From positions 1 through 51,301 of the forward strand of contig JAFSWG010000008.1 of NCBI GenBank assembly GCA_017444645.1: 51,301 bases of DNA, read 5' to 3'. Below, piece by piece: positions 1 to 51,301 of this stretch. The notes under the pieces were generated by a model. That model saw only the letters and a list, made by a program, of their open reading frames with translations. It was not told the origin of the DNA and made no database searches. Position 1 is the first letter of the stretch. Every line of letters starts with the position of its first letter. The stretch is from Acholeplasmatales bacterium (lineage in GTDB: Bacteria > Bacillota_I > Bacilli_A > Acholeplasmatales > Anaeroplasmataceae). A program made the position numbers and the translations under genes.

Positions 1-372
1 CTTATAAGATATTTCATTATTCTTTGAATCAAATTTAACGAAGCAATTATCATTTTCATTCTTTGTTATAGTAACTACATTTCCATCCTTACTATATTTA
101 AAATTAACTCCAGAAAATGAAGTTAATAATGATGATATATCATTAGCATTTAAATAAGGTACATCTCCATAATCCTTTGCCTTATAAAGTGTTAATGTTG
201 CAGAATTATTTAAATCAGCTGAATCCTTAAAAATATGACTCTTTTGATTTAAAACTGAAATATTATCACCAATAACAGTTTTTCCTTGCTCACCACTATT
301 ATCCTTATTACATGCAACTAATGTAAAAAAAGATAATATACATAAACTAATCCCTAACAATCTTTTTTTCAT
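1..372 (-). CDS. Partial lipoprotein of unknown function (N-terminal 124 codons)
   Basis: The gene starts at an ATG at 370-372 behind an AAAGGA ribosome binding site and runs off the left edge of the window. The N-terminus is a lipoprotein signal: two lysines, a hydrophobic core, then the lipobox LVAC with Cys at about residue 20. The protein is therefore probably exported and lipid-anchored. The visible mature part (about 100 residues) has no motif I can name with certainty. A stretch with 'DVPYLNANDI' recalls the copper-amine-oxidase-like N-terminal domains that precede S41 peptidases in many Bacillota, but that is a loose resemblance. It lies 77 bp downstream of a 47-residue ORF on the same strand and may share its promoter. 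Confidence 0.75.
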   Translation of the reverse strand, partial: MKKRLLGISLCILSFFTLVACNKDNSGEQGKTVIGDNISVLNQKSHIFKDSADLNNSATLTLYKAKDYGDVPYLNANDISSLLTSFSGVNFKYSKDGNVVTITKNENDNCFVKFDSKNNEISYK

Positions 373-449
373 ATTTATCCTTTCGTCACCTTTCTTATAA
401 TATTTTCAAGAACTCTCTTTTGCGTTCTTTGCGACCAATACATCTTTTG

Positions 450-593
450 TTATTTTTCAGTTAAAGCTTCTGATTTTATTTGTTTAATGGTAGCAACCTC
501 CCTTGTCGCTCTATTTTTTAATGTTTTGGTCTTAGCTAAAATATTAGCCTTTGTTAATTTTTCATTGTTTTCTAAAAAACGTTGTCTTGGCAT
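450..593 (-). CDS. Small basic hypothetical protein, 47 aa
   Basis: A 47-codon ORF begins MPRQRFLENN and ends SEALTEK. It has a good AAAGGAG ribosome binding site six bases before the ATG. A strong promoter lies just upstream (TTAACA, 16 bp, TGG-TATAAT at 650-677). The peptide is highly basic (many Lys and Arg), has no membrane segment or Cys, and looks helical. I do not recognise a family. Promoter, ribosome binding site and ORF in exact register argue that it is a real gene. It precedes the partial lipoprotein gene on the same strand, so it could be a leader gene of that unit or an independent small protein. Confidence 0.6.
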   Translation of the reverse strand: MPRQRFLENNEKLTKANILAKTKTLKNRATREVATIKQIKSEALTEK

Positions 594-649
594 AATAACA
601 ACTCCTTTTGTTTTACATTTATTTTTAAAACCGTACTTCTATTTGTTTT

Positions 650-677
650 ATTATACCATAATAATATTTTTTGTTAA
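650..677 (-). promoter_or_regulatory. Promoter of the 47-aa gene
   Basis: On the minus strand, TTAACA is followed by a 16 bp spacer and TATAAT, with TGG just before the -10 box (extended -10). It lies about 57 bp upstream of the ATG at 593. Confidence 0.65.
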
Positions 678-718
678 ATATTTTAATATTTAATATGCTT
701 ATCTAAAAATAGAAAAAT

Positions 719-750
719 GCTGTTTGAAACTATTCGAGTTTCTTAACAGC
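719..750 (-). terminator. Hairpin, possible second terminator after the antiporter operon
   Basis: The stem pairs GCTGTT with AACAGC and GAAAC with GTTTC around a 7-base loop. On the minus strand it is followed by ATTTTTCTATTTTT. It lies between the antiporter terminator and the small-gene promoter and may catch read-through. Confidence 0.5.
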
Positions 751-826
751 CACTTAATTTTTATTAAACAACTCCTTCTATTAGGTACTGTTATACCAAA
801 TAGAAAAAACTTAGTAAAATAATTAT

Positions 827-849
827 CCACCAGCCTAGCTGGGGGTTTT
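827..849 (+). terminator. Terminator-like hairpin reading plus
   Basis: CCAGC-CTA-GCTGG with extra flanking C and G bases is followed by TTTT on the plus strand. No plus-strand gene precedes it in this window, so its role is unclear; it may be a relic. Confidence 0.35.
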
Positions 850-854
850 CTAAA

Positions 855-885
855 ACAAAAAATAAGACTCATTTCAGATGAGTCT
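855..885 (-). terminator. Terminator of the patatin/antiporter operon
   Basis: AGACTCAT and ATGAGTCT form a perfect 8 bp stem (865-885), followed on the minus strand by TTATTTTTTGTTT. The hairpin overlaps the antiporter stop codon. Confidence 0.85.
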
Positions 886-2345
886 CATTCTCTTTTATTA
901 TGTCTGATATCATTTTCTTCATAATATTGTTCGGCTGCTTCATTATAAGCATCTTCAGGAGTTACATCAATTTTAGGATCTAAATTATCAATATTTGATG
1001 TTTCTGATATTACTACATCATTTGTTGATAATAGTGGAGTTTCATCTTCTTTCTTATAAGAACCAGATAAATATAATCCTAATTTAGATAATCCAGGACC
1101 AACTAGTTCATACAATACACTCGATGCTAATATAATTGTTTGTAATGAATCTCCAAGCTCAGGCTGACCCTGGGCTGTAAATATTCTAGCACCCATATAT
1201 GATAAACCAATAGCTACACCAGCTTGTGGTATTAATCCTAAACCTAAATAATTTCTAACCTTTTTATCGGTTTTTGCTGTTGCACAACCCAAATATGCAC
1301 CACCATATTTACCAACAATTCTAACAAAGAAATAAACTAATGCTGCCACAAATAATGGTACATAGCCAATTGTAGTCATATTTGTAAAAGCTAATAAATT
1401 AAATTTCATACCACTCATTACGAAGAATAATAACATTATAGGTGGAGAGAAATAATTTAATTGCTTAAATAATTTTTCGTCACCACTGATATTGATATAT
1501 ACCATACTCATTACCATACATCCTAAAAGTGGTGATTGCTCTAATAATGCACAAATGCCACAGAATGTAAATAATAACGCAATTGCGATAATTAATCTAT
1601 TATCTTTAGTTCTAGTCTTAGGTAATAATAATTTTAATAGGAAACCAAAACCAAATCCTATTACAATTGTTAATAAATTCTTTAATATAGGTAAACCAAT
1701 AGATTCAAATGAAATACCACTACCACCATTAGCTAGAGCTAAGCATAATGCTATAGCAACGCTATATAAAACCAATGATATTACATCATCTACTGCAACT
1801 ACTTCAAGTAATGTATTAACATATTCACCTTTTGCTTTTGTTTGTTTAATTGTCATTATTGTAGATGCAGGCGCTGTCGCACTTGAAAGTGCTGCTAATA
1901 CTAGTGAAAATGATATATCAATACCAAGTAAAAAGAAACAAACAATAAATACTAATATAAAGGCAGCAAATGCTTCAAATAATGTAATTATTAAAACACG
2001 TCTACCAGATTTTTTTAGTTCACCAATCTTGAAATATTCACCAGCACTAAAAGCAATAAACGCTAAGGCTATATCTGATATAAAATCCATTCCATTCACT
2101 ACTCTAGCTGGTATTATTCCTGATATACCAGCTGGTATCAATTTCCAAATAGGAACTAATAAAACACCAACAATAATATAAGCAGTAACATTAGGTAATT
2201 TTAATCTTTTTGTAACTCTAGTCATTAAAAAACCAAAGAATAAAATTACAGCAATTGAAATAATAACTACTGCTGTACTAGATTCTATTCCAAGTGATGA
2301 AACTATCTTCTCGATTAAAGAAACATTTTCTTCTGTCAAAAACAT
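885..2345 (-). CDS. Cation/proton antiporter (CPA2/Kef type)
   Basis: The 486-residue protein is an integral membrane protein with about 12 hydrophobic segments up to residue ~440 and a charged cytoplasmic tail. In the family the transmembrane core exchanges Na+ or K+ for protons. The signature region is clear: SATAPAS at about residues 155-161 and VDDV at 185-188. The paired aspartates (186-187) are the usual ion-binding residues of electrogenic members. There is no RCK/TrkA nucleotide-binding domain; the C-terminal ~50 residues are acidic and probably disordered. The ATG follows a GGGTGATT ribosome binding site. It is 20 bp downstream of the patatin-like gene, so the two are probably cotranscribed. 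The ion specificity cannot be read from the sequence. Confidence 0.88.
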   Translation of the reverse strand: MFLTEENVSLIEKIVSSLGIESSTAVVIISIAVILFFGFLMTRVTKRLKLPNVTAYIIVGVLLVPIWKLIPAGISGIIPARVVNGMDFISDIALAFIAFSAGEYFKIGELKKSGRRVLIITLFEAFAAFILVFIVCFFLLGIDISFSLVLAALSSATAPASTIMTIKQTKAKGEYVNTLLEVVAVDDVISLVLYSVAIALCLALANGGSGISFESIGLPILKNLLTIVIGFGFGFLLKLLLPKTRTKDNRLIIAIALLFTFCGICALLEQSPLLGCMVMSMVYINISGDEKLFKQLNYFSPPIMLLFFVMSGMKFNLLAFTNMTTIGYVPLFVAALVYFFVRIVGKYGGAYLGCATAKTDKKVRNYLGLGLIPQAGVAIGLSYMGARIFTAQGQPELGDSLQTIILASSVLYELVGPGLSKLGLYLSGSYKKEDETPLLSTNDVVISETSNIDNLDPKIDVTPEDAYNEAAEQYYEENDIRHNKRE

Positions 2346-2365
2346 AGTTAATCACCCAATTCTAT

Positions 2366-3286
2366 TTATTTTTCTAAATATTCTTTTAATTTATCTAATG
2401 AATTTAAGCAATCCATATATCCCATCAAATATATCTCTTTTAATTTGCTTAAATCCTTTTCTAACATTTTTATCTTAATAGGAGAGCTTGGAGCTATAAC
2501 AAATATATCTCCCTTTTTCTCATATTTATCTAATTCATCACATAAAACATTATAGTCTTCATCCGTTCTGGCTAAAATATAAGAAAAATCAGGATAATTA
2601 GAATACCATCTTTTTGTTATTTTATATCTTCTATCAAAATTAGGCTTAATTCTAAATGATCTATCTCTTGTTTTTATTACTACAATCTTTTTATATCCTT
2701 GATTTATAGCCCATTTATATGGAATTCTGTCATCACAGCCTCCATCAAAATATGGCTTATCATCAATCATTACAGGCTTTGAAAAATAAGGTAGAGTAGC
2801 TGAAGCTTTTACACAATCAATAATATCATCTCTTGTATTATCAAAATACTCAGCTTTTCCTGTTTCTAAGCTTGTAGCAACAGCAACAAATCTTCTTTTG
2901 GAATCTTTTACTCTATCCATATTTAAATCAGGTATATTAGGTAATTTACCTAATGTAAAATCTAAGTTAATAATACTTTTTCTTTTTGTTAATAAGAATG
3001 CATTTATTCCAACATATCTTCCATCTCTTCGATAGCCAATATTGATATGTGCACTTCTTCCGATTTGCCTTGATACATAATTAATACCATTTAGGGCACC
3101 AGCTGATACACCAATTGTAGTTTGAAAATTATATCCATGTTGCATCAAGCAATCTAATACACCTTCTTGATACAAGCCTCTAAATGCGCCACCCTCAAGT
3201 ACAATAGCTCCTTCAGTTATTGAATCATCAGCGTCTTCAAGTGGTATATCTTTCAATATACTATATACTTTTTCATTATCTCCCAT
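2366..3286 (-). CDS. Patatin-like phospholipase family protein
   Basis: This is a 306-residue cytoplasmic protein of the patatin/YjjU type, a Ser-Asp dyad lipid acyl hydrolase. The glycine-rich oxyanion segment (LEGGAFRGLYQEG), the nucleophile elbow GVSAG and the catalytic Asp motif DGG (YFDGGCDDR) are all present in the usual order, so it should be active. I place the start at the ATG at 3286. A GTG three codons upstream is in frame, but it forms part of the TGGTGAT ribosome binding site of that ATG. It is the first gene of a two-gene unit with the antiporter. Its substrate is unknown; membrane phospholipids are likely from the family. Confidence 0.85.
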   Translation of the reverse strand: MGDNEKVYSILKDIPLEDADDSITEGAIVLEGGAFRGLYQEGVLDCLMQHGYNFQTTIGVSAGALNGINYVSRQIGRSAHINIGYRRDGRYVGINAFLLTKRKSIINLDFTLGKLPNIPDLNMDRVKDSKRRFVAVATSLETGKAEYFDNTRDDIIDCVKASATLPYFSKPVMIDDKPYFDGGCDDRIPYKWAINQGYKKIVVIKTRDRSFRIKPNFDRRYKITKRWYSNYPDFSYILARTDEDYNVLCDELDKYEKKGDIFVIAPSSPIKIKMLEKDLSKLKEIYLMGYMDCLNSLDKLKEYLEK

Positions 3287-3380
3287 AATAATCACCAGAA
3301 TTCTTAATTGATTATAATTATATATAATTATTCATCCACATTCAATCATACGTGAGACAAAAACGTATTATTGTGTATAA

Positions 3381-3410
3381 AATTAAAAATGCTGAAAGAA
3401 TCAGCATTTT
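3381..3410 (-). terminator. Terminator of the GGDEF gene
   Basis: AATGCTGA and TCAGCATT pair around a short loop. The minus strand then reads TTTAATTTT. It begins a few bases after the GGDEF stop codon. Confidence 0.8.
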
Positions 3411-3416
3411 AATATC

Positions 3417-4448
3417 TTATTTTTGATCTAATTTATAACCAAGTAATGTCCCAGTTACTTCTAATAATACTAAATCATAATCCTGCCACATTCTTGTTAC
3501 TGCATTTTCATATAATAGAATAAATCCATGTTTTCCTACTCTTACTGCAACAAAAGCATGAATTCTATTCTTGTCTAGATATTCGCTTGTATCAGGATAT
3601 TTATCTTTAATTTCTTTTGGATTTGATGAAGGTAAGACATCCTTTGAACCTGCCATTTTATCCAATGTGAAATATGCATTTTTACCATAAAAATATTCTT
3701 TATTTTCTTTAACATCAAATACATTATTGTCTTTATAAACATAGAAGATTTTAGCTGGATGAACTACTCTATCTATATATTCTAATGTTCTAGCAATTAC
3801 TACATCATTTGATGTTGTATTAATGATTGATTTAACATCATATATTTTACTTAATAATGAATTAGTTCCTCTTTCACTAACTACTATATCTTTATGCTTT
3901 TCATGTACATAAACGATATAACAGTTTCTACCTTTTGATTTACCTCTATATAATGCTTTATCCATCTTCATGAATAAATCATTATAATTATCAGCATCCT
4001 TAGGGAATGATGCACTACCTACAGTTGCTGTGACGAATACTCTTACATTATCAATATAAATAGATCTTCTTACTGCACCGGTATCTCCAAATGTTTTAGC
4101 CCAGAAAGCATGTACATCTTCGTATGAATTAGATTTTAAGTAAAGAACGATAAATTCATCTCCACCAAATCTACCTACTAATCCTTCGTCGCCTGTGCAT
4201 CTGATTAATCCATCAGCAATCATTTTTAAACATGTGTCTCCAGCGCTGTGTCCATATGAATCATTTATATATTTAAAATTATCAAGATCCATCATACACA
4301 TGGCAAATGGAACATTTTTTTCTACTAACTTTCTAGCAAAATCTAAAATATATTGTCTAGATATTACTCCAGTTAAAGAATCTAGAACAAATGTTAAATC
4401 TGCCCCATTAAAATAATCATATTTTTGTAAATCTTCCTTAGTATACAT
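3417..4448 (-). CDS. GGDEF-domain protein, probable diguanylate cyclase
   Basis: The 343-residue protein carries a complete GGDEF domain in its first ~165 residues: the MMDLDNFKYIND metal-binding segment (Asp54) and GGDEF at 95-99. It should make c-di-GMP from GTP. The positions usually occupied by the RxxD inhibitory site, just before LVGRFGGDEF, read GDEG, so product inhibition at that site is probably absent. The ~170 C-terminal residues look like a GAF-type alpha/beta sensor fold but lack a firm motif. Finding the catalytic domain first and the sensor-like part last is the reverse of the usual order. The start is at the ATG with a perfect GGAGGTG upstream (4453-4459); an open frame upstream of it would remove this site from its role. 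Confidence 0.87.
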   Translation of the reverse strand: MYTKEDLQKYDYFNGADLTFVLDSLTGVISRQYILDFARKLVEKNVPFAMCMMDLDNFKYINDSYGHSAGDTCLKMIADGLIRCTGDEGLVGRFGGDEFIVLYLKSNSYEDVHAFWAKTFGDTGAVRRSIYIDNVRVFVTATVGSASFPKDADNYNDLFMKMDKALYRGKSKGRNCYIVYVHEKHKDIVVSERGTNSLLSKIYDVKSIINTTSNDVVIARTLEYIDRVVHPAKIFYVYKDNNVFDVKENKEYFYGKNAYFTLDKMAGSKDVLPSSNPKEIKDKYPDTSEYLDKNRIHAFVAVRVGKHGFILLYENAVTRMWQDYDLVLLEVTGTLLGYKLDQK

Positions 4449-4534
4449 AAAGCACCTCCAAATATTTATTTTTTTGTAAAACGCTCTTATTATTTTGATT
4501 ATAATATAGAACCAATTAAAAATCAATACAGCGA

Positions 4535-4579
4535 ATAAAACAAAGAAAGACAACGATAGAGGGGTAACCGTTGCCTTTC
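4535..4579 (-). terminator. Terminator of the SGNH lipoprotein gene at 4600
   Basis: GAAAG-CAACG pairs with CGTTG-CTTTC with one mismatch (4545-4579). On the minus strand it is followed by TTTGTTTTATT. Confidence 0.75.
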
Positions 4580-4599
4580 AAACAAAATTAAATTAGATA

Positions 4600-6369
4600 C
4601 TAAGCACCTTCATATGTGCCTAAGAATGTATATTCTACATTTGTAAAATCAATAACTGTGCCTCTAGTTGCCCACATACCTAAATAATAATAATTAGTAT
4701 CAATAGCTAGCAGATCAAAATCATAATATGTTTCTGTATATGTAGTTCCATTAAATGTAGTTTTTACAGTAATATTTTGACCAATTTTAGATATTTCAAA
4801 TTCATATTCTGTTGTTGCTGATAAAGCAGCTGTTCCAACATCATTTGAATTAATTATTGTATTATTTGCCACTGCAAAATTAATTTGTGGTGCACTCTTA
4901 CTCTTTGCAGTGTTAAATCCTGCACTAATAAAATTACTTACAATTGATGCGTCGTTTGTTGGAATATAGCAATCATCTCTAATCATTAGTCCAAATCCTG
5001 TTTGTGTTCCATTTTCAAGTTTTGTAACATCGTTGATTGTAGCAACCTTAGCTTTTGCAGTTAATTTATAATTTTCAGAAGCACTTATTTGCTTGAATGC
5101 AAACGCAAATCCGAAAGATTTAAATGCATAATTATTATCTTTATCTAAATAAAATTTACCTTGTCTAGTACCATCATTTCCAACTCGATATCCATCAGTA
5201 GTATCTATAGCAATAAATTGAGATGACTTATCTCCACCTAACTCGCCAAAGACAGTTCCGTAAATACCCTTAGTATTATCAGCCACAAATCTATTGGCTT
5301 GACCAACATATGATGACCAATTAACTGCTTCATAATCCTTTACAACAAAACTAGAATTCTTTACTAAATCTTTATCTTTAGTAGGCGCTTCTTTCGATGT
5401 ATCTACATAATTCTTTAAAGTTGAATTTGTTTTCAATAATGCTTGAGCAAAGTTATATGCCGTATTTTTAGCACCATAAACATTTAAATGAGTTTTATCG
5501 TATGATTTTAAATTAGGTTCTGTCTTATCTTGAGTTTTATCTTCTGTCGTAAATTTGCCTGTAGACATTGCATGATAATATACTGCCTCGCTAAAACCAA
5601 TTTGACTATATTGAGTTTTAGATATAGTAGTTAAATCAATAAAAGGAATGCTATATTTTGTAGCTAAATCTTCTACTGCTTTTCTATAATCACCATCATT
5701 TTCAGTAATATGGGCAGTTGATCCGGTATAATCATTTGATTCACTTGCTCTAACAATTGGTGAAGCTAATATAGGGAATGCTCCTTTATCTAAAGCTAAT
5801 TTAACGTAATTATTATATAAAGATGATTGGAAAGAATTTGAATCAGCTAAAGCTGCATCAATATTTGAATAATTTGCGCTTCTATATCTAGTCGCATCAT
5901 CATTTTTCTCATCATTATGTCCAAAGCCAATTATTAAATAATCGCCTTGTTTTATATCATTTTTTAAAGTTGAATAATTAGATTCAGTAGTAAAACTTAA
6001 AGAACTTCTACCAGATAAGGCAAGGTTAACAACTGATGCTTTTTTACTTAAATAATTTTGCATTTGAGTTCCATATCCATATCTAGGATAGTAGTAATCA
6101 TCATCAAATGAACACATAGTTGAATCACCAACCATATAGACCTTTGTTTGAACTAAATCCTTATCCCAATCTACATTTTGGTTGTTATTTGGTTCATTAT
6201 CATTTCCTTGGTTATTTGTAGTATTGTTTTCTTGATTAGTAGTTTCTGGTTGAGTTGTACTATTATTAATAGTTGTTGACATAGTAGTTTCTCCTGATGC
6301 TGTATTATCGCATGAAGCTAATGCTATTGCTGATATTCCTAATATACCTAATAAATACTTGATTTTCAT
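4600..6369 (-). CDS. SGNH/GDSL esterase lipoprotein, CE12 rhamnogalacturonan-acetylesterase-like
   Basis: The 589-residue protein starts with a lipoprotein signal (lipobox ALASC), then an Asn/Thr-rich linker, an SGNH hydrolase domain and a C-terminal beta-rich domain. The SGNH blocks are in order: GDST (nucleophile Ser), ALSGRSS, GFGHND and DKTH (catalytic Asp and His). In the CE12 family such enzymes remove acetyl groups from pectic rhamnogalacturonan; the exact substrate here is inferred from the neighbouring pectate lyase. The C-terminal ~230 residues (after 'EAPT') resemble a carbohydrate-binding sandwich. The start is the ATG at 6367-6369. An upstream in-frame TTG overlaps the -10 box of the promoter and cannot be used. 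It is divergent from the AraC-type gene. A shorter paralogue without signal peptide is at 20773. Confidence 0.85.
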   Translation of the reverse strand: MKIKYLLGILGISAIALASCDNTASGETTMSTTINNSTTQPETTNQENNTTNNQGNDNEPNNNQNVDWDKDLVQTKVYMVGDSTMCSFDDDYYYPRYGYGTQMQNYLSKKASVVNLALSGRSSLSFTTESNYSTLKNDIKQGDYLIIGFGHNDEKNDDATRYRSANYSNIDAALADSNSFQSSLYNNYVKLALDKGAFPILASPIVRASESNDYTGSTAHITENDGDYRKAVEDLATKYSIPFIDLTTISKTQYSQIGFSEAVYYHAMSTGKFTTEDKTQDKTEPNLKSYDKTHLNVYGAKNTAYNFAQALLKTNSTLKNYVDTSKEAPTKDKDLVKNSSFVVKDYEAVNWSSYVGQANRFVADNTKGIYGTVFGELGGDKSSQFIAIDTTDGYRVGNDGTRQGKFYLDKDNNYAFKSFGFAFAFKQISASENYKLTAKAKVATINDVTKLENGTQTGFGLMIRDDCYIPTNDASIVSNFISAGFNTAKSKSAPQINFAVANNTIINSNDVGTAALSATTEYEFEISKIGQNITVKTTFNGTTYTETYYDFDLLAIDTNYYYLGMWATRGTVIDFTNVEYTFLGTYEGA

Positions 6370-6398
6370 TTCTTCTTTTACCTTCACTTTCTGATTGT

Positions 6399-6480
6399 CC
6401 TTATTATACAAGATGATTTATTCTAAATTAAGCGTTTTATACGACATCATATGTCTATTTTTGACACCTTTTCGAATATG
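6399..6480 (-). promoter_or_regulatory. Shared promoter/operator element of the esterase genes, copy 1
   Basis: Reading the minus strand, this ~80 bp block contains ATTCGAAAA, then ATATG, then TATAAAACGCTT, ATTTAGAATAA and TATAATAAGGA. Almost the same series in the same order and spacing precedes the other esterase gene (9360-9441). The -10 box is TATAAT (6403-6408); the -35 region is poor, as in activator-dependent promoters. The AraC-type regulator encoded next to it is the obvious candidate to bind here. Confidence 0.7.
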
Positions 6481-6527
6481 TTTATATATGATTAATAAAT
6501 AAATGTTAGATATATTACATGTATGTT

Positions 6528-6556
6528 TTGACACTAAATATTTTATTTTATATAAT
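6528..6556 (+). promoter_or_regulatory. Consensus promoter of the AraC-type regulator gene
   Basis: TTGACA (6528-6533), 17 bp, TATAAT (6551-6556): a perfect sigma-A promoter. The transcript should begin about 12 bases before the ATG at 6575, so upstream in-frame starts are excluded. Confidence 0.85.
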
Positions 6557-6574
6557 TATAGAAAGGTGATTATT

Positions 6575-7393
6575 ATGTTTAATTCAAAAGCGTCAATTAA
6601 ATTTATGATGGCTAAAATCTTTTTTACATTAGCTAATTTCAGTTACAAAACCTTATCAGACGTTACTCCTTCTGTTTATCATGGAACTAAAACATTAGAA
6701 ATTAATTATATAAGAAATGGATACGGAAGAGTAATAGTTGAAGATAAAGAATATGATATAAAAGGTGGTTCATATATTGTAATACCTGAATTTGTTTCAT
6801 ATTCAATTATTCCAATTGAGCCAATTGATATATATTCAATTTATTTATTAATTGATAATAAAACAGGATATAAAGAATACATACCTCTAGTTAATAATTA
6901 TTATGTAGGAAATGATAAAAACTCTCTAATAATGGATTTCGATGATTTATATTATGAATTGAAAAATTTAAAATTTGGATATAATGAAATAGTTGTATCA
7001 GATTTTAAAAAGATAATAGTAAAGATATTAAGAAATGAAAAGATAGATGGTAAAAGATTATCACATTGGGATACAGGAAGCCTTCAATTTGATATTGAAG
7101 ATATATTCGCAAACGAATTCTCTACTATTACTATTAACGAATTAGCTGATAGAGTCCATTTAAGTACTAGAGAATTGCAAAGATATTTAATTAAAAATTA
7201 TAAGAAAAGCTTTAACGAATTAAAAACAGAGGCAAAAATGAATTTTGCTGCAAATAAATTAATTTATTCAGATATTAAAATATCAGAATTATATGAGCTT
7301 GTTGGATATTCTACTCCTGAGCATTTCTCATATGCATTTAAAAAATATTTTAATGTATCTCCACTAGAATATAGAAAGACAAAAGTGAAATGA
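6575..7393 (+). CDS. AraC-family transcriptional regulator
   Basis: The 272-residue protein has an N-terminal cupin-like sensor half (LEINYIRNGYG... and KGGSYIVIP, typical of the AraC-binding fold) and a C-terminal double helix-turn-helix from about residue 170 (TINELADRVHLSTRELQRYLIK, then KISELYELVGYSTPEHFSYAFKKYF). The closing motif FNVSPLEYR is diagnostic. It probably senses a pectin-derived sugar and activates the two flanking esterase genes, which share a promoter element. Both role and ligand are inference. The start at 6575 is fixed by the AAAGGTGAT ribosome binding site and by the promoter position. The gene ends in a bidirectional terminator. Confidence 0.9.
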   Translation: MFNSKASIKFMMAKIFFTLANFSYKTLSDVTPSVYHGTKTLEINYIRNGYGRVIVEDKEYDIKGGSYIVIPEFVSYSIIPIEPIDIYSIYLLIDNKTGYKEYIPLVNNYYVGNDKNSLIMDFDDLYYELKNLKFGYNEIVVSDFKKIIVKILRNEKIDGKRLSHWDTGSLQFDIEDIFANEFSTITINELADRVHLSTRELQRYLIKNYKKSFNELKTEAKMNFAANKLIYSDIKISELYELVGYSTPEHFSYAFKKYFNVSPLEYRKTKVK

Positions 7394-7413
7394 TTTGACT
7401 CATTTCACTTTTT
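7381..7413. terminator. Bidirectional terminator between AraC gene and esterase gene
   Basis: AAAAGTGAAATGA pairs with TCATTTCACTTTTT across a short loop. T-runs exist on both strands, so it can stop the plus-strand AraC transcript and the minus-strand esterase transcript. Confidence 0.85.
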
Positions 7414-7429
7414 AAAAGAGATGGAGATT

Positions 7430-9337
7430 TTATTTAGAATAGACTTCTACTGTGATACTATTAATCATTAATCCAGTACCACCTTGTCTATAGATATGAA
7501 TTTCTGTTTCACCAGATACTTCAAGCTGAACTTCATAATCTGAATTTCCTTCTATTACTACTGATTCTTTAATTCCAGTTATAATATTCTTAATGTCCAT
7601 ATTGACAGATTTTGCTGAATCTGACTTATAAGCATTAACTGTTATATATGCTGTACCTGTAGCATTAAACTTTACACCAATATATTTTTCATCAGCATTA
7701 TTATAGCTTGAACCAATTTTATATGCGTTTCCGCTCTTTGTTACATTATTACCATCTGTAAAGAATGGAGTTGATGTAGTTGTTAATGTACCTGTAGCTG
7801 CATTAAATTCTAATGAAGCAACAGGTGTACCCTTAGCATCTTTTCTAACTTTAGCTATTTTAGCTTGTACATTTTTAATATTTGTAGCATATTCAGGCTT
7901 TCTATCAGATGCATTTAATTTATTATATTCATCTATTGCAGCATTTAACTTAGTTTCTGCATCATCAACATTATCAATTGTGATTGAATCTACTGCAGGT
8001 ACTAAAGCCATCTTAGCTAAGAATTCAGTATCATCAGGGAATGTTCTAGTTTCGTCAACTAAATTAATATATTTAGAATCAACTGTACCTTCAAGTGCAG
8101 TTATTTTTTCTTTTGGCATTAAATTAGATGATACAACATATTTTTCTGGTTTATTATTAATTAAATCACTAAATTCAACTAATTCAGTACCATTTTTACC
8201 AGTATTTCTATTAGTACCATGACTTGTTACTGTTGAATCATTAAATGATTTTAATGCTTCTGCAACATATGCAGCTTCTAAATATGCACCATATTTATTA
8301 TAATGAGTAGCTTCAATTCCTTCATATCCTAAATCAGGATTATTATAAGTTGAATCATAACCATATGGCCATGTTCCTGTTAAGGCATTTGGTTTTAAAG
8401 CCATTAAATAATTTGCATTATTTACTGTAGCTAATTCTAGCATTGCTTTAGATTTAGCAAACAAATCAATACACATTACATCTTCTTCAGCAGCTAATTG
8501 CTTCATAGCTTCAACATATGCAAAATTATCACCATGAAGTCCAGGACCACCAACAATTTGATCACCCGAGAACTTAACTCTAGCAACTGGTGTTACTAAA
8601 ATAGGTGTTGCTCCTTTACTTCTTGCAAAATCAACATATTCCTTTAAATAGCCTTTATATGTACCATTTGTTCCTGCTGCATCATATGCATAATATGAAT
8701 TACCATATTTAGCTATTTCAGTTTTAGTCTTATCTGTCATATCTGATGGCAAGTTTGAGGTAGTGCTTGCTTTATTAGTTGGAGCAGTTGTAGGATATAT
8801 ACCATTCACTGGTGTTCCTAGTGGAACCATTCTTTCATACATATAAGATGTATCTGATTGAGTTTTAGTGTCATCATCATTGTGTCCAAATTGAATTAGA
8901 AGATAATCTCCTTCTGTAATTTGGCTTCCAATTGATTTACCACCATTTTCAGTAAATGTATAATTAAATCCATTTTCAACAATATCATATAATCTTCCTT
9001 CGTTTATAAATGAGCGAGAAGATCTTCCGCCTTTAGCAGCATTTTTAACTGTAATAGAATCATCTAAAAATAAATCTAGAAATTGACCCCAACCACCAAT
9101 ATATTGTTGTTCTGTATAAGTTTGAACTGTAGAATCACCTGCAAGATAAATAGTTGTAGGCTTATCATATTTTTTATTTTCGTTAGTAGTTGTAGTTGTA
9201 GTACTTTCTTCACCACTAGTTGTTGTAGTAGGAATAGACGTATTATTTGTAGTTGTATTTTGATTTTCTACATTATTACATGCAGTTAGTGATAATACAC
9301 TAACACCCATAAATCCAATTAAATATTTTAGTTTCAT
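7430..9337 (-). CDS. CE12-type SGNH esterase lipoprotein (rhamnogalacturonan acetylesterase-like)
   Basis: The 635-residue lipoprotein (lipobox LTAC, Cys20) has a Thr-rich linker, an SGNH domain and C-terminal helical and beta-rich parts. The blocks are GDST, GGRSSRSF, IQFGHND and EATH. The arrangement with GGWG and FGHND matches the YesT/RGAE family, which deacetylates rhamnogalacturonan. The usual Asp of the DxxH motif is Glu here (EATHYNKYGA), an uncommon but conservative change. Residues ~430-500 form a helical 'FIVAR-like' segment. The last ~130 residues look like a beta-sandwich similar in style to one in the pectate lyase protein. The ribosome binding site is AAGGAATG. Its promoter region repeats the element found before the esterase gene at 4600. 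Confidence 0.87.
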   Translation of the reverse strand: MKLKYLIGFMGVSVLSLTACNNVENQNTTTNNTSIPTTTTSGEESTTTTTTNENKKYDKPTTIYLAGDSTVQTYTEQQYIGGWGQFLDLFLDDSITVKNAAKGGRSSRSFINEGRLYDIVENGFNYTFTENGGKSIGSQITEGDYLLIQFGHNDDDTKTQSDTSYMYERMVPLGTPVNGIYPTTAPTNKASTTSNLPSDMTDKTKTEIAKYGNSYYAYDAAGTNGTYKGYLKEYVDFARSKGATPILVTPVARVKFSGDQIVGGPGLHGDNFAYVEAMKQLAAEEDVMCIDLFAKSKAMLELATVNNANYLMALKPNALTGTWPYGYDSTYNNPDLGYEGIEATHYNKYGAYLEAAYVAEALKSFNDSTVTSHGTNRNTGKNGTELVEFSDLINNKPEKYVVSSNLMPKEKITALEGTVDSKYINLVDETRTFPDDTEFLAKMALVPAVDSITIDNVDDAETKLNAAIDEYNKLNASDRKPEYATNIKNVQAKIAKVRKDAKGTPVASLEFNAATGTLTTTSTPFFTDGNNVTKSGNAYKIGSSYNNADEKYIGVKFNATGTAYITVNAYKSDSAKSVNMDIKNIITGIKESVVIEGNSDYEVQLEVSGETEIHIYRQGGTGLMINSITVEVYSK

Positions 9338-9359
9338 TGTTCATTCCTTCTTTCTTCAT

Positions 9360-9441
9360 CCTTATTATTACATTATGATTATTCTAAATGAAGCGTTTTA
9401 TATGTCATATTTCTATATTTTATGTCGTTTTTTCGAATTAT
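9360..9441 (-). promoter_or_regulatory. Shared promoter/operator element of the esterase genes, copy 2
   Basis: The minus strand again reads ATTCGAAAA, ATATGACATATAAAACGCTT, ATTTAGAATAA and TAATAATAAGGA. Order and spacing follow copy 1 (6399-6480) closely over ~80 bp. Conservation is far stronger than in other intergenic DNA of this window. Confidence 0.7.
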
Positions 9442-9502
9442 CAATAAAATATTTTTATGATTATGTAATATTTCTTACAGAGAAAAAAGTGAATTTAAGC
9501 GC

Positions 9503-9527
9503 AAAAAAGACAGGTCTTTCACCTGTC
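9503..9527 (-). terminator. Terminator of the pectate lyase operon
   Basis: GACAGGT-GAAAG-ACCTGTC followed by TTTTTTG on the minus strand, 26 bp after the lyase stop codon. Confidence 0.9.
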
Positions 9528-9552
9528 TAATTTGGGAATATTATATTCAGTT

Positions 9553-12500
9553 TTAATGAATATCTAAACTATTAATTGCAACTGACTTAGCATTACTTGA
9601 ACCTTTTGAACATGTAATTGTGATTCTTACATACACTGGGCCAGAAACGTTGCATGTAGCCTTTACATCTTCATTCTTATTATTACTTTTTACTGTTAAT
9701 GTTGCACAATCAATCCAATTATTTTTATTTGAAGATGTAGAAATAGTAATTGTCATATCTCCTTTACTTTCGAGATTCATATTAGCCACTATTTCAGAAA
9801 TACTTGCTACTGTAACATTTGATGTTGCCACAATAGTATTGTCCTTATGTACTTTTGCAGTTATGCCACTTGTAACACTTGTTGTAGTTCCTGAAATTGT
9901 CCAACTAGAGAAATCTGTTACTACTAATCCATCAGTTGATGGAGTTGGCTCTTCTGGAGTTACAGGATCTTGTGGATCTTCAGGTTGTTGATTTAATAAT
10001 TCATTTAATTGTGCTCTAGCATTAACTAGCTTTGTATAATTTGTAACCTTTGACTGTTCACTTGAAGATAACTTGTTGTAAGCTGCTTCAGCTGCTTCAA
10101 CTTTTGATTTATGACTTAAAGTGATAGTTGAAGGTAAATTATCAATTAAACTTATTACATCTGTTACTGATGTATCAACTGTTGGTGTTACAGGAGTTGT
10201 TGATTCAACACCTAAGCCTAATACTTCTAATACTGTACCCTTATAATTTGTAAGTTTAGTTTTTAATTCTTTAATTACTGAATAATTAGAATCTTCAGTT
10301 GAATTATCAAATGTCCACTTAAAATCTCCACCTTGAACACGACCTGCATAAGTTGTTACATTTTGTTTTGCAACATCTGGAGATTCAACATTATATGAAT
10401 ACATTAAAGATTGATCAGTATCAAAGTTATTATAAGTAGTTCCACCTGATAATGCTTTATAACTTGATGGTACTTGTTCATTTCTAGATGAGGCTTCATA
10501 AGCATCAAATGATGTAGCGTTATCTTTTTGAGTTATATAACTTACATTGCCATCAAATCTATTACCATATGATTTAATGATACCTCCTGCTTCACTGCTG
10601 AATGTACCAGCACCTTTAGCATCAGTACCTTGCATTGATGTTAACATTGGCTTCATAGTTGCTGTTGATCTAAAGTAATTATTTTCAACGAATGCTGAAC
10701 CACCCATTGTCATACCAACACCATATTTAGCATTACCATCGAAATAGTTGTTATAAATATGAACTGTACATGTTCTAATTCTTGGATGTCTTGAATCAGA
10801 GTGATCATACCAGTTATGATGATATGTAATATAGTTAGATGTAGATTCACTCTTCATACCTTGTAAATTACACTTGCCATTATCCCAGAAATGGTTATAT
10901 GAATGTGTAACATATGTTGATTTCTTAGTATCTAGAGCACCATCACCCTTAGCTTGGTCTGCGTCACTACCTGCATCTCCATAGAAGAAATCACAATTAT
11001 GTACCCAAACATGATCATTTGCTTGTTGTAATCCACAGTCATCACCTTCTGTTGAATTACAATTCATAAATCCTAGATTTCTAATTTCAATATTACTTGA
11101 GTTCTTAATAACAATACCAAATCCATTCATTGTAGCATCGTTACCAATACCTTCAACTGTTAAATTCTTAACACCATCTAAATATAGATCACCATTTGGC
11201 ATATTTGCTGGATCTAAAATATTACCAATAACTCTAATACATACTGGATTCTTAATATATTTTTGACCTTTCATTGCTGTTAATATATTTTGAATACCAA
11301 CATATCCATTATATGTTACTGTATCTTTATTAGAATTTGCTACATAAATTACAACTGCATCACTCTTTAATGTACCATCATCATTATATGCACCTGATGA
11401 TGAACCATTAACGAAACCAAATCCTGCTCTTTCATGAGCAACTACGTTAATATTACCAATGATTGTTGCAGAATCACTTATTTCAGAACCATTTACTGGA
11501 ACAACCTTTAATGAATATGAACCAGCTTTTAAGCCTACAACATCTACTCTATAATTATTTGCATATCTTCTAATTAATTGCTTATCTACTTTTGTAAATG
11601 AAGATGAAGTTGATGCTTTAACATATACGTTATAATCAGTAATACTATCTAATGCATCAAATTCAGCATAAATATTTTCTTGTCCTCCAGCACAAGCTGT
11701 AATATTAACTGAAGATACTTGTGATTCTTGATATACTGCATATAATGTAATATTTGAGTTTATTACATTACCAAAATCAAATTCGGAACCATTCTTTGAT
11801 GCTGACCAGTATAAGAACTTATATCCTGAAATATATTCAGCACCTGGAATATCAGTTAAATTTGCACCTTTATCATTTGATACAGTTGCTAGAGTCTTAC
11901 TTCCATCCTTGCTCTTAAATGTAATTGTACATTGCTCAATAAAATGTGCATATAATGTAGTATTTGATTCGAATGTATCTCCTGACTTATATAAGCTTGA
12001 TGCTGTGAAATTACTATTTGAATACCAAGCTTCAAGTCTATATCCGTTCTTTGATACACTTGGAAGAGTGAAGCTATTTCCTTTTTTAACTGAAATAGTT
12101 GAATATGTATTACCGTCTACATTGAATGTAATTGTAATAGTATTTGCAGTATCCTTTAATGAATTATAAGTGCTTCTTGCTGATGTCATTTTGTTATATG
12201 CATCAATTACTGCATATTCTTTCTTTTGATCTACACTTAATTCAACATAAATTGCTTCTGCTTCACTAATTAAAGCATCACATTCAGATGTATATGTAAT
12301 AGTTGATGGAATTGCATTTACCTTAGATACGAATACATCAACAATGATATTTTCCATATCAGATTCTGCTTCAACTAATTTATTTAAATTAGATACATTA
12401 GCATTACTTACTTTTGCAATTAAATTATTATAAGCATATCTTGCTTCTGTAACTAAATTGGAATTAGTACTTGTAATATTTGATGGAAGATTATTAATTA

Positions 12501-15500
12501 ATCCTTCAACATATGAAATACCTTTTGATTTATATTGTTCAAATGCATTTAATACTATTTGATAATTTGCTGATGCTTGTGCTTTAGCATTTGAATTTAA
12601 TGATTCATATTTATTTAATGCGTTATTAATTGAATTATAACAAGTATCGTTATATGAAATTGTAGATGGAATTTGAGCTACTGCATTATTAAATTCTTTT
12701 AGAATTTGATCCATATAATCAGTAGAATCATATGCTTCAACCTTAAGTGAATTAATAGTAAATTCTTTAAATTGAATTGCAGTACTTGTACTTCCTGGTT
12801 GGAAATTATAAGCTTGAATATAATATGTACCTGGAACTAATACTACACTTCCAGATGCCTTTAGCATAGAAATACCAGCTTCATTAATTAATACACCTGT
12901 TTTATCATCTGTATCTGCTGCGTAAGAAATAGTAATTTTAGCATAATCAGTTAATTTAAATGCATACATATTCTTTGAAATCTTACCTGGATTTACAGTT
13001 TGACCTGCACTTAAATTATTAACAGTTGGTTTTAAGCCTGTACCACCTAAAATTGATAAGTCACTTAAAGATACACTTGAAATATTAGTTAATGAATCTT
13101 TAGCTACACCACATCTAGCGAATACTACTTTTCTTGCTTCTATTAAATCTTCTTGTAAATAATAATCATTTGTAGGAATATATGATAATTTACTATCTAA
13201 TTCAAATGATGAATAATCTACACCATTATATCCACAAGAATTAGATACCTTTTGGCTCTTATCAGTAACTGTAGTTGCTGGAGTTTTAGCAATTAATGCA
13301 CTTGCTAATGAATCATTGTAAGCTTTAATTGCACCACCATCTACTCTATATGGATTCTTACATGCATAGAAAATATTAGATTCTGAGAAAATATATGCGT
13401 TTGCTCTAGTATTCATTGCATAATCGCCTTGTCCATAGAAAATATTATTATACATATGAATATTAGCTTGTCTTGCAAGAGGACCTCTTGCTTCGCACAT
13501 ATACCAGAAATTATGATGGTAAGTTAAATTATATTGTAAGCTTGAATCTGAAGATCCAACTAAGTTTGTCTTATGACAACCTTCAAAATAATTGTAGCTA
13601 CATGTAAAATACATACCACGTTTGAAATCTACTGAACCATCACCTTGTGCTTTATCTGATTCTGCTGGATCAGTAATATTTGGACAATAGAATTCATTAT
13701 TATGAATCCAACAACGCTCTACTGATGCAGTAATAGTTGAGCCTGATTGTTGACCTTCCATACCAATTGCATCTTCAGGAGTATTGATGAATTTTAAATT
13801 TCTTACTTCAAAGCTCTTACCTAATTCAGGGTGTGCTGTTTCACAAATCATATGGAATCCCCAGCCATCGATTGTTGCGTCACTGCCAACACCTTCGAAT
13901 GTAATGTTCTTTCCTGATTTCATACGAGCCATATGACCATTGTCGCCTTCGCTACCACCAAAGTCGTTTGAATCATATCCTGTTAAGCCTTCGATTAAGC
14001 TTGTAGACGCTGCTGCAAATGCACCTTGTCTATATAATCCTGAATCAGATACACAACCAACAAATCTTACAACTAGTGGAATATTGTCTTCTGCTAATTT
14101 TTGTAAAATACCTTGGTTTGTATTACCTTTACCATAATATGTTTTACCACTTGAAACTTTCTTACATTCAGTTTCATGGCCTGATTCACCACATGCTTGA
14201 CCAGTTGAGTTTAAGATATTACCAATACCTTTAACTGTAATACCTTTATATGATAATTCAACATCATTTTTATTATCATCAGTTACATATAATACAATTG
14301 CGTTTTCCTTTAATGTACCATCATTATTATATGCACCAACACCTTCAGTTGAATTAAAATGTGCATAACCTGATCTATCATATGCTTCAACCTTTACTGT
14401 TGCAGTTGAACCATAATTTAATACATCTCTGTCATCTAATTGAGGAACAACCATAAATGAATGAGTTCCTTCTGTTAAACCAAATAAATCAAATCTAAAT
14501 GTATTACCAGATTGTGTTAAATAAGCATTTTTATCAGATACCTTTACTGGTGAACCTGAATCTAATGAATAAATACTATAATTTTTAACATTACTATATT
14601 TATTGAATTCAATATATGCTGATTCTTGTAATCCTTCATTTGCTGTAATACTAACTTTAGCAACTGAATTATCTTCATTCTTATATTTAGCATTTAATAC
14701 TAAATCTTCTTGAATCACAGTTCTACCATCAAAATCATTACCTTCATATGTCCAACCATCGAAAATCTTTCCTTCGATATATTCTACTTGAGGTTGTGCT
14801 AAATCATTAAAGATAGTTCCTTCATCAGCCTTTATTGTTTCAATAACATTTCCATTAATATCTTTAAATGTAATTGAATATTGTTTAACATATTTACCAT
14901 ATAATGTAATATTTGATGTGATTGCTTGTGATGCTACAAATGAAGTAGTCATATTACTATCTGTATACCAACCAACGAAACGATATCCATTAATATTTTT
15001 AGATGGTAAATTAATTGTATTTCCTTTAACTAATTCAATTGAATCAATCTTTTCATTATTAACATTTAATACAAATGATACAGTTACTTTATCATCTTCT
15101 GTTAATTTTTCCCATTTAGCATATAATACTAAATTTGAATCAATTGACTTATTAATATCAAATTCATTTTTATAATTTGAATCTGTATACCAACCTGTTA
15201 GCTTATAGCCTGATTTTGTAACTTGAGGTAATTCACTTAATGTTGTACCTTTTTTAATCTTTGTTGCTTCAACAGTTTCTACACCATCAGTGTTATAACC
15301 GACTGTTACATATTCGTCAGTTACTTCCACTAAACCTGCAGTTTTTTCTTCATAATAGATTGTGCTAATCTTTAATGAACCAAAATCACCATCTGCCTTA
15401 GGTGTAGTAATAACATATGTACCTGCTTCTAAATCTAAAACATCTACATTAGCGCTACCACCTTTTTTAACATCTTGAGTATATACAGGTGTAGTTGAAC

Positions 15501-16917
15501 CTTGTTTAGTTAATGTAAATGTATATGTACTACCTGAGCCTGATGTAGCTGTCATATGGAAATCATTTTTATTTCCAGTTACAGTAAATGTAATAGTAGC
15601 TCCTTGGCTATTATATACATTATCACTATCTAATCTTTGTTTAGCACCAGCAAATGTAAATCCATTTAATTCTACATCTTTACCAAATGCTGTATTACCA
15701 GATACTTCAGCAATACTTCTTAAATTTGACCATGATGTATAATCTCCACCGAAGCCCTTTGAAGTTACAGAATCTTTAGTATATCTTGCAACTAAAGTAA
15801 TATTTCCAGTAATTGGAGTATTGAAATCAAATTCTTTTCCATCTAATTCCCAATGGTCAAATTCATAGCCATCCTTAGTAGGATTTGCTGGCTTCTTAAC
15901 TTTATTATTCTTTTTAACTGATTGTGAATTAATATTAGATCCACCATCAGTATTGAAATCTACTTTATATTTAGAATATGAAACACTCTTTAAATTAGCT
16001 GCCCAGCTAGGTGCGAAGTTAGTAGCTGCATATTCTTCAGTGAAATCAGCTTCTACTACTGTATCCTTACTGAAAGCATCCTCACTAATATATGTAATAG
16101 TTTCAGGTAATGAAACACTTGATACATTTTGTAAATTAGTAATATGTGTTACAGGATATCTACCATTTTCATTAGTAGAATATGCTGGTACAACTAATGT
16201 ATCAGGTGATGATTTAGTATTTAAACCATTTACTGATAATTCTTTATGTTCTTTATCAAATTCAAGATTTAATTGTGAATTTTGTTGATATTCGTATGAA
16301 AAGAAATTACCATTCTCTTTTGCTTCTACTGAACCTGTTTTAGAAACAACCTTTTGTCCATCAGCTTCAAGTTCAAGTCTTACATCTAAGTAATATGAAG
16401 CATATTCAGCTGGAATATTTTTTAATGCATAAACTACAATATATTTAAATGGCTTTGATCCATCTTCAGCTTCAATATCAGTTGCGTATAAGACATCATC
16501 ACCATTTTTAATTCCTGTATAAGCATTTGTTATTTCCTTTGATGTTTCCTTTAAAGAAGGTAAAACATCACCATTGGCGCTATACATTGCTCTTTTCCAT
16601 GTAGCCTTTACATTTAAAGATGTAATCGCTGCAAAGAATCTAATAGAAACCTTACCATCGTTTTCATTAGCTATTTGATAACCCAATTTAGGTTGAATTA
16701 GTGTTTCTTCTACATTATCCTTTAAAGATAATTTTTTATTTTCAATTATTCCATTTAATGAACTAACATCAAGGGATGTTGTTTCATCAAATTCATTTAT
16801 TTCTTCTTTTATAGAACTACTTATATTATTGTTGTTTGAATTAACTACTATACCTGCAGTAATTGAAGCAATACCTAATCCTGCAAGTGATGCTAAAAAT
16901 AATCTTCTCTTTTTCAT
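9553..16917 (-). CDS. Giant secreted protein with two PL1 pectate lyase domains
   Basis: This 2,454-residue exported protein (N-terminal signal from MKKRRLFLASLAG) has approximate domains: N-terminal beta-rich region 30-220; one BspA-type leucine-rich repeat ~270-300; InlB/Flg_new repeats ~317-376, 534-746 and 1590-1732, with a carbohydrate-binding-like sandwich between the first two; PL1 lyase A ~855-1255; helical FIVAR-like repeats ~1370-1590; PL1 lyase B ~1835-2205; another helical repeat; and a C-terminal sandwich. Both lyase domains keep the DG-x-x-D calcium motif (DGSVD; DGALD), the YHHN motif and the RxPxxR catalytic arginine motif (RGPLAR at ~1144; RHPRIR at ~2043). Both should therefore cleave polygalacturonate by beta-elimination. 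No LPXTG motif is visible, so the repeats may hold it at the surface. It is the last gene of an operon with two tiny genes. Confidence 0.9.
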   Translation of the reverse strand: MKKRRLFLASLAGLGIASITAGIVVNSNNNNISSSIKEEINEFDETTSLDVSSLNGIIENKKLSLKDNVEETLIQPKLGYQIANENDGKVSIRFFAAITSLNVKATWKRAMYSANGDVLPSLKETSKEITNAYTGIKNGDDVLYATDIEAEDGSKPFKYIVVYALKNIPAEYASYYLDVRLELEADGQKVVSKTGSVEAKENGNFFSYEYQQNSQLNLEFDKEHKELSVNGLNTKSSPDTLVVPAYSTNENGRYPVTHITNLQNVSSVSLPETITYISEDAFSKDTVVEADFTEEYAATNFAPSWAANLKSVSYSKYKVDFNTDGGSNINSQSVKKNNKVKKPANPTKDGYEFDHWELDGKEFDFNTPITGNITLVARYTKDSVTSKGFGGDYTSWSNLRSIAEVSGNTAFGKDVELNGFTFAGAKQRLDSDNVYNSQGATITFTVTGNKNDFHMTATSGSGSTYTFTLTKQGSTTPVYTQDVKKGGSANVDVLDLEAGTYVITTPKADGDFGSLKISTIYYEEKTAGLVEVTDEYVTVGYNTDGVETVEATKIKKGTTLSELPQVTKSGYKLTGWYTDSNYKNEFDINKSIDSNLVLYAKWEKLTEDDKVTVSFVLNVNNEKIDSIELVKGNTINLPSKNINGYRFVGWYTDSNMTTSFVASQAITSNITLYGKYVKQYSITFKDINGNVIETIKADEGTIFNDLAQPQVEYIEGKIFDGWTYEGNDFDGRTVIQEDLVLNAKYKNEDNSVAKVSITANEGLQESAYIEFNKYSNVKNYSIYSLDSGSPVKVSDKNAYLTQSGNTFRFDLFGLTEGTHSFMVVPQLDDRDVLNYGSTATVKVEAYDRSGYAHFNSTEGVGAYNNDGTLKENAIVLYVTDDNKNDVELSYKGITVKGIGNILNSTGQACGESGHETECKKVSSGKTYYGKGNTNQGILQKLAEDNIPLVVRFVGCVSDSGLYRQGAFAAASTSLIEGLTGYDSNDFGGSEGDNGHMARMKSGKNITFEGVGSDATIDGWGFHMICETAHPELGKSFEVRNLKFINTPEDAIGMEGQQSGSTITASVERCWIHNNEFYCPNITDPAESDKAQGDGSVDFKRGMYFTCSYNYFEGCHKTNLVGSSDSSLQYNLTYHHNFWYMCEARGPLARQANIHMYNNIFYGQGDYAMNTRANAYIFSESNIFYACKNPYRVDGGAIKAYNDSLASALIAKTPATTVTDKSQKVSNSCGYNGVDYSSFELDSKLSYIPTNDYYLQEDLIEARKVVFARCGVAKDSLTNISSVSLSDLSILGGTGLKPTVNNLSAGQTVNPGKISKNMYAFKLTDYAKITISYAADTDDKTGVLINEAGISMLKASGSVVLVPGTYYIQAYNFQPGSTSTAIQFKEFTINSLKVEAYDSTDYMDQILKEFNNAVAQIPSTISYNDTCYNSINNALNKYESLNSNAKAQASANYQIVLNAFEQYKSKGISYVEGLINNLPSNITSTNSNLVTEARYAYNNLIAKVSNANVSNLNKLVEAESDMENIIVDVFVSKVNAIPSTITYTSECDALISEAEAIYVELSVDQKKEYAVIDAYNKMTSARSTYNSLKDTANTITITFNVDGNTYSTISVKKGNSFTLPSVSKNGYRLEAWYSNSNFTASSLYKSGDTFESNTTLYAHFIEQCTITFKSKDGSKTLATVSNDKGANLTDIPGAEYISGYKFLYWSASKNGSEFDFGNVINSNITLYAVYQESQVSSVNITACAGGQENIYAEFDALDSITDYNVYVKASTSSSFTKVDKQLIRRYANNYRVDVVGLKAGSYSLKVVPVNGSEISDSATIIGNINVVAHERAGFGFVNGSSSGAYNDDGTLKSDAVVIYVANSNKDTVTYNGYVGIQNILTAMKGQKYIKNPVCIRVIGNILDPANMPNGDLYLDGVKNLTVEGIGNDATMNGFGIVIKNSSNIEIRNLGFMNCNSTEGDDCGLQQANDHVWVHNCDFFYGDAGSDADQAKGDGALDTKKSTYVTHSYNHFWDNGKCNLQGMKSESTSNYITYHHNWYDHSDSRHPRIRTCTVHIYNNYFDGNAKYGVGMTMGGSAFVENNYFRSTATMKPMLTSMQGTDAKGAGTFSSEAGGIIKSYGNRFDGNVSYITQKDNATSFDAYEASSRNEQVPSSYKALSGGTTYNNFDTDQSLMYSYNVESPDVAKQNVTTYAGRVQGGDFKWTFDNSTEDSNYSVIKELKTKLTNYKGTVLEVLGLGVESTTPVTPTVDTSVTDVISLIDNLPSTITLSHKSKVEAAEAAYNKLSSSEQSKVTNYTKLVNARAQLNELLNQQPEDPQDPVTPEEPTPSTDGLVVTDFSSWTISGTTTSVTSGITAKVHKDNTIVATSNVTVASISEIVANMNLESKGDMTITISTSSNKNNWIDCATLTVKSNNKNEDVKATCNVSGPVYVRITITCSKGSSNAKSVAINSLDIH

Positions 16918-16934
16918 TTCTCTTTTTCCTTCTA

Positions 16935-17075
16935 TTAGCTTTGAAATTCTTCTTCTGTATCTGAACCAGATGGATCATATACCCCGTTTTTTGTTAAGCC
17001 TCCTGGGCTTGCGTTTACAACATCTTCTATTTCAATTGTTTCGTCTTCAATAGAAGGCTTTAAATAATCTCTCAT
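16935..17075 (-). CDS. 46-aa acidic peptide encoded upstream of the giant lyase
   Basis: A 46-codon ORF has a perfect GGAGGAAGAA ribosome binding site before its ATG. It ends 17 bp before the lyase start and begins 15 bp after the 97-aa lipoprotein gene. The peptide starts MRDYLKPSIEDETIEIEDVV, followed by NASPGGLTKNG and an acidic tail (EEEFQS). This pattern of 'KP...EIEDVV.(S)PGG' resembles a widespread group of short gut-bacterial peptides of unknown role. The Gly-Gly could be a leader-peptide cleavage site, but the residues before it fit the double-glycine consensus poorly. No signal peptide is visible. The function is unknown; its position suggests a link with the lyase. Confidence 0.72.
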   Translation of the reverse strand: MRDYLKPSIEDETIEIEDVVNASPGGLTKNGVYDPSGSDTEEEFQS

Positions 17076-17090
17076 TTCTTCCTCCAAAAA

Positions 17091-17384
17091 TTAAAACCAC
17101 TTGGCATCATGCCAATTTGAAGAATCTTCGTCATCCTTGATTTCTTTTGATTCTTCATTTTCTTTTTCTTCTTCCTTTAAATTCTTTTCTTCTGTTACTA
17201 CATTTGTAGTATCCACTTCAACTATACTTGTTAAAGCTTCATCAATCTCTTCACCCTTCGGTCGTTCATCCTCAACCACTGTGCTTTCTACTTTAGTATC
17301 CGTTTTGGAACTTATGCTAGCACAAGAAGACAAACCAACTACGAGAGCTAAACTAGCCAATAAAAAAAATTTCCCTCTCTTCAT
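17091..17384 (-). CDS. Small acidic lipoprotein, first gene of the lyase operon
   Basis: The 97-residue protein has a clear lipoprotein signal (MKRGKFFLLASLALVVG, lipobox LSSC, Cys21). The mature part of ~76 residues is very acidic and low-complexity, with runs of Glu, Lys and Asp and the ending NWHDAKWF. I recognise no family. A GAGGGG ribosome binding site precedes the ATG. It is the promoter-proximal gene of a unit with the 46-aa peptide and the giant lyase. It could be a surface anchor or accessory protein of the lyase, but nothing in the sequence proves that. A LacI-type palindrome lies just upstream. Confidence 0.75.
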   Translation of the reverse strand: MKRGKFFLLASLALVVGLSSCASISSKTDTKVESTVVEDERPKGEEIDEALTSIVEVDTTNVVTEEKNLKEEEKENEESKEIKDDEDSSNWHDAKWF

Positions 17385-17402
17385 TTTTCCCCTCTTTTTT
17401 AT

Positions 17403-17421
17403 GTTTTCGGAAAACGTTTTC
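17403..17421. promoter_or_regulatory. LacI/CcpA-type operator upstream of the lyase operon
   Basis: GAAAACGTTTTC (17410-17421) is a perfect 12-base palindrome centred on CG, as in LacI-family operators. It overlaps a second palindrome, GTTTTC-G-GAAAAC (17403-17415). It lies ~20 bp before the start codon of the 97-aa gene, inside the leader or promoter, consistent with repression. It fits the catabolite-control cre consensus only partly. Confidence 0.5.
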
Positions 17422-17494
17422 TTTAATCCGACACAATTAAAACAATCGCGTACACTTGTTTATTGGTAAAAAACAAATTTTTTTAAATTTTTTT

Positions 17495-17529
17495 ATAAAA
17501 AGAAAAAATCTCAGGCTTTATCCCGAGAT
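17495..17529 (-). terminator. Terminator of the Sel1/SGNH/GT2 operon
   Basis: AATCTCGGG pairs with CCTGAGATT (one mismatch). The minus strand continues TTTTTTC. It begins at the stop codon of the Sel1-repeat gene. Confidence 0.8.
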
Positions 17530-18182
17530 TATACAAGCATTGAATAAGTAAAATATCCACTTTCATTATTTATCTTATCTATTATTATTTCTGCTTCTTT
17601 AATACCTAAGCTTAATGCTTTCTTCAAATACACTAATGCTTTTTCATTATTCTTTAATACACTTGAGCCTTCAAAATATAAATATCCTAAATTATAACAA
17701 GCTCTTGGATCATTATTATCAGCTGCCTTAGTATACCATTCAACTGCTTTATTAATATCCTTTATCTTTTCATTAGTCTGATAAATATATCCTAAGAAAT
17801 ATGCCGAATCTCTATATCCTGCCTCATATGATTTCTCATACCAACTAATTGCTGAATCTAAATCTGTTTCTGTTCCAACACCATTTAAATAATAGCCAGC
17901 TAATTCAAACATTTGAATTTCATTTCCTTTATTAGCGTATTCAAGTGATATCTCAAAAGCTTTTTTTAAATCCGCTTTAACTCCAATACCTTCTCTATAC
18001 ATCTTAGTAATCTGAATAGATGCATATTTATTTTTATCAGCTGCTTCTGTTAACCAATGTAATGCTTCTAAATAATTAACCATTACACCTTGTCCTTTAA
18101 AATATGCTTCAGCTATACGAATTTGAGCCTCTGTATTACCAGCCTTTGCTTGCTTTAGCATTTCATCAAATATAGTAGCCAT
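17529..18182 (-). CDS. Sel1-like repeat protein, 217 aa
   Basis: The protein is built of about five Sel1-like (TPR-related) helical repeats; units such as AQIRIAEAYFKGQGV, ALHWLTEAADKNKYAS, FELAGYYLNGVGTE and ACYNLGYLYFEGSSV are evident. No signal peptide or membrane segment is present, so it is probably a cytoplasmic protein-interaction scaffold. The start is the ATG with GGAGGT eight bases upstream; an earlier in-frame Met lies before that site. It follows the 848-aa gene by 44 bp and is the last gene of that operon. A larger Sel1 protein sits next to rpoC (45207), so the genome uses this fold more than once. Confidence 0.85.
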   Translation of the reverse strand: MATIFDEMLKQAKAGNTEAQIRIAEAYFKGQGVMVNYLEALHWLTEAADKNKYASIQITKMYREGIGVKADLKKAFEISLEYANKGNEIQMFELAGYYLNGVGTETDLDSAISWYEKSYEAGYRDSAYFLGYIYQTNEKIKDINKAVEWYTKAADNNDPRACYNLGYLYFEGSSVLKNNEKALVYLKKALSLGIKEAEIIIDKINNESGYFTYSMLV

Positions 18183-18226
18183 AAATATACCTCCAAACAA
18201 AACATAATTATTATATCTTAAATATT

Positions 18227-20773
18227 TTATCTTTTAAATATTTTCCATATAATTTTTCTAATAAAACCTAAATTATCTAATAAATAATGATTAATATAAT
18301 CTAAAGTATTTTGATTTAAATCTTTTGACCAATCAAAAGATTTTATTACTCTATAATATTCTTTATATATTTTATTAATTCCAGTCTTCTTTTCTTCTAT
18401 TTCGTCTCTAATAGATTCAAATACTTTATCCTCATTATTTGTTACAAATAATAAAAAGAACAAATAATTTAATTTAAAATCATTTTTATCATAATTAATT
18501 AAAGTATTTACAAAAGCGTAATTAAAGCCTTTATTTTTCTTTAATCCATTAAATAATGAATTAAATCCAGTCATAATCAAGCTAGAATTTTTCATATCAG
18601 AAATAGATGGAATAAATTTATAAAATGAAGATAATAAATACCTTAAATAATATTTGTTATAATATTCATTACCTAATTCATTAAACCATTTATTATCCTT
18701 TAATAATAAATCTTTAAAATATTTATATCTAAATTTATCATTTATATATGCTTTTTTAATATCTAAACCAGATTTTAATACATCTAATAAAATAGATGAA
18801 TTAGATTTTCTTTTTTGTAAATATATATCTAATTCAAATAAATCATTATAATATTCTATATCATTTTCGAATAATAAATCAGGATTAGAATAAATAATAT
18901 TAGTTACTTTTCTAACAAATGTATCTTTATCTTTAAAATTATCATCTAGATTTTTATAATATCTATTATATAAATTAACAGATTCAGCTAATTTATTATT
19001 ACTTGCTTTAATATATTCTAAAACCTTATCAGTAAATATACCATCATTCTTCTTATTATTATTTAAATAATTCTTATTATAAATTTCATCTAAATAATCT
19101 AAACTAAAATCTTTTGTTATATCAATCTTCATTGATTCTTTCATTTCTAATAAATTATTATAATTATCTTTTAATAATAGATTATCTAATTCATTATAAT
19201 ATTCAGGTTTCTTTTCTTCTCTTTCTATATATAATGCAATATATTCTTTTCTATTAGTAACTGAATTAAAAGATTTTTCATAAAATTTTAAAGCATCTGA
19301 TGGATTCATTCTTTCTAATATTTTTAATGTATAATATATACCAAAATCCATTGTATAATTATCTATTTTACGATCTAGCTTTTCAAAAACAAAATATAAT
19401 AATCTACTAGATGCCTTTTTATTAAGGTTGTCTATTCTATTAATAACTAAATCTAAATAATCTACTCTTTTTAATTTTACACATTCTTCAATATAATAAA
19501 TTAATATATCATTAGGTACTATTTGACTATGCTTCTTTTTTATATTTTTACATACAGAATCTAATAATATATACCATTCATTAAAATTCTCTATTCCATT
19601 AATATATTTAGCATTAAATAAATCATATTTAACTAAATAATCATAATAATCTGATAAATCAAATGGGGCATTATTAATAATTAAATTTAAATAATCTTCA
19701 GGTGTAGTATTAATATTTATTCCAAATTTATTCAAATTCGAAAAGAATAAATTAATAATTTCATCATGACTAGATTCTACATAATCATATACATATTTAT
19801 ATACAAATAGCATATCATTATTTATTCTAAATTTATTTAATTTAGTATATATAGTTGAGGCAATAAAATTATTATTATATTTATATTCAGAACATTTAAT
19901 AGCTAATGATAATTCCTTAGGATCAGTAAATGATTCGATTTTACCACCTATTAAATTATTCAATATTGCTGCAGTATTAGCATCAATATTATGGTTATCC
20001 ATTAATTCTTCTATTGCTTCTTTATATGCCTTTGCTTCATCTATTTGATTTAGCAAATAAGATGCTAAATTAGTAGAATATTTACCTAAACTAATATTAG
20101 GATAATCATTATCCTTAAAATCTAAATAATAAATATTATCAGATGTTATTGTTCTTTCGTTTATTAATCCGATAATATTGAATTTCTTCATTTGTTTAAA
20201 TGTTGAACCAAATGTAAATGATAAATCATATAGATTTTTATATGGTAATAATAATCCAATTAATGCTAAATAAATATTTAAATTATCAGAATAAATAACT
20301 ATAGGCTTATCATGAATTAATAATAATTCTATATATGTAGCTAATATTTTTTCCATATTAGAATCTATTATATTTAAATATTGTTGATTGATTAATGAAT
20401 CATTATTAGTATTTAAAATAATATCATTATTCTTATTTTCTTTTATGAAATAGTCATGAATAAAGGAATTAAATGGATTAAAATCTTTTTCATAAAAATG
20501 CATTATTTTAACACTATATGTGTCTTCATTATTTATTGATAATCCTTGAGGATTAATAGATATTAAATAATATGTATTGTTTAAGCCAAAAAAGGTAAGC
20601 TTTGTAAGCTTACCATTTATTTCTAAGAAATCATCATTATTTAATAATGTATATGAATAATCTAATATATTCTTTAAATCATTCTTATTTAAATCATTAG
20701 ATAATTCCTGATTTTTTATGTTAATTTTATTATTAGCTACTGCTACAACAAGCAGCGAATAATATGCTCTCAT
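18227..20773 (-). CDS. Large protein of unknown function, 848 aa
   Basis: I do not recognise this protein. It has no signal peptide and no clear membrane segment. It is rich in Asn, Lys, Ile, Leu and Tyr and appears mostly alpha-helical after residue ~250. The first ~200 residues look alpha/beta. The segment 'KPIVIYSDNLNIYLALIGLLLPYKNLYDLSFTFG' region (about 150-185) recalls N-terminal domains of GTPase-associated proteins, which have a similar 'LLP..L...LSF' run, but the match is weak. Its ATG overlaps the stop of the SGNH gene (TAATG), so translation is coupled. The link to a signal-less SGNH protein and a GT2-GtrA glycosyltransferase is the only functional hint. Confidence 0.7.
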   Translation of the reverse strand: MRAYYSLLVVAVANNKINIKNQELSNDLNKNDLKNILDYSYTLLNNDDFLEINGKLTKLTFFGLNNTYYLISINPQGLSINNEDTYSVKIMHFYEKDFNPFNSFIHDYFIKENKNNDIILNTNNDSLINQQYLNIIDSNMEKILATYIELLLIHDKPIVIYSDNLNIYLALIGLLLPYKNLYDLSFTFGSTFKQMKKFNIIGLINERTITSDNIYYLDFKDNDYPNISLGKYSTNLASYLLNQIDEAKAYKEAIEELMDNHNIDANTAAILNNLIGGKIESFTDPKELSLAIKCSEYKYNNNFIASTIYTKLNKFRINNDMLFVYKYVYDYVESSHDEIINLFFSNLNKFGININTTPEDYLNLIINNAPFDLSDYYDYLVKYDLFNAKYINGIENFNEWYILLDSVCKNIKKKHSQIVPNDILIYYIEECVKLKRVDYLDLVINRIDNLNKKASSRLLYFVFEKLDRKIDNYTMDFGIYYTLKILERMNPSDALKFYEKSFNSVTNRKEYIALYIEREEKKPEYYNELDNLLLKDNYNNLLEMKESMKIDITKDFSLDYLDEIYNKNYLNNNKKNDGIFTDKVLEYIKASNNKLAESVNLYNRYYKNLDDNFKDKDTFVRKVTNIIYSNPDLLFENDIEYYNDLFELDIYLQKRKSNSSILLDVLKSGLDIKKAYINDKFRYKYFKDLLLKDNKWFNELGNEYYNKYYLRYLLSSFYKFIPSISDMKNSSLIMTGFNSLFNGLKKNKGFNYAFVNTLINYDKNDFKLNYLFFLLFVTNNEDKVFESIRDEIEEKKTGINKIYKEYYRVIKSFDWSKDLNQNTLDYINHYLLDNLGFIRKIIWKIFKR

Positions 20774-22227
20774 TATGCTCCCTTTGCTTCTCCTGTTATT
20801 ATAAAATTAACATCACTAAATTCAACTAATACACCTTTTGATGCATATAAACCAATATACATTGATTTATTATCGATTTTAGTTAAATCAAAATCAAAAA
20901 AATATTTATTATATTCTTTTCCTCTAAATATTACTTTTACTGTAATTCTTTGACCTAATCTTTCTATTTCTAAATAAGCAGTATCACCTGTTTTATAAAA
21001 TTCATTTATAAAATTAGGCTCTTTATTAAGCTCAGTAGTTGAAGCTCTAGAATAAATAATATTAGTTGATGCATCTGCAGTAATAAATCCTGCAGAAACA
21101 TAATTAGATGCAGAAACACGCTTGTAATTATAATTTATATAAATATCATCTCTTAACTTTAAACCAAAAGCTGATTGTCTAGTATTTAAAAAGCTAATAA
21201 TTTTAGCGTTAGCACTCATTTTGAAATTTAAATTAGCATCTACTTCTTTAAATATAAAGCAATCTGAATCACTAGTAGCAACAGTTCTACCATTTAATGT
21301 TTTAGTTCCTACAATAAATTTATTATTATCCTCATAAGCATATAAATCCATTGGGTTTTCAAATGTGCCAATTGCAGTGCCGTAAATACCTTTAGTTGTA
21401 GTTTTAAAGTTATCACCCGGATTATATTTGCTTAAATCAGGCTTATGGTATTCTATAAATTCATATTTAGAATCCATAAATAAATCAGCATCTGTTGGAG
21501 CTTCTAATTCATTCTTTAAATATTTTTTTAGTTCTAAATTTGTATTCTTTAAACCTAAAGAAAATAAATATGCACTATATTTAGCACCATAATAATTTAG
21601 ATGTGTTTTATCTACACTGGTAGGATCAGCAACAACCTTTCCATCTTTTTTTATACCTGAAGTCATTGCGTGATGATATATTGCCTTATCATATCCTATT
21701 TTTTCATATAATTCTTTTGTTGGATTTGTTAAATCTATTACAGTTATATTCTTCTCTTTACCTAATTCAATTAAGGCATCTCTATAATTACCATGTGGAG
21801 TATCATGAATTATATTTCCAGTGTAATTATTATTTTTAGATAATCTTACAACTGGAGTTGAAATAATTGGGATAGCACCTTTGTTTATTGCAGGTAAAAC
21901 ATAATTATTGTAAATAGAATATTTAAAAGATAATTTATTATCTATTGGAAGTGAAGCATCTGAAAAGCGTAAAAAATCATCATCTTTTTCATCATTATGT
22001 CCAAATCCGATTAATAAATAATCACCTTTATTTAATTCATCAAATGTCTTTTTATATTCAGGATCTAATATATAGCTTCTAGATGATCTACCAGATAAAG
22101 CATTATTAATAATTGTTACATCGTCTTTAAAAAACTGATTAAGCATAGTAGCATAACCATATCTTGGATAAAAATACAAATCATTAAATTTTGCTAAAGT
22201 AGAATCACCTACAACATATATTTTCAT
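20773..22227 (-). CDS. SGNH/GDSL hydrolase without signal peptide, paralogue of the secreted esterase
   Basis: The 484-residue protein starts directly with MKIYVVGDST, so the catalytic Ser block is at residue ~9 and there is no export signal. The remaining blocks are ALSGRSS, GFGHND and DKTHLN. It matches the secreted esterase at 4600 along its whole length, including YYGAK after DKTHLN, GIYGTA and the C-terminal sandwich, which ends TGEAKGA. It probably de-esterifies a sugar-like substrate, here inside the cell unless exported by another route. It begins 3 bp after the GT2-GtrA gene and its stop overlaps the start of the 848-aa gene. Confidence 0.82.
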   Translation of the reverse strand: MKIYVVGDSTLAKFNDLYFYPRYGYATMLNQFFKDDVTIINNALSGRSSRSYILDPEYKKTFDELNKGDYLLIGFGHNDEKDDDFLRFSDASLPIDNKLSFKYSIYNNYVLPAINKGAIPIISTPVVRLSKNNNYTGNIIHDTPHGNYRDALIELGKEKNITVIDLTNPTKELYEKIGYDKAIYHHAMTSGIKKDGKVVADPTSVDKTHLNYYGAKYSAYLFSLGLKNTNLELKKYLKNELEAPTDADLFMDSKYEFIEYHKPDLSKYNPGDNFKTTTKGIYGTAIGTFENPMDLYAYEDNNKFIVGTKTLNGRTVATSDSDCFIFKEVDANLNFKMSANAKIISFLNTRQSAFGLKLRDDIYINYNYKRVSASNYVSAGFITADASTNIIYSRASTTELNKEPNFINEFYKTGDTAYLEIERLGQRITVKVIFRGKEYNKYFFDFDLTKIDNKSMYIGLYASKGVLVEFSDVNFIITGEAKGA

Positions 22228-22230
22228 ATA

Positions 22231-23298
22231 CTATCCCTCATATAATTTAGATTTTTTCAAAATAAAATAATTAGCAAAGCCTAGTACTAAAAGTAAAATC
22301 AAATTAGTTATAATTCTAATAACAATATAATTATTCATGAATAAATCAAATACCCATAATAATCCTAAATTCATTCCAATTAATAAGAAGCATGATATTA
22401 TATATCTTAAGCCTCTTTTTTTTCTACTTAATATTTTTCTATTACCATAAAAAATTCCAAATACATTAATTAATGTACAAACAAATGTAGCAATTAATCC
22501 TGATAAGGCAGAAAAATATAATAGCCATGATTCAAACATATCTTTAAACACAAAAGAGAATATAATGAATGCTAATAAATCAACAAAAGCGGCAATAAAT
22601 ATAGGTAAACCATATTTGATTGTACATAAAGATATTCTAGAGAAATCTCTAACTGGTCTAAAATGAGATGCCTTATTTTCGTTGATATAGATAGTTTCTA
22701 TTGCTATTTCTTTAATATCTATATTTTCTCTTACAGCTTCAGCAAGCATATTCATTTCATATTCAAATCTAGAACCTTTAATACTTAACATAAAATCTAA
22801 TAAATTTGAATTGAAAGCTCTTAGTCCTGTTTGAGTATCATTTAAATGCTTATTTTCGTATATTCTTAGTAATATTCTTGCAACATCATTTCCAAAACTA
22901 CTTCTCTTTGGAATAGGTGTTTCAAATTTACGGCTTCCAAGTACTAAAGCACCATCATTTTCTAAATAAAATTCATATACCTTTTTAATATCAGATGGCT
23001 TATGCTGTCCATCACTATCAGCTGTAACAATTACTGAATTAATATTTAATTCTTTAATGTATCTAAAAGCGGTCTTTAAAGTTTCACCTTTTCCTTTATT
23101 TTCTTCATGAGTTAATAAAGTAACATTAGGCTTATTTTTAACATCATTAAAAATATCATCATGGCTTTTAGAACCATCGTTAACAACGATCATACTAAAA
23201 TCATCAAAAAAACTATTAAGTTTATCAATTAATTCAGGCAAATGAAAATCTGGTTCATATGCAGGAATTACAATTATTAGCTTTCTTTTTGATACCAT
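22231..23298 (-). CDS. GT2 glycosyltransferase fused to a GtrA-like membrane domain
   Basis: Residues 1-220 form a GT-A glycosyltransferase of the dolichyl/polyprenyl-phosphate sugar synthase type: IPAYEPD, VVNDGS, ENKGKGETL and the metal-binding DSD at 94-96 with DGQH. Residues ~235-350 carry four membrane helices typical of GtrA. Such proteins transfer a sugar from a nucleotide donor to a polyprenyl phosphate and help move it across the membrane for decoration of cell-surface glycans. An AGGAGA ribosome binding site precedes the ATG. It is the first gene of the operon with the SGNH paralogue, the 848-aa protein and the Sel1 protein. A separate GtrA gene lies at 40695. Confidence 0.88.
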   Translation of the reverse strand: MVSKRKLIIVIPAYEPDFHLPELIDKLNSFFDDFSMIVVNDGSKSHDDIFNDVKNKPNVTLLTHEENKGKGETLKTAFRYIKELNINSVIVTADSDGQHKPSDIKKVYEFYLENDGALVLGSRKFETPIPKRSSFGNDVARILLRIYENKHLNDTQTGLRAFNSNLLDFMLSIKGSRFEYEMNMLAEAVRENIDIKEIAIETIYINENKASHFRPVRDFSRISLCTIKYGLPIFIAAFVDLLAFIIFSFVFKDMFESWLLYFSALSGLIATFVCTLINVFGIFYGNRKILSRKKRGLRYIISCFLLIGMNLGLLWVFDLFMNNYIVIRIITNLILLLVLGFANYFILKKSKLYEG

Positions 23299-23322
23299 AA
23301 TAATAATCTCCTATCGTATAAG

Positions 23323-23351
23323 ATTATACCAAAAAGTCTATATTTTTACAA
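23323..23351 (-). promoter_or_regulatory. Promoter of the GT2-SGNH-848aa-Sel1 operon
   Basis: On the minus strand TTGTAA is followed by 17 bp and TATAAT, with TGG before the -10 box. It lies ~25 bp upstream of the GT2 start codon. Confidence 0.7.
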
Positions 23352-23378
23352 TAAAATGCAATATTAATAACATAACAA

Positions 23379-23408
23379 TTGATTATAGAAAACTAATTAT
23401 TGTATAAT
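23379..23408 (+). promoter_or_regulatory. Promoter of the small membrane protein gene
   Basis: TTGATT (23379-23384), 18 bp, TATAAT (23403-23408), about 20 bp before the ATG at 23429. Confidence 0.6.
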
Positions 23409-23428
23409 TCTATTAGTTGGTGAATAAA

Positions 23429-23695
23429 ATGGAAGATAAAAAAGAATTAAGAACTGAAATTAATACAAAAACCGGCTTTATTTTAGCGATTATAGGTCTA
23501 GCAACATTTTTCATTATGGGACTAGGCGTAATTCCTAGTACTGCTGGCTTAATATTATCAATTCTAGCTAATAAACAAAACAAAAATGATAAGACAGTAA
23601 TTAATATAAAATTATCAATTATTGGTATTATTATTAATTTAATGGTACTTATAGCTGTAATTGTAAATATGATTATTTATAGAAATTATAAATAG
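23429..23695 (+). CDS. Small two-helix membrane protein (DUF4190-like)
   Basis: The 88-residue protein has a short polar N-terminus, a first hydrophobic hairpin (GFILAIIGLATFFIMGLGVIPSTAGLILSILA), a basic loop and a C-terminal helix. This layout, with a helix-Pro/Gly turn-helix followed by a charged loop, is like DUF4190-type proteins, whose role is unknown. The start is the ATG at 23429 after GGTGAATAAA. In-frame TTG upstream belongs to the leader. It is followed by an intrinsic terminator, so it is monocistronic. Confidence 0.65.
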   Translation: MEDKKELRTEINTKTGFILAIIGLATFFIMGLGVIPSTAGLILSILANKQNKNDKTVINIKLSIIGIIINLMVLIAVIVNMIIYRNYK

Positions 23696-23696
23696 G

Positions 23697-23725
23697 AATG
23701 CTTCTTGCATTTCTTTTTTTCTTGA
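23697..23725 (+). terminator. Terminator after the small membrane protein gene
   Basis: AGGAATGC-TTCTT-GCATTTCT with one G-T pair, followed by TTTTTTTC. Confidence 0.8.
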
Positions 23726-23774
23726 AATAAACATTTTTATAATGTATATTATAAAAGATTGAAGGTGATTAAAT

Positions 23775-24731
23775 ATGTGGCCTCTAATTATAACATTAAT
23801 CGCAATATTTATCGTTTTCTCTATTGTATTTGGAATCGTTGGTGTTCCTTATATCGTAGCGAAAAAAGTATATGTTGCACAATTAGTTAGAACAAGTAAA
23901 GATAAATGGGGTAAAGGCTGTAGTGCTCCTGATAACGAAGAACAAGTAAGAATGTTTAACGAAGGCGAAGCTTGGTTTGAAGAAAATAAAGAATATGGAA
24001 TAGATGTATCAGTTGAATCTGAAGGATTACATTTAGTAGGTAAATATCTTAATTTCGGTTACAAAAGAGCTTGTATAATTATCGCAGGTAGAACTGAATC
24101 TTATCTATATTCTTATTATTTCGCAAAGCCATATAAGGATGCAGGATTTAATGTATTAGTAATAGATAATAGAGCTCACGGTGATAGTGATGGAATGTAT
24201 CTTGGAGTTGGATTATTAGAATATAAAGATATCCTTAAATGGGGTGAATTATTACATGATAATTTAGGTAACGAAAAGATATTTATTCATGGTATTTGCA
24301 TCGGTAGTGCTACTGCACTATATACATTAACAAGTGAAAACTGCCCTGATTATTATATTGGGATGGTTGCTGACGGAATGTATACAACATTCTATGAAAC
24401 ATTTAGAACACATATGAAGGATATGAAAAAGCCTGTTGATCCTTGTTCATATTTTGTAATGAAAAATCTAGAAAAACATATTGGTATAAGCCCAATTAAA
24501 AATGGTCCTATATATTCAATAGATAAATTAAAAAAGCCACTTCTAATGATTCATAGTAAGGAAGATAAATTCTCACTTCCAGCAAAAGCTGAAATCTTAT
24601 ATGAAAAATGTAATGCTCCTAAAAAACTAGTATGGTTTGATCATGGAGCACATTCACATATTAGAATTAACAATGTAGAAACCTATGACAATGCAATCAA
24701 AGATTTCATTGAGGAATACATAAATGAATAA
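23775..24731 (+). CDS. Membrane-anchored alpha/beta hydrolase with Cys at the nucleophile position
   Basis: The 318-residue protein has one N-terminal membrane helix (residues ~3-25), then an alpha/beta-hydrolase fold of the YqkD/BAAT type. NRAHGDSDG is the typical oxyanion segment. The nucleophile elbow, expected as G-x-S-x-G, reads GICIG with Cys175. A likely acid (HSKED) and His (DHGAHSH) follow, so a Cys-Asp-His triad as in dienelactone hydrolases is possible. The homologue at 35720 has the normal GLSMG. A GAAGGTGAT ribosome binding site precedes the ATG. It overlaps the next gene by 8 bp, indicating a two-gene unit with the polysaccharide deacetylase. The substrate is unknown. Confidence 0.83.
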   Translation: MWPLIITLIAIFIVFSIVFGIVGVPYIVAKKVYVAQLVRTSKDKWGKGCSAPDNEEQVRMFNEGEAWFEENKEYGIDVSVESEGLHLVGKYLNFGYKRACIIIAGRTESYLYSYYFAKPYKDAGFNVLVIDNRAHGDSDGMYLGVGLLEYKDILKWGELLHDNLGNEKIFIHGICIGSATALYTLTSENCPDYYIGMVADGMYTTFYETFRTHMKDMKKPVDPCSYFVMKNLEKHIGISPIKNGPIYSIDKLKKPLLMIHSKEDKFSLPAKAEILYEKCNAPKKLVWFDHGAHSHIRINNVETYDNAIKDFIEEYINE

Positions 24732-25560
24732 AATAGCATTTATGACAATTGATGTTGAATCATTGTATGATTCTGAATTATTAAAGGATAGAATGAATTA
24801 TGATCCCAAATATAGCTATGAATGCTATTTAAAGGATTATATTGATTTATTAGATAAATATAATATAAAAGGAACATTGTTCTTATTAGAATCATCAATA
24901 AAAGAATCTAAAGATATTATTAATTATGCAATTGAACATGGTCATGAAATAGCACTTCATGGAAAGAATCATACTTCTCCTTTTGAACAAAGTGATGAAG
25001 AATTTGAAAAAACAATTAAAGAATCAAAAGAAAAAATAGAAAAAGAATTTAATGTAGAAATTAAAGGATATAGAGCTCCATGCTTTGGAATAGATGAAAA
25101 TAAATTAAACATTATTAAAAAGCTTGGATTTAAATATGATTCTTCTAATCTTGATTTTCATCTAGCTAAAAAATCAGGTAATGTTAACCTAGATACTTAT
25201 AATAAAGACTATATGTATGTGGCATCTAAAGATGGCTTTTATGAATTCTCATTAGCTAAAGTAAAGGCTTATAGTGGTCATATGCCAGTATCTGGTGGAG
25301 GATATATTAGATTAGTACCTTGGTTTGTTATGAAATATTATATTAAAAAATATTTCAAAAAGGCTGATTCTTATATATTTTATGTTCATCCATTTGAAAT
25401 TGGAAAAGGTAAAATACCTAATATTAAAGGACTAAATTGGAAAGAAAGATTATATTTAAGAATAGGTAGAAAACAGTATTTAAGAAAAATAGAATATATA
25501 ATTAAATTATTAAAGAAAAAAGGCTTTGAATTCAAAGCCATGGGAGAATATGGTAACTAG
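24724..25560 (+). CDS. Polysaccharide deacetylase family protein (NodB fold)
   Basis: The 278-residue protein has no signal peptide. The NodB metal-site motifs are present: TIDVES (Asp10), EIALHGKNH (His79 and His83) and GYRAPCFG. This suggests metal-dependent removal of N- or O-acetyl groups from a sugar polymer or sugar-lipid. The C-terminal part with YVHPFEIG resembles the XrtA-system and DUF3473-type deacetylases. It is translationally coupled to the alpha/beta hydrolase upstream. It ends in a stop that overlaps the stop of the convergent DUF2130 gene by a shared CTAG. Confidence 0.85.
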   Translation: MNKIAFMTIDVESLYDSELLKDRMNYDPKYSYECYLKDYIDLLDKYNIKGTLFLLESSIKESKDIINYAIEHGHEIALHGKNHTSPFEQSDEEFEKTIKESKEKIEKEFNVEIKGYRAPCFGIDENKLNIIKKLGFKYDSSNLDFHLAKKSGNVNLDTYNKDYMYVASKDGFYEFSLAKVKAYSGHMPVSGGGYIRLVPWFVMKYYIKKYFKKADSYIFYVHPFEIGKGKIPNIKGLNWKERLYLRIGRKQYLRKIEYIIKLLKKKGFEFKAMGEYGN

Positions 25561-25577
25561 TCGTTACCATTTTTTTC
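25550..25577 (+). terminator. Terminator at the convergent gene ends
   Basis: GGTAAC-TAGTC-GTTACC followed by ATTTTTTTC on the plus strand. The hairpin contains the stop codons of both convergent genes. Confidence 0.75.
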
Positions 25578-26918
25578 TTTTAATTGATTAAATCTTTCTT
25601 TCATTGTAGGATTATTTCTAGTTAGCTTTTTAATGGATAAATCCTGTGCTTTATCATTAGCTAATCTCAATTGATTTTGTGATGTTAATAACTCATCTTT
25701 GATCTTTTGTAAATGAGATATACTTTTATCTATTTCATCTATTGCTTTAGAAAAATGATTAGCTGCTGATTCATAATTCTTCGAGAATTTATCTTTAAAT
25801 TCATTCATACTATCTTCAAAATTAGAAATATCTATATTTTGTTCCTTAATTGCTTCTAATTCTCTTAATGAAGATATATTATTTAATGCTGCATTTCTAA
25901 GTAATGTAATCATTGGGATAAAAAACTGTGGTCTAATAACATACATCTTAGGATATTTATATGATACATCTACAATACCATTATTGTAATAATCACTATC
26001 TGCTTCAAGTGTAGTTACAATAATTGCATATTCACAGTTCTTATTTTTTCTATCTTTATCTAATTTATCAAAGAAATCTGCAATCTTGTGCTTAGTAGAT
26101 GTTAGATCAGCTTCATTTTTCATTTCAAACATAATAGATAAAAATTCAATCCCATCTTCTGTTTTTTCTCTAAAGATAAAATCACCTTTAGTTCCTTCTA
26201 CTACATCATTGTCTTTTTCAAAATATGCATTAGGAAAGGCAGTCATTCTAATTTGATTAAATGATATTTCACAGTGCTGTTCTAAAGTTTCTCCTAACAT
26301 CTTAGTAGATTGTTTAGTTTTTAAATCCTTGTAGAATGCTATTTCTTCATCTTTACCTTTTATTTTAGAATCATATTCTTCTTTGATTCTTTTTTCATTT
26401 AATAAAGAATTTGTTTTTATATTTTCTATTTCAGAATTAAGCTTTAATATATTTAATTCCTTATCATTAATCTCTTTTTCTTTTGCTTCTAATTTATCTT
26501 TAATTTCTAATTCTTTCTTTAAATTAAATTCATTAATCTGTGATTTTAAATTAGATATTTCAATATCTTTTTCTTTTAATTTAATACTATTTTTATCATT
26601 TAATTCTAATTCTTTTAATTTAACTAAATCATTAGCTTTATTCTTTTCAATTTCTATTTCTTTTTCTAATTCTTTAATCTTATTATTTAAATCTTTTAAA
26701 GCATTTTCTCTTTCTAATTCTATATTTCTTTTATTACTTTCTTTATATGCTTCTAATTTTTGATTATATATTCTATCTTTTCCATCATTTATTAATGATT
26801 CAATACTAGAAGAATCAATAGATTCTAGTTCTGTTAAGTCTATGATATCTCCTTTATTACCATCTTCATTTAATATTAATGTATTTTTATCTTTAATTAT
26901 TACATTTACTTTTTTCAT
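25557..26918 (-). CDS. DUF2130 (COG4487) protein with coiled coil and nuclease-like core
   Basis: Of the 453 residues, about 55-205 form a long, Lys/Glu-rich coiled coil. Residues ~210-380 match DUF2130, with TKGDFIFRE, FEMKNEAD and the 'YPKMYVIRPQFF' segment. D-F...E-x-K in this order is the layout of PD-(D/E)XK nucleases, to which the family is thought to belong. A second helical region closes the protein. A GAGGTG ribosome binding site precedes the ATG. It lies 12 bp after the XRE-acetyltransferase gene and is probably cotranscribed with it. Cellular role unknown; DUF2130 proteins are often found with DNA-related or defence genes. Confidence 0.85.
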   Translation of the reverse strand: MKKVNVIIKDKNTLILNEDGNKGDIIDLTELESIDSSSIESLINDGKDRIYNQKLEAYKESNKRNIELERENALKDLNNKIKELEKEIEIEKNKANDLVKLKELELNDKNSIKLKEKDIEISNLKSQINEFNLKKELEIKDKLEAKEKEINDKELNILKLNSEIENIKTNSLLNEKRIKEEYDSKIKGKDEEIAFYKDLKTKQSTKMLGETLEQHCEISFNQIRMTAFPNAYFEKDNDVVEGTKGDFIFREKTEDGIEFLSIMFEMKNEADLTSTKHKIADFFDKLDKDRKNKNCEYAIIVTTLEADSDYYNNGIVDVSYKYPKMYVIRPQFFIPMITLLRNAALNNISSLRELEAIKEQNIDISNFEDSMNEFKDKFSKNYESAANHFSKAIDEIDKSISHLQKIKDELLTSQNQLRLANDKAQDLSIKKLTRNNPTMKERFNQLKEKNGND

Positions 26919-26930
26919 ACTAACACCTCA

Positions 26931-27818
26931 TTAATTATTTCCTTCAATTAGCTTTAATAATTCTTCTTTAGTTGGATTTGCCTTAGTGATGATTGGAATA
27001 ATCTTTTGTATTTCTTCTATAGATTTATCCCACCATTTTAAATCTTCTAATATTTTAATTATATCTTCGCTAAATCTCATTTTCTTAATTACACATGGAT
27101 TACCACAACATATTGAATATGATGGTAAATCTTTAGTTACTATAGAATTAGCACCTATTATTACTCCATTACCAATATGAACTCCTGGTAAGATAGTTAC
27201 ATTTTGCCCAATCCAACAATCATTACCAACTACTGTATCACCTTTAAATGGTAAATCTTCCATTTTAGGTGCTTCTTGTTTCCAGCCATCCATCACATAA
27301 AAAGGAAAAGTGGTTGCCGCATTCATTTGATGGTTAGCACCATTCATAATAATTTCTACATTATTACCAATTTGGCAGAACTTACCAATGATTAATTTAT
27401 CTCCTAAGAAATCATAATGATGTGTTACTCTAGATTCAAAATCTTTACCACTATAATATGAATAATCACCAACTATTATATTTTTCCTAGTGATAGTTGG
27501 TTTTATATTTTTCATATTATAAGCACCGGCTTTAGGATATGTAAAATCAGGGTCAGGTGTTTTTATATTTCTAATCGCTTTTTCATCTATGATAGTACCA
27601 TTGTTTTCCATAACTAAGGAATCAAATAAATCATTTACTTCAACATCAAATTTTCTGATTAATAATTCAAGCTTATCATGACTCATGTCATTAACGCCTT
27701 TTTCTATTTTGTTAATAGTTGATCTAGATGTATAGCCTAATTCTCTAGCAAATTCATTTTGATTTAATCCTGCTTTTTTTCTTATTTCTTTTACTTTTTC
27801 GCCAAATTTATTATCCAT
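26931..27818 (-). CDS. XRE helix-turn-helix fused to Vat-type acetyltransferase
   Basis: Residues 5-65 are a Cro/C1-type HTH (AGLNQNEFARELGYTSRSTINKIEKG). After a linker, residues ~105-260 are a left-handed beta-helix acetyltransferase. The second part follows streptogramin acetyltransferases (Vat) closely: VGDYSYY, IGKFCQIG, IMNGANH, GDTVVGNDCWIG and GNP near the end. His163 in GANH is the catalytic His of that family. The fusion of a DNA-binding domain to a Vat-like enzyme in one reading frame is uncommon. Whether it acetylates streptogramins or another acceptor is unknown. The ribosome binding site is AAGGATG. A palindrome over its own -10 box suggests self-repression. Confidence 0.88.
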   Translation of the reverse strand: MDNKFGEKVKEIRKKAGLNQNEFARELGYTSRSTINKIEKGVNDMSHDKLELLIRKFDVEVNDLFDSLVMENNGTIIDEKAIRNIKTPDPDFTYPKAGAYNMKNIKPTITRKNIIVGDYSYYSGKDFESRVTHHYDFLGDKLIIGKFCQIGNNVEIIMNGANHQMNAATTFPFYVMDGWKQEAPKMEDLPFKGDTVVGNDCWIGQNVTILPGVHIGNGVIIGANSIVTKDLPSYSICCGNPCVIKKMRFSEDIIKILEDLKWWDKSIEEIQKIIPIITKANPTKEELLKLIEGNN

Positions 27819-27838
27819 ATATTCAATTCATCCTTATA

Positions 27839-27873
27839 TACTTATTATAAGTAAATTTAGTATAAAAAGTCAA
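27839..27873 (-). promoter_or_regulatory. Promoter and palindromic operator of the XRE-Vat gene
   Basis: On the minus strand TTGACT, 18 bp, TATAAT. The perfect 15-base palindrome TACTTATTATAAGTA (27839-27853) covers the -10 box. That is a typical place for an XRE-type autorepressor to bind. Confidence 0.65.
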
Positions 27874-27920
27874 CAAATCAACAATATATTATTGTACTTT
27901 AAAAATAATATTATTAAATT

Positions 27921-28192
27921 GCCATATTTTTATATGGCTCATTTTAGGAGGAGACAACAGAATGATTAACTTCTACTCGGAGAAAACAACGGGTAGTTAG
28001 GAGGTATTAGGTGGAATACCTAATAATTCTTATTGTAATAATGGTTTTAATCATTATTATCAATAGGAATGACTATCATCGATAGTTAAACCAATATATC
28101 TTTTGTTTCCTCTAAAAAGAGAAAAGGGATGACTGCAATCATCCCTTTTCGTTTTAATACCTTTTGTTGTCCTCAAGACACTTATAGTATAC
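27921..28192. ncRNA. Candidate structured non-coding RNA locus
   Basis: About 420 bp between 27819 and 28242 lack a credible ORF but contain a chain of stems. A long-range pair (GAGG..ACAACA at 27948-27959 with TGTTGTCCTC near 28165-28174) encloses hairpins at 27968-27998, 28003-28020 (GGTATT/AATACC), 28024-28077 (ATTCTTATTG/CAATAGGAAT around TAATAATG/CATTATTA), ACTATC/GATAGT at ~28070-28087 and a GC-rich stem at 28123-28151. On the minus strand an extended -10 (TGG-TATACT, 28186-28191) is placed just before this block and a hairpin GCCATAT/ATATGGC (27921-27938) just after it. That favours a minus-strand RNA of ~240 nt, but the plus strand is not excluded. I cannot assign a known RNA class; 6S, raiA and similar RNAs should be tested. 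Confidence 0.6.
28123..28160. terminator. Strong terminator-like hairpin inside the RNA locus
   Basis: GAAAAGGGATGA and TCATCCCTTTTC form a perfect 12 bp stem with a 6-base loop, with T-rich DNA on either side (CGTTTTAAT on plus, TCTTTTT on minus). It could end a transcript in either direction or be an internal RNA helix. Confidence 0.6.
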
Positions 28193-28242
28193 CATATTTT
28201 ATAACTATTCAATAGTTCCTTAATGCCGTTATAATTACCCTA

Positions 28243-28431
28243 TCATTCTTTAATTAAATACTTATTAGGATCATGTCTTAATGGCTTATGACATTTTGGA
28301 CAATATACAAATCCATGTGGATACCATATTCTAAATCCCAAATCATCTTGTTCATATGTAAATTGAGTCATACAATATTCACATGTAATTCTAAACTTAC
28401 TTTTTGCTTCTTTTTCAATTGTTATTGCCAT
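28243..28431 (-). CDS. Small zinc-ribbon protein, 62 aa
   Basis: The protein has two knuckles, CEYC (near residue 17) and CPKC (near residue 44), that should bind one zinc ion. The rest is a short beta-rich fold typical of zinc ribbons. A GAGAGGA ribosome binding site precedes the ATG. It begins 10 bp after the LRAT-like gene and is the last gene of the fatty-acid operon. The function is unknown; it may be a nucleic-acid- or protein-binding accessory. Confidence 0.72.
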   Translation of the reverse strand: MAITIEKEAKSKFRITCEYCMTQFTYEQDDLGFRIWYPHGFVYCPKCHKPLRHDPNKYLIKE

Positions 28432-28441
28432 AAAAATCCTC

Positions 28442-28807
28442 TCAATTTATATGTTTATTAAATACACATTCATTTACGAAATGAAGACAATTATTAGAAA
28501 TAAGATTATATCCTTTTTCTCCTAATCTTTCTTTAGCTTTTTTTATCACTAAATCAGCCTTATTTTTCTTTATCTTTTCTATAAATGAATATTCTCTTAC
28601 TTCTAAGAATTTACCATTTAAAAAATCCTTGATTGTAGTTGTTTCAACACATACATCACTTGAATCAGTTTTAAACGCATCTTTAGCACTACCAAATTGT
28701 ATTACAGAATTATCATTTTCATATATACCATAATGATAAATATCATCTTTTATTTTTACTCTGATGATATCTCCATATTTTGGTTCTCTTAAACTAAAAT
28801 TTGCCAT
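28442..28807 (-). CDS. LRAT-like (NlpC/P60 superfamily) protein, probable acyltransferase or hydrolase
   Basis: The 121-residue protein fits the LRAT/HRASLS domain. It begins with a 'GDIIRVK' strand, followed by HYGIY with His25, VIQFG, and NNCLHFVNEC with Cys107 as nucleophile. In characterised members the His-Cys pair moves acyl groups between lipids or cleaves them. The second His of the family (usually VIH) is Gln37 here. There is no signal peptide or membrane helix. The start overlaps the end of the tandem acyltransferase gene by 14 bp, so translation is coupled. Its place in a cluster of fatty-acid activation genes supports a lipid substrate. Confidence 0.78.
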   Translation of the reverse strand: MANFSLREPKYGDIIRVKIKDDIYHYGIYENDNSVIQFGSAKDAFKTDSSDVCVETTTIKDFLNGKFLEVREYSFIEKIKKNKADLVIKKAKERLGEKGYNLISNNCLHFVNECVFNKHIN

Positions 28808-30062
28808 CTAGAAAATCATCCCTTAATTTTAATATTTTATCTTTTAATTCATTAGTGATAATTCTTAAATTTTCTTCATTTGGTCTTTTTCCATTTAAAT
28901 TAATATCATATCTTTCACCACAAATAAGCTTAAATCTCTCACTTGTCTTTTTTCTTTTATTAATATATATAGGATAAATTGGAACTCCAGCCTTATATGC
29001 AAGTAGTGCTGCCCCTGTCTTATATTCTTCCTTTTCACCCACATCTATATGACCAGGACCATAAATAACTACAATATTACCAGCTTTAAGTAAATCTAAT
29101 ATCTTTTGATATGCTTCGATATCATTTATATTTCTATCTACTCTAACACAGCCAAGTGATGTTAATAGCTTAGATCTAACTGGGTGATTATCAAATAATA
29201 TTTCAGCAGCAACTATATATATTCTTCTTCTCCAATATGCGTTTATACATAAAAGAGGATCTGCAAAGCTTGTATGGTTTGCAAATACTACAGCTCCACC
29301 TTTTATTTTTAAGTTTGTCTTTTTCTTACCTTTATTATAAACCTTAGTTCTATACCAACAATTCATTATAAAGGCAATACATCTACCCATATCTTTAAAT
29401 AAGTATTTAAAATGTAATCCTTGGCAATATTTATCTTTATTCTTTTCCTCTTTACATATCTTAGATAATTCATTAATTTTATTTTTAACAATATTATTTA
29501 AATATTCTATTTCTTCTTTAGTTGGATTTGTTGAATTACAATAATCACTTAAATAAATCTTCTTACCAATAACAACTCTAGTTCTTTTTTTAATAGAATA
29601 TGTTCCATCTGTATAAATAGGAATTATTGGTTTACCTGACTTTAATGCGATTAAAATATATGTAGGATGAAATTTTAATAATCCATTATTTTTATTGACC
29701 TTACCTTCAGGATATACAGCTAATAACTTATTTTTATTTAGCATATCAACTGATTTATTAATAAAACTAAAATCATAATTTCTTCTATCTATTTTTATTC
29801 CACCCATTACAGTAGTTAAGGTAGATACAATCCAGCCATGAGAATAAATAAGTTCACTCATTAAACAATATAATTTTCTAAAAGGAAATAAAAAGATAGC
29901 CATCATAAAATCCATTAAGCTTCTATGATTAGAAACAACTAAAGCTCCACCTCTAATAAATCTTGATGTATCCTTTTTATCTTCATAATATATTCTTTTT
30001 TTGAAAAATATTAGCTGGACTGGCCAAGCCATTATTTTTCCTATTAAATATAAAATAATCAT
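28794..30062 (-). CDS. Tandem PlsC-type acyltransferase (two LPLAT domains in one chain)
   Basis: The 422-residue protein holds two lysophospholipid acyltransferase domains. Domain 1 (~1-200) has NHRSLMD at 45-51 and PEG at 118-120. Domain 2 (~215-420) has NHTSFAD at 262-268, with GPGH in place of the usual PEG. Each His-Asp pair is intact. Such enzymes transfer acyl chains from acyl-ACP or acyl-CoA to glycerolipids or other acceptors; having two could mean two consecutive acylations. A hydrophobic N-terminal segment should place it on the membrane. The start overlaps the upstream stop in ATGA. The substrate is inferred from the acyl-ligase/carrier gene next to it. Confidence 0.87.
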   Translation of the reverse strand: MIILYLIGKIMAWPVQLIFFKKRIYYEDKKDTSRFIRGGALVVSNHRSLMDFMMAIFLFPFRKLYCLMSELIYSHGWIVSTLTTVMGGIKIDRRNYDFSFINKSVDMLNKNKLLAVYPEGKVNKNNGLLKFHPTYILIALKSGKPIIPIYTDGTYSIKKRTRVVIGKKIYLSDYCNSTNPTKEEIEYLNNIVKNKINELSKICKEEKNKDKYCQGLHFKYLFKDMGRCIAFIMNCWYRTKVYNKGKKKTNLKIKGGAVVFANHTSFADPLLCINAYWRRRIYIVAAEILFDNHPVRSKLLTSLGCVRVDRNINDIEAYQKILDLLKAGNIVVIYGPGHIDVGEKEEYKTGAALLAYKAGVPIYPIYINKRKKTSERFKLICGERYDINLNGKRPNEENLRIITNELKDKILKLRDDFLDGKF

Positions 30063-31966
30063 AATGATAACACCCTTTCTACTTCCTTAGCTAGCTTAAT
30101 TGAAGTATGTAGGCTATCATTTTCAAATTGAAGTTTAATATTAAATTTATCGTTAATTCTCGATACTAAATCAAAATAATCTAATGAAGAACCATTTAAA
30201 TCAAAGAAGAAATCAGAATTATCTAAAACATCTTTAATATCGATATTTAAGCATTCTGCAATACATTCTTTAACTCCGTTTAATATTTTAGGATCAACAT
30301 CGTTATTATTTGATACATTTATATCATTATATTCGATTAATTTAACGCTATTATCTTTTATTTTTGATTTTAAATATTGTCTTGATACTTTTATAGCATT
30401 AGGATTTTTAATTGAATTATATGTGAAATATATTTTAGAAACTCTCATTGATGAATCTAAATTATTATTAATTTCATTAGCTTTATTATATAATTCATCA
30501 ATAATTAATTTAGGTGCATAATCATTTATTTCAATAACTAATGATAATTTATTATCAACATCTAATACAGAGATATTATTAGCCTTATCTAAATTAAATA
30601 ATTTTTCTAAATGATCAGGATTAATGTTTTCACCATTAGGTCCGATAAATAAATCATCTTCTCTACCATCAATATAATAATATCCATCTATTTCGTGAAC
30701 TAAATCAGATGTATCAAACCATTCTTCTTTACCAAATTCATGGATTACACCATCAATTTTCATTTTATGAGAAATAGATGTTCCTCTAACAAACAATTTA
30801 TTATTTTCTATTTTATATTCAACCGAACCAAATCTTTTTCCAATTGAATTTTTTAATCTATCATTAATACCACCTAAAGTAACAGATGTAATACCTATTT
30901 CTGACATACCATATCCATTATATAAAGGATATCCTAATGAATTAATTAAATATAATGTTGAATCCTTTATATAGCTACCACCAGATATACAGAATTTAAC
31001 ACTACTACCAAATAATTTATTAGTTATTTCTTTCATTAGCTTTTTACTCTTCTCTAAGCCATATGAAGGAAACATCTTTTGTAATTTAATAGTAAATCTT
31101 TGACCCTTTTTAAATTTATTTTGAGTCTTTTCATCCTTATTCTTTAATTCTGATAAAATAGTTCTTTCTATTGTATTCCAAAATAAAGGTACAGCAAATA
31201 TATGAGTAACCTCATGTTTTTTAATAGTATTTAAAATAGTATCACTTGAATAATCATTTAAAAATACTTGACATCTACCAAAATAAGAAAACCACATGAA
31301 TGTAGCCATAAATCCAAATATATGATATAAAGGCAAGAATACTAATTGCTTTAAATATCCATGATAATGTTTCTTAATTTGTTTATTTTGTTTTAATATT
31401 CCTTCACAATTTAATATTTGGGCAGATATTTCTTCTCCTGTATAAAAAATAATTTTTTCTTTCATTGTAGTCGCACTTGTAGATAGTGCGATTTCATTTT
31501 CAAAATTAAATTTATAATTAGGCTCACATATTAAATCTAAAGTATTTAAATCAATAAATTTAGTGTCATATCCTAAATCAGATACACCAATTGAATATTT
31601 GATATCTAAGCTTTTAAGTAATGAATTAATTAAATGCTTAGGATGTCTTAAATTAATTAAATATGGCTTATTTCCACTTTTTAATATTGAAAAGAATATA
31701 TATACCCATTCAATGGTAGATTCTTGCATAATACCAATATATTGATTTTTTAAATCAGGGTATTTCTTATTAATACTATAAGCTAAATTAGATATTTTCT
31801 CATCTACTTCTTTAAATGTATATTTAGTTATTTTATAACCATCATTTGTTTCAGCAAATATATATTCTGGATTTAAAAACATTCCAGAATAAATTGCTTC
31901 AAATGTTTGGTTGCTATTAGTTAAATGATTAACCCTAGTATTAACGATTTTCTTTATATTTAACAT
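30059..31966 (-). CDS. Acyl-AMP ligase fused to a C-terminal acyl carrier domain
   Basis: Residues 1-~530 form an ANL-superfamily adenylating enzyme: STSATTMKEK as a degenerate P-loop motif, YNGYGMSE, and WFDTSD with DGREDD. Residues ~555-635 are an acyl carrier domain with DLNGSSLDYFDL; Ser594 is the expected phosphopantetheine site. It should activate a carboxylic acid, probably a fatty acid, as acyl-AMP and load it on its own carrier. The usual TSGTTGxPK loop is changed to TSATTMKEK, so ATP binding may differ. The gene lies between a phosphopantetheinyl transferase that would activate the carrier and a tandem acyltransferase that could use the acyl-carrier. It begins one base after the transferase stop. 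Confidence 0.87.
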   Translation of the reverse strand: MLNIKKIVNTRVNHLTNSNQTFEAIYSGMFLNPEYIFAETNDGYKITKYTFKEVDEKISNLAYSINKKYPDLKNQYIGIMQESTIEWVYIFFSILKSGNKPYLINLRHPKHLINSLLKSLDIKYSIGVSDLGYDTKFIDLNTLDLICEPNYKFNFENEIALSTSATTMKEKIIFYTGEEISAQILNCEGILKQNKQIKKHYHGYLKQLVFLPLYHIFGFMATFMWFSYFGRCQVFLNDYSSDTILNTIKKHEVTHIFAVPLFWNTIERTILSELKNKDEKTQNKFKKGQRFTIKLQKMFPSYGLEKSKKLMKEITNKLFGSSVKFCISGGSYIKDSTLYLINSLGYPLYNGYGMSEIGITSVTLGGINDRLKNSIGKRFGSVEYKIENNKLFVRGTSISHKMKIDGVIHEFGKEEWFDTSDLVHEIDGYYYIDGREDDLFIGPNGENINPDHLEKLFNLDKANNISVLDVDNKLSLVIEINDYAPKLIIDELYNKANEINNNLDSSMRVSKIYFTYNSIKNPNAIKVSRQYLKSKIKDNSVKLIEYNDINVSNNNDVDPKILNGVKECIAECLNIDIKDVLDNSDFFFDLNGSSLDYFDLVSRINDKFNIKLQFENDSLHTSIKLAKEVERVLSL

Positions 31967-31967
31967 A

Positions 31968-32540
31968 TTAACTCCTTAATATACCATTTAAATATACTTC
32001 TAATTTAAATTCTTCTTTAGCACATACAGTAAAAATTGTATTATCAATCATAATTGATTTATAAATGATATTTAAATGATTAAATTTATAATCTAAGCCA
32101 TTACCTTCCATTTTGGCAGCAGATTCAAATTCTGTCCACATTTTAGTTAGATAATAGCCTTTATTATCTGAATTATTATAATTATCATATAATTCATTTT
32201 TTAATATTCTTTTAGCAATTCGATCTCTTCTTTGTTCATCTATAATATTTTCTAAATCAAATCCATTATTTAATTTAGAAATAGTAAATCCAAAATAATC
32301 ATTAGATGTAGAAAATGACATATAAAAATCATCTACAATTGGCTTATTGTTAACAAATCTAATAGTATTGATATCACCACCAAAAGAATCTAATACTTTT
32401 GATGCAAAATGATAATTAGATTCACTAATTCTTCTTTTAATATCATTATTATAATTATTAGTATGATTTTTAATAATATCATTTAATATTGGATTTTCTA
32501 CTATATTTTTAGAATCATAAAGATAAAGATAAATTTTCAT
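31968..32540 (-). CDS. Sfp-type 4'-phosphopantetheinyl transferase (divergent)
   Basis: The 190-residue protein is a short, divergent member of the Sfp/Gsp family. The metal-binding residues are Asp95 and Glu97 (GFDLENI) and Glu139 in WTEFESAAK (Trp135, Lys143). Their spacing of 2 and 42 residues equals that of Asp107, Glu109 and Glu151 in B. subtilis Sfp. The MSFSTSND segment stands for the usual ISHS. It should transfer phosphopantetheine from CoA to a carrier protein. The obvious target is the carrier domain of the ligase gene immediately downstream. The ATG overlaps the FakA stop (TAATG). Confidence 0.78.
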   Translation of the reverse strand: MKIYLYLYDSKNIVENPILNDIIKNHTNNYNNDIKRRISESNYHFASKVLDSFGGDINTIRFVNNKPIVDDFYMSFSTSNDYFGFTISKLNNGFDLENIIDEQRRDRIAKRILKNELYDNYNNSDNKGYYLTKMWTEFESAAKMEGNGLDYKFNHLNIIYKSIMIDNTIFTVCAKEEFKLEVYLNGILRS

Positions 32541-34174
32541 TAGTTTATACCTATTATAAAATCATAAATATCTTGTTTACCATCGATTATACCTGTTTCA
32601 ATATAATCATAGTCTTCGTTAATTTTATTATTTAATTCTTCTATTTCTTCTTCACTAATATTTTTACCAGTGAATATAGAAATAATTGCTTTTTCATCTA
32701 TTTCAGGAACTAATTTTAATGCTTCAAGAACTAAATCATCTCTATTTAATGATGTTTTAATTATTTTTCCATCTAAAATAGCCATATAGTCTCCACCATT
32801 TATTTCAATTCCGTCAACAAATGATTTTCTAATCGCTCTAGTTATTAATAATGTATTAACACCATCAATACCTTCTTTTATGTTTTCTAGATGCTCGTCA
32901 ATTTTAATATCAGTATCATCAAGTGCTGTCATTTGAAGACCAAAATAGCATTCCGCTACTGATTTAGTTTCAATTATATGAATATTATCATTTCCTAATA
33001 TTTCCTTAGCTTGCTTAGCAGCTAATATTATATTTTTATTATTTGGAAAAATAATATAATCATCAGCTGGATTAGCTTTAATTGCCATAATAAATTCTTG
33101 AGATGATGTATTAAATTTATCGCCACCATTTATTACAACATCACAGCCAAAGCTTTTAAATTCATTAATAACTCCAGATCCGTTAGCAACAGCAATTGTT
33201 ACTATATTCTTTTTCTTCTCTTCGTTTTTCATTTCATTATTTTGAATAGACATATTATCTATTTTAAGGGAAATAAATTCTCCATATTTTTGAGCTTCAT
33301 TTAAAATATCCCCAGGAGTAAATGTATGTACATGTACCTTTACTCTAGTATCATCCTTGAAGCATACTACAGAATCTCCTTTTGATTCCAAATAATGAAT
33401 GAATTGATTTATATCAAAATTATTTACATCTACCTTTTTTGTTTGTAGTTGTAAAATAAATTCCGTACAATATCCATAAATAAGATCACTATTTTCATCA
33501 AAATCAAATCTATTTTTTGATGTAGCAGCTGACGCTTTAACAACAACTACATCATTTCTTTTAACAATTTCATTATCTAAATATTTAAGCATTCCTTTAT
33601 AAATTAATACAAGGCCAGCTCCACCAGAATCTATTACACCTGCATCCTTTAATACAGGTAATAAATTTGGTGTATTAGCTAATGATAATTCCATTTGCTT
33701 AATTAAGGCAATTAATAATTCTCTTAATGAAGTTGAATAATTAATATATGATTTAATCAAATGAATACCTTCTCTTGCGACAGTAAGAATAGTTCCTTCA
33801 GCCGGGTGAATAACAGCGTTATATGCTGTTTTATAGCCTTGTTCTAGGGCTTCTGCAAAGCCAAAGGCATCTACACATTCTTTATCTTTAAAATATAAAT
33901 ATTGGCCTTTAAATAATTGAGATAAAATAACACCAGAATTACCTCTAGCTCCAAGTAGCATACCTCTTGATAAACCTTTAGCTGCAGCCGATAAACTTTC
34001 ATCTTCAGGCATATTATTAATTCCACCTTCTAGTGTTAACCTCATATTAGTACCAGTATCTCCATCAGGAACTGGAAATACATTTAAGGCATTTATTCTA
34101 TTTTCATCATTAGCAAGTAATGCTAAACCATTTTCTAGCATTCTTTTATATAAAAACCCATTTAACTCTTTCAT
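32540..34174 (-). CDS. fakA: Fatty acid kinase ATP-binding subunit (DAK2 domain)
   Basis: The 544-residue protein has an N-terminal DAK2/DhaL kinase domain with NVFPVPDGDTGTNM (Asp37 and Asp39 bind Mg-ATP), then the linker and C-terminal EDD-like region of FakA/YloV. FakA, with a DegV-type FakB, phosphorylates fatty acids so that exogenous chains can enter phospholipid synthesis. An AGGAG ribosome binding site precedes the ATG. It is the first gene of an operon with PPTase, ligase-carrier, tandem acyltransferase, LRAT-like and zinc-ribbon genes. A DegV/FakB gene is divergent from it. In most Bacillota fakA is next to recG or an Asp23-like gene, so this company is unusual. Confidence 0.9.
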   Translation of the reverse strand: MKELNGFLYKRMLENGLALLANDENRINALNVFPVPDGDTGTNMRLTLEGGINNMPEDESLSAAAKGLSRGMLLGARGNSGVILSQLFKGQYLYFKDKECVDAFGFAEALEQGYKTAYNAVIHPAEGTILTVAREGIHLIKSYINYSTSLRELLIALIKQMELSLANTPNLLPVLKDAGVIDSGGAGLVLIYKGMLKYLDNEIVKRNDVVVVKASAATSKNRFDFDENSDLIYGYCTEFILQLQTKKVDVNNFDINQFIHYLESKGDSVVCFKDDTRVKVHVHTFTPGDILNEAQKYGEFISLKIDNMSIQNNEMKNEEKKKNIVTIAVANGSGVINEFKSFGCDVVINGGDKFNTSSQEFIMAIKANPADDYIIFPNNKNIILAAKQAKEILGNDNIHIIETKSVAECYFGLQMTALDDTDIKIDEHLENIKEGIDGVNTLLITRAIRKSFVDGIEINGGDYMAILDGKIIKTSLNRDDLVLEALKLVPEIDEKAIISIFTGKNISEEEIEELNNKINEDYDYIETGIIDGKQDIYDFIIGIN

Positions 34175-34201
34175 AAAAAACTCCTAAAAAACAACACATA
34201 G

Positions 34202-34230
34202 ATTATAGCAAATTATACCTTTATTGTAAA
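34202..34230 (-). promoter_or_regulatory. Promoter of the fakA operon
   Basis: On the minus strand TTTACA, 17 bp, TATAAT, about 28 bp before the fakA ATG. Confidence 0.8.
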
Positions 34231-34250
34231 TAAAACCAGTTATAATATGT

Positions 34251-34279
34251 TTTACTTTTAATCGTTTTCGTGTTAGAAT
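34251..34279 (+). promoter_or_regulatory. Promoter of the DegV/FakB gene
   Basis: TTTACT, 17 bp, TAGAAT, divergent from the fakA promoter and about 36 bp before the ATG. Confidence 0.55.
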
Positions 34280-34314
34280 TGTTATAGTGTTTTATCACGA
34301 TTTGGAGGGTATTT

Positions 34315-35244
34315 ATGAGTAAATTTGTTATTGTTTGTGATGTCACTTGTGATCTTAATAAGGAATTAAGAGATAGATTTGATATCGAATATGTTAAAGG
34401 ACATATGACTTGTCCAGATGGAAAAGAAAAGGTTACAGTTTTAAACTGGAATGAAATGTCACATGATGAATTCTATAATGATTTAAAAAAGAATCCTAAT
34501 GGATATTCTACTTCACCTGCTTCACCAGAAGAATTTAAGGAAGTATTTGAAAAATATTTAATTGAAGGATATGATATTTTATCTATTTCAATTTCAACAG
34601 CTTTATCTGGTACATATAATTTCTCACTTCAAGCTAAAGAAATGTTAATGCCATCATATCCAGAAAGAAAAATCATTTGTATCGATTCTTTAAGATATTC
34701 TACTGGTTTTGGTTTACTTGCTGTAAGAGCATCAATGCTAAGAAGCGAAGGAAAGACAATAGATGAAGTTGCTTTATGGGTAGAAAAAAATAAGAGCTGT
34801 TGTCATCAAGCTGGTTTCTTAGATGATTTATCATTTGTTGCTGCAAAAGGTAGATTATCTAAATCAAAAGCTTTCATGGGTAAATTAATTGGTATTAAGC
34901 CTATGGGTGAATTTGACTATAATGGTTTAACAACAATCATTGGTAAAGCAAAAGGTGATAAAGCTTCAATTGATGCGATAATGAAGTATATGGAAGCTAC
35001 AATTGAAAATCCTAGTGAACAAATTATTTTCATTGCTTCTACTAATAGAATGAAACAAGCATTAATACTAAAAGATAGAATTGAAACAACATTTAAACCA
35101 AAGGAAGTTATTATTACAGATGTATATCCTGCAGATGGTATTAACATTGGACCTGGTTTAATGAGTGCTTACTATTTCGGTAAAACAATTAGTGAAGGAT
35201 TAGTTGAAGAAAAGAAAATAATGGATCAAATTTTAGCAAAATAA
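34315..35244 (+). CDS. DegV family fatty-acid-binding protein (FakB)
   Basis: The 309-residue cytoplasmic protein belongs to the DegV/FakB family, which holds a fatty acid for phosphorylation by FakA. Recognisable family segments are VCDVTCDL, YSTSPASPEEF, SISTALSGTYNFS (polar residues that bind the carboxylate), CIDSLRYSTGFG and LSFVAAKGRLSK. A TTTGGAGGG ribosome binding site precedes the ATG. Its divergence from fakA with a 140 bp promoter region suggests that both halves of the kinase system are regulated together. The length is slightly greater than the usual ~280 residues. Confidence 0.9.
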   Translation: MSKFVIVCDVTCDLNKELRDRFDIEYVKGHMTCPDGKEKVTVLNWNEMSHDEFYNDLKKNPNGYSTSPASPEEFKEVFEKYLIEGYDILSISISTALSGTYNFSLQAKEMLMPSYPERKIICIDSLRYSTGFGLLAVRASMLRSEGKTIDEVALWVEKNKSCCHQAGFLDDLSFVAAKGRLSKSKAFMGKLIGIKPMGEFDYNGLTTIIGKAKGDKASIDAIMKYMEATIENPSEQIIFIASTNRMKQALILKDRIETTFKPKEVIITDVYPADGINIGPGLMSAYYFGKTISEGLVEEKKIMDQILAK

Positions 35245-35257
35245 TTATTTAAAATGA

Positions 35258-35300
35258 AAAAAAAGGCAAGAATAATAAAATCTTACCTTTTTTATTTTTA
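35258..35300. terminator. Bidirectional terminator between DegV gene and membrane protein gene
   Basis: AAAAAAGG-AAGA pairs with TCTT-CCTTTTTT across a 9-base loop. T-rich runs lie on each strand beyond the stem. Confidence 0.75.
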
Positions 35301-35687
35301 TTAAATAAATAAGAAACCTAAGAAATAAATTATTGGTAATGCAAATCCTGTAATTACTGTATACCAAAATTCGCCATTTGTTCCTTGACCATTTGCGACA
35401 GCTAAAATGATTAAAGTAATAGGTAAAATCATTAATATGATAGCACCTAAGCCCATGATAAAGCTTCTTTTTCCTCTTATAAATCCAATAAATGCTGCAA
35501 AAGCTAATAACAAATAGAAAATTGATCCACAAAATAATACAAATTTTGAAATATTATCGTTATTTGAAAAGGCATTTTGCCAACCTACTTCATTTAAACC
35601 ATTAATTGAACTAATTAATCCAGGAATAGCATTAATACATAACCATACTCCCGCAACAATAAGTAATATTCTTCCTATAATTTTCAT
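35301..35687 (-). CDS. Four-helix membrane protein of unknown function, 128 aa
   Basis: Four hydrophobic segments are visible: residues ~4-25, 48-68, 77-97 and 108-127. Short polar loops separate them. I recognise no family. A GGAGGGAG ribosome binding site precedes the ATG. It is 32 bp downstream of the alpha/beta hydrolase gene and is likely cotranscribed with it. Confidence 0.75.
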   Translation of the reverse strand: MKIIGRILLIVAGVWLCINAIPGLISSINGLNEVGWQNAFSNNDNISKFVLFCGSIFYLLLAFAAFIGFIRGKRSFIMGLGAIILMILPITLIILAVANGQGTNGEFWYTVITGFALPIIYFLGFLFI

Positions 35688-35719
35688 AACAAAACTCCCT
35701 CCAATTTATTAACATTTAA

Positions 35720-36640
35720 TTAATTATCTTCTATAAATTCTAATATTTTATTAGAAACTAAATCTAGATCAGTATAAATACTTAATACATGTTCTGCATC
35801 TGTTTCTATAAATTCTTTTTTACCTAAATTGTTATTGTAATTATTATAGCCTAGCTTAATTGGAATTAATGTGTCGTTTTTACCATGAATAAATAATACT
35901 GGTATTTCATTATTTCTCAATACTTCATATATTTTATTTTTCCAAGGCTTAATTCCCTTAAACAATAAAGTTAATAGGATACCAGGATATAGGATATAAG
36001 CAAATCCTTTTAATCCTCTTTTCATTCCATTAAATATTGCATGAGTAGATGCATCAAAAGCTGAATCAGCAATAATTCCATGAACTATTTTATCCATATT
36101 TAATGAAGTTGCCATTAATATAGCTCCACCACCCATAGATAAACCATATAAAAATATTTTAGATGGATTAAATTTTTCTTTAGCAAAATTAATCCAACTA
36201 ATACAATCATATTTTTCTTTATCAGCAAATGTTGTATATTTACCTTCACTCTCCCCATGAGCCCTTTCAACTATTAATAATAAGCTATATCCTTTTTCAT
36301 ATAATATCTTACCCATTACTGCGTAATTATTTAATGGAGTAGCTCTATATCCATGAAAACAAATAACCATTGTATCAAGCTTATTTTTATAATAAAAACC
36401 TCTAAGCTTAATTCCATCTACAGCTGTTATTTCAACTAATTCCGGTTTGATATTATCAAAAAAAGCATTATATTCTCTAACAATGTTTTCGTATGGTGCA
36501 TATTGAGTCTTTGATAAATCAAGATCAACTAGAGGTACTTCTCTTCCTCTTTTTACCATAAAATGATTAGTTATTTCACAGAAAATAAAATATGTAATTA
36601 TTAATAATCCTAAAACTATACCAATAATTATATAAATCAT
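35720..36640 (-). CDS. Membrane-anchored alpha/beta hydrolase (YqkD/BAAT-like)
   Basis: The 306-residue protein has an N-terminal membrane helix (~2-24) and an alpha/beta hydrolase fold with CFHGYRA, ERAHGESEG, the nucleophile elbow GLSMG (Ser168), GKNDTLIP with the acid and DAEHV with the His. All catalytic parts are present. It is a homologue of the protein at 23775 but with the ordinary Ser. A TAGGAG ribosome binding site precedes the ATG and directly follows the T-run of the terminator of the upstream gene. The substrate is unknown. Confidence 0.87.
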   Translation of the reverse strand: MIYIIIGIVLGLLIITYFIFCEITNHFMVKRGREVPLVDLDLSKTQYAPYENIVREYNAFFDNIKPELVEITAVDGIKLRGFYYKNKLDTMVICFHGYRATPLNNYAVMGKILYEKGYSLLLIVERAHGESEGKYTTFADKEKYDCISWINFAKEKFNPSKIFLYGLSMGGGAILMATSLNMDKIVHGIIADSAFDASTHAIFNGMKRGLKGFAYILYPGILLTLLFKGIKPWKNKIYEVLRNNEIPVLFIHGKNDTLIPIKLGYNNYNNNLGKKEFIETDAEHVLSIYTDLDLVSNKILEFIEDN

Positions 36641-36650
36641 TACATTCTCC

Positions 36651-36682
36651 TAGGAAAAAAGCCTTAGAAACTAAGGCTTAAA
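36651..36682 (-). terminator. Terminator of the RNase III-like gene
   Basis: AGCCTTAG-TTT-CTAAGGCT followed by TTTTTCC on the minus strand. The T-run abuts the ribosome binding site of the next gene, so partial read-through would feed that gene. Confidence 0.85.
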
Positions 36683-37651
36683 TTATTTTACATCAAATCC
36701 AAGAACATGATTTAGCATTTTAAATGCTGCTTCATTTATAGCATCACTATCTATGCTTCCATATCCTTTAAATGACATATCGCATTCATCTATAGAACAT
36801 ATTGCAGCATAACCACCATTTTCTTCAAAAACATCAAATTCTGGTAATGAAAAATGACCATCCATAGCTAATTTTTCAAGCTGTTGCATCGCGGTTTCAA
36901 GTTCTGGGGTTATATCAATATTCTTTAATGTTTTTACATAATTATTCTCAACTAAATATGTATAAGCCTTCTTAGCAGCCTTCATTCTAGCTATTGATTT
37001 ATTTTCTGCTTCTTCACTAAAAGTAAAATCAGTACCATTTAAGAATAAATGTAGGACACATTTAAATGAAACTACAGTATCAGAATCACCTGGCATATAA
37101 TCATAAACAGGGATTGGAGAATTATTCTCAGCAGTCCAATTATGTACTAATACAACGAAATTACCATTCAAATCACCAAAACCATTATCTAAATAATAAT
37201 CAATATCTAATATGAATGATAAAACATCATTAATAACATTCATATTCCAATTACTATCTAAAGCAACGGCTCCTACTATCGCTTCAAATAATTTACGATC
37301 TGTATTAAAAACATCTGTTTGATCATTGAATTCTAAATATTTACTTAAGCCTAACAATTCAATATTTCTAGCAAATATATCTTTAGAATATAGATTATTT
37401 AATAAATCATTAAATTCTTCGTTAGAATTCTTAGTTCTAAATAATCCTTTTTCACTATAATATCCAAAATATCCAGTTAATATTTGAGTAATTGAATAAT
37501 TAATAGTTCTTTTACCTATATTTCTTAAAGCTTCACTAGAAAATGGTATATTATCATTTTCAGTAATCATAAATGCTTGTTGAATTAGCATTTTATTCTT
37601 AAACTCATATTGAATTGATGCTTCTACATCGTTAAAATCTATGTTTAACAC
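36683..37651 (-). CDS. Degenerate RNase III-like protein with two dsRBD-like domains
   Basis: The 322-residue protein has an RNase III-like helical domain (~1-150) followed by two double-stranded-RNA-binding-like domains (~165-240 and ~255-320). The RNase III signature NERLEFLGD is replaced by SEALRNIGK: the catalytic Glu and Asp are Arg and Lys. In the second acidic motif (FEAIVGAVALD) the Glu is kept but the first Asp position is Lys. It is therefore probably catalytically dead and may bind structured RNA. It starts with GTG at 37649-37651 behind AAAGGAGAT; no ATG is available. An alternative reading is a MrnC/Mini-III-like relic. It stands alone with its own terminator. Confidence 0.72.
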   Translation of the reverse strand: MLNIDFNDVEASIQYEFKNKMLIQQAFMITENDNIPFSSEALRNIGKRTINYSITQILTGYFGYYSEKGLFRTKNSNEEFNDLLNNLYSKDIFARNIELLGLSKYLEFNDQTDVFNTDRKLFEAIVGAVALDSNWNMNVINDVLSFILDIDYYLDNGFGDLNGNFVVLVHNWTAENNSPIPVYDYMPGDSDTVVSFKCVLHLFLNGTDFTFSEEAENKSIARMKAAKKAYTYLVENNYVKTLKNIDITPELETAMQQLEKLAMDGHFSLPEFDVFEENGGYAAICSIDECDMSFKGYGSIDSDAINEAAFKMLNHVLGFDVK

Positions 37652-37753
37652 TTAAATCATCTCCTTTAAAAGAGCCAATAAATTATAACAAATCTAGAAA
37701 ATAATGTCAAATTATAAGCATTTATGCTATAATTCAAATGATGGGGTTTTTAT

Positions 37754-40708
37754 ATGGAAACAATTACTATAAATAACGATGTTACAACAAAAAAAACAAA
37801 TAAAATTGTAAGACTTTGTAACTATGTTTTTCAAAACAAACTAAATACTTTTATATTTCTAACATTAGTGTTATCACTATTTACATTATATTTAATGATT
37901 TATCCAACATATTTCGGTTCTTTTATTAATTATGGTACTGACGATGTTGCTGAATATCATATCTATATCGATAGCTTTTTTAGAAAAATAAAAACAGGTA
38001 CATTATCTCTTTATGATACAGGATTATATGGTGGTACATCATTCTTCTCTGGCGTGTATTATTTCGCAATTGATTTATTTACCTTATTCGCATTTGTATT
38101 AAGTTATTTTGTTCCAACCGCAATAGCATTTACATTATCAATGCTACTAAGAATATATTTTGGAGCAATGATAATATATTATGTATTTATAAGAAAAGGT
38201 TATAAACCGTTTGTTTGTTTTTTAATCGCATTTATATATTTTACAGGTGGAGTAACTCAAACTGAATTAGTATTCCCTGTATATGTAGGTGTGTGCTTCT
38301 ACGCTCCACTTGCGATGTTATTAGTTGATTTAGTTATAGAAAAAGGCAATAGATATTGGCTATTAATTCCTATTTATGGAGCTGTATGTATAGTCTATGA
38401 TTATTATATTTCTTATATGTTATTTGCATTTATGGCTGTATTCTTTGTAATTGAAATGCATTTACATGAAGAAAAATTCTTTTTATTTACTAAAAAATTC
38501 TATATTAAACTTCTAATGCTATTAGGATTAATATTATTCTCTATTTTACTTGCTGCTGGTTTGGCTTTACCAAGCATTTACTATATGCTAAATGAATCAT
38601 TAAGGAGCTCGCAAGCAATGGATAAAAGTATTTGGCTATTTGCTGAAACAGGAACAGCCACTACTCCTTGGCTACCTCATTATTTTGCCCAGTGGTGTAA
38701 TATATTTATGCCAAATGATCCATTCTCACTATGTTTAATACCTACTGGTAAATATATAAGAGAGCACGCAACATTATATATTACAGCTGGTGGATTAATT
38801 TATTTGTCTTATTTCTTCTTTATTTGGGGAAAGACTGAAAACAGATTAAAATTCTGGGTATTGTTATTCAATATAATGTTTGCTATACCATTATTCTCAA
38901 TGATATTTACATTTAATGGATGGCCTTATGTTAGATGGTTCTTTATTCCATTATTAATTAATCTATATGCTGCCGCAATGGCAATGAATAAAAAATCATT
39001 TAATATTGGTGTAAAGCCATATACAAAAATATTACCATTAATTCTAATTGCGGCAGGATTTGGCACATTATTAATGGTATTAATAACAAAAACAGATTTA
39101 TTCATGCATTATAATGATATAAATTATTTCTACTATCCAATATTAATTGGTGCTTTAGCATTTTTAGGAATATATATAATTATTATGTTCTTAATAATAA
39201 TATTTGAAATAATTAAAAAATATAAGGCACTTAGAGTTTTATACGTCATTTTACCTATTTTAATATTAGGTGAAGCATTCTATTCTGGATTTATTACATT
39301 CTCTAATATTGGTGATGTTAACTATTTAAAAAATACTACCACTTTAAAAAATGAAAAAGAGCATTTATATGAAATTGGTTATAAGGATATAGAAGGATAT
39401 CGTGTGGGTATTTTCTCAAAGCCTGCTAAAAATACTACAAATACTAATGTTTTAATTGATAAAGCTAATACTAATTCTTTCTTCCAATCATTCTATAATG
39501 TACCTCTTGATTATTATTATAGAGATATCTGTAATATGTCTACATTCTCTGGATGGAGTAGATCTACTGTCTATGGCTATGGTATGTTAGATTCTAATAT
39601 TACTAACACTAAATATATTATCGAAGAAAAAGATTGTAATTGGATTAATCTTCCAGAAAAATATTATGAATATTATGGAGATTATACAGATTTAAATAAA
39701 GTTGAATCTAGATATTATTCATTAAAAAATATGCCTCAATTTATAGTATATGATAATGTATTTAACATTGATTCAAGTACTAGATATAATAAAATGTATT
39801 ATGATATAGCATTATTATCACATGGTTATGTCGCAATAAATGATACAAATCAAACTGATAAAAATTTATTAAAGCATTTAGAAACAAATCAAAAGAAAAT
39901 TGAAGAATCTGGAATTAAATATGTAGATATTTATGATGTAATAACTGAAGCAAAATCAAAAGTAATATCTCAATCATTTAGTGGTGGAGACGAAGAATTC
40001 CTAAAAGGATATGAAACATTTGATCTAACAGATTCAAGATACGATAAAATATTTAAAAAAGATGTAATCGCATTTATTCCAAATAGTTCTAAAATATATG
40101 CAGATGATGGAATTAATTTCTACTTCTATTACGATACAATTGAAGGAAATACAGATTCATCAAAAGGTCATTATGATCCATTATTATACAACAACTTCTA
40201 TCCTGGTGCATATGAACCAATAGATTCAGAAAATAATTATTATAGACCAACAAAGATTGTTGTCTCTAAAAGAGAGGAATATTCTTCTCAAGGTGTATTA
40301 TATGCTTATAATTTTGATGTTTATGATAATTTCATAAATCAACAAAATGAATATACTAATAGAATATTTACACTTGATGGAAATAAAATGCATATAGAAT
40401 TTAATAACAATAATAATGATGTAAAAATTATTAAAACAGCTTATGCATATTCTGATGATTGGATTATAAATTCAGAAGGTTATGAAACATGCGATGTTGA
40501 TGGAGGATTCTTAGGCATTATTGTTCCAAAGAATACACAAAACATCAATGTTAATTTAACATACATGCCTGCAAAATTCGAACTAGGTTGTAAAATAACT
40601 ATAATTAGTAGTATAATCTACGTATGTGGTGTTGCAGTAGCGTTCATCGTTCCTGTAATAATTAAGAAAAAGAAAAAAACAGAGGTTAAAACTGATGAAT
40701 CAAACTAA
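37754..40708 (+). CDS. YfhO-family membrane protein
   Basis: The 984-residue protein has about 12 membrane helices in residues 30-510, an extracytoplasmic domain of ~420 residues and a final helix near 955-975 with a Lys-rich tail. The layout, with TDDVAEYHIY near residue 70 and the multi-helix core, fits YfhO and related GT-C-like proteins that move or glycosylate lipid-linked sugars (in B. subtilis and Listeria YfhO acts in lipoteichoic acid glycosylation). A GGGGTTTTTAT leader precedes the ATG. It overlaps the GtrA gene by 14 bp, which strengthens the link to sugar-lipid transfer. The exact substrate is unknown. Confidence 0.85.
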   Translation: METITINNDVTTKKTNKIVRLCNYVFQNKLNTFIFLTLVLSLFTLYLMIYPTYFGSFINYGTDDVAEYHIYIDSFFRKIKTGTLSLYDTGLYGGTSFFSGVYYFAIDLFTLFAFVLSYFVPTAIAFTLSMLLRIYFGAMIIYYVFIRKGYKPFVCFLIAFIYFTGGVTQTELVFPVYVGVCFYAPLAMLLVDLVIEKGNRYWLLIPIYGAVCIVYDYYISYMLFAFMAVFFVIEMHLHEEKFFLFTKKFYIKLLMLLGLILFSILLAAGLALPSIYYMLNESLRSSQAMDKSIWLFAETGTATTPWLPHYFAQWCNIFMPNDPFSLCLIPTGKYIREHATLYITAGGLIYLSYFFFIWGKTENRLKFWVLLFNIMFAIPLFSMIFTFNGWPYVRWFFIPLLINLYAAAMAMNKKSFNIGVKPYTKILPLILIAAGFGTLLMVLITKTDLFMHYNDINYFYYPILIGALAFLGIYIIIMFLIIIFEIIKKYKALRVLYVILPILILGEAFYSGFITFSNIGDVNYLKNTTTLKNEKEHLYEIGYKDIEGYRVGIFSKPAKNTTNTNVLIDKANTNSFFQSFYNVPLDYYYRDICNMSTFSGWSRSTVYGYGMLDSNITNTKYIIEEKDCNWINLPEKYYEYYGDYTDLNKVESRYYSLKNMPQFIVYDNVFNIDSSTRYNKMYYDIALLSHGYVAINDTNQTDKNLLKHLETNQKKIEESGIKYVDIYDVITEAKSKVISQSFSGGDEEFLKGYETFDLTDSRYDKIFKKDVIAFIPNSSKIYADDGINFYFYYDTIEGNTDSSKGHYDPLLYNNFYPGAYEPIDSENNYYRPTKIVVSKREEYSSQGVLYAYNFDVYDNFINQQNEYTNRIFTLDGNKMHIEFNNNNNDVKIIKTAYAYSDDWIINSEGYETCDVDGGFLGIIVPKNTQNINVNLTYMPAKFELGCKITIISSIIYVCGVAVAFIVPVIIKKKKKTEVKTDESN

Positions 40709-41246
40709 AAAGGAACTTATATTGGAAATGATTAGATTCTTAATAGTTGGTGGTATAGCTACATTAGTTGATTATGCTGTATTCTATTTATGTAATCTAG
40801 TTTTATTTAAACCAATAGATACAAATGTAAATTTAGTATTATCTACTGCATTAGGTTTTACATTTGGATTATTAACAAATTGGTTTTTACAAAAATTTGT
40901 ATATAGATATATTACCGATAAGCAAACAAAGTCTAAAAAAGTATTTATTAAATTTATAATAATTGCATTAATAGGACTTGGAATTACTGAATTAGGTATG
41001 ACTATTGCTTCTCCTATTTATCCAACATATGAACCAACTATTTTTGGAGTTACTTTCCAATTCTGGAAATTATTTATGAAAGTCTTAATGACTGGAATAG
41101 TATTAATATTTAATTATATCGCAAGAAAATATTATGTATTCAAATTTGAAAATCCAGAAGAGAATCTTGAGAAGAACGAAACTCAACATGAAGATAATTC
41201 AAACGAAGAAACTAATAATAATGATGAAAAAAACACTTCAAATTAA
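40695..41246 (+). CDS. GtrA-like membrane protein
   Basis: The 183-residue protein has four membrane helices in residues 10-150 with the GtrA signature MIRFLIVGGIATLVDYAVFY. The acidic, Asn-rich tail of ~35 residues is probably disordered. GtrA proteins are thought to help flip polyprenyl-phosphate sugars. The start lies within the end of the YfhO gene with AGAGG upstream, so the two are coupled and likely work together on cell-envelope glycosylation. A terminator follows at once. Confidence 0.9.
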   Translation: MNQTKKELILEMIRFLIVGGIATLVDYAVFYLCNLVLFKPIDTNVNLVLSTALGFTFGLLTNWFLQKFVYRYITDKQTKSKKVFIKFIIIALIGLGITELGMTIASPIYPTYEPTIFGVTFQFWKLFMKVLMTGIVLIFNYIARKYYVFKFENPEENLEKNETQHEDNSNEETNNNDEKNTSN

Positions 41247-41260
41247 TGAAGTGCTTTTTT
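41229..41260. terminator. Terminator after the GtrA gene
   Basis: CACTTCA-AATTAA-TGAAGTG followed by CTTTTTTT on the plus strand. The minus-strand HD gene ends next to it and its transcript meets an A-run turned T-run (TTTTTTT...), so it may serve both. Confidence 0.85.
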
Positions 41261-41754
41261 TATACTAAATTATAAATTGTTTCAATAATTATTTTTCCTG
41301 TATCGGTTTTAAATACTTTATCATATGAATATAAAATATTTTCTTTAAGTAGATTTTCATCATAATAATTAGCTATTAAATTAGCTTCTACTACTATTTG
41401 AAAATCAATATTATCAATTGCAGTATATGTATGATTATGACCAATTATATAGCATATTCTTTCTATATGTCTTTCATCATAGCCTAATTCTTCCATCATT
41501 TTTCTTGCTTCTTCTGGTCCTTCCTTCTCTTGAAGTTCACCAATTGAGCTATTATATTTAGCTTCAGCATTTCTTATTCCTATATCATGTAAATATGCAG
41601 CTGATTCTACTATAAACTGGTTTTCTTTATCTAGATGTTCTTCTTCGGCAATTAGTTTTGCGTAAGCATGAACTTTTATAAAATGATTTATTCTTTTAGG
41701 ATCATTTCTATAATATTCTATCATTTTTAATGCTAATTCATTTAATGATACCAT
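41260..41754 (-). CDS. HD-domain phosphohydrolase
   Basis: The 164-residue protein has the HD metal-site motifs: HFIKVHAYAK (His), AAYLHDIG (His-Asp) and IGHNHT. The small HD family (YedJ/Pnkp-like) hydrolyses phosphate esters such as nucleotides. The start is the ATG with GGAGGAAAT upstream. An in-frame extension of 11 codons upstream would swallow this site and is rejected. A GCCC/GGGC hairpin (41771-41784) lies in its leader. It is monocistronic by position. The substrate is unknown. Confidence 0.85.
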   Translation of the reverse strand: MVSLNELALKMIEYYRNDPKRINHFIKVHAYAKLIAEEEHLDKENQFIVESAAYLHDIGIRNAEAKYNSSIGELQEKEGPEEARKMMEELGYDERHIERICYIIGHNHTYTAIDNIDFQIVVEANLIANYYDENLLKENILYSYDKVFKTDTGKIIIETIYNLV

Positions 41755-41867
41755 ACATTTCCTCCAATTCAATAATAAAGAGCCCATTTTGGGCGTTTAT
41801 TAGCTTTTTATATATAAGTTAATTATTTATACAAATCGAATACCTAATCTTATTATAGCACATTTTA

Positions 41868-41912
41868 AAAAAAGAAAAAGACTAATAATTTTTACTTAAT
41901 CATTAGTCTTAA
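41868..41912 (-). terminator. Terminator of the YbxB-type gene
   Basis: AGACTAATGA pairs with TTATTAGTCT with one mismatch. The minus strand then reads TTTTCTTTTTTT. It includes the stop codon. Confidence 0.8.
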
Positions 41913-42510
41913 CACTTTTTAATATATAATATCCTTTATCTCTTGTGATTATTTCACAATTTCCAAATAAAGATGTTAGCTTTTCTTTTGATGAAGGTGC
42001 ACCTTGTTTTTTTTGAATTACTACCCAAAGTTCTCCATTTTTAGCTAATCTTTCATATGAACCTTCATATATCTTAAATACTATATCCTTTCCTGCTCTT
42101 ATAGGTGGATTAGTAATTATTGATGAGAATTTCATATCATTATCTAGTTTTTCAAATAAATCACTATGATAAGCTATTGAATTAGCATTATTTTCTGAAA
42201 TATTTTTTAATATTAAATTATATGCTCTTTCATTTATTTCACACATAACTGTTTTTTTATTATATAGTTTTGATACAACAATACCAATTGGACCATAGCC
42301 AGCTCCCATATCTAAGATAGGTAAATCAATATCATTAGGTATGAACGCTTTAAGCATAGCGAATGTACCATAATCTATATAATCTTTAGAAAAAACGCCT
42401 GAATCAGTATGAAATTTAAAAGTATTATTTTTAAAATTAAAAATATATTCTTGTGGATTAGATTCTAAATCTCCTTGGGTTTTAGAATAATAATGTAGAT
42501 TTTCTTTCAT
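41896..42510 (-). CDS. ybxB: Class I SAM methyltransferase (RsmC/YbxB-like)
   Basis: The 204-residue protein is a small rRNA-methyltransferase-like enzyme. The SAM site is DMGAGYGPIG and the substrate motif is NPPI (SIITNPPIRAGK), as in RsmC and RlmG, which methylate guanine in rRNA. In B. subtilis ybxB follows rplL, and it does so here, so I use that symbol. No Shine-Dalgarno sequence is visible before the ATG. A terminator hairpin sits between rplL and this start, so expression probably depends on read-through or on a weak promoter. Confidence 0.82.
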   Translation of the reverse strand: MKENLHYYSKTQGDLESNPQEYIFNFKNNTFKFHTDSGVFSKDYIDYGTFAMLKAFIPNDIDLPILDMGAGYGPIGIVVSKLYNKKTVMCEINERAYNLILKNISENNANSIAYHSDLFEKLDNDMKFSSIITNPPIRAGKDIVFKIYEGSYERLAKNGELWVVIQKKQGAPSSKEKLTSLFGNCEIITRDKGYYILKSVKTND

Positions 42511-42514
42511 AATG

Positions 42515-42549
42515 AGTAAAAAGGACCTAAGATAATTCTTAAGTCCTTT
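42515..42549 (-). terminator. Terminator after rplL
   Basis: AAAGGACTTAAGA pairs with TCTTAGGTCCTTT with one mismatch, then TTTAC on the minus strand. It ends about 10 bases before the YbxB start. Confidence 0.75.
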
Positions 42550-42568
42550 AAATTTTATTATTTGTTAA

Positions 42569-42943
42569 TTACTTAACTTCTACAGTTGCACCAGCAGCTT
42601 CTAACTTAGCCTTTAATTCATCAGCTTCAGCCTTAGAAACTTTTTCTTTAACTGGTTTTGGTGCGTTGTCAACAAGATCCTTAGCTTCTTTTAAGCCTAA
42701 GCCTGTTACTTCCTTAACAACTTTGATTACACCTAACTTAGCAGAACCTGCATTAGTTAATACTACATCGAATTCGGTCTTTTCAGCAGCAGCTTCTGCA
42801 GCAGCACCAGCAGCTGGAGCAGCAGCAACAGCAGTTGGGTCAATACCGAATTCTTCCTTCATTGCGTCTACTAATTCCTTGATTTCAAGGATAGTCATTT
42901 CTTTTAATGATTCAATAAATACTTCTTTAGTTAATTTAGCCAT
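42569..42943 (-). CDS. rplL: 50S ribosomal protein L7/L12
   Basis: The 124-residue protein has the N-terminal dimerisation helices, an Ala-rich hinge (~37-53) and the C-terminal factor-binding domain ([24 protein letters not shown]). It forms the ribosomal stalk with L10. A CGGAGGAT ribosome binding site precedes the ATG. A spacer of 231 bp separates it from rplJ, which is long for this pair. Confidence 0.97.
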
Positions 42944-43174
42944 TTTAATTTATCCTCCGTTTTATAATCTAATTTTTACTAGGCTTCTGATCCGTTCTTC
43001 AAAATCAACAAAACTCCATATTACTATAGAAATTTTTATTTGATTCCTTTATCAACGAGTTCTAAGATTACAATCTTAGTTTATGTCAACTCTCCAAAGG
43101 CGTTAATTTCGTGCGAACGTGCACGTATTTAAATATGCATTATTAATTAGCATATTTTACTTTCAGCTTTGTTA
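42944..43174 (-). other. Long structured rplJ-rplL spacer
   Basis: No credible ORF. Minus-strand structures are CGTGC-ACGTTC-GCACG (43109-43125 region) and CTAAGATT-GT-AATCTTAG (near 43062-43079), the latter enclosed by GAGTT/AACTC. A TTGACA stands before the second stem but no good -10 follows at proper spacing. It may be a processing or attenuation site that sets the L7/L12 to L10 ratio. Confidence 0.5.
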
Positions 43175-43669
43175 CTAAGCCTCTTGTCCTTTTTCTACTA
43201 ACATATTTAAACCAATTGCTAATTGAGATACTGTACCTAACATACCTGCAGCTAATTGAGTTAATAATGTCTCGTAAGATGGTAATGTTGATAGTTTCTT
43301 TAAATCATCAAATGAATAAATGTCACCGTCAACTACACCTTTAATAACTTCAACTTTTGCATTTTCACCCTTAGCAGCCTTGAATAATACCTTAGCTGGA
43401 GCAACTGCATCACTAGAGAATGCAACTGCAACTGGGCCAACAAATGCATCAGAGAAATCTTCGTAACCGCATTCTTTTGCAGCACGTCTTGAAATGTTAT
43501 TCTTAATAACTGAAATTTCACCGCCGTTAGCTCTCATATCACGACGTAAGTTTTGGAATTGTTCAACTGTAAGTCCTTGATATTTGAAAACAACAACAGA
43601 TGCAGAATTCTTAATTCTTTCAGCTACTTCAGTAACTTCTTGTTGCTTTAATGCAATACTTTCTTTCAT
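43175..43669 (-). CDS. rplJ: 50S ribosomal protein L10
   Basis: The 164-residue protein shows L10 features: VTEVAERIKNSASVVVFKYQGLTVEQ at the N-terminus, RRDMRANGGEISVIKN and a C-terminal helix that binds L7/L12 dimers. It anchors the stalk to 23S rRNA and binds its own leader RNA. GGAGGTGTCAGA precedes the ATG. An L10 leader is present upstream. Confidence 0.97.
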   Translation of the reverse strand: MKESIALKQQEVTEVAERIKNSASVVVFKYQGLTVEQFQNLRRDMRANGGEISVIKNNISRRAAKECGYEDFSDAFVGPVAVAFSSDAVAPAKVLFKAAKGENAKVEVIKGVVDGDIYSFDDLKKLSTLPSYETLLTQLAAGMLGTVSQLAIGLNMLVEKGQEA

Positions 43670-43679
43670 TCTGACACCT

Positions 43680-43797
43680 CCGTATAGTCTTTTAAAATGA
43701 AAAATCTTCTTCTACCAAGGTAAAAGAAGATTACTTAATCTAATTTCCTCGGTAGGAGATTAAGGGTTATAAAACCCGCCTACTGTCTTCGGCTTAT
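43680..43797 (-). promoter_or_regulatory. L10 leader (autoregulatory RNA) with attenuator hairpin
   Basis: On the minus strand the conserved L10-binding elements GCCGAAGACAGTAGG (43779-43793) and CCTACCGAGG (43748-43757) are present. Further down, AATCTTCTT and AAGAAGATT form a stem followed by TTTTCATTTT (43695-43732), a terminator. CTTAATCT/AGATTAAG between them can compete with it. This is the known mechanism by which L10-L7/L12 represses its own operon. Confidence 0.85.
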
Positions 43798-43801
43798 AAA
43801 A

Positions 43802-44497
43802 TTACTTATTGTTGATTGTAGTATGATCAACTTTAACACCAGGTCCCATAGTAGATGCTACTGAAACATTCTTAATATAAGAACCTTTAATAGTTGAAGG
43901 ACGAGCCTTAACTAATGTGTCATATACAACTGCTAAGTTTTCTTTTAGCTTTTCAGCACCGAATGAAACCTTACCAATTGTCATTTGAATGTTACCAACC
44001 TTATCAGGACGGTATTCAACCTTACCTGCTTTAATTTCTTTAACTGCCTTAGCAACATCCATTGTTACTGTACCAGTCTTAGGGTTTGGCATTAAGCCTT
44101 TAGGTCCTAGAACACGTCCTAGTTTACCTAATTGACCCATCATATCTGGTGTAGCAACGATTACATCAAATTCGAACCAGCCTTGAGCGATCTTATTGAT
44201 CATTTCTGCTTCGCCAACGAAATCAGCGCCTGCGTCTGTAGCTTCTTGAGCCTTAGCACCACGAGCAATAACTAATACTCTTCTAGTTTTACCAGTACCA
44301 TTAGGTAATACGATAGCACCACGAAGATTTTGTTCAGCTTTACGTGGATCGATGTTAAGACGGAATGCTACATCAACTGATGCATCAAATTTAGCTACAG
44401 ATGTTTTGCAAGCTAATTCTAATGCTTCTAATGCAGAATAGCTCTTGCTTGAATCAACAAGCTTAGCTGCTTCAACGTACTTCTTTCCTCTCTTCAT
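43802..44497 (-). CDS. rplA: 50S ribosomal protein L1
   Basis: The 231-residue protein matches L1: [57 protein letters not shown] and [12 protein letters not shown]. It binds the L1 stalk of 23S rRNA and, in many bacteria, its own operon mRNA. A GGAGGATAAAT ribosome binding site precedes the ATG. Confidence 0.97.
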
Positions 44498-44512
44498 ATT
44501 TATCCTCCTAAA

Positions 44513-44540
44513 ATGTGGTCAAGCGGGAATTCCTCCCACA
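44513..44540 (-). promoter_or_regulatory. GTGGGAGGA...CCACA leader element before rplA
   Basis: Minus strand GTGGGAGGA, then GACCACAT. The ends pair (GTGG/CCAC) and an inner GGG/CCC can form. The same outer motifs occur before rplK (45021-45060), suggesting one regulator, perhaps L1, binds both. This is inference. Confidence 0.45.
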
Positions 44541-44569
44541 AGTTTTAGGCTGTTAATTAACAACCAAAA

Positions 44570-44995
44570 TTAGTCTTCGACAACAATACCCATGTTCTTT
44601 GCAGTACCACAAATAATATTTGTAGCAGCTTCGATGTCATTTGCATTTAAATCTGGCATCTTCATTTCTGCAATCTCTCTAGCTTGAGCTCTTGAGATTT
44701 TTGCAACAGTATGTTTCTTAGAATTCTCAGATCCTTTTTGAATCTTTGCAGCTTTTAATAATAAATCAGCTGCTGGTGGAGTCTTTACAACGAATGTAAA
44801 TGAACGATCCTCATAAACTGAGATAATAACTGGTAAAGTATAACCCATCTTATCCTTTGTTGCGTCATTGAACTGTGAACAAAAGCCAGGAATATTAACG
44901 CCTGCTTGTCCTAGTGCTGGACCTACTGGTGGAGCTGGATTAGCTTTGCCGGCTGCGATTTGTAATTTAACTACTTTTACAACTTTCTTAGCCAT
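44570..44995 (-). CDS. rplK: 50S ribosomal protein L11
   Basis: From the ATG at 44993-44995 the protein has 141 residues, the standard L11 length: [33 protein letters not shown] and the C-terminal rRNA-binding domain with TVAKISRAQ and GTAKNMGI. An in-frame extension upstream runs through the GGAGGAAATGATT ribosome binding site and is rejected. It is the first gene of the rplK-rplA-rplJ-rplL series and has its own consensus promoter. Confidence 0.97.
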
Positions 44996-45018
44996 AATCA
45001 TTTCCTCCTTCTTCAATG

Positions 45019-45060
45019 ATGTGGTCTAACAGACTTTTTATGTCTTAAAAGTCCTCCCAC
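45019..45060 (-). promoter_or_regulatory. GTGGGAGGA...CCACA leader element before rplK
   Basis: Minus strand GTGGGAGGA, then GACTTTT/AAAAGTC-type inner stem, then GACCACAT. The outer parts match the element before rplA. Confidence 0.45.
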
Positions 45061-45091
45061 TCCCAGTGTATTTGCATACACGTGCTTATAC

Positions 45092-45120
45092 ATTATAACA
45101 AATGAGTATGTACATGTCAA
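45092..45120 (-). promoter_or_regulatory. Consensus promoter of the rplK operon
   Basis: On the minus strand TTGACA, 17 bp, TATAAT: a perfect sigma-A promoter about 97 bp upstream of rplK. It makes the ribosomal genes independent of rpoBC transcription. Confidence 0.9.
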
Positions 45121-45151
45121 ATAAATAATTAAAATTTTTTATTAATTTTTC

Positions 45152-45187
45152 AATATAAAAAAGCAATGCCAAATCGAGACATTGCTT
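45152..45187 (-). terminator. Terminator of the Sel1-repeat gene
   Basis: AAGCAATG and CATTGCTT form an 8 bp stem (45161-45187), followed by TTTTATATT on the minus strand. Confidence 0.85.
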
Positions 45188-45206
45188 CATCTTATTAATA
45201 TATTAA

Positions 45207-46373
45207 TTACTTATTTTTTAATTTTACTTTACCAGTTAATGATTTAGAGAATCTTGCAGCAGCTTCTTTTGCTTCTTCATTACCATTTTGAGCTGATAAT
45301 CGATACCAAGTAAATGCTGAATCAAGGTCAATTTGGGAAACACCAATACCTCTTTCCAAACAATCTCCTAATCTAAACATTGCATACGAATCACCAAGTT
45401 CTGCAGCCTTTGTCCACCAGTTCTTAGCAGTAACTAAATCTCTATCGATTTGGTTATCTGATGGATCAGTTAAATTCTCTGCTAAGTGAATCATTGCATC
45501 TACATTTCCGCCTGTAGCAGCCTTTGTCCACCATTCGATTGCAAGTAAGTCGTTCTTAACAATACCATCACCTAAATGGTAACATTCAGCTAGAGCATTT
45601 TGAGCTGTAGGATCTCCTGCTTTTGCAGCTTTATCATACAAATCAATTGCACGCTTCATATCAAGTCTTACACCATCACCAAGGGCATATCTCGTACCTA
45701 ATTTAAATTGTGCGCTTGCATTTCCATTATTTGATGCTTCTTCATAATAGTGAATTGCAAGAGGAACTGATTGTAATGTTCCTTTTCCTTGTGCATAACA
45801 ATCGGCAATTCTTTCTTGGCAATATGGATCACCATTTTCGGCACCTGCTAAAAATAATGTTGCAGCCCCCTTTAATTTGCCTAAGATTTCATAACAAATT
45901 CCAGCTTCTCTTTGAGCATCAACGATACCTGCTTTTGCAGCATGGACTAACCACTGTGCCGCTCTTGGGATATCTTTATTGATACCTTCTCCTTTTTCAT
46001 AAGCTAATCCTAAATAATATTGGCTTAATGGATGAGCATACTTGGCAGCTTCAGTGAACCAAGCAACTGCTTGAACTGAATCTTGTCCAATTCCTTTTCC
46101 TTCAAGATAACATAATCCAACCATATAAGCAGCTTCAGATACTTTATTTGTAGCTGCAGTCATATATAATTGGAAGGCTCTTTTAATATCCTTTGATAAC
46201 CCTTTTCCATTATATAGCATATCTGCTAGATAATATGAAGCAGAATAATTTAATGGGTCATTTTTTACAACCATCTCAAAAAGAGGAGCTGCTTCTTTAT
46301 ATTTTTCTTCTTCAAAGAGCTCCACTGCTCTTTTATAAACACCTTTATACTGATTAATGACATATTCTGGCAT
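45207..46373 (-). CDS. Sel1-like repeat protein, 388 aa
   Basis: The protein has an N-terminal TPR-like segment (residues 1-45) followed by about nine Sel1 repeats with units such as AAYMVGLCYLEGKGI, SQYYLGLAYEKGEGI, AQFKLGTRYALGDGV and AMFRLGDCLERGIGV. It has no signal peptide or membrane helix. It is probably a scaffold for protein interaction, but its partner is unknown. GGAGGT precedes the ATG. It lies between rpoC and rplK, with its own terminator and a plausible promoter. Its presence between RNA polymerase and ribosomal protein genes is unusual. Confidence 0.9.
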   Translation of the reverse strand: MPEYVINQYKGVYKRAVELFEEEKYKEAAPLFEMVVKNDPLNYSASYYLADMLYNGKGLSKDIKRAFQLYMTAATNKVSEAAYMVGLCYLEGKGIGQDSVQAVAWFTEAAKYAHPLSQYYLGLAYEKGEGINKDIPRAAQWLVHAAKAGIVDAQREAGICYEILGKLKGAATLFLAGAENGDPYCQERIADCYAQGKGTLQSVPLAIHYYEEASNNGNASAQFKLGTRYALGDGVRLDMKRAIDLYDKAAKAGDPTAQNALAECYHLGDGIVKNDLLAIEWWTKAATGGNVDAMIHLAENLTDPSDNQIDRDLVTAKNWWTKAAELGDSYAMFRLGDCLERGIGVSQIDLDSAFTWYRLSAQNGNEEAKEAAARFSKSLTGKVKLKNK

Positions 46374-46407
46374 GATTAAACCTCCAGTAACGAAATATTA
46401 TATTTAT

Positions 46408-46436
46408 ATTTTACATTAATTAATATTTTTATACAA
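46408..46436 (-). promoter_or_regulatory. Probable promoter of the Sel1-repeat gene
   Basis: On the minus strand TTGTAT, 17 bp, TAAAAT, directly after the rpoC terminator and ~35 bp before the start codon. Confidence 0.6.
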
Positions 46437-46437
46437 G

Positions 46438-46471
46438 AAAAAAGGATGCCATACCTTTAAGTATGACACCC
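46438..46471 (-). terminator. Terminator after rpoC
   Basis: GGGTGTCATAC pairs with GTATGGCATCC with few mismatches, then TTTTTTC on the minus strand. It ends the rpoBC unit. Confidence 0.85.
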
Positions 46472-46483
46472 ATTTTATTTTAA

Positions 46484-49400
46484 TTAGTCAATATCTGAGC
46501 TTTCTTCGCTTGAAATTGCAAAATCAGCATCGAAGTCAGTAGGTTCTTCTTCATCATCAATTAGATCAGAATAACTTTCTCTTTCTTCATCATCTCTTGC
46601 ATCATCCATAGCTTGAGCATAAACACTTTCCTCTTCAGGAGCATGTTCGCACTCGAATGATTCTTCTTCAAGAATACCAGTACCAGCAGGAATTAATCCA
46701 CCGATAATTGTATTTTCCTTTAAGCCTTGTAATGAATCTGACTTAGATTGAATTGCAGCTTGAGTTAATACTCTTGTAGTCTCTTGGAATGAAGATGCAC
46801 TTAAGAATGAATCAGAAGCTAAGGCAGCCTTAGTGATACCAAGTAATAATTGCTTAGCAACTGGAAGCTTACCACCCTTTCTAATAGCTTTAGCAACAGC
46901 GTTTTGGAATTCATTGATAGATACTTCATTACCTGGAAGTAAATCAGTATCTCCTTCTGTAATTACCTCAACCTTTCTCATCATTTGACGAACGATGATT
47001 TCGATATGCTTATCAGAAATTTCTACTTCTTGTGAACGATATACCTTTTGAACTTCTTCAACGATATATTTTTCAACAGCTTCTGCATCTAAGATACGGA
47101 TTAAATCCTTTGGATGGATAGAACCCTTCATTAACTTAGCACCACGTTTGATTTCATCACCTTGATTAATTAATAATTCAGATGTTGCATCAACTGTGTA
47201 TTCACGCTTTTCATTTGTTTCTTCATTAAGAATTTCAATCTTCTTACCAGCTTTTGTATTAGTGATAGATACAATCTTACCATCAATTTCAGAAATAGTA
47301 GCCTTTCCTTTTGGCTTACGAGCTTCGAAAAGCTCTTGAACTCTCGGAAGACCTTGAGTGATATCCCCACCGGCAACACCACCATTATGGAAAGTACGCA
47401 TTGTTAACTGTGTACCTGGTTCACCGATTGATTGAGCAGCAATTGTACCAACAGCCTCACCAACTTCAACAATCATGTTAGTTGCAAGGTTTCTACCATA
47501 ACACTTCATACATACGCCTGTCTTTGCAGCACATGTAAGATTTGAACGAATACAAATTCTATTAATTCCAGCTTCTTTAATCTTATCAGCTAAATCTTCT
47601 GTAATTAATTCATTACGTTTAACGATAACTTCACCAGTTTCAGGATTAATAACATCCTTAGCTGCAAATCTACCGATTGCTCTAACGTAAGCTTGAACGA
47701 TAACCTTTGGTTTTCCACCTTCAAGATTATTTTCATCTAAGATATCTTCAACATAGAAGCCTTTTTCAGTACCACAATCTTCTGTTGAAATAACAACATT
47801 TTGAGATACGTCTACAAGACGACGAGTTAAGTAACCTGATTCTGCTGTCTTTAAGGCAGTATCTGTTGAACCCTTACGAGCACCATGGGTAGAAATAAAG
47901 AATTCAGCAACTGATAGACCTTCACGGAAGTTTGCTTTAACTGGAACTTCGATAGTTTCACCGGCAGTATTAGCCATCAAACCACGCATTCCGGCTAACT
48001 GTGCGAAGTTAGATGCAGATCCACGTGATCCTGAATCAGCCATCATGAAGATAGCATTGTTCTTTTGTTTAGATAATTCTTCCCATAGACCCTTTTGAAT
48101 TTCAGAACGAGCATCTGTCCATTCTTTTTCAACAAGTTTCTTACGGTCTCTTTCAGAAATAGCACCCATATCATAGAAATCAGTGATTTCAGAAATTCTC
48201 TTTTCAGCTTGATTAATACGAACTTCTTTACCCTTATAATCAAGTACGTCAGCCATAGAAATAGTTAAACCTGAAATAGTTGAATATTTGTAACCTAAAT
48301 CCTTAATTCTATCAAGCATCTTTGAAGTTTCAGTAATTTGGAATCTCTTGAATACTTGTGCAATAATCTTTGCAATGAACTTCTTCTTGAATGGAGTTAC
48401 TTCAGCATGATTCTTTAATTCTTCGATTGAAGCTTCATAGCCCATCTTAGGATTTAAGAAATACTTAGCTGGAGTAGCCTTAGTTAAGTTTTCATCAGTT
48501 GGTTCATTTAAATATGGGAATTCAGGAGGTAAAATCTTATTGAAAATCATTTTACCTAATGTTGTAAATAAGTATTTTGAAGGTAATTCTTGACCTGCAA
48601 ATTTATATTCAGGTAAATAAGAAATATCTACAAAAATACGTGTATGTAATGTAATAGCACCATTCTTATAAGCCATATATGCTTCATCGAAGTCTTTATA
48701 TACATGTCCTTCGTTTTCTTCACCAGCTCTTTCAAGTGATAGATAATAGTTACCTAAAATCATATCTTGAGAAGGTGTAACAACTGGCTTACCATCTCTT
48801 GGGTTAAGAATGTTGTTAGATGCTAGCATTAATAATCTAGCTTCTGCTTGTGCCTCTAAAGATAGAGGAACGTGAATAGCCATTTGGTCACCATCGAAGT
48901 CAGCGTTGAATGGTGTACATACTAATGGGTGAAGACGAATAGCCTTACCTTCAATTAGGATTGGCTCGAATGCTTGAATACCAAGTCTATGTAATGTAGG
49001 GGCACGGTTTAATAAAACCGGATGCTCTTTAATTACATTTTCAAGAATATTCCATACTGAATCATCTTGGCTGTCAATCATTCTATTAGCTACAGCAATT
49101 GTAATCTTTTCTTTACTCTTGTCTGTGCTCTTTCTTGTTAATTCTCTCAAAACAAATGGCTTAAATAATGTTAATGCCATTTCCTTTGGAATACCACATT
49201 GGTACATCTTTAAGAATGGACCAACAACGATAACTGAACGTCCTGAATAGTCAACACGCTTACCAAGTAAGTTTTGACGGAAACGTCCTTGCTTACCTCT
49301 TAACATATCAGATAAGCTCTTTAGCTTATGAGCCTTATCTAATGCTGCTTTCTTACCATGCTTTGTATTATCAATTAAAGCATCAACTGCTTCTTGAAGC

Positions 49401-50257
49401 ATACGCTTTTCATTCTTGATAATTAAATATGGAGCATGTTGTTCATATTGCTTCTTTAAACGGTTGTTACGGTTTAAAATACGACGATATAAATCATTTA
49501 AATCTGTTGTAGCAAAACGTCCACCTTCAAGTTGAACCATTGGTCTTAAGCTTGGTGGAATAACTGGTAAGATTTCTAGAATCATCCATTCAGGCTTGTT
49601 ATCTGAACGTAAGAATGATTCGATGATTTCTAGTCTCTTAATAACCTTATCACGTTTTTGCTTAGAAGGTGAAGCAAGCTTCTTTCTTAAAATCTTTCTT
49701 TCTTCTTCAAGATCAATATTCTTTAATAAAGTCTTAATGGCCTCAGCACCTGTTAATGCAGTGAATTGCTTTGGATATTGTTCACTTAATCTAGCATATT
49801 TTTCTTCATTAAGAATTTCTTTCTTCTTTAATCCAATATTTTTACCTGGATCAATTACGATGTAGCTTGCTAAATATACGATTTCCTCTAAATCCTTAGT
49901 AGGAATATCAAGGATTTTTGCAAGAGGAGATGGTGAATTCTTTAGGAACCATGTATGAACTACAGGTGAAGCTAATTGAATGTGACCCATTCTTTCACGT
50001 CTAACCTTAGATTCAGTGATTTCTACACCACACTTCTCACAAACTTTACCTTTATCAGTAGACTTTCTAGATTTACCACATGCACATTGATAATCCTTAG
50101 AAGGTCCGAAAATTTTCTCACAGAATAATCCATCTGGTTCTGGTTTTAAAGTACGATAGTTAATAGTTTCATGCTTTAAAACTTCACCATGTGACCAAGA
50201 TTTGATTTCTTCAGGAGATGCTAAACCAATTTTAATATATTTATATTGCTTACTCAT
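46484..50257 (-). CDS. rpoC: DNA-directed RNA polymerase beta' subunit
   Basis: The 1,257-residue protein is complete. The N-terminal zinc site is CACGK...CEKCG, the active-site loop is NADFDGDQM (~449-457, three Mg-binding Asp), and the second zinc site is CGTE...[11 protein letters not shown]. It forms the active centre with RpoB. The C-terminus carries an acidic tail ([11 protein letters not shown]..., ending SSDID) of about 50 residues. A GGAGGAGAT ribosome binding site precedes the ATG, 13 bp after rpoB. Confidence 0.98.
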
Positions 50258-50270
50258 TTAAATCTCCTCC

Positions 50271-51301
50271 TTATTCTTGATCATTATCCTCAGTCTCAGG
50301 TGACTGAGTTAAGCTATAGCTTGTTCTATTAGTAACAACTGGTTTAATCTTGAAATCAACGATTGAACGGTTAACTTCATTTTCGCCATCTTCATTAATT
50401 AATTCAACATGAATACCTAATGATTGTAATTCACGAGTTAATACTCTAAATGACTCTGGAATTGATGATTCAGGAATAGGTCTACCATCAACGATTGCAT
50501 CGAATGTTCTATCACGAGCAACTAAGTCATCTGATTTAACAGTCATCATTTCTCTTAATGTATGTGCAGCACCATAAGCTTGAAGTGCCCAAACTTCCAT
50601 TTCACCGAAACGTTGACCACCATTTTGAGCTTTACCACCCATTGGTTGTTGAGTTACTAATGTATATTTACCAACATTTCTTGCATGTAACTTATCGTCA
50701 ACCATGTGGCTTAACTTAACGAAATACATGATACCAACTGAAATCTTATTTTCAAATGGTTCACCACTTCTACCATCATATAAAGTTTCTTTACCATCAA
50801 ATGGCATTCCAGCTTCTTTCATGATAGCTTCGATATCTTCGATTGTGGCACCATCAAATACTGGTGTAGCAACCTTAACGCCTAACTTCTTAGCAGCCAT
50901 ACCTAAATGTAATTCAAGTACTTGACCGATGTTCATACGAGAAGGTACACCTTGTGGGTTAAGCATGATATCAATTGGATGACCATCAGCTGTGTATGGC
51001 ATATCTTCAACTGGTAAAATGTTAGAAATAACACCCTTGTTACCATGACGACCAGCCATCTTATCACCAACTTGGATCTTTCTCTTTTGAACGATAAATA
51101 CTCTTACAACCTCAAGTACACCTGGAGCTGTTTCATCTCCATTAGCCTTTGAGAAGTGTTGAACAGATTGAACAACGCCTCCTCCACCATGAGGTACACG
51201 TAAAGATGAATCTCTTACATCACGGCTCTTTTCACCGAAGATTGCAAGTAATAATCTCTCTTCTGGAGTAGGATCAGTTTGACCCTTTGGAGTAGTTTTA
51301 C
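50271..51301 (-). CDS. rpoB: DNA-directed RNA polymerase beta subunit, C-terminal part
   Basis: The gene runs off the right edge; the ~343 C-terminal codons are present. The frame is open to the edge ([29 protein letters not shown] upstream of the first Met seen). Diagnostic segments are [54 protein letters not shown] and [14 protein letters not shown]. It ends with an acidic tail. rpoC follows after 13 bp. Confidence 0.97.

Follow-up and report, generated by a model that had tools for sequence, protein, structure and literature searches.

A conserved operon with a predicted role in fatty-acid salvage and phospholipid acylation in an Acholeplasmatales bacterium

The main finding of this work is a gene cluster that brings together a second fatty acid kinase (FakA), a phosphopantetheinyl transferase (PPTase), an adenylate-forming ligase with a fused carrier domain (LIG1-ACP), two fused PlsC acyltransferase domains and an LRAT/PLAAT-like protein. 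We propose, with a probability of about 0.6, that this operon is a module that salvages exogenous fatty acids and acylates glycerophospholipids, much as if the two halves of an Aas enzyme had been taken apart and given Fak as a second supply. The cluster lies in a window of 51,301 nucleotides (the whole stretch of DNA analysed) from a genome that is 74% complete, here called G000; the relatives compared with it are up to 100% complete.

Between 34174 and 28243 the minus strand carries six genes, in the order FakA, PPTase, ligase-carrier, double PlsC, LRAT protein and zinc ribbon, and the gene set listed in an earlier, sequence-only reading was recovered in full. The tight coupling reported there was also found, with junctions of -1 bp for FakA/PPTase (the end of the former and the start of the latter meet at 32540), +1 for PPTase/ligase, -4 for ligase/PlsC, -14 for PlsC/LRAT and +10 for LRAT/zinc ribbon. 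The divergent DegV/FakB gene that it had described is present on the plus strand (34315-35244), separated from fakA by 140 bp. About 28 bp upstream of fakA lies the region's best promoter candidate, a putative extended -10 promoter (TTTACA-17-TATAAT, 34202-34230, minus strand) with 11 of 12 consensus matches and the TG, and TTTACA...TATAAT recurs at the same position in relatives. In two of these, G019 and G020, the -35 region lies inside a palindrome, GTCCTTTGTTTACAAAGGAC, a possible operator. The sole strong minus-strand terminator, an intrinsic one with a 13-pair stem and a T tail (28121-28150), follows the zinc ribbon, so that the six genes are predicted to have one promoter and one terminator in common.

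The operon FakA (32540-34174, minus strand) is a paralogue of 544 aa in which Dak2, FakA-M and FakA-C were all found by Pfam; it scores above the cut-off of TIGR03599 and reaches 417 of 975 bits with the S. aureus-type equivalog NF038248. Its middle domain retains a Cys and an HxH (YGYCTEF and KVHVHT), which, judging from their place in the domain, probably correspond to C240, H282 and H284, the residues essential for kinase activity in S. aureus FakA (PMC11617999). At those positions the genome's canonical FakA, encoded in the fakA-recG-plsX locus (L060), shows a Ser and a single His. The operon copy is thus a predicted fatty acid kinase. Its divergent neighbour, which would be the fatty-acid-binding subunit, has a clear DegV domain (Pfam, E 3e-53), scores 88 of 350 bits with the FakB1 equivalog and carries an Asn before the GPG, a position that in FakB1 we take to be occupied by His. 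In cluster genomes that are not rearranged and have this side on the contig, FakB likewise adjoins FakA divergently.

The PPTase (31968-32540, minus strand; 190 aa) reaches 24.9 bits in Pfam against a cut-off of 25. Despite this weak score, its motifs and fold agree with the Sfp type proposed in the sequence-only reading: GxDxE and WxxxExxxK are invariant across 10 homologues, and the AF2 model (pLDDT 91) matches Sfp (4mrt best) and other Sfp-class PPTases in the PDB, as expected for a predicted member of that class. The following gene (30059-31966, minus strand) encodes the 635-aa LIG1-ACP, with an AMP-binding (E 1e-27) and a C-terminal PP-binding domain (5e-7) in Pfam. Motifs A3 to A10, including the A10 Lys, are conserved (TSATT, YGMSE, DGRxDD, IKVSR), and these motifs and the carrier Ser594 (GSSLDY) are invariant in 11 homologues. 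With the adenylate-forming motifs, the catalytic Lys and the carrier Ser all kept, the protein can be called an adenylate-forming ligase with its own carrier, and the enzyme class predicted from motifs and model is sure. Its model (pLDDT 79, weak at residues 193-238) matches A-PCP didomains, MenE (TM 0.74), DltA (0.71) and AasS (0.66), the closest solved relatives being MenE and the NRPS A-PCP didomains, with AasS lower. Since the model fits each of MenE, DltA, AasS and NRPS A domains, and since its residues 193-238 are of low confidence, the fold cannot name the acid; it is genomic context alone that favours a fatty acid as the probable substrate. A D-alanylation (dlt-like) role for the ligase-carrier was considered and set aside, as no DltB or DltD partner appeared in the neighbourhoods examined by eye and with the profiles run.

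The earlier calls of a tandem PlsC and an LRAT-like protein were also borne out. The former (28794-30062, minus strand; 422 aa) contains two PF01553 acyltransferase stretches in a single ORF, whose NHx4D motifs are both invariant among homologues. Domain 1 has motif I (NHx4D) and motif III (PEG) intact; domain 2 keeps NHx4D, with motif III eroded to GPGH, PSGH or ASGH in most members, a point against the salvage reading. The highest scores of the PlsC domains are those with AGP acyltransferase and with the MFS-PlsC-ligase fusion PRK08633. The LRAT protein (28442-28807, minus strand; 121 aa; PF04970, E 3e-19) has the NlpC/P60-type fold of the LRAT/PLAAT family together with invariant His25 and Asn106-Cys107-x-His109-Phe110, and its PDB matches are PLAAT4, PLAAT3 and LRAT, consistent with a thiol acyltransferase or phospholipase; PLAAT enzymes catalyze deacylation and transacylation of phospholipids (PMC4624172). 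The 62-aa zinc ribbon (28243-28431, minus strand), listed earlier as part of the cluster, is predicted to be co-transcribed and falls outside the conserved core, having been found in G000 and G025; other zinc-ribbon proteins lie downstream of LRAT in G012, G158 and G348.

Conservation in relatives had been named beforehand as a check, and the core is indeed conserved. Within the genus, 11 of 27 genomes have the ligase-carrier, as do 2 of the 3 in a second family, f2. The order FakB|FakA-PPTase-ligase/ACP-PlsC2-LRAT is kept in six genus genomes (G000, G004, G016, G019, G020, G025), the cluster of G003 is without LRAT in place, and those of G006 and G023 are cut by contig ends. In G001 and G012 the PPTase is missing and FakA is without its middle domain, and in G001 an MFS_2 transporter lies directly upstream. 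The f2 order is FakA-PlsX-LIG1, PlsX holding the slot of the PPTase, and there the FakA middle domain is degenerate; its degeneration in f2 and its deletion in G001 and G012 count against a salvage role. Other genomes show the arrangement FakB|FakA-(PPTase or PlsX)-ligase/ACP-PlsC2-LRAT again, with ligases 54-82% identical, so that the cluster is beyond chance. Carriers within the genus fall on four separate branches of the PlsX1 tree. The cluster may be a horizontally moved cassette, as the ligase of G048 groups among the genus sequences; against this, flanking genes are partly conserved, and PlsX and LIG identities are similar.

Further evidence came from beyond these relatives. A profile search found ligase-carrier relatives in 36 of the 395 genomes of the class, among them clusters of families f9 and f19 that consist of LIG1-ACP, two separate genes PlsC-a and PlsC-b (which by profile match together equal the fused PlsC of the window), a second, fatty-acyl ligase (LIG2, of PRK06187 type, 191-208 bits), a free ACP and LRAT. 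FakA was not found in these clusters, which often include an MFS_2 transporter, and in two genomes, G188 and G330, a PPTase as well. LIG1-ACP, PlsC-a, PlsC-b and LRAT are retained across families and therefore constitute the core, while LIG2 with ACP, FakA (+FakB) or FakA with PlsX occupy one slot, which argues that fatty-acid activation is exchangeable around a constant core. The presence of a fatty-acyl ligase and ACP in this slot in f9/f19, and of PlsX joined to FakA in f2, ties the FakA slot to fatty-acid activation, and to us this exchange is the strongest sign that the operon FakA feeds acyl chains to the same enzymes. The earlier description of a cluster built around FakA must then be turned about, FakA being an exchangeable part of a system whose invariant portion is the ligase-ACP, the two PlsC domains and LRAT. 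Two points temper this picture: in f9/f19, LIG1-ACP stands beside a fatty-acyl ligase and ACP, so that its own acid could be a different one, and f23 and the f11 genomes sampled have a ligase-carrier that occurs alone and so must be of use without the cluster acyltransferases, which counts against the salvage reading.

The lipid metabolism of the hosts bears on the same question. Within the order, canonical single-KS FabF was found in 29 of 67 non-carriers and in 0 of 13 carriers (raw counts, kinship ignored), and the four genus genomes with FabF are all without the cluster. Overall, canonical FabF was absent from all 33 carriers tested and FabH from the 13 tested, while no ketosynthase of any kind was detected in the 20 carriers of other families (f9, f11, f19 and f23), nor in those of f2. 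A KS-CLF-type operon does exist in the genus, where every carrier has such a protein, at least in fragments. The sequence-only reading had asked whether such genomes lack fabF/fabH and acpS: the absence of canonical FabF and FabH stood, the KS-CLF-type operon of the genus speaks against a plain absence, and the AcpS search was insensitive, having also missed PPTases known to lie in the clusters of G000 and G016. Several genus members are without both FabH and the cluster; life without canonical FASII is thus possible in its absence. Outside the cluster the genomes have canonical PlsX and PlsC, and relatives also have PlsY (which did not turn up in G000, 74% complete), so that the cluster is an extra route. 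Of the 13 carriers, 11 have a second PlsX encoded elsewhere, as against 2 of the 67 other genomes (raw counts, kinship ignored); this copy comes after a FakB-FakA pair in G019 and mostly precedes the def gene in the rest. With this co-occurring PlsX and the canonical enzymes at hand, the term self-contained, used earlier for the cluster, does not hold. FabK-like genes were found in 8 of the 13 carriers and in 0 of the 8 FabH-less non-carriers (raw counts, the hits lying below the family cut-off), and the associations of cluster, second PlsX and FabK are repeated on all but one of the four branches in the genus.

We hypothesize that these proteins work together as follows. FakB would bind a fatty acid and FakA phosphorylate it to acyl-phosphate, from which PlsX (the second copy encoded elsewhere, or the in-operon copy of f2) could transfer the chain to a carrier. 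The PPTase would prime the ligase-fused carrier domain, and the ligase would adenylate a fatty acid and load it on this carrier. The two PlsC domains may then transfer acyl groups from carriers to two positions of a glycerophospho acceptor, the candidates being glycerol-3-phosphate/lysophosphatidic acid or a lysophospholipid, and the LRAT/PLAAT-like enzyme may remove or exchange acyl chains through a cysteine thioester, leading to remodelling. That the ligase takes a fatty acid, the PlsC acceptors, the LRAT reaction and the joint flow through FakA, the second PlsX and the PlsC pair are the parts that we infer. The earlier idea of an operon for exogenous fatty acids thus survives in substance, since the cluster is conserved, is predicted to activate fatty acids and would acylate lipids (FakA Cys and HxH, no FabF/FabH, slot exchange), and it is the emphasis that changes; for the special lipid suggested at the same time, an ordinary or scavenged glycerophospholipid is the more economical product.

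Other explanations deserve to be weighed against this salvage and acylation role. A specialised-lipid factory, in which LIG1-ACP would act on an acid other than a fatty acid (amino, hydroxy, aryl, or a KS-CLF polyene) and a PlsC domain or LRAT would join it to a Fak-supplied acyl lipid to give an aminolipid or decorated lipid, seems rather unlikely to us. It would suit a ligase fold nearest MenE and NRPS A-PCP, the retention of LIG1-ACP beside a separate fatty-acyl ligase and ACP in f9/f19, the eroded motif III of the second PlsC domain and the KS-CLF-type protein, at least as fragments, in all genus carriers; yet carriers of f9, f11, f19 and f23 have no ketosynthase and hence no polyene, the cluster is without amino-acid or aryl biosynthesis genes, and every acyltransferase part is of phospholipid type. 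An improbable alternative is that FakA and the second PlsX (and LIG1-ACP) prime a FabH-less elongation, making acyl-ACP starters from exogenous short or medium acids for KS-CLF/FabG/FabZ/FabK. E. faecalis, which elongates short acids after FakAB-PlsX activation (PMC11586512), offers a precedent, FabH is absent from carriers, and the cluster, second PlsX and FabK occur together on three genus branches, with the FabK contrast between carriers and FabH-less non-carriers given above. This proposal, however, leaves the PlsC pair and LRAT unexplained, the carriers of f2, f9, f11, f19 and f23 are without ketosynthase, and G001 and G012 have the cluster and no FabK, whose hits elsewhere are below the family cut-off.

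That the genes are ordinary extra Fak and PlsC copies, neighbours by history and without joint function, is very improbable: canonical FakA1, PlsX and PlsC are indeed also in the genome and each protein belongs to a known family, but the genes overlap between one predicted promoter and one terminator, their order is kept in two families and on at least four genus branches with patchy joint presence and absence, and the orthologous core occurs in two further families. As for the origin of the salvage and acylation module, it is possible, although we hold this only tentatively, that an ancestral cluster comprised LIG1-ACP, MFS_2, two PlsC, fatty-acyl ligase with ACP, LRAT and PPTase, that the window represents a Fak-adapted branch, and that the whole is a Gram-positive counterpart of LplT-Aas importing and acylating host or dietary lysophospholipids or glycerophosphodiesters in gut Bacilli unable to make fatty acids. 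The MFS_2 genes of f9/f19 and G001 raise, and do not prove, such an import step; no solved relative of the MFS_2 proteins was found for comparison with MFSD2A. If true, this would provide candidate enzymes for transport and acylation in lysoPC/GPC-scavenging Gram-positive bacteria.

Many uncultured gut and rumen Bacilli are without fatty acid synthesis, and their membrane building is largely unstudied; the operon names candidate enzymes for it and would have a bearing on the efficacy of fatty acid synthesis inhibitors against such bacteria. The parts are each of a known kind. The combination, for which no description was found in the open-licence papers searched, and the between-family swap of activation routes seem new, with two unrelated activations, to acyl-phosphate (Fak) and to acyl-adenylate (ligase and ACP), interchanged within one conserved acylation module. 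Transporters and acyltransferases for lysophospholipids and GPC in Gram-positive bacteria have been left unidentified (PMC11416262; PMC6805115), and enzymes for such acylation now become testable.

Several known systems resemble parts of the operon. In E. coli, LplT-Aas is a lysophospholipid remodelling system in which the ligase and acyltransferase domains of Aas carry out the acid-loading and acylation steps proposed here for the ligase and PlsC (PMC11416262). Like LplT-Aas and PRK08633, the cluster combines a putative acyl-ACP synthetase with a PlsC-type acyltransferase, and an MFS-type transporter is linked to it in several relatives; unlike them, the ligase of the window is separate from PlsC and has its own fused carrier, there are two PlsC domains, and LRAT, PPTase and Fak are added. 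The Aas models PRK08633/PRK08043 gave 99 bits against a cut-off of 1221, and no transporter occurs in the window operon, the relatives (f9/f19, G001) having MFS_2 rather than LplT; by score, architecture and transporter the system is not an Aas. With the FakAB-PlsX-PlsY-PlsC pathway of S. aureus and E. faecalis the operon shares FakA and a putative FakB, intact FakA metal-site residues, the proposed acyl-phosphate/PlsX link and predicted acylation by PlsC, whereas its FakA is paralogous, lies outside the recG-plsX locus, and shares its operon with LIG1-ACP, the PPTase, the double PlsC and LRAT. AasS of Vibrio harveyi likewise activates an acid by adenylation and then charges a carrier with it, a route that gives use of exogenous fatty acids, but the carrier of the window is fused and its ligase is nearer MenE in sequence and fold. 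PLAAT/HRASLS and LRAT thiol acyltransferases share the fold family and the His and NCxHF active site with the window protein, which is, unlike them, bacterial, short (121 aa) and inside an acylation operon. Finally, mitis-group streptococci scavenge GPC and lysoPC with transporters and acyltransferases that are unidentified there, no such cluster having been reported (PMC6805115), and the double acylation of a glycerophosphodiester or the acylation of a lysophospholipid is a possible use shared by that pathway and the operon described here.

Elsewhere in the window's own genome (G000), a FASII-like operon (locus L050:8853-18900, equivalent to contig C22 ~65850-75900), also found at loci L057, L058, L059, L076 and L077, encodes a ~800-aa protein in which two ketosynthase domains are fused. 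This protein is of the KS-CLF type, because its first domain retains the Cys/His/His residues and Gln replaces the Cys in the second. The remaining genes encode ACP, FabG, FabZ, a flavin reductase, a further ACP, AccB-AccC-AccD-AccA and FabD, with FabH missing, and in cluster-negative genomes FabK as well. Genus-wide, the operon may produce an unsaturated or polyene acid, or may be a FabH-less FASII replacement. In family f11 of the same class (loci L106-L116), the ligase-carrier is solitary, without the rest of the cluster, and in most sampled genomes neighbors housekeeping genes, one of them fmt-like; these ~1.1-Mb genomes contain no ketosynthase of any kind.

Presence of a second PlsX paralogue follows that of the cluster across branches. 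Its gene precedes def in G000 (L049:9726-10697) and its congeners G003, G004, G016 and G025, and in G019 shares an operon (L053:7844-11397) with a FakB-FakA pair other than the cluster's. Next to the cluster, a degenerate RNase III-like and dsRNA-binding-like protein (window 36683-37651; TIGR02191, 24.6 bits) is conserved in G019 and G020, and an HTH_3 domain fused to a hexapeptide-repeat acetyltransferase lies downstream (26931-27818). In the fakB-fakA intergenic regions of loci L026 and L027, the perfect palindrome GTCCTTTGTTTACAAAGGAC spans the -35 region and is possibly a repressor site; the window shows no evident counterpart. At the canonical fakA-recG-plsX locus of G000 (L060, contig C34), no acpP lies between plsX and rnc. 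The FakA encoded there (L060:5597-7228) has neither the Cys nor the second His of the middle domain, both of which are present in the cluster FakA, and therefore the role of main kinase may not fall to this housekeeping copy.
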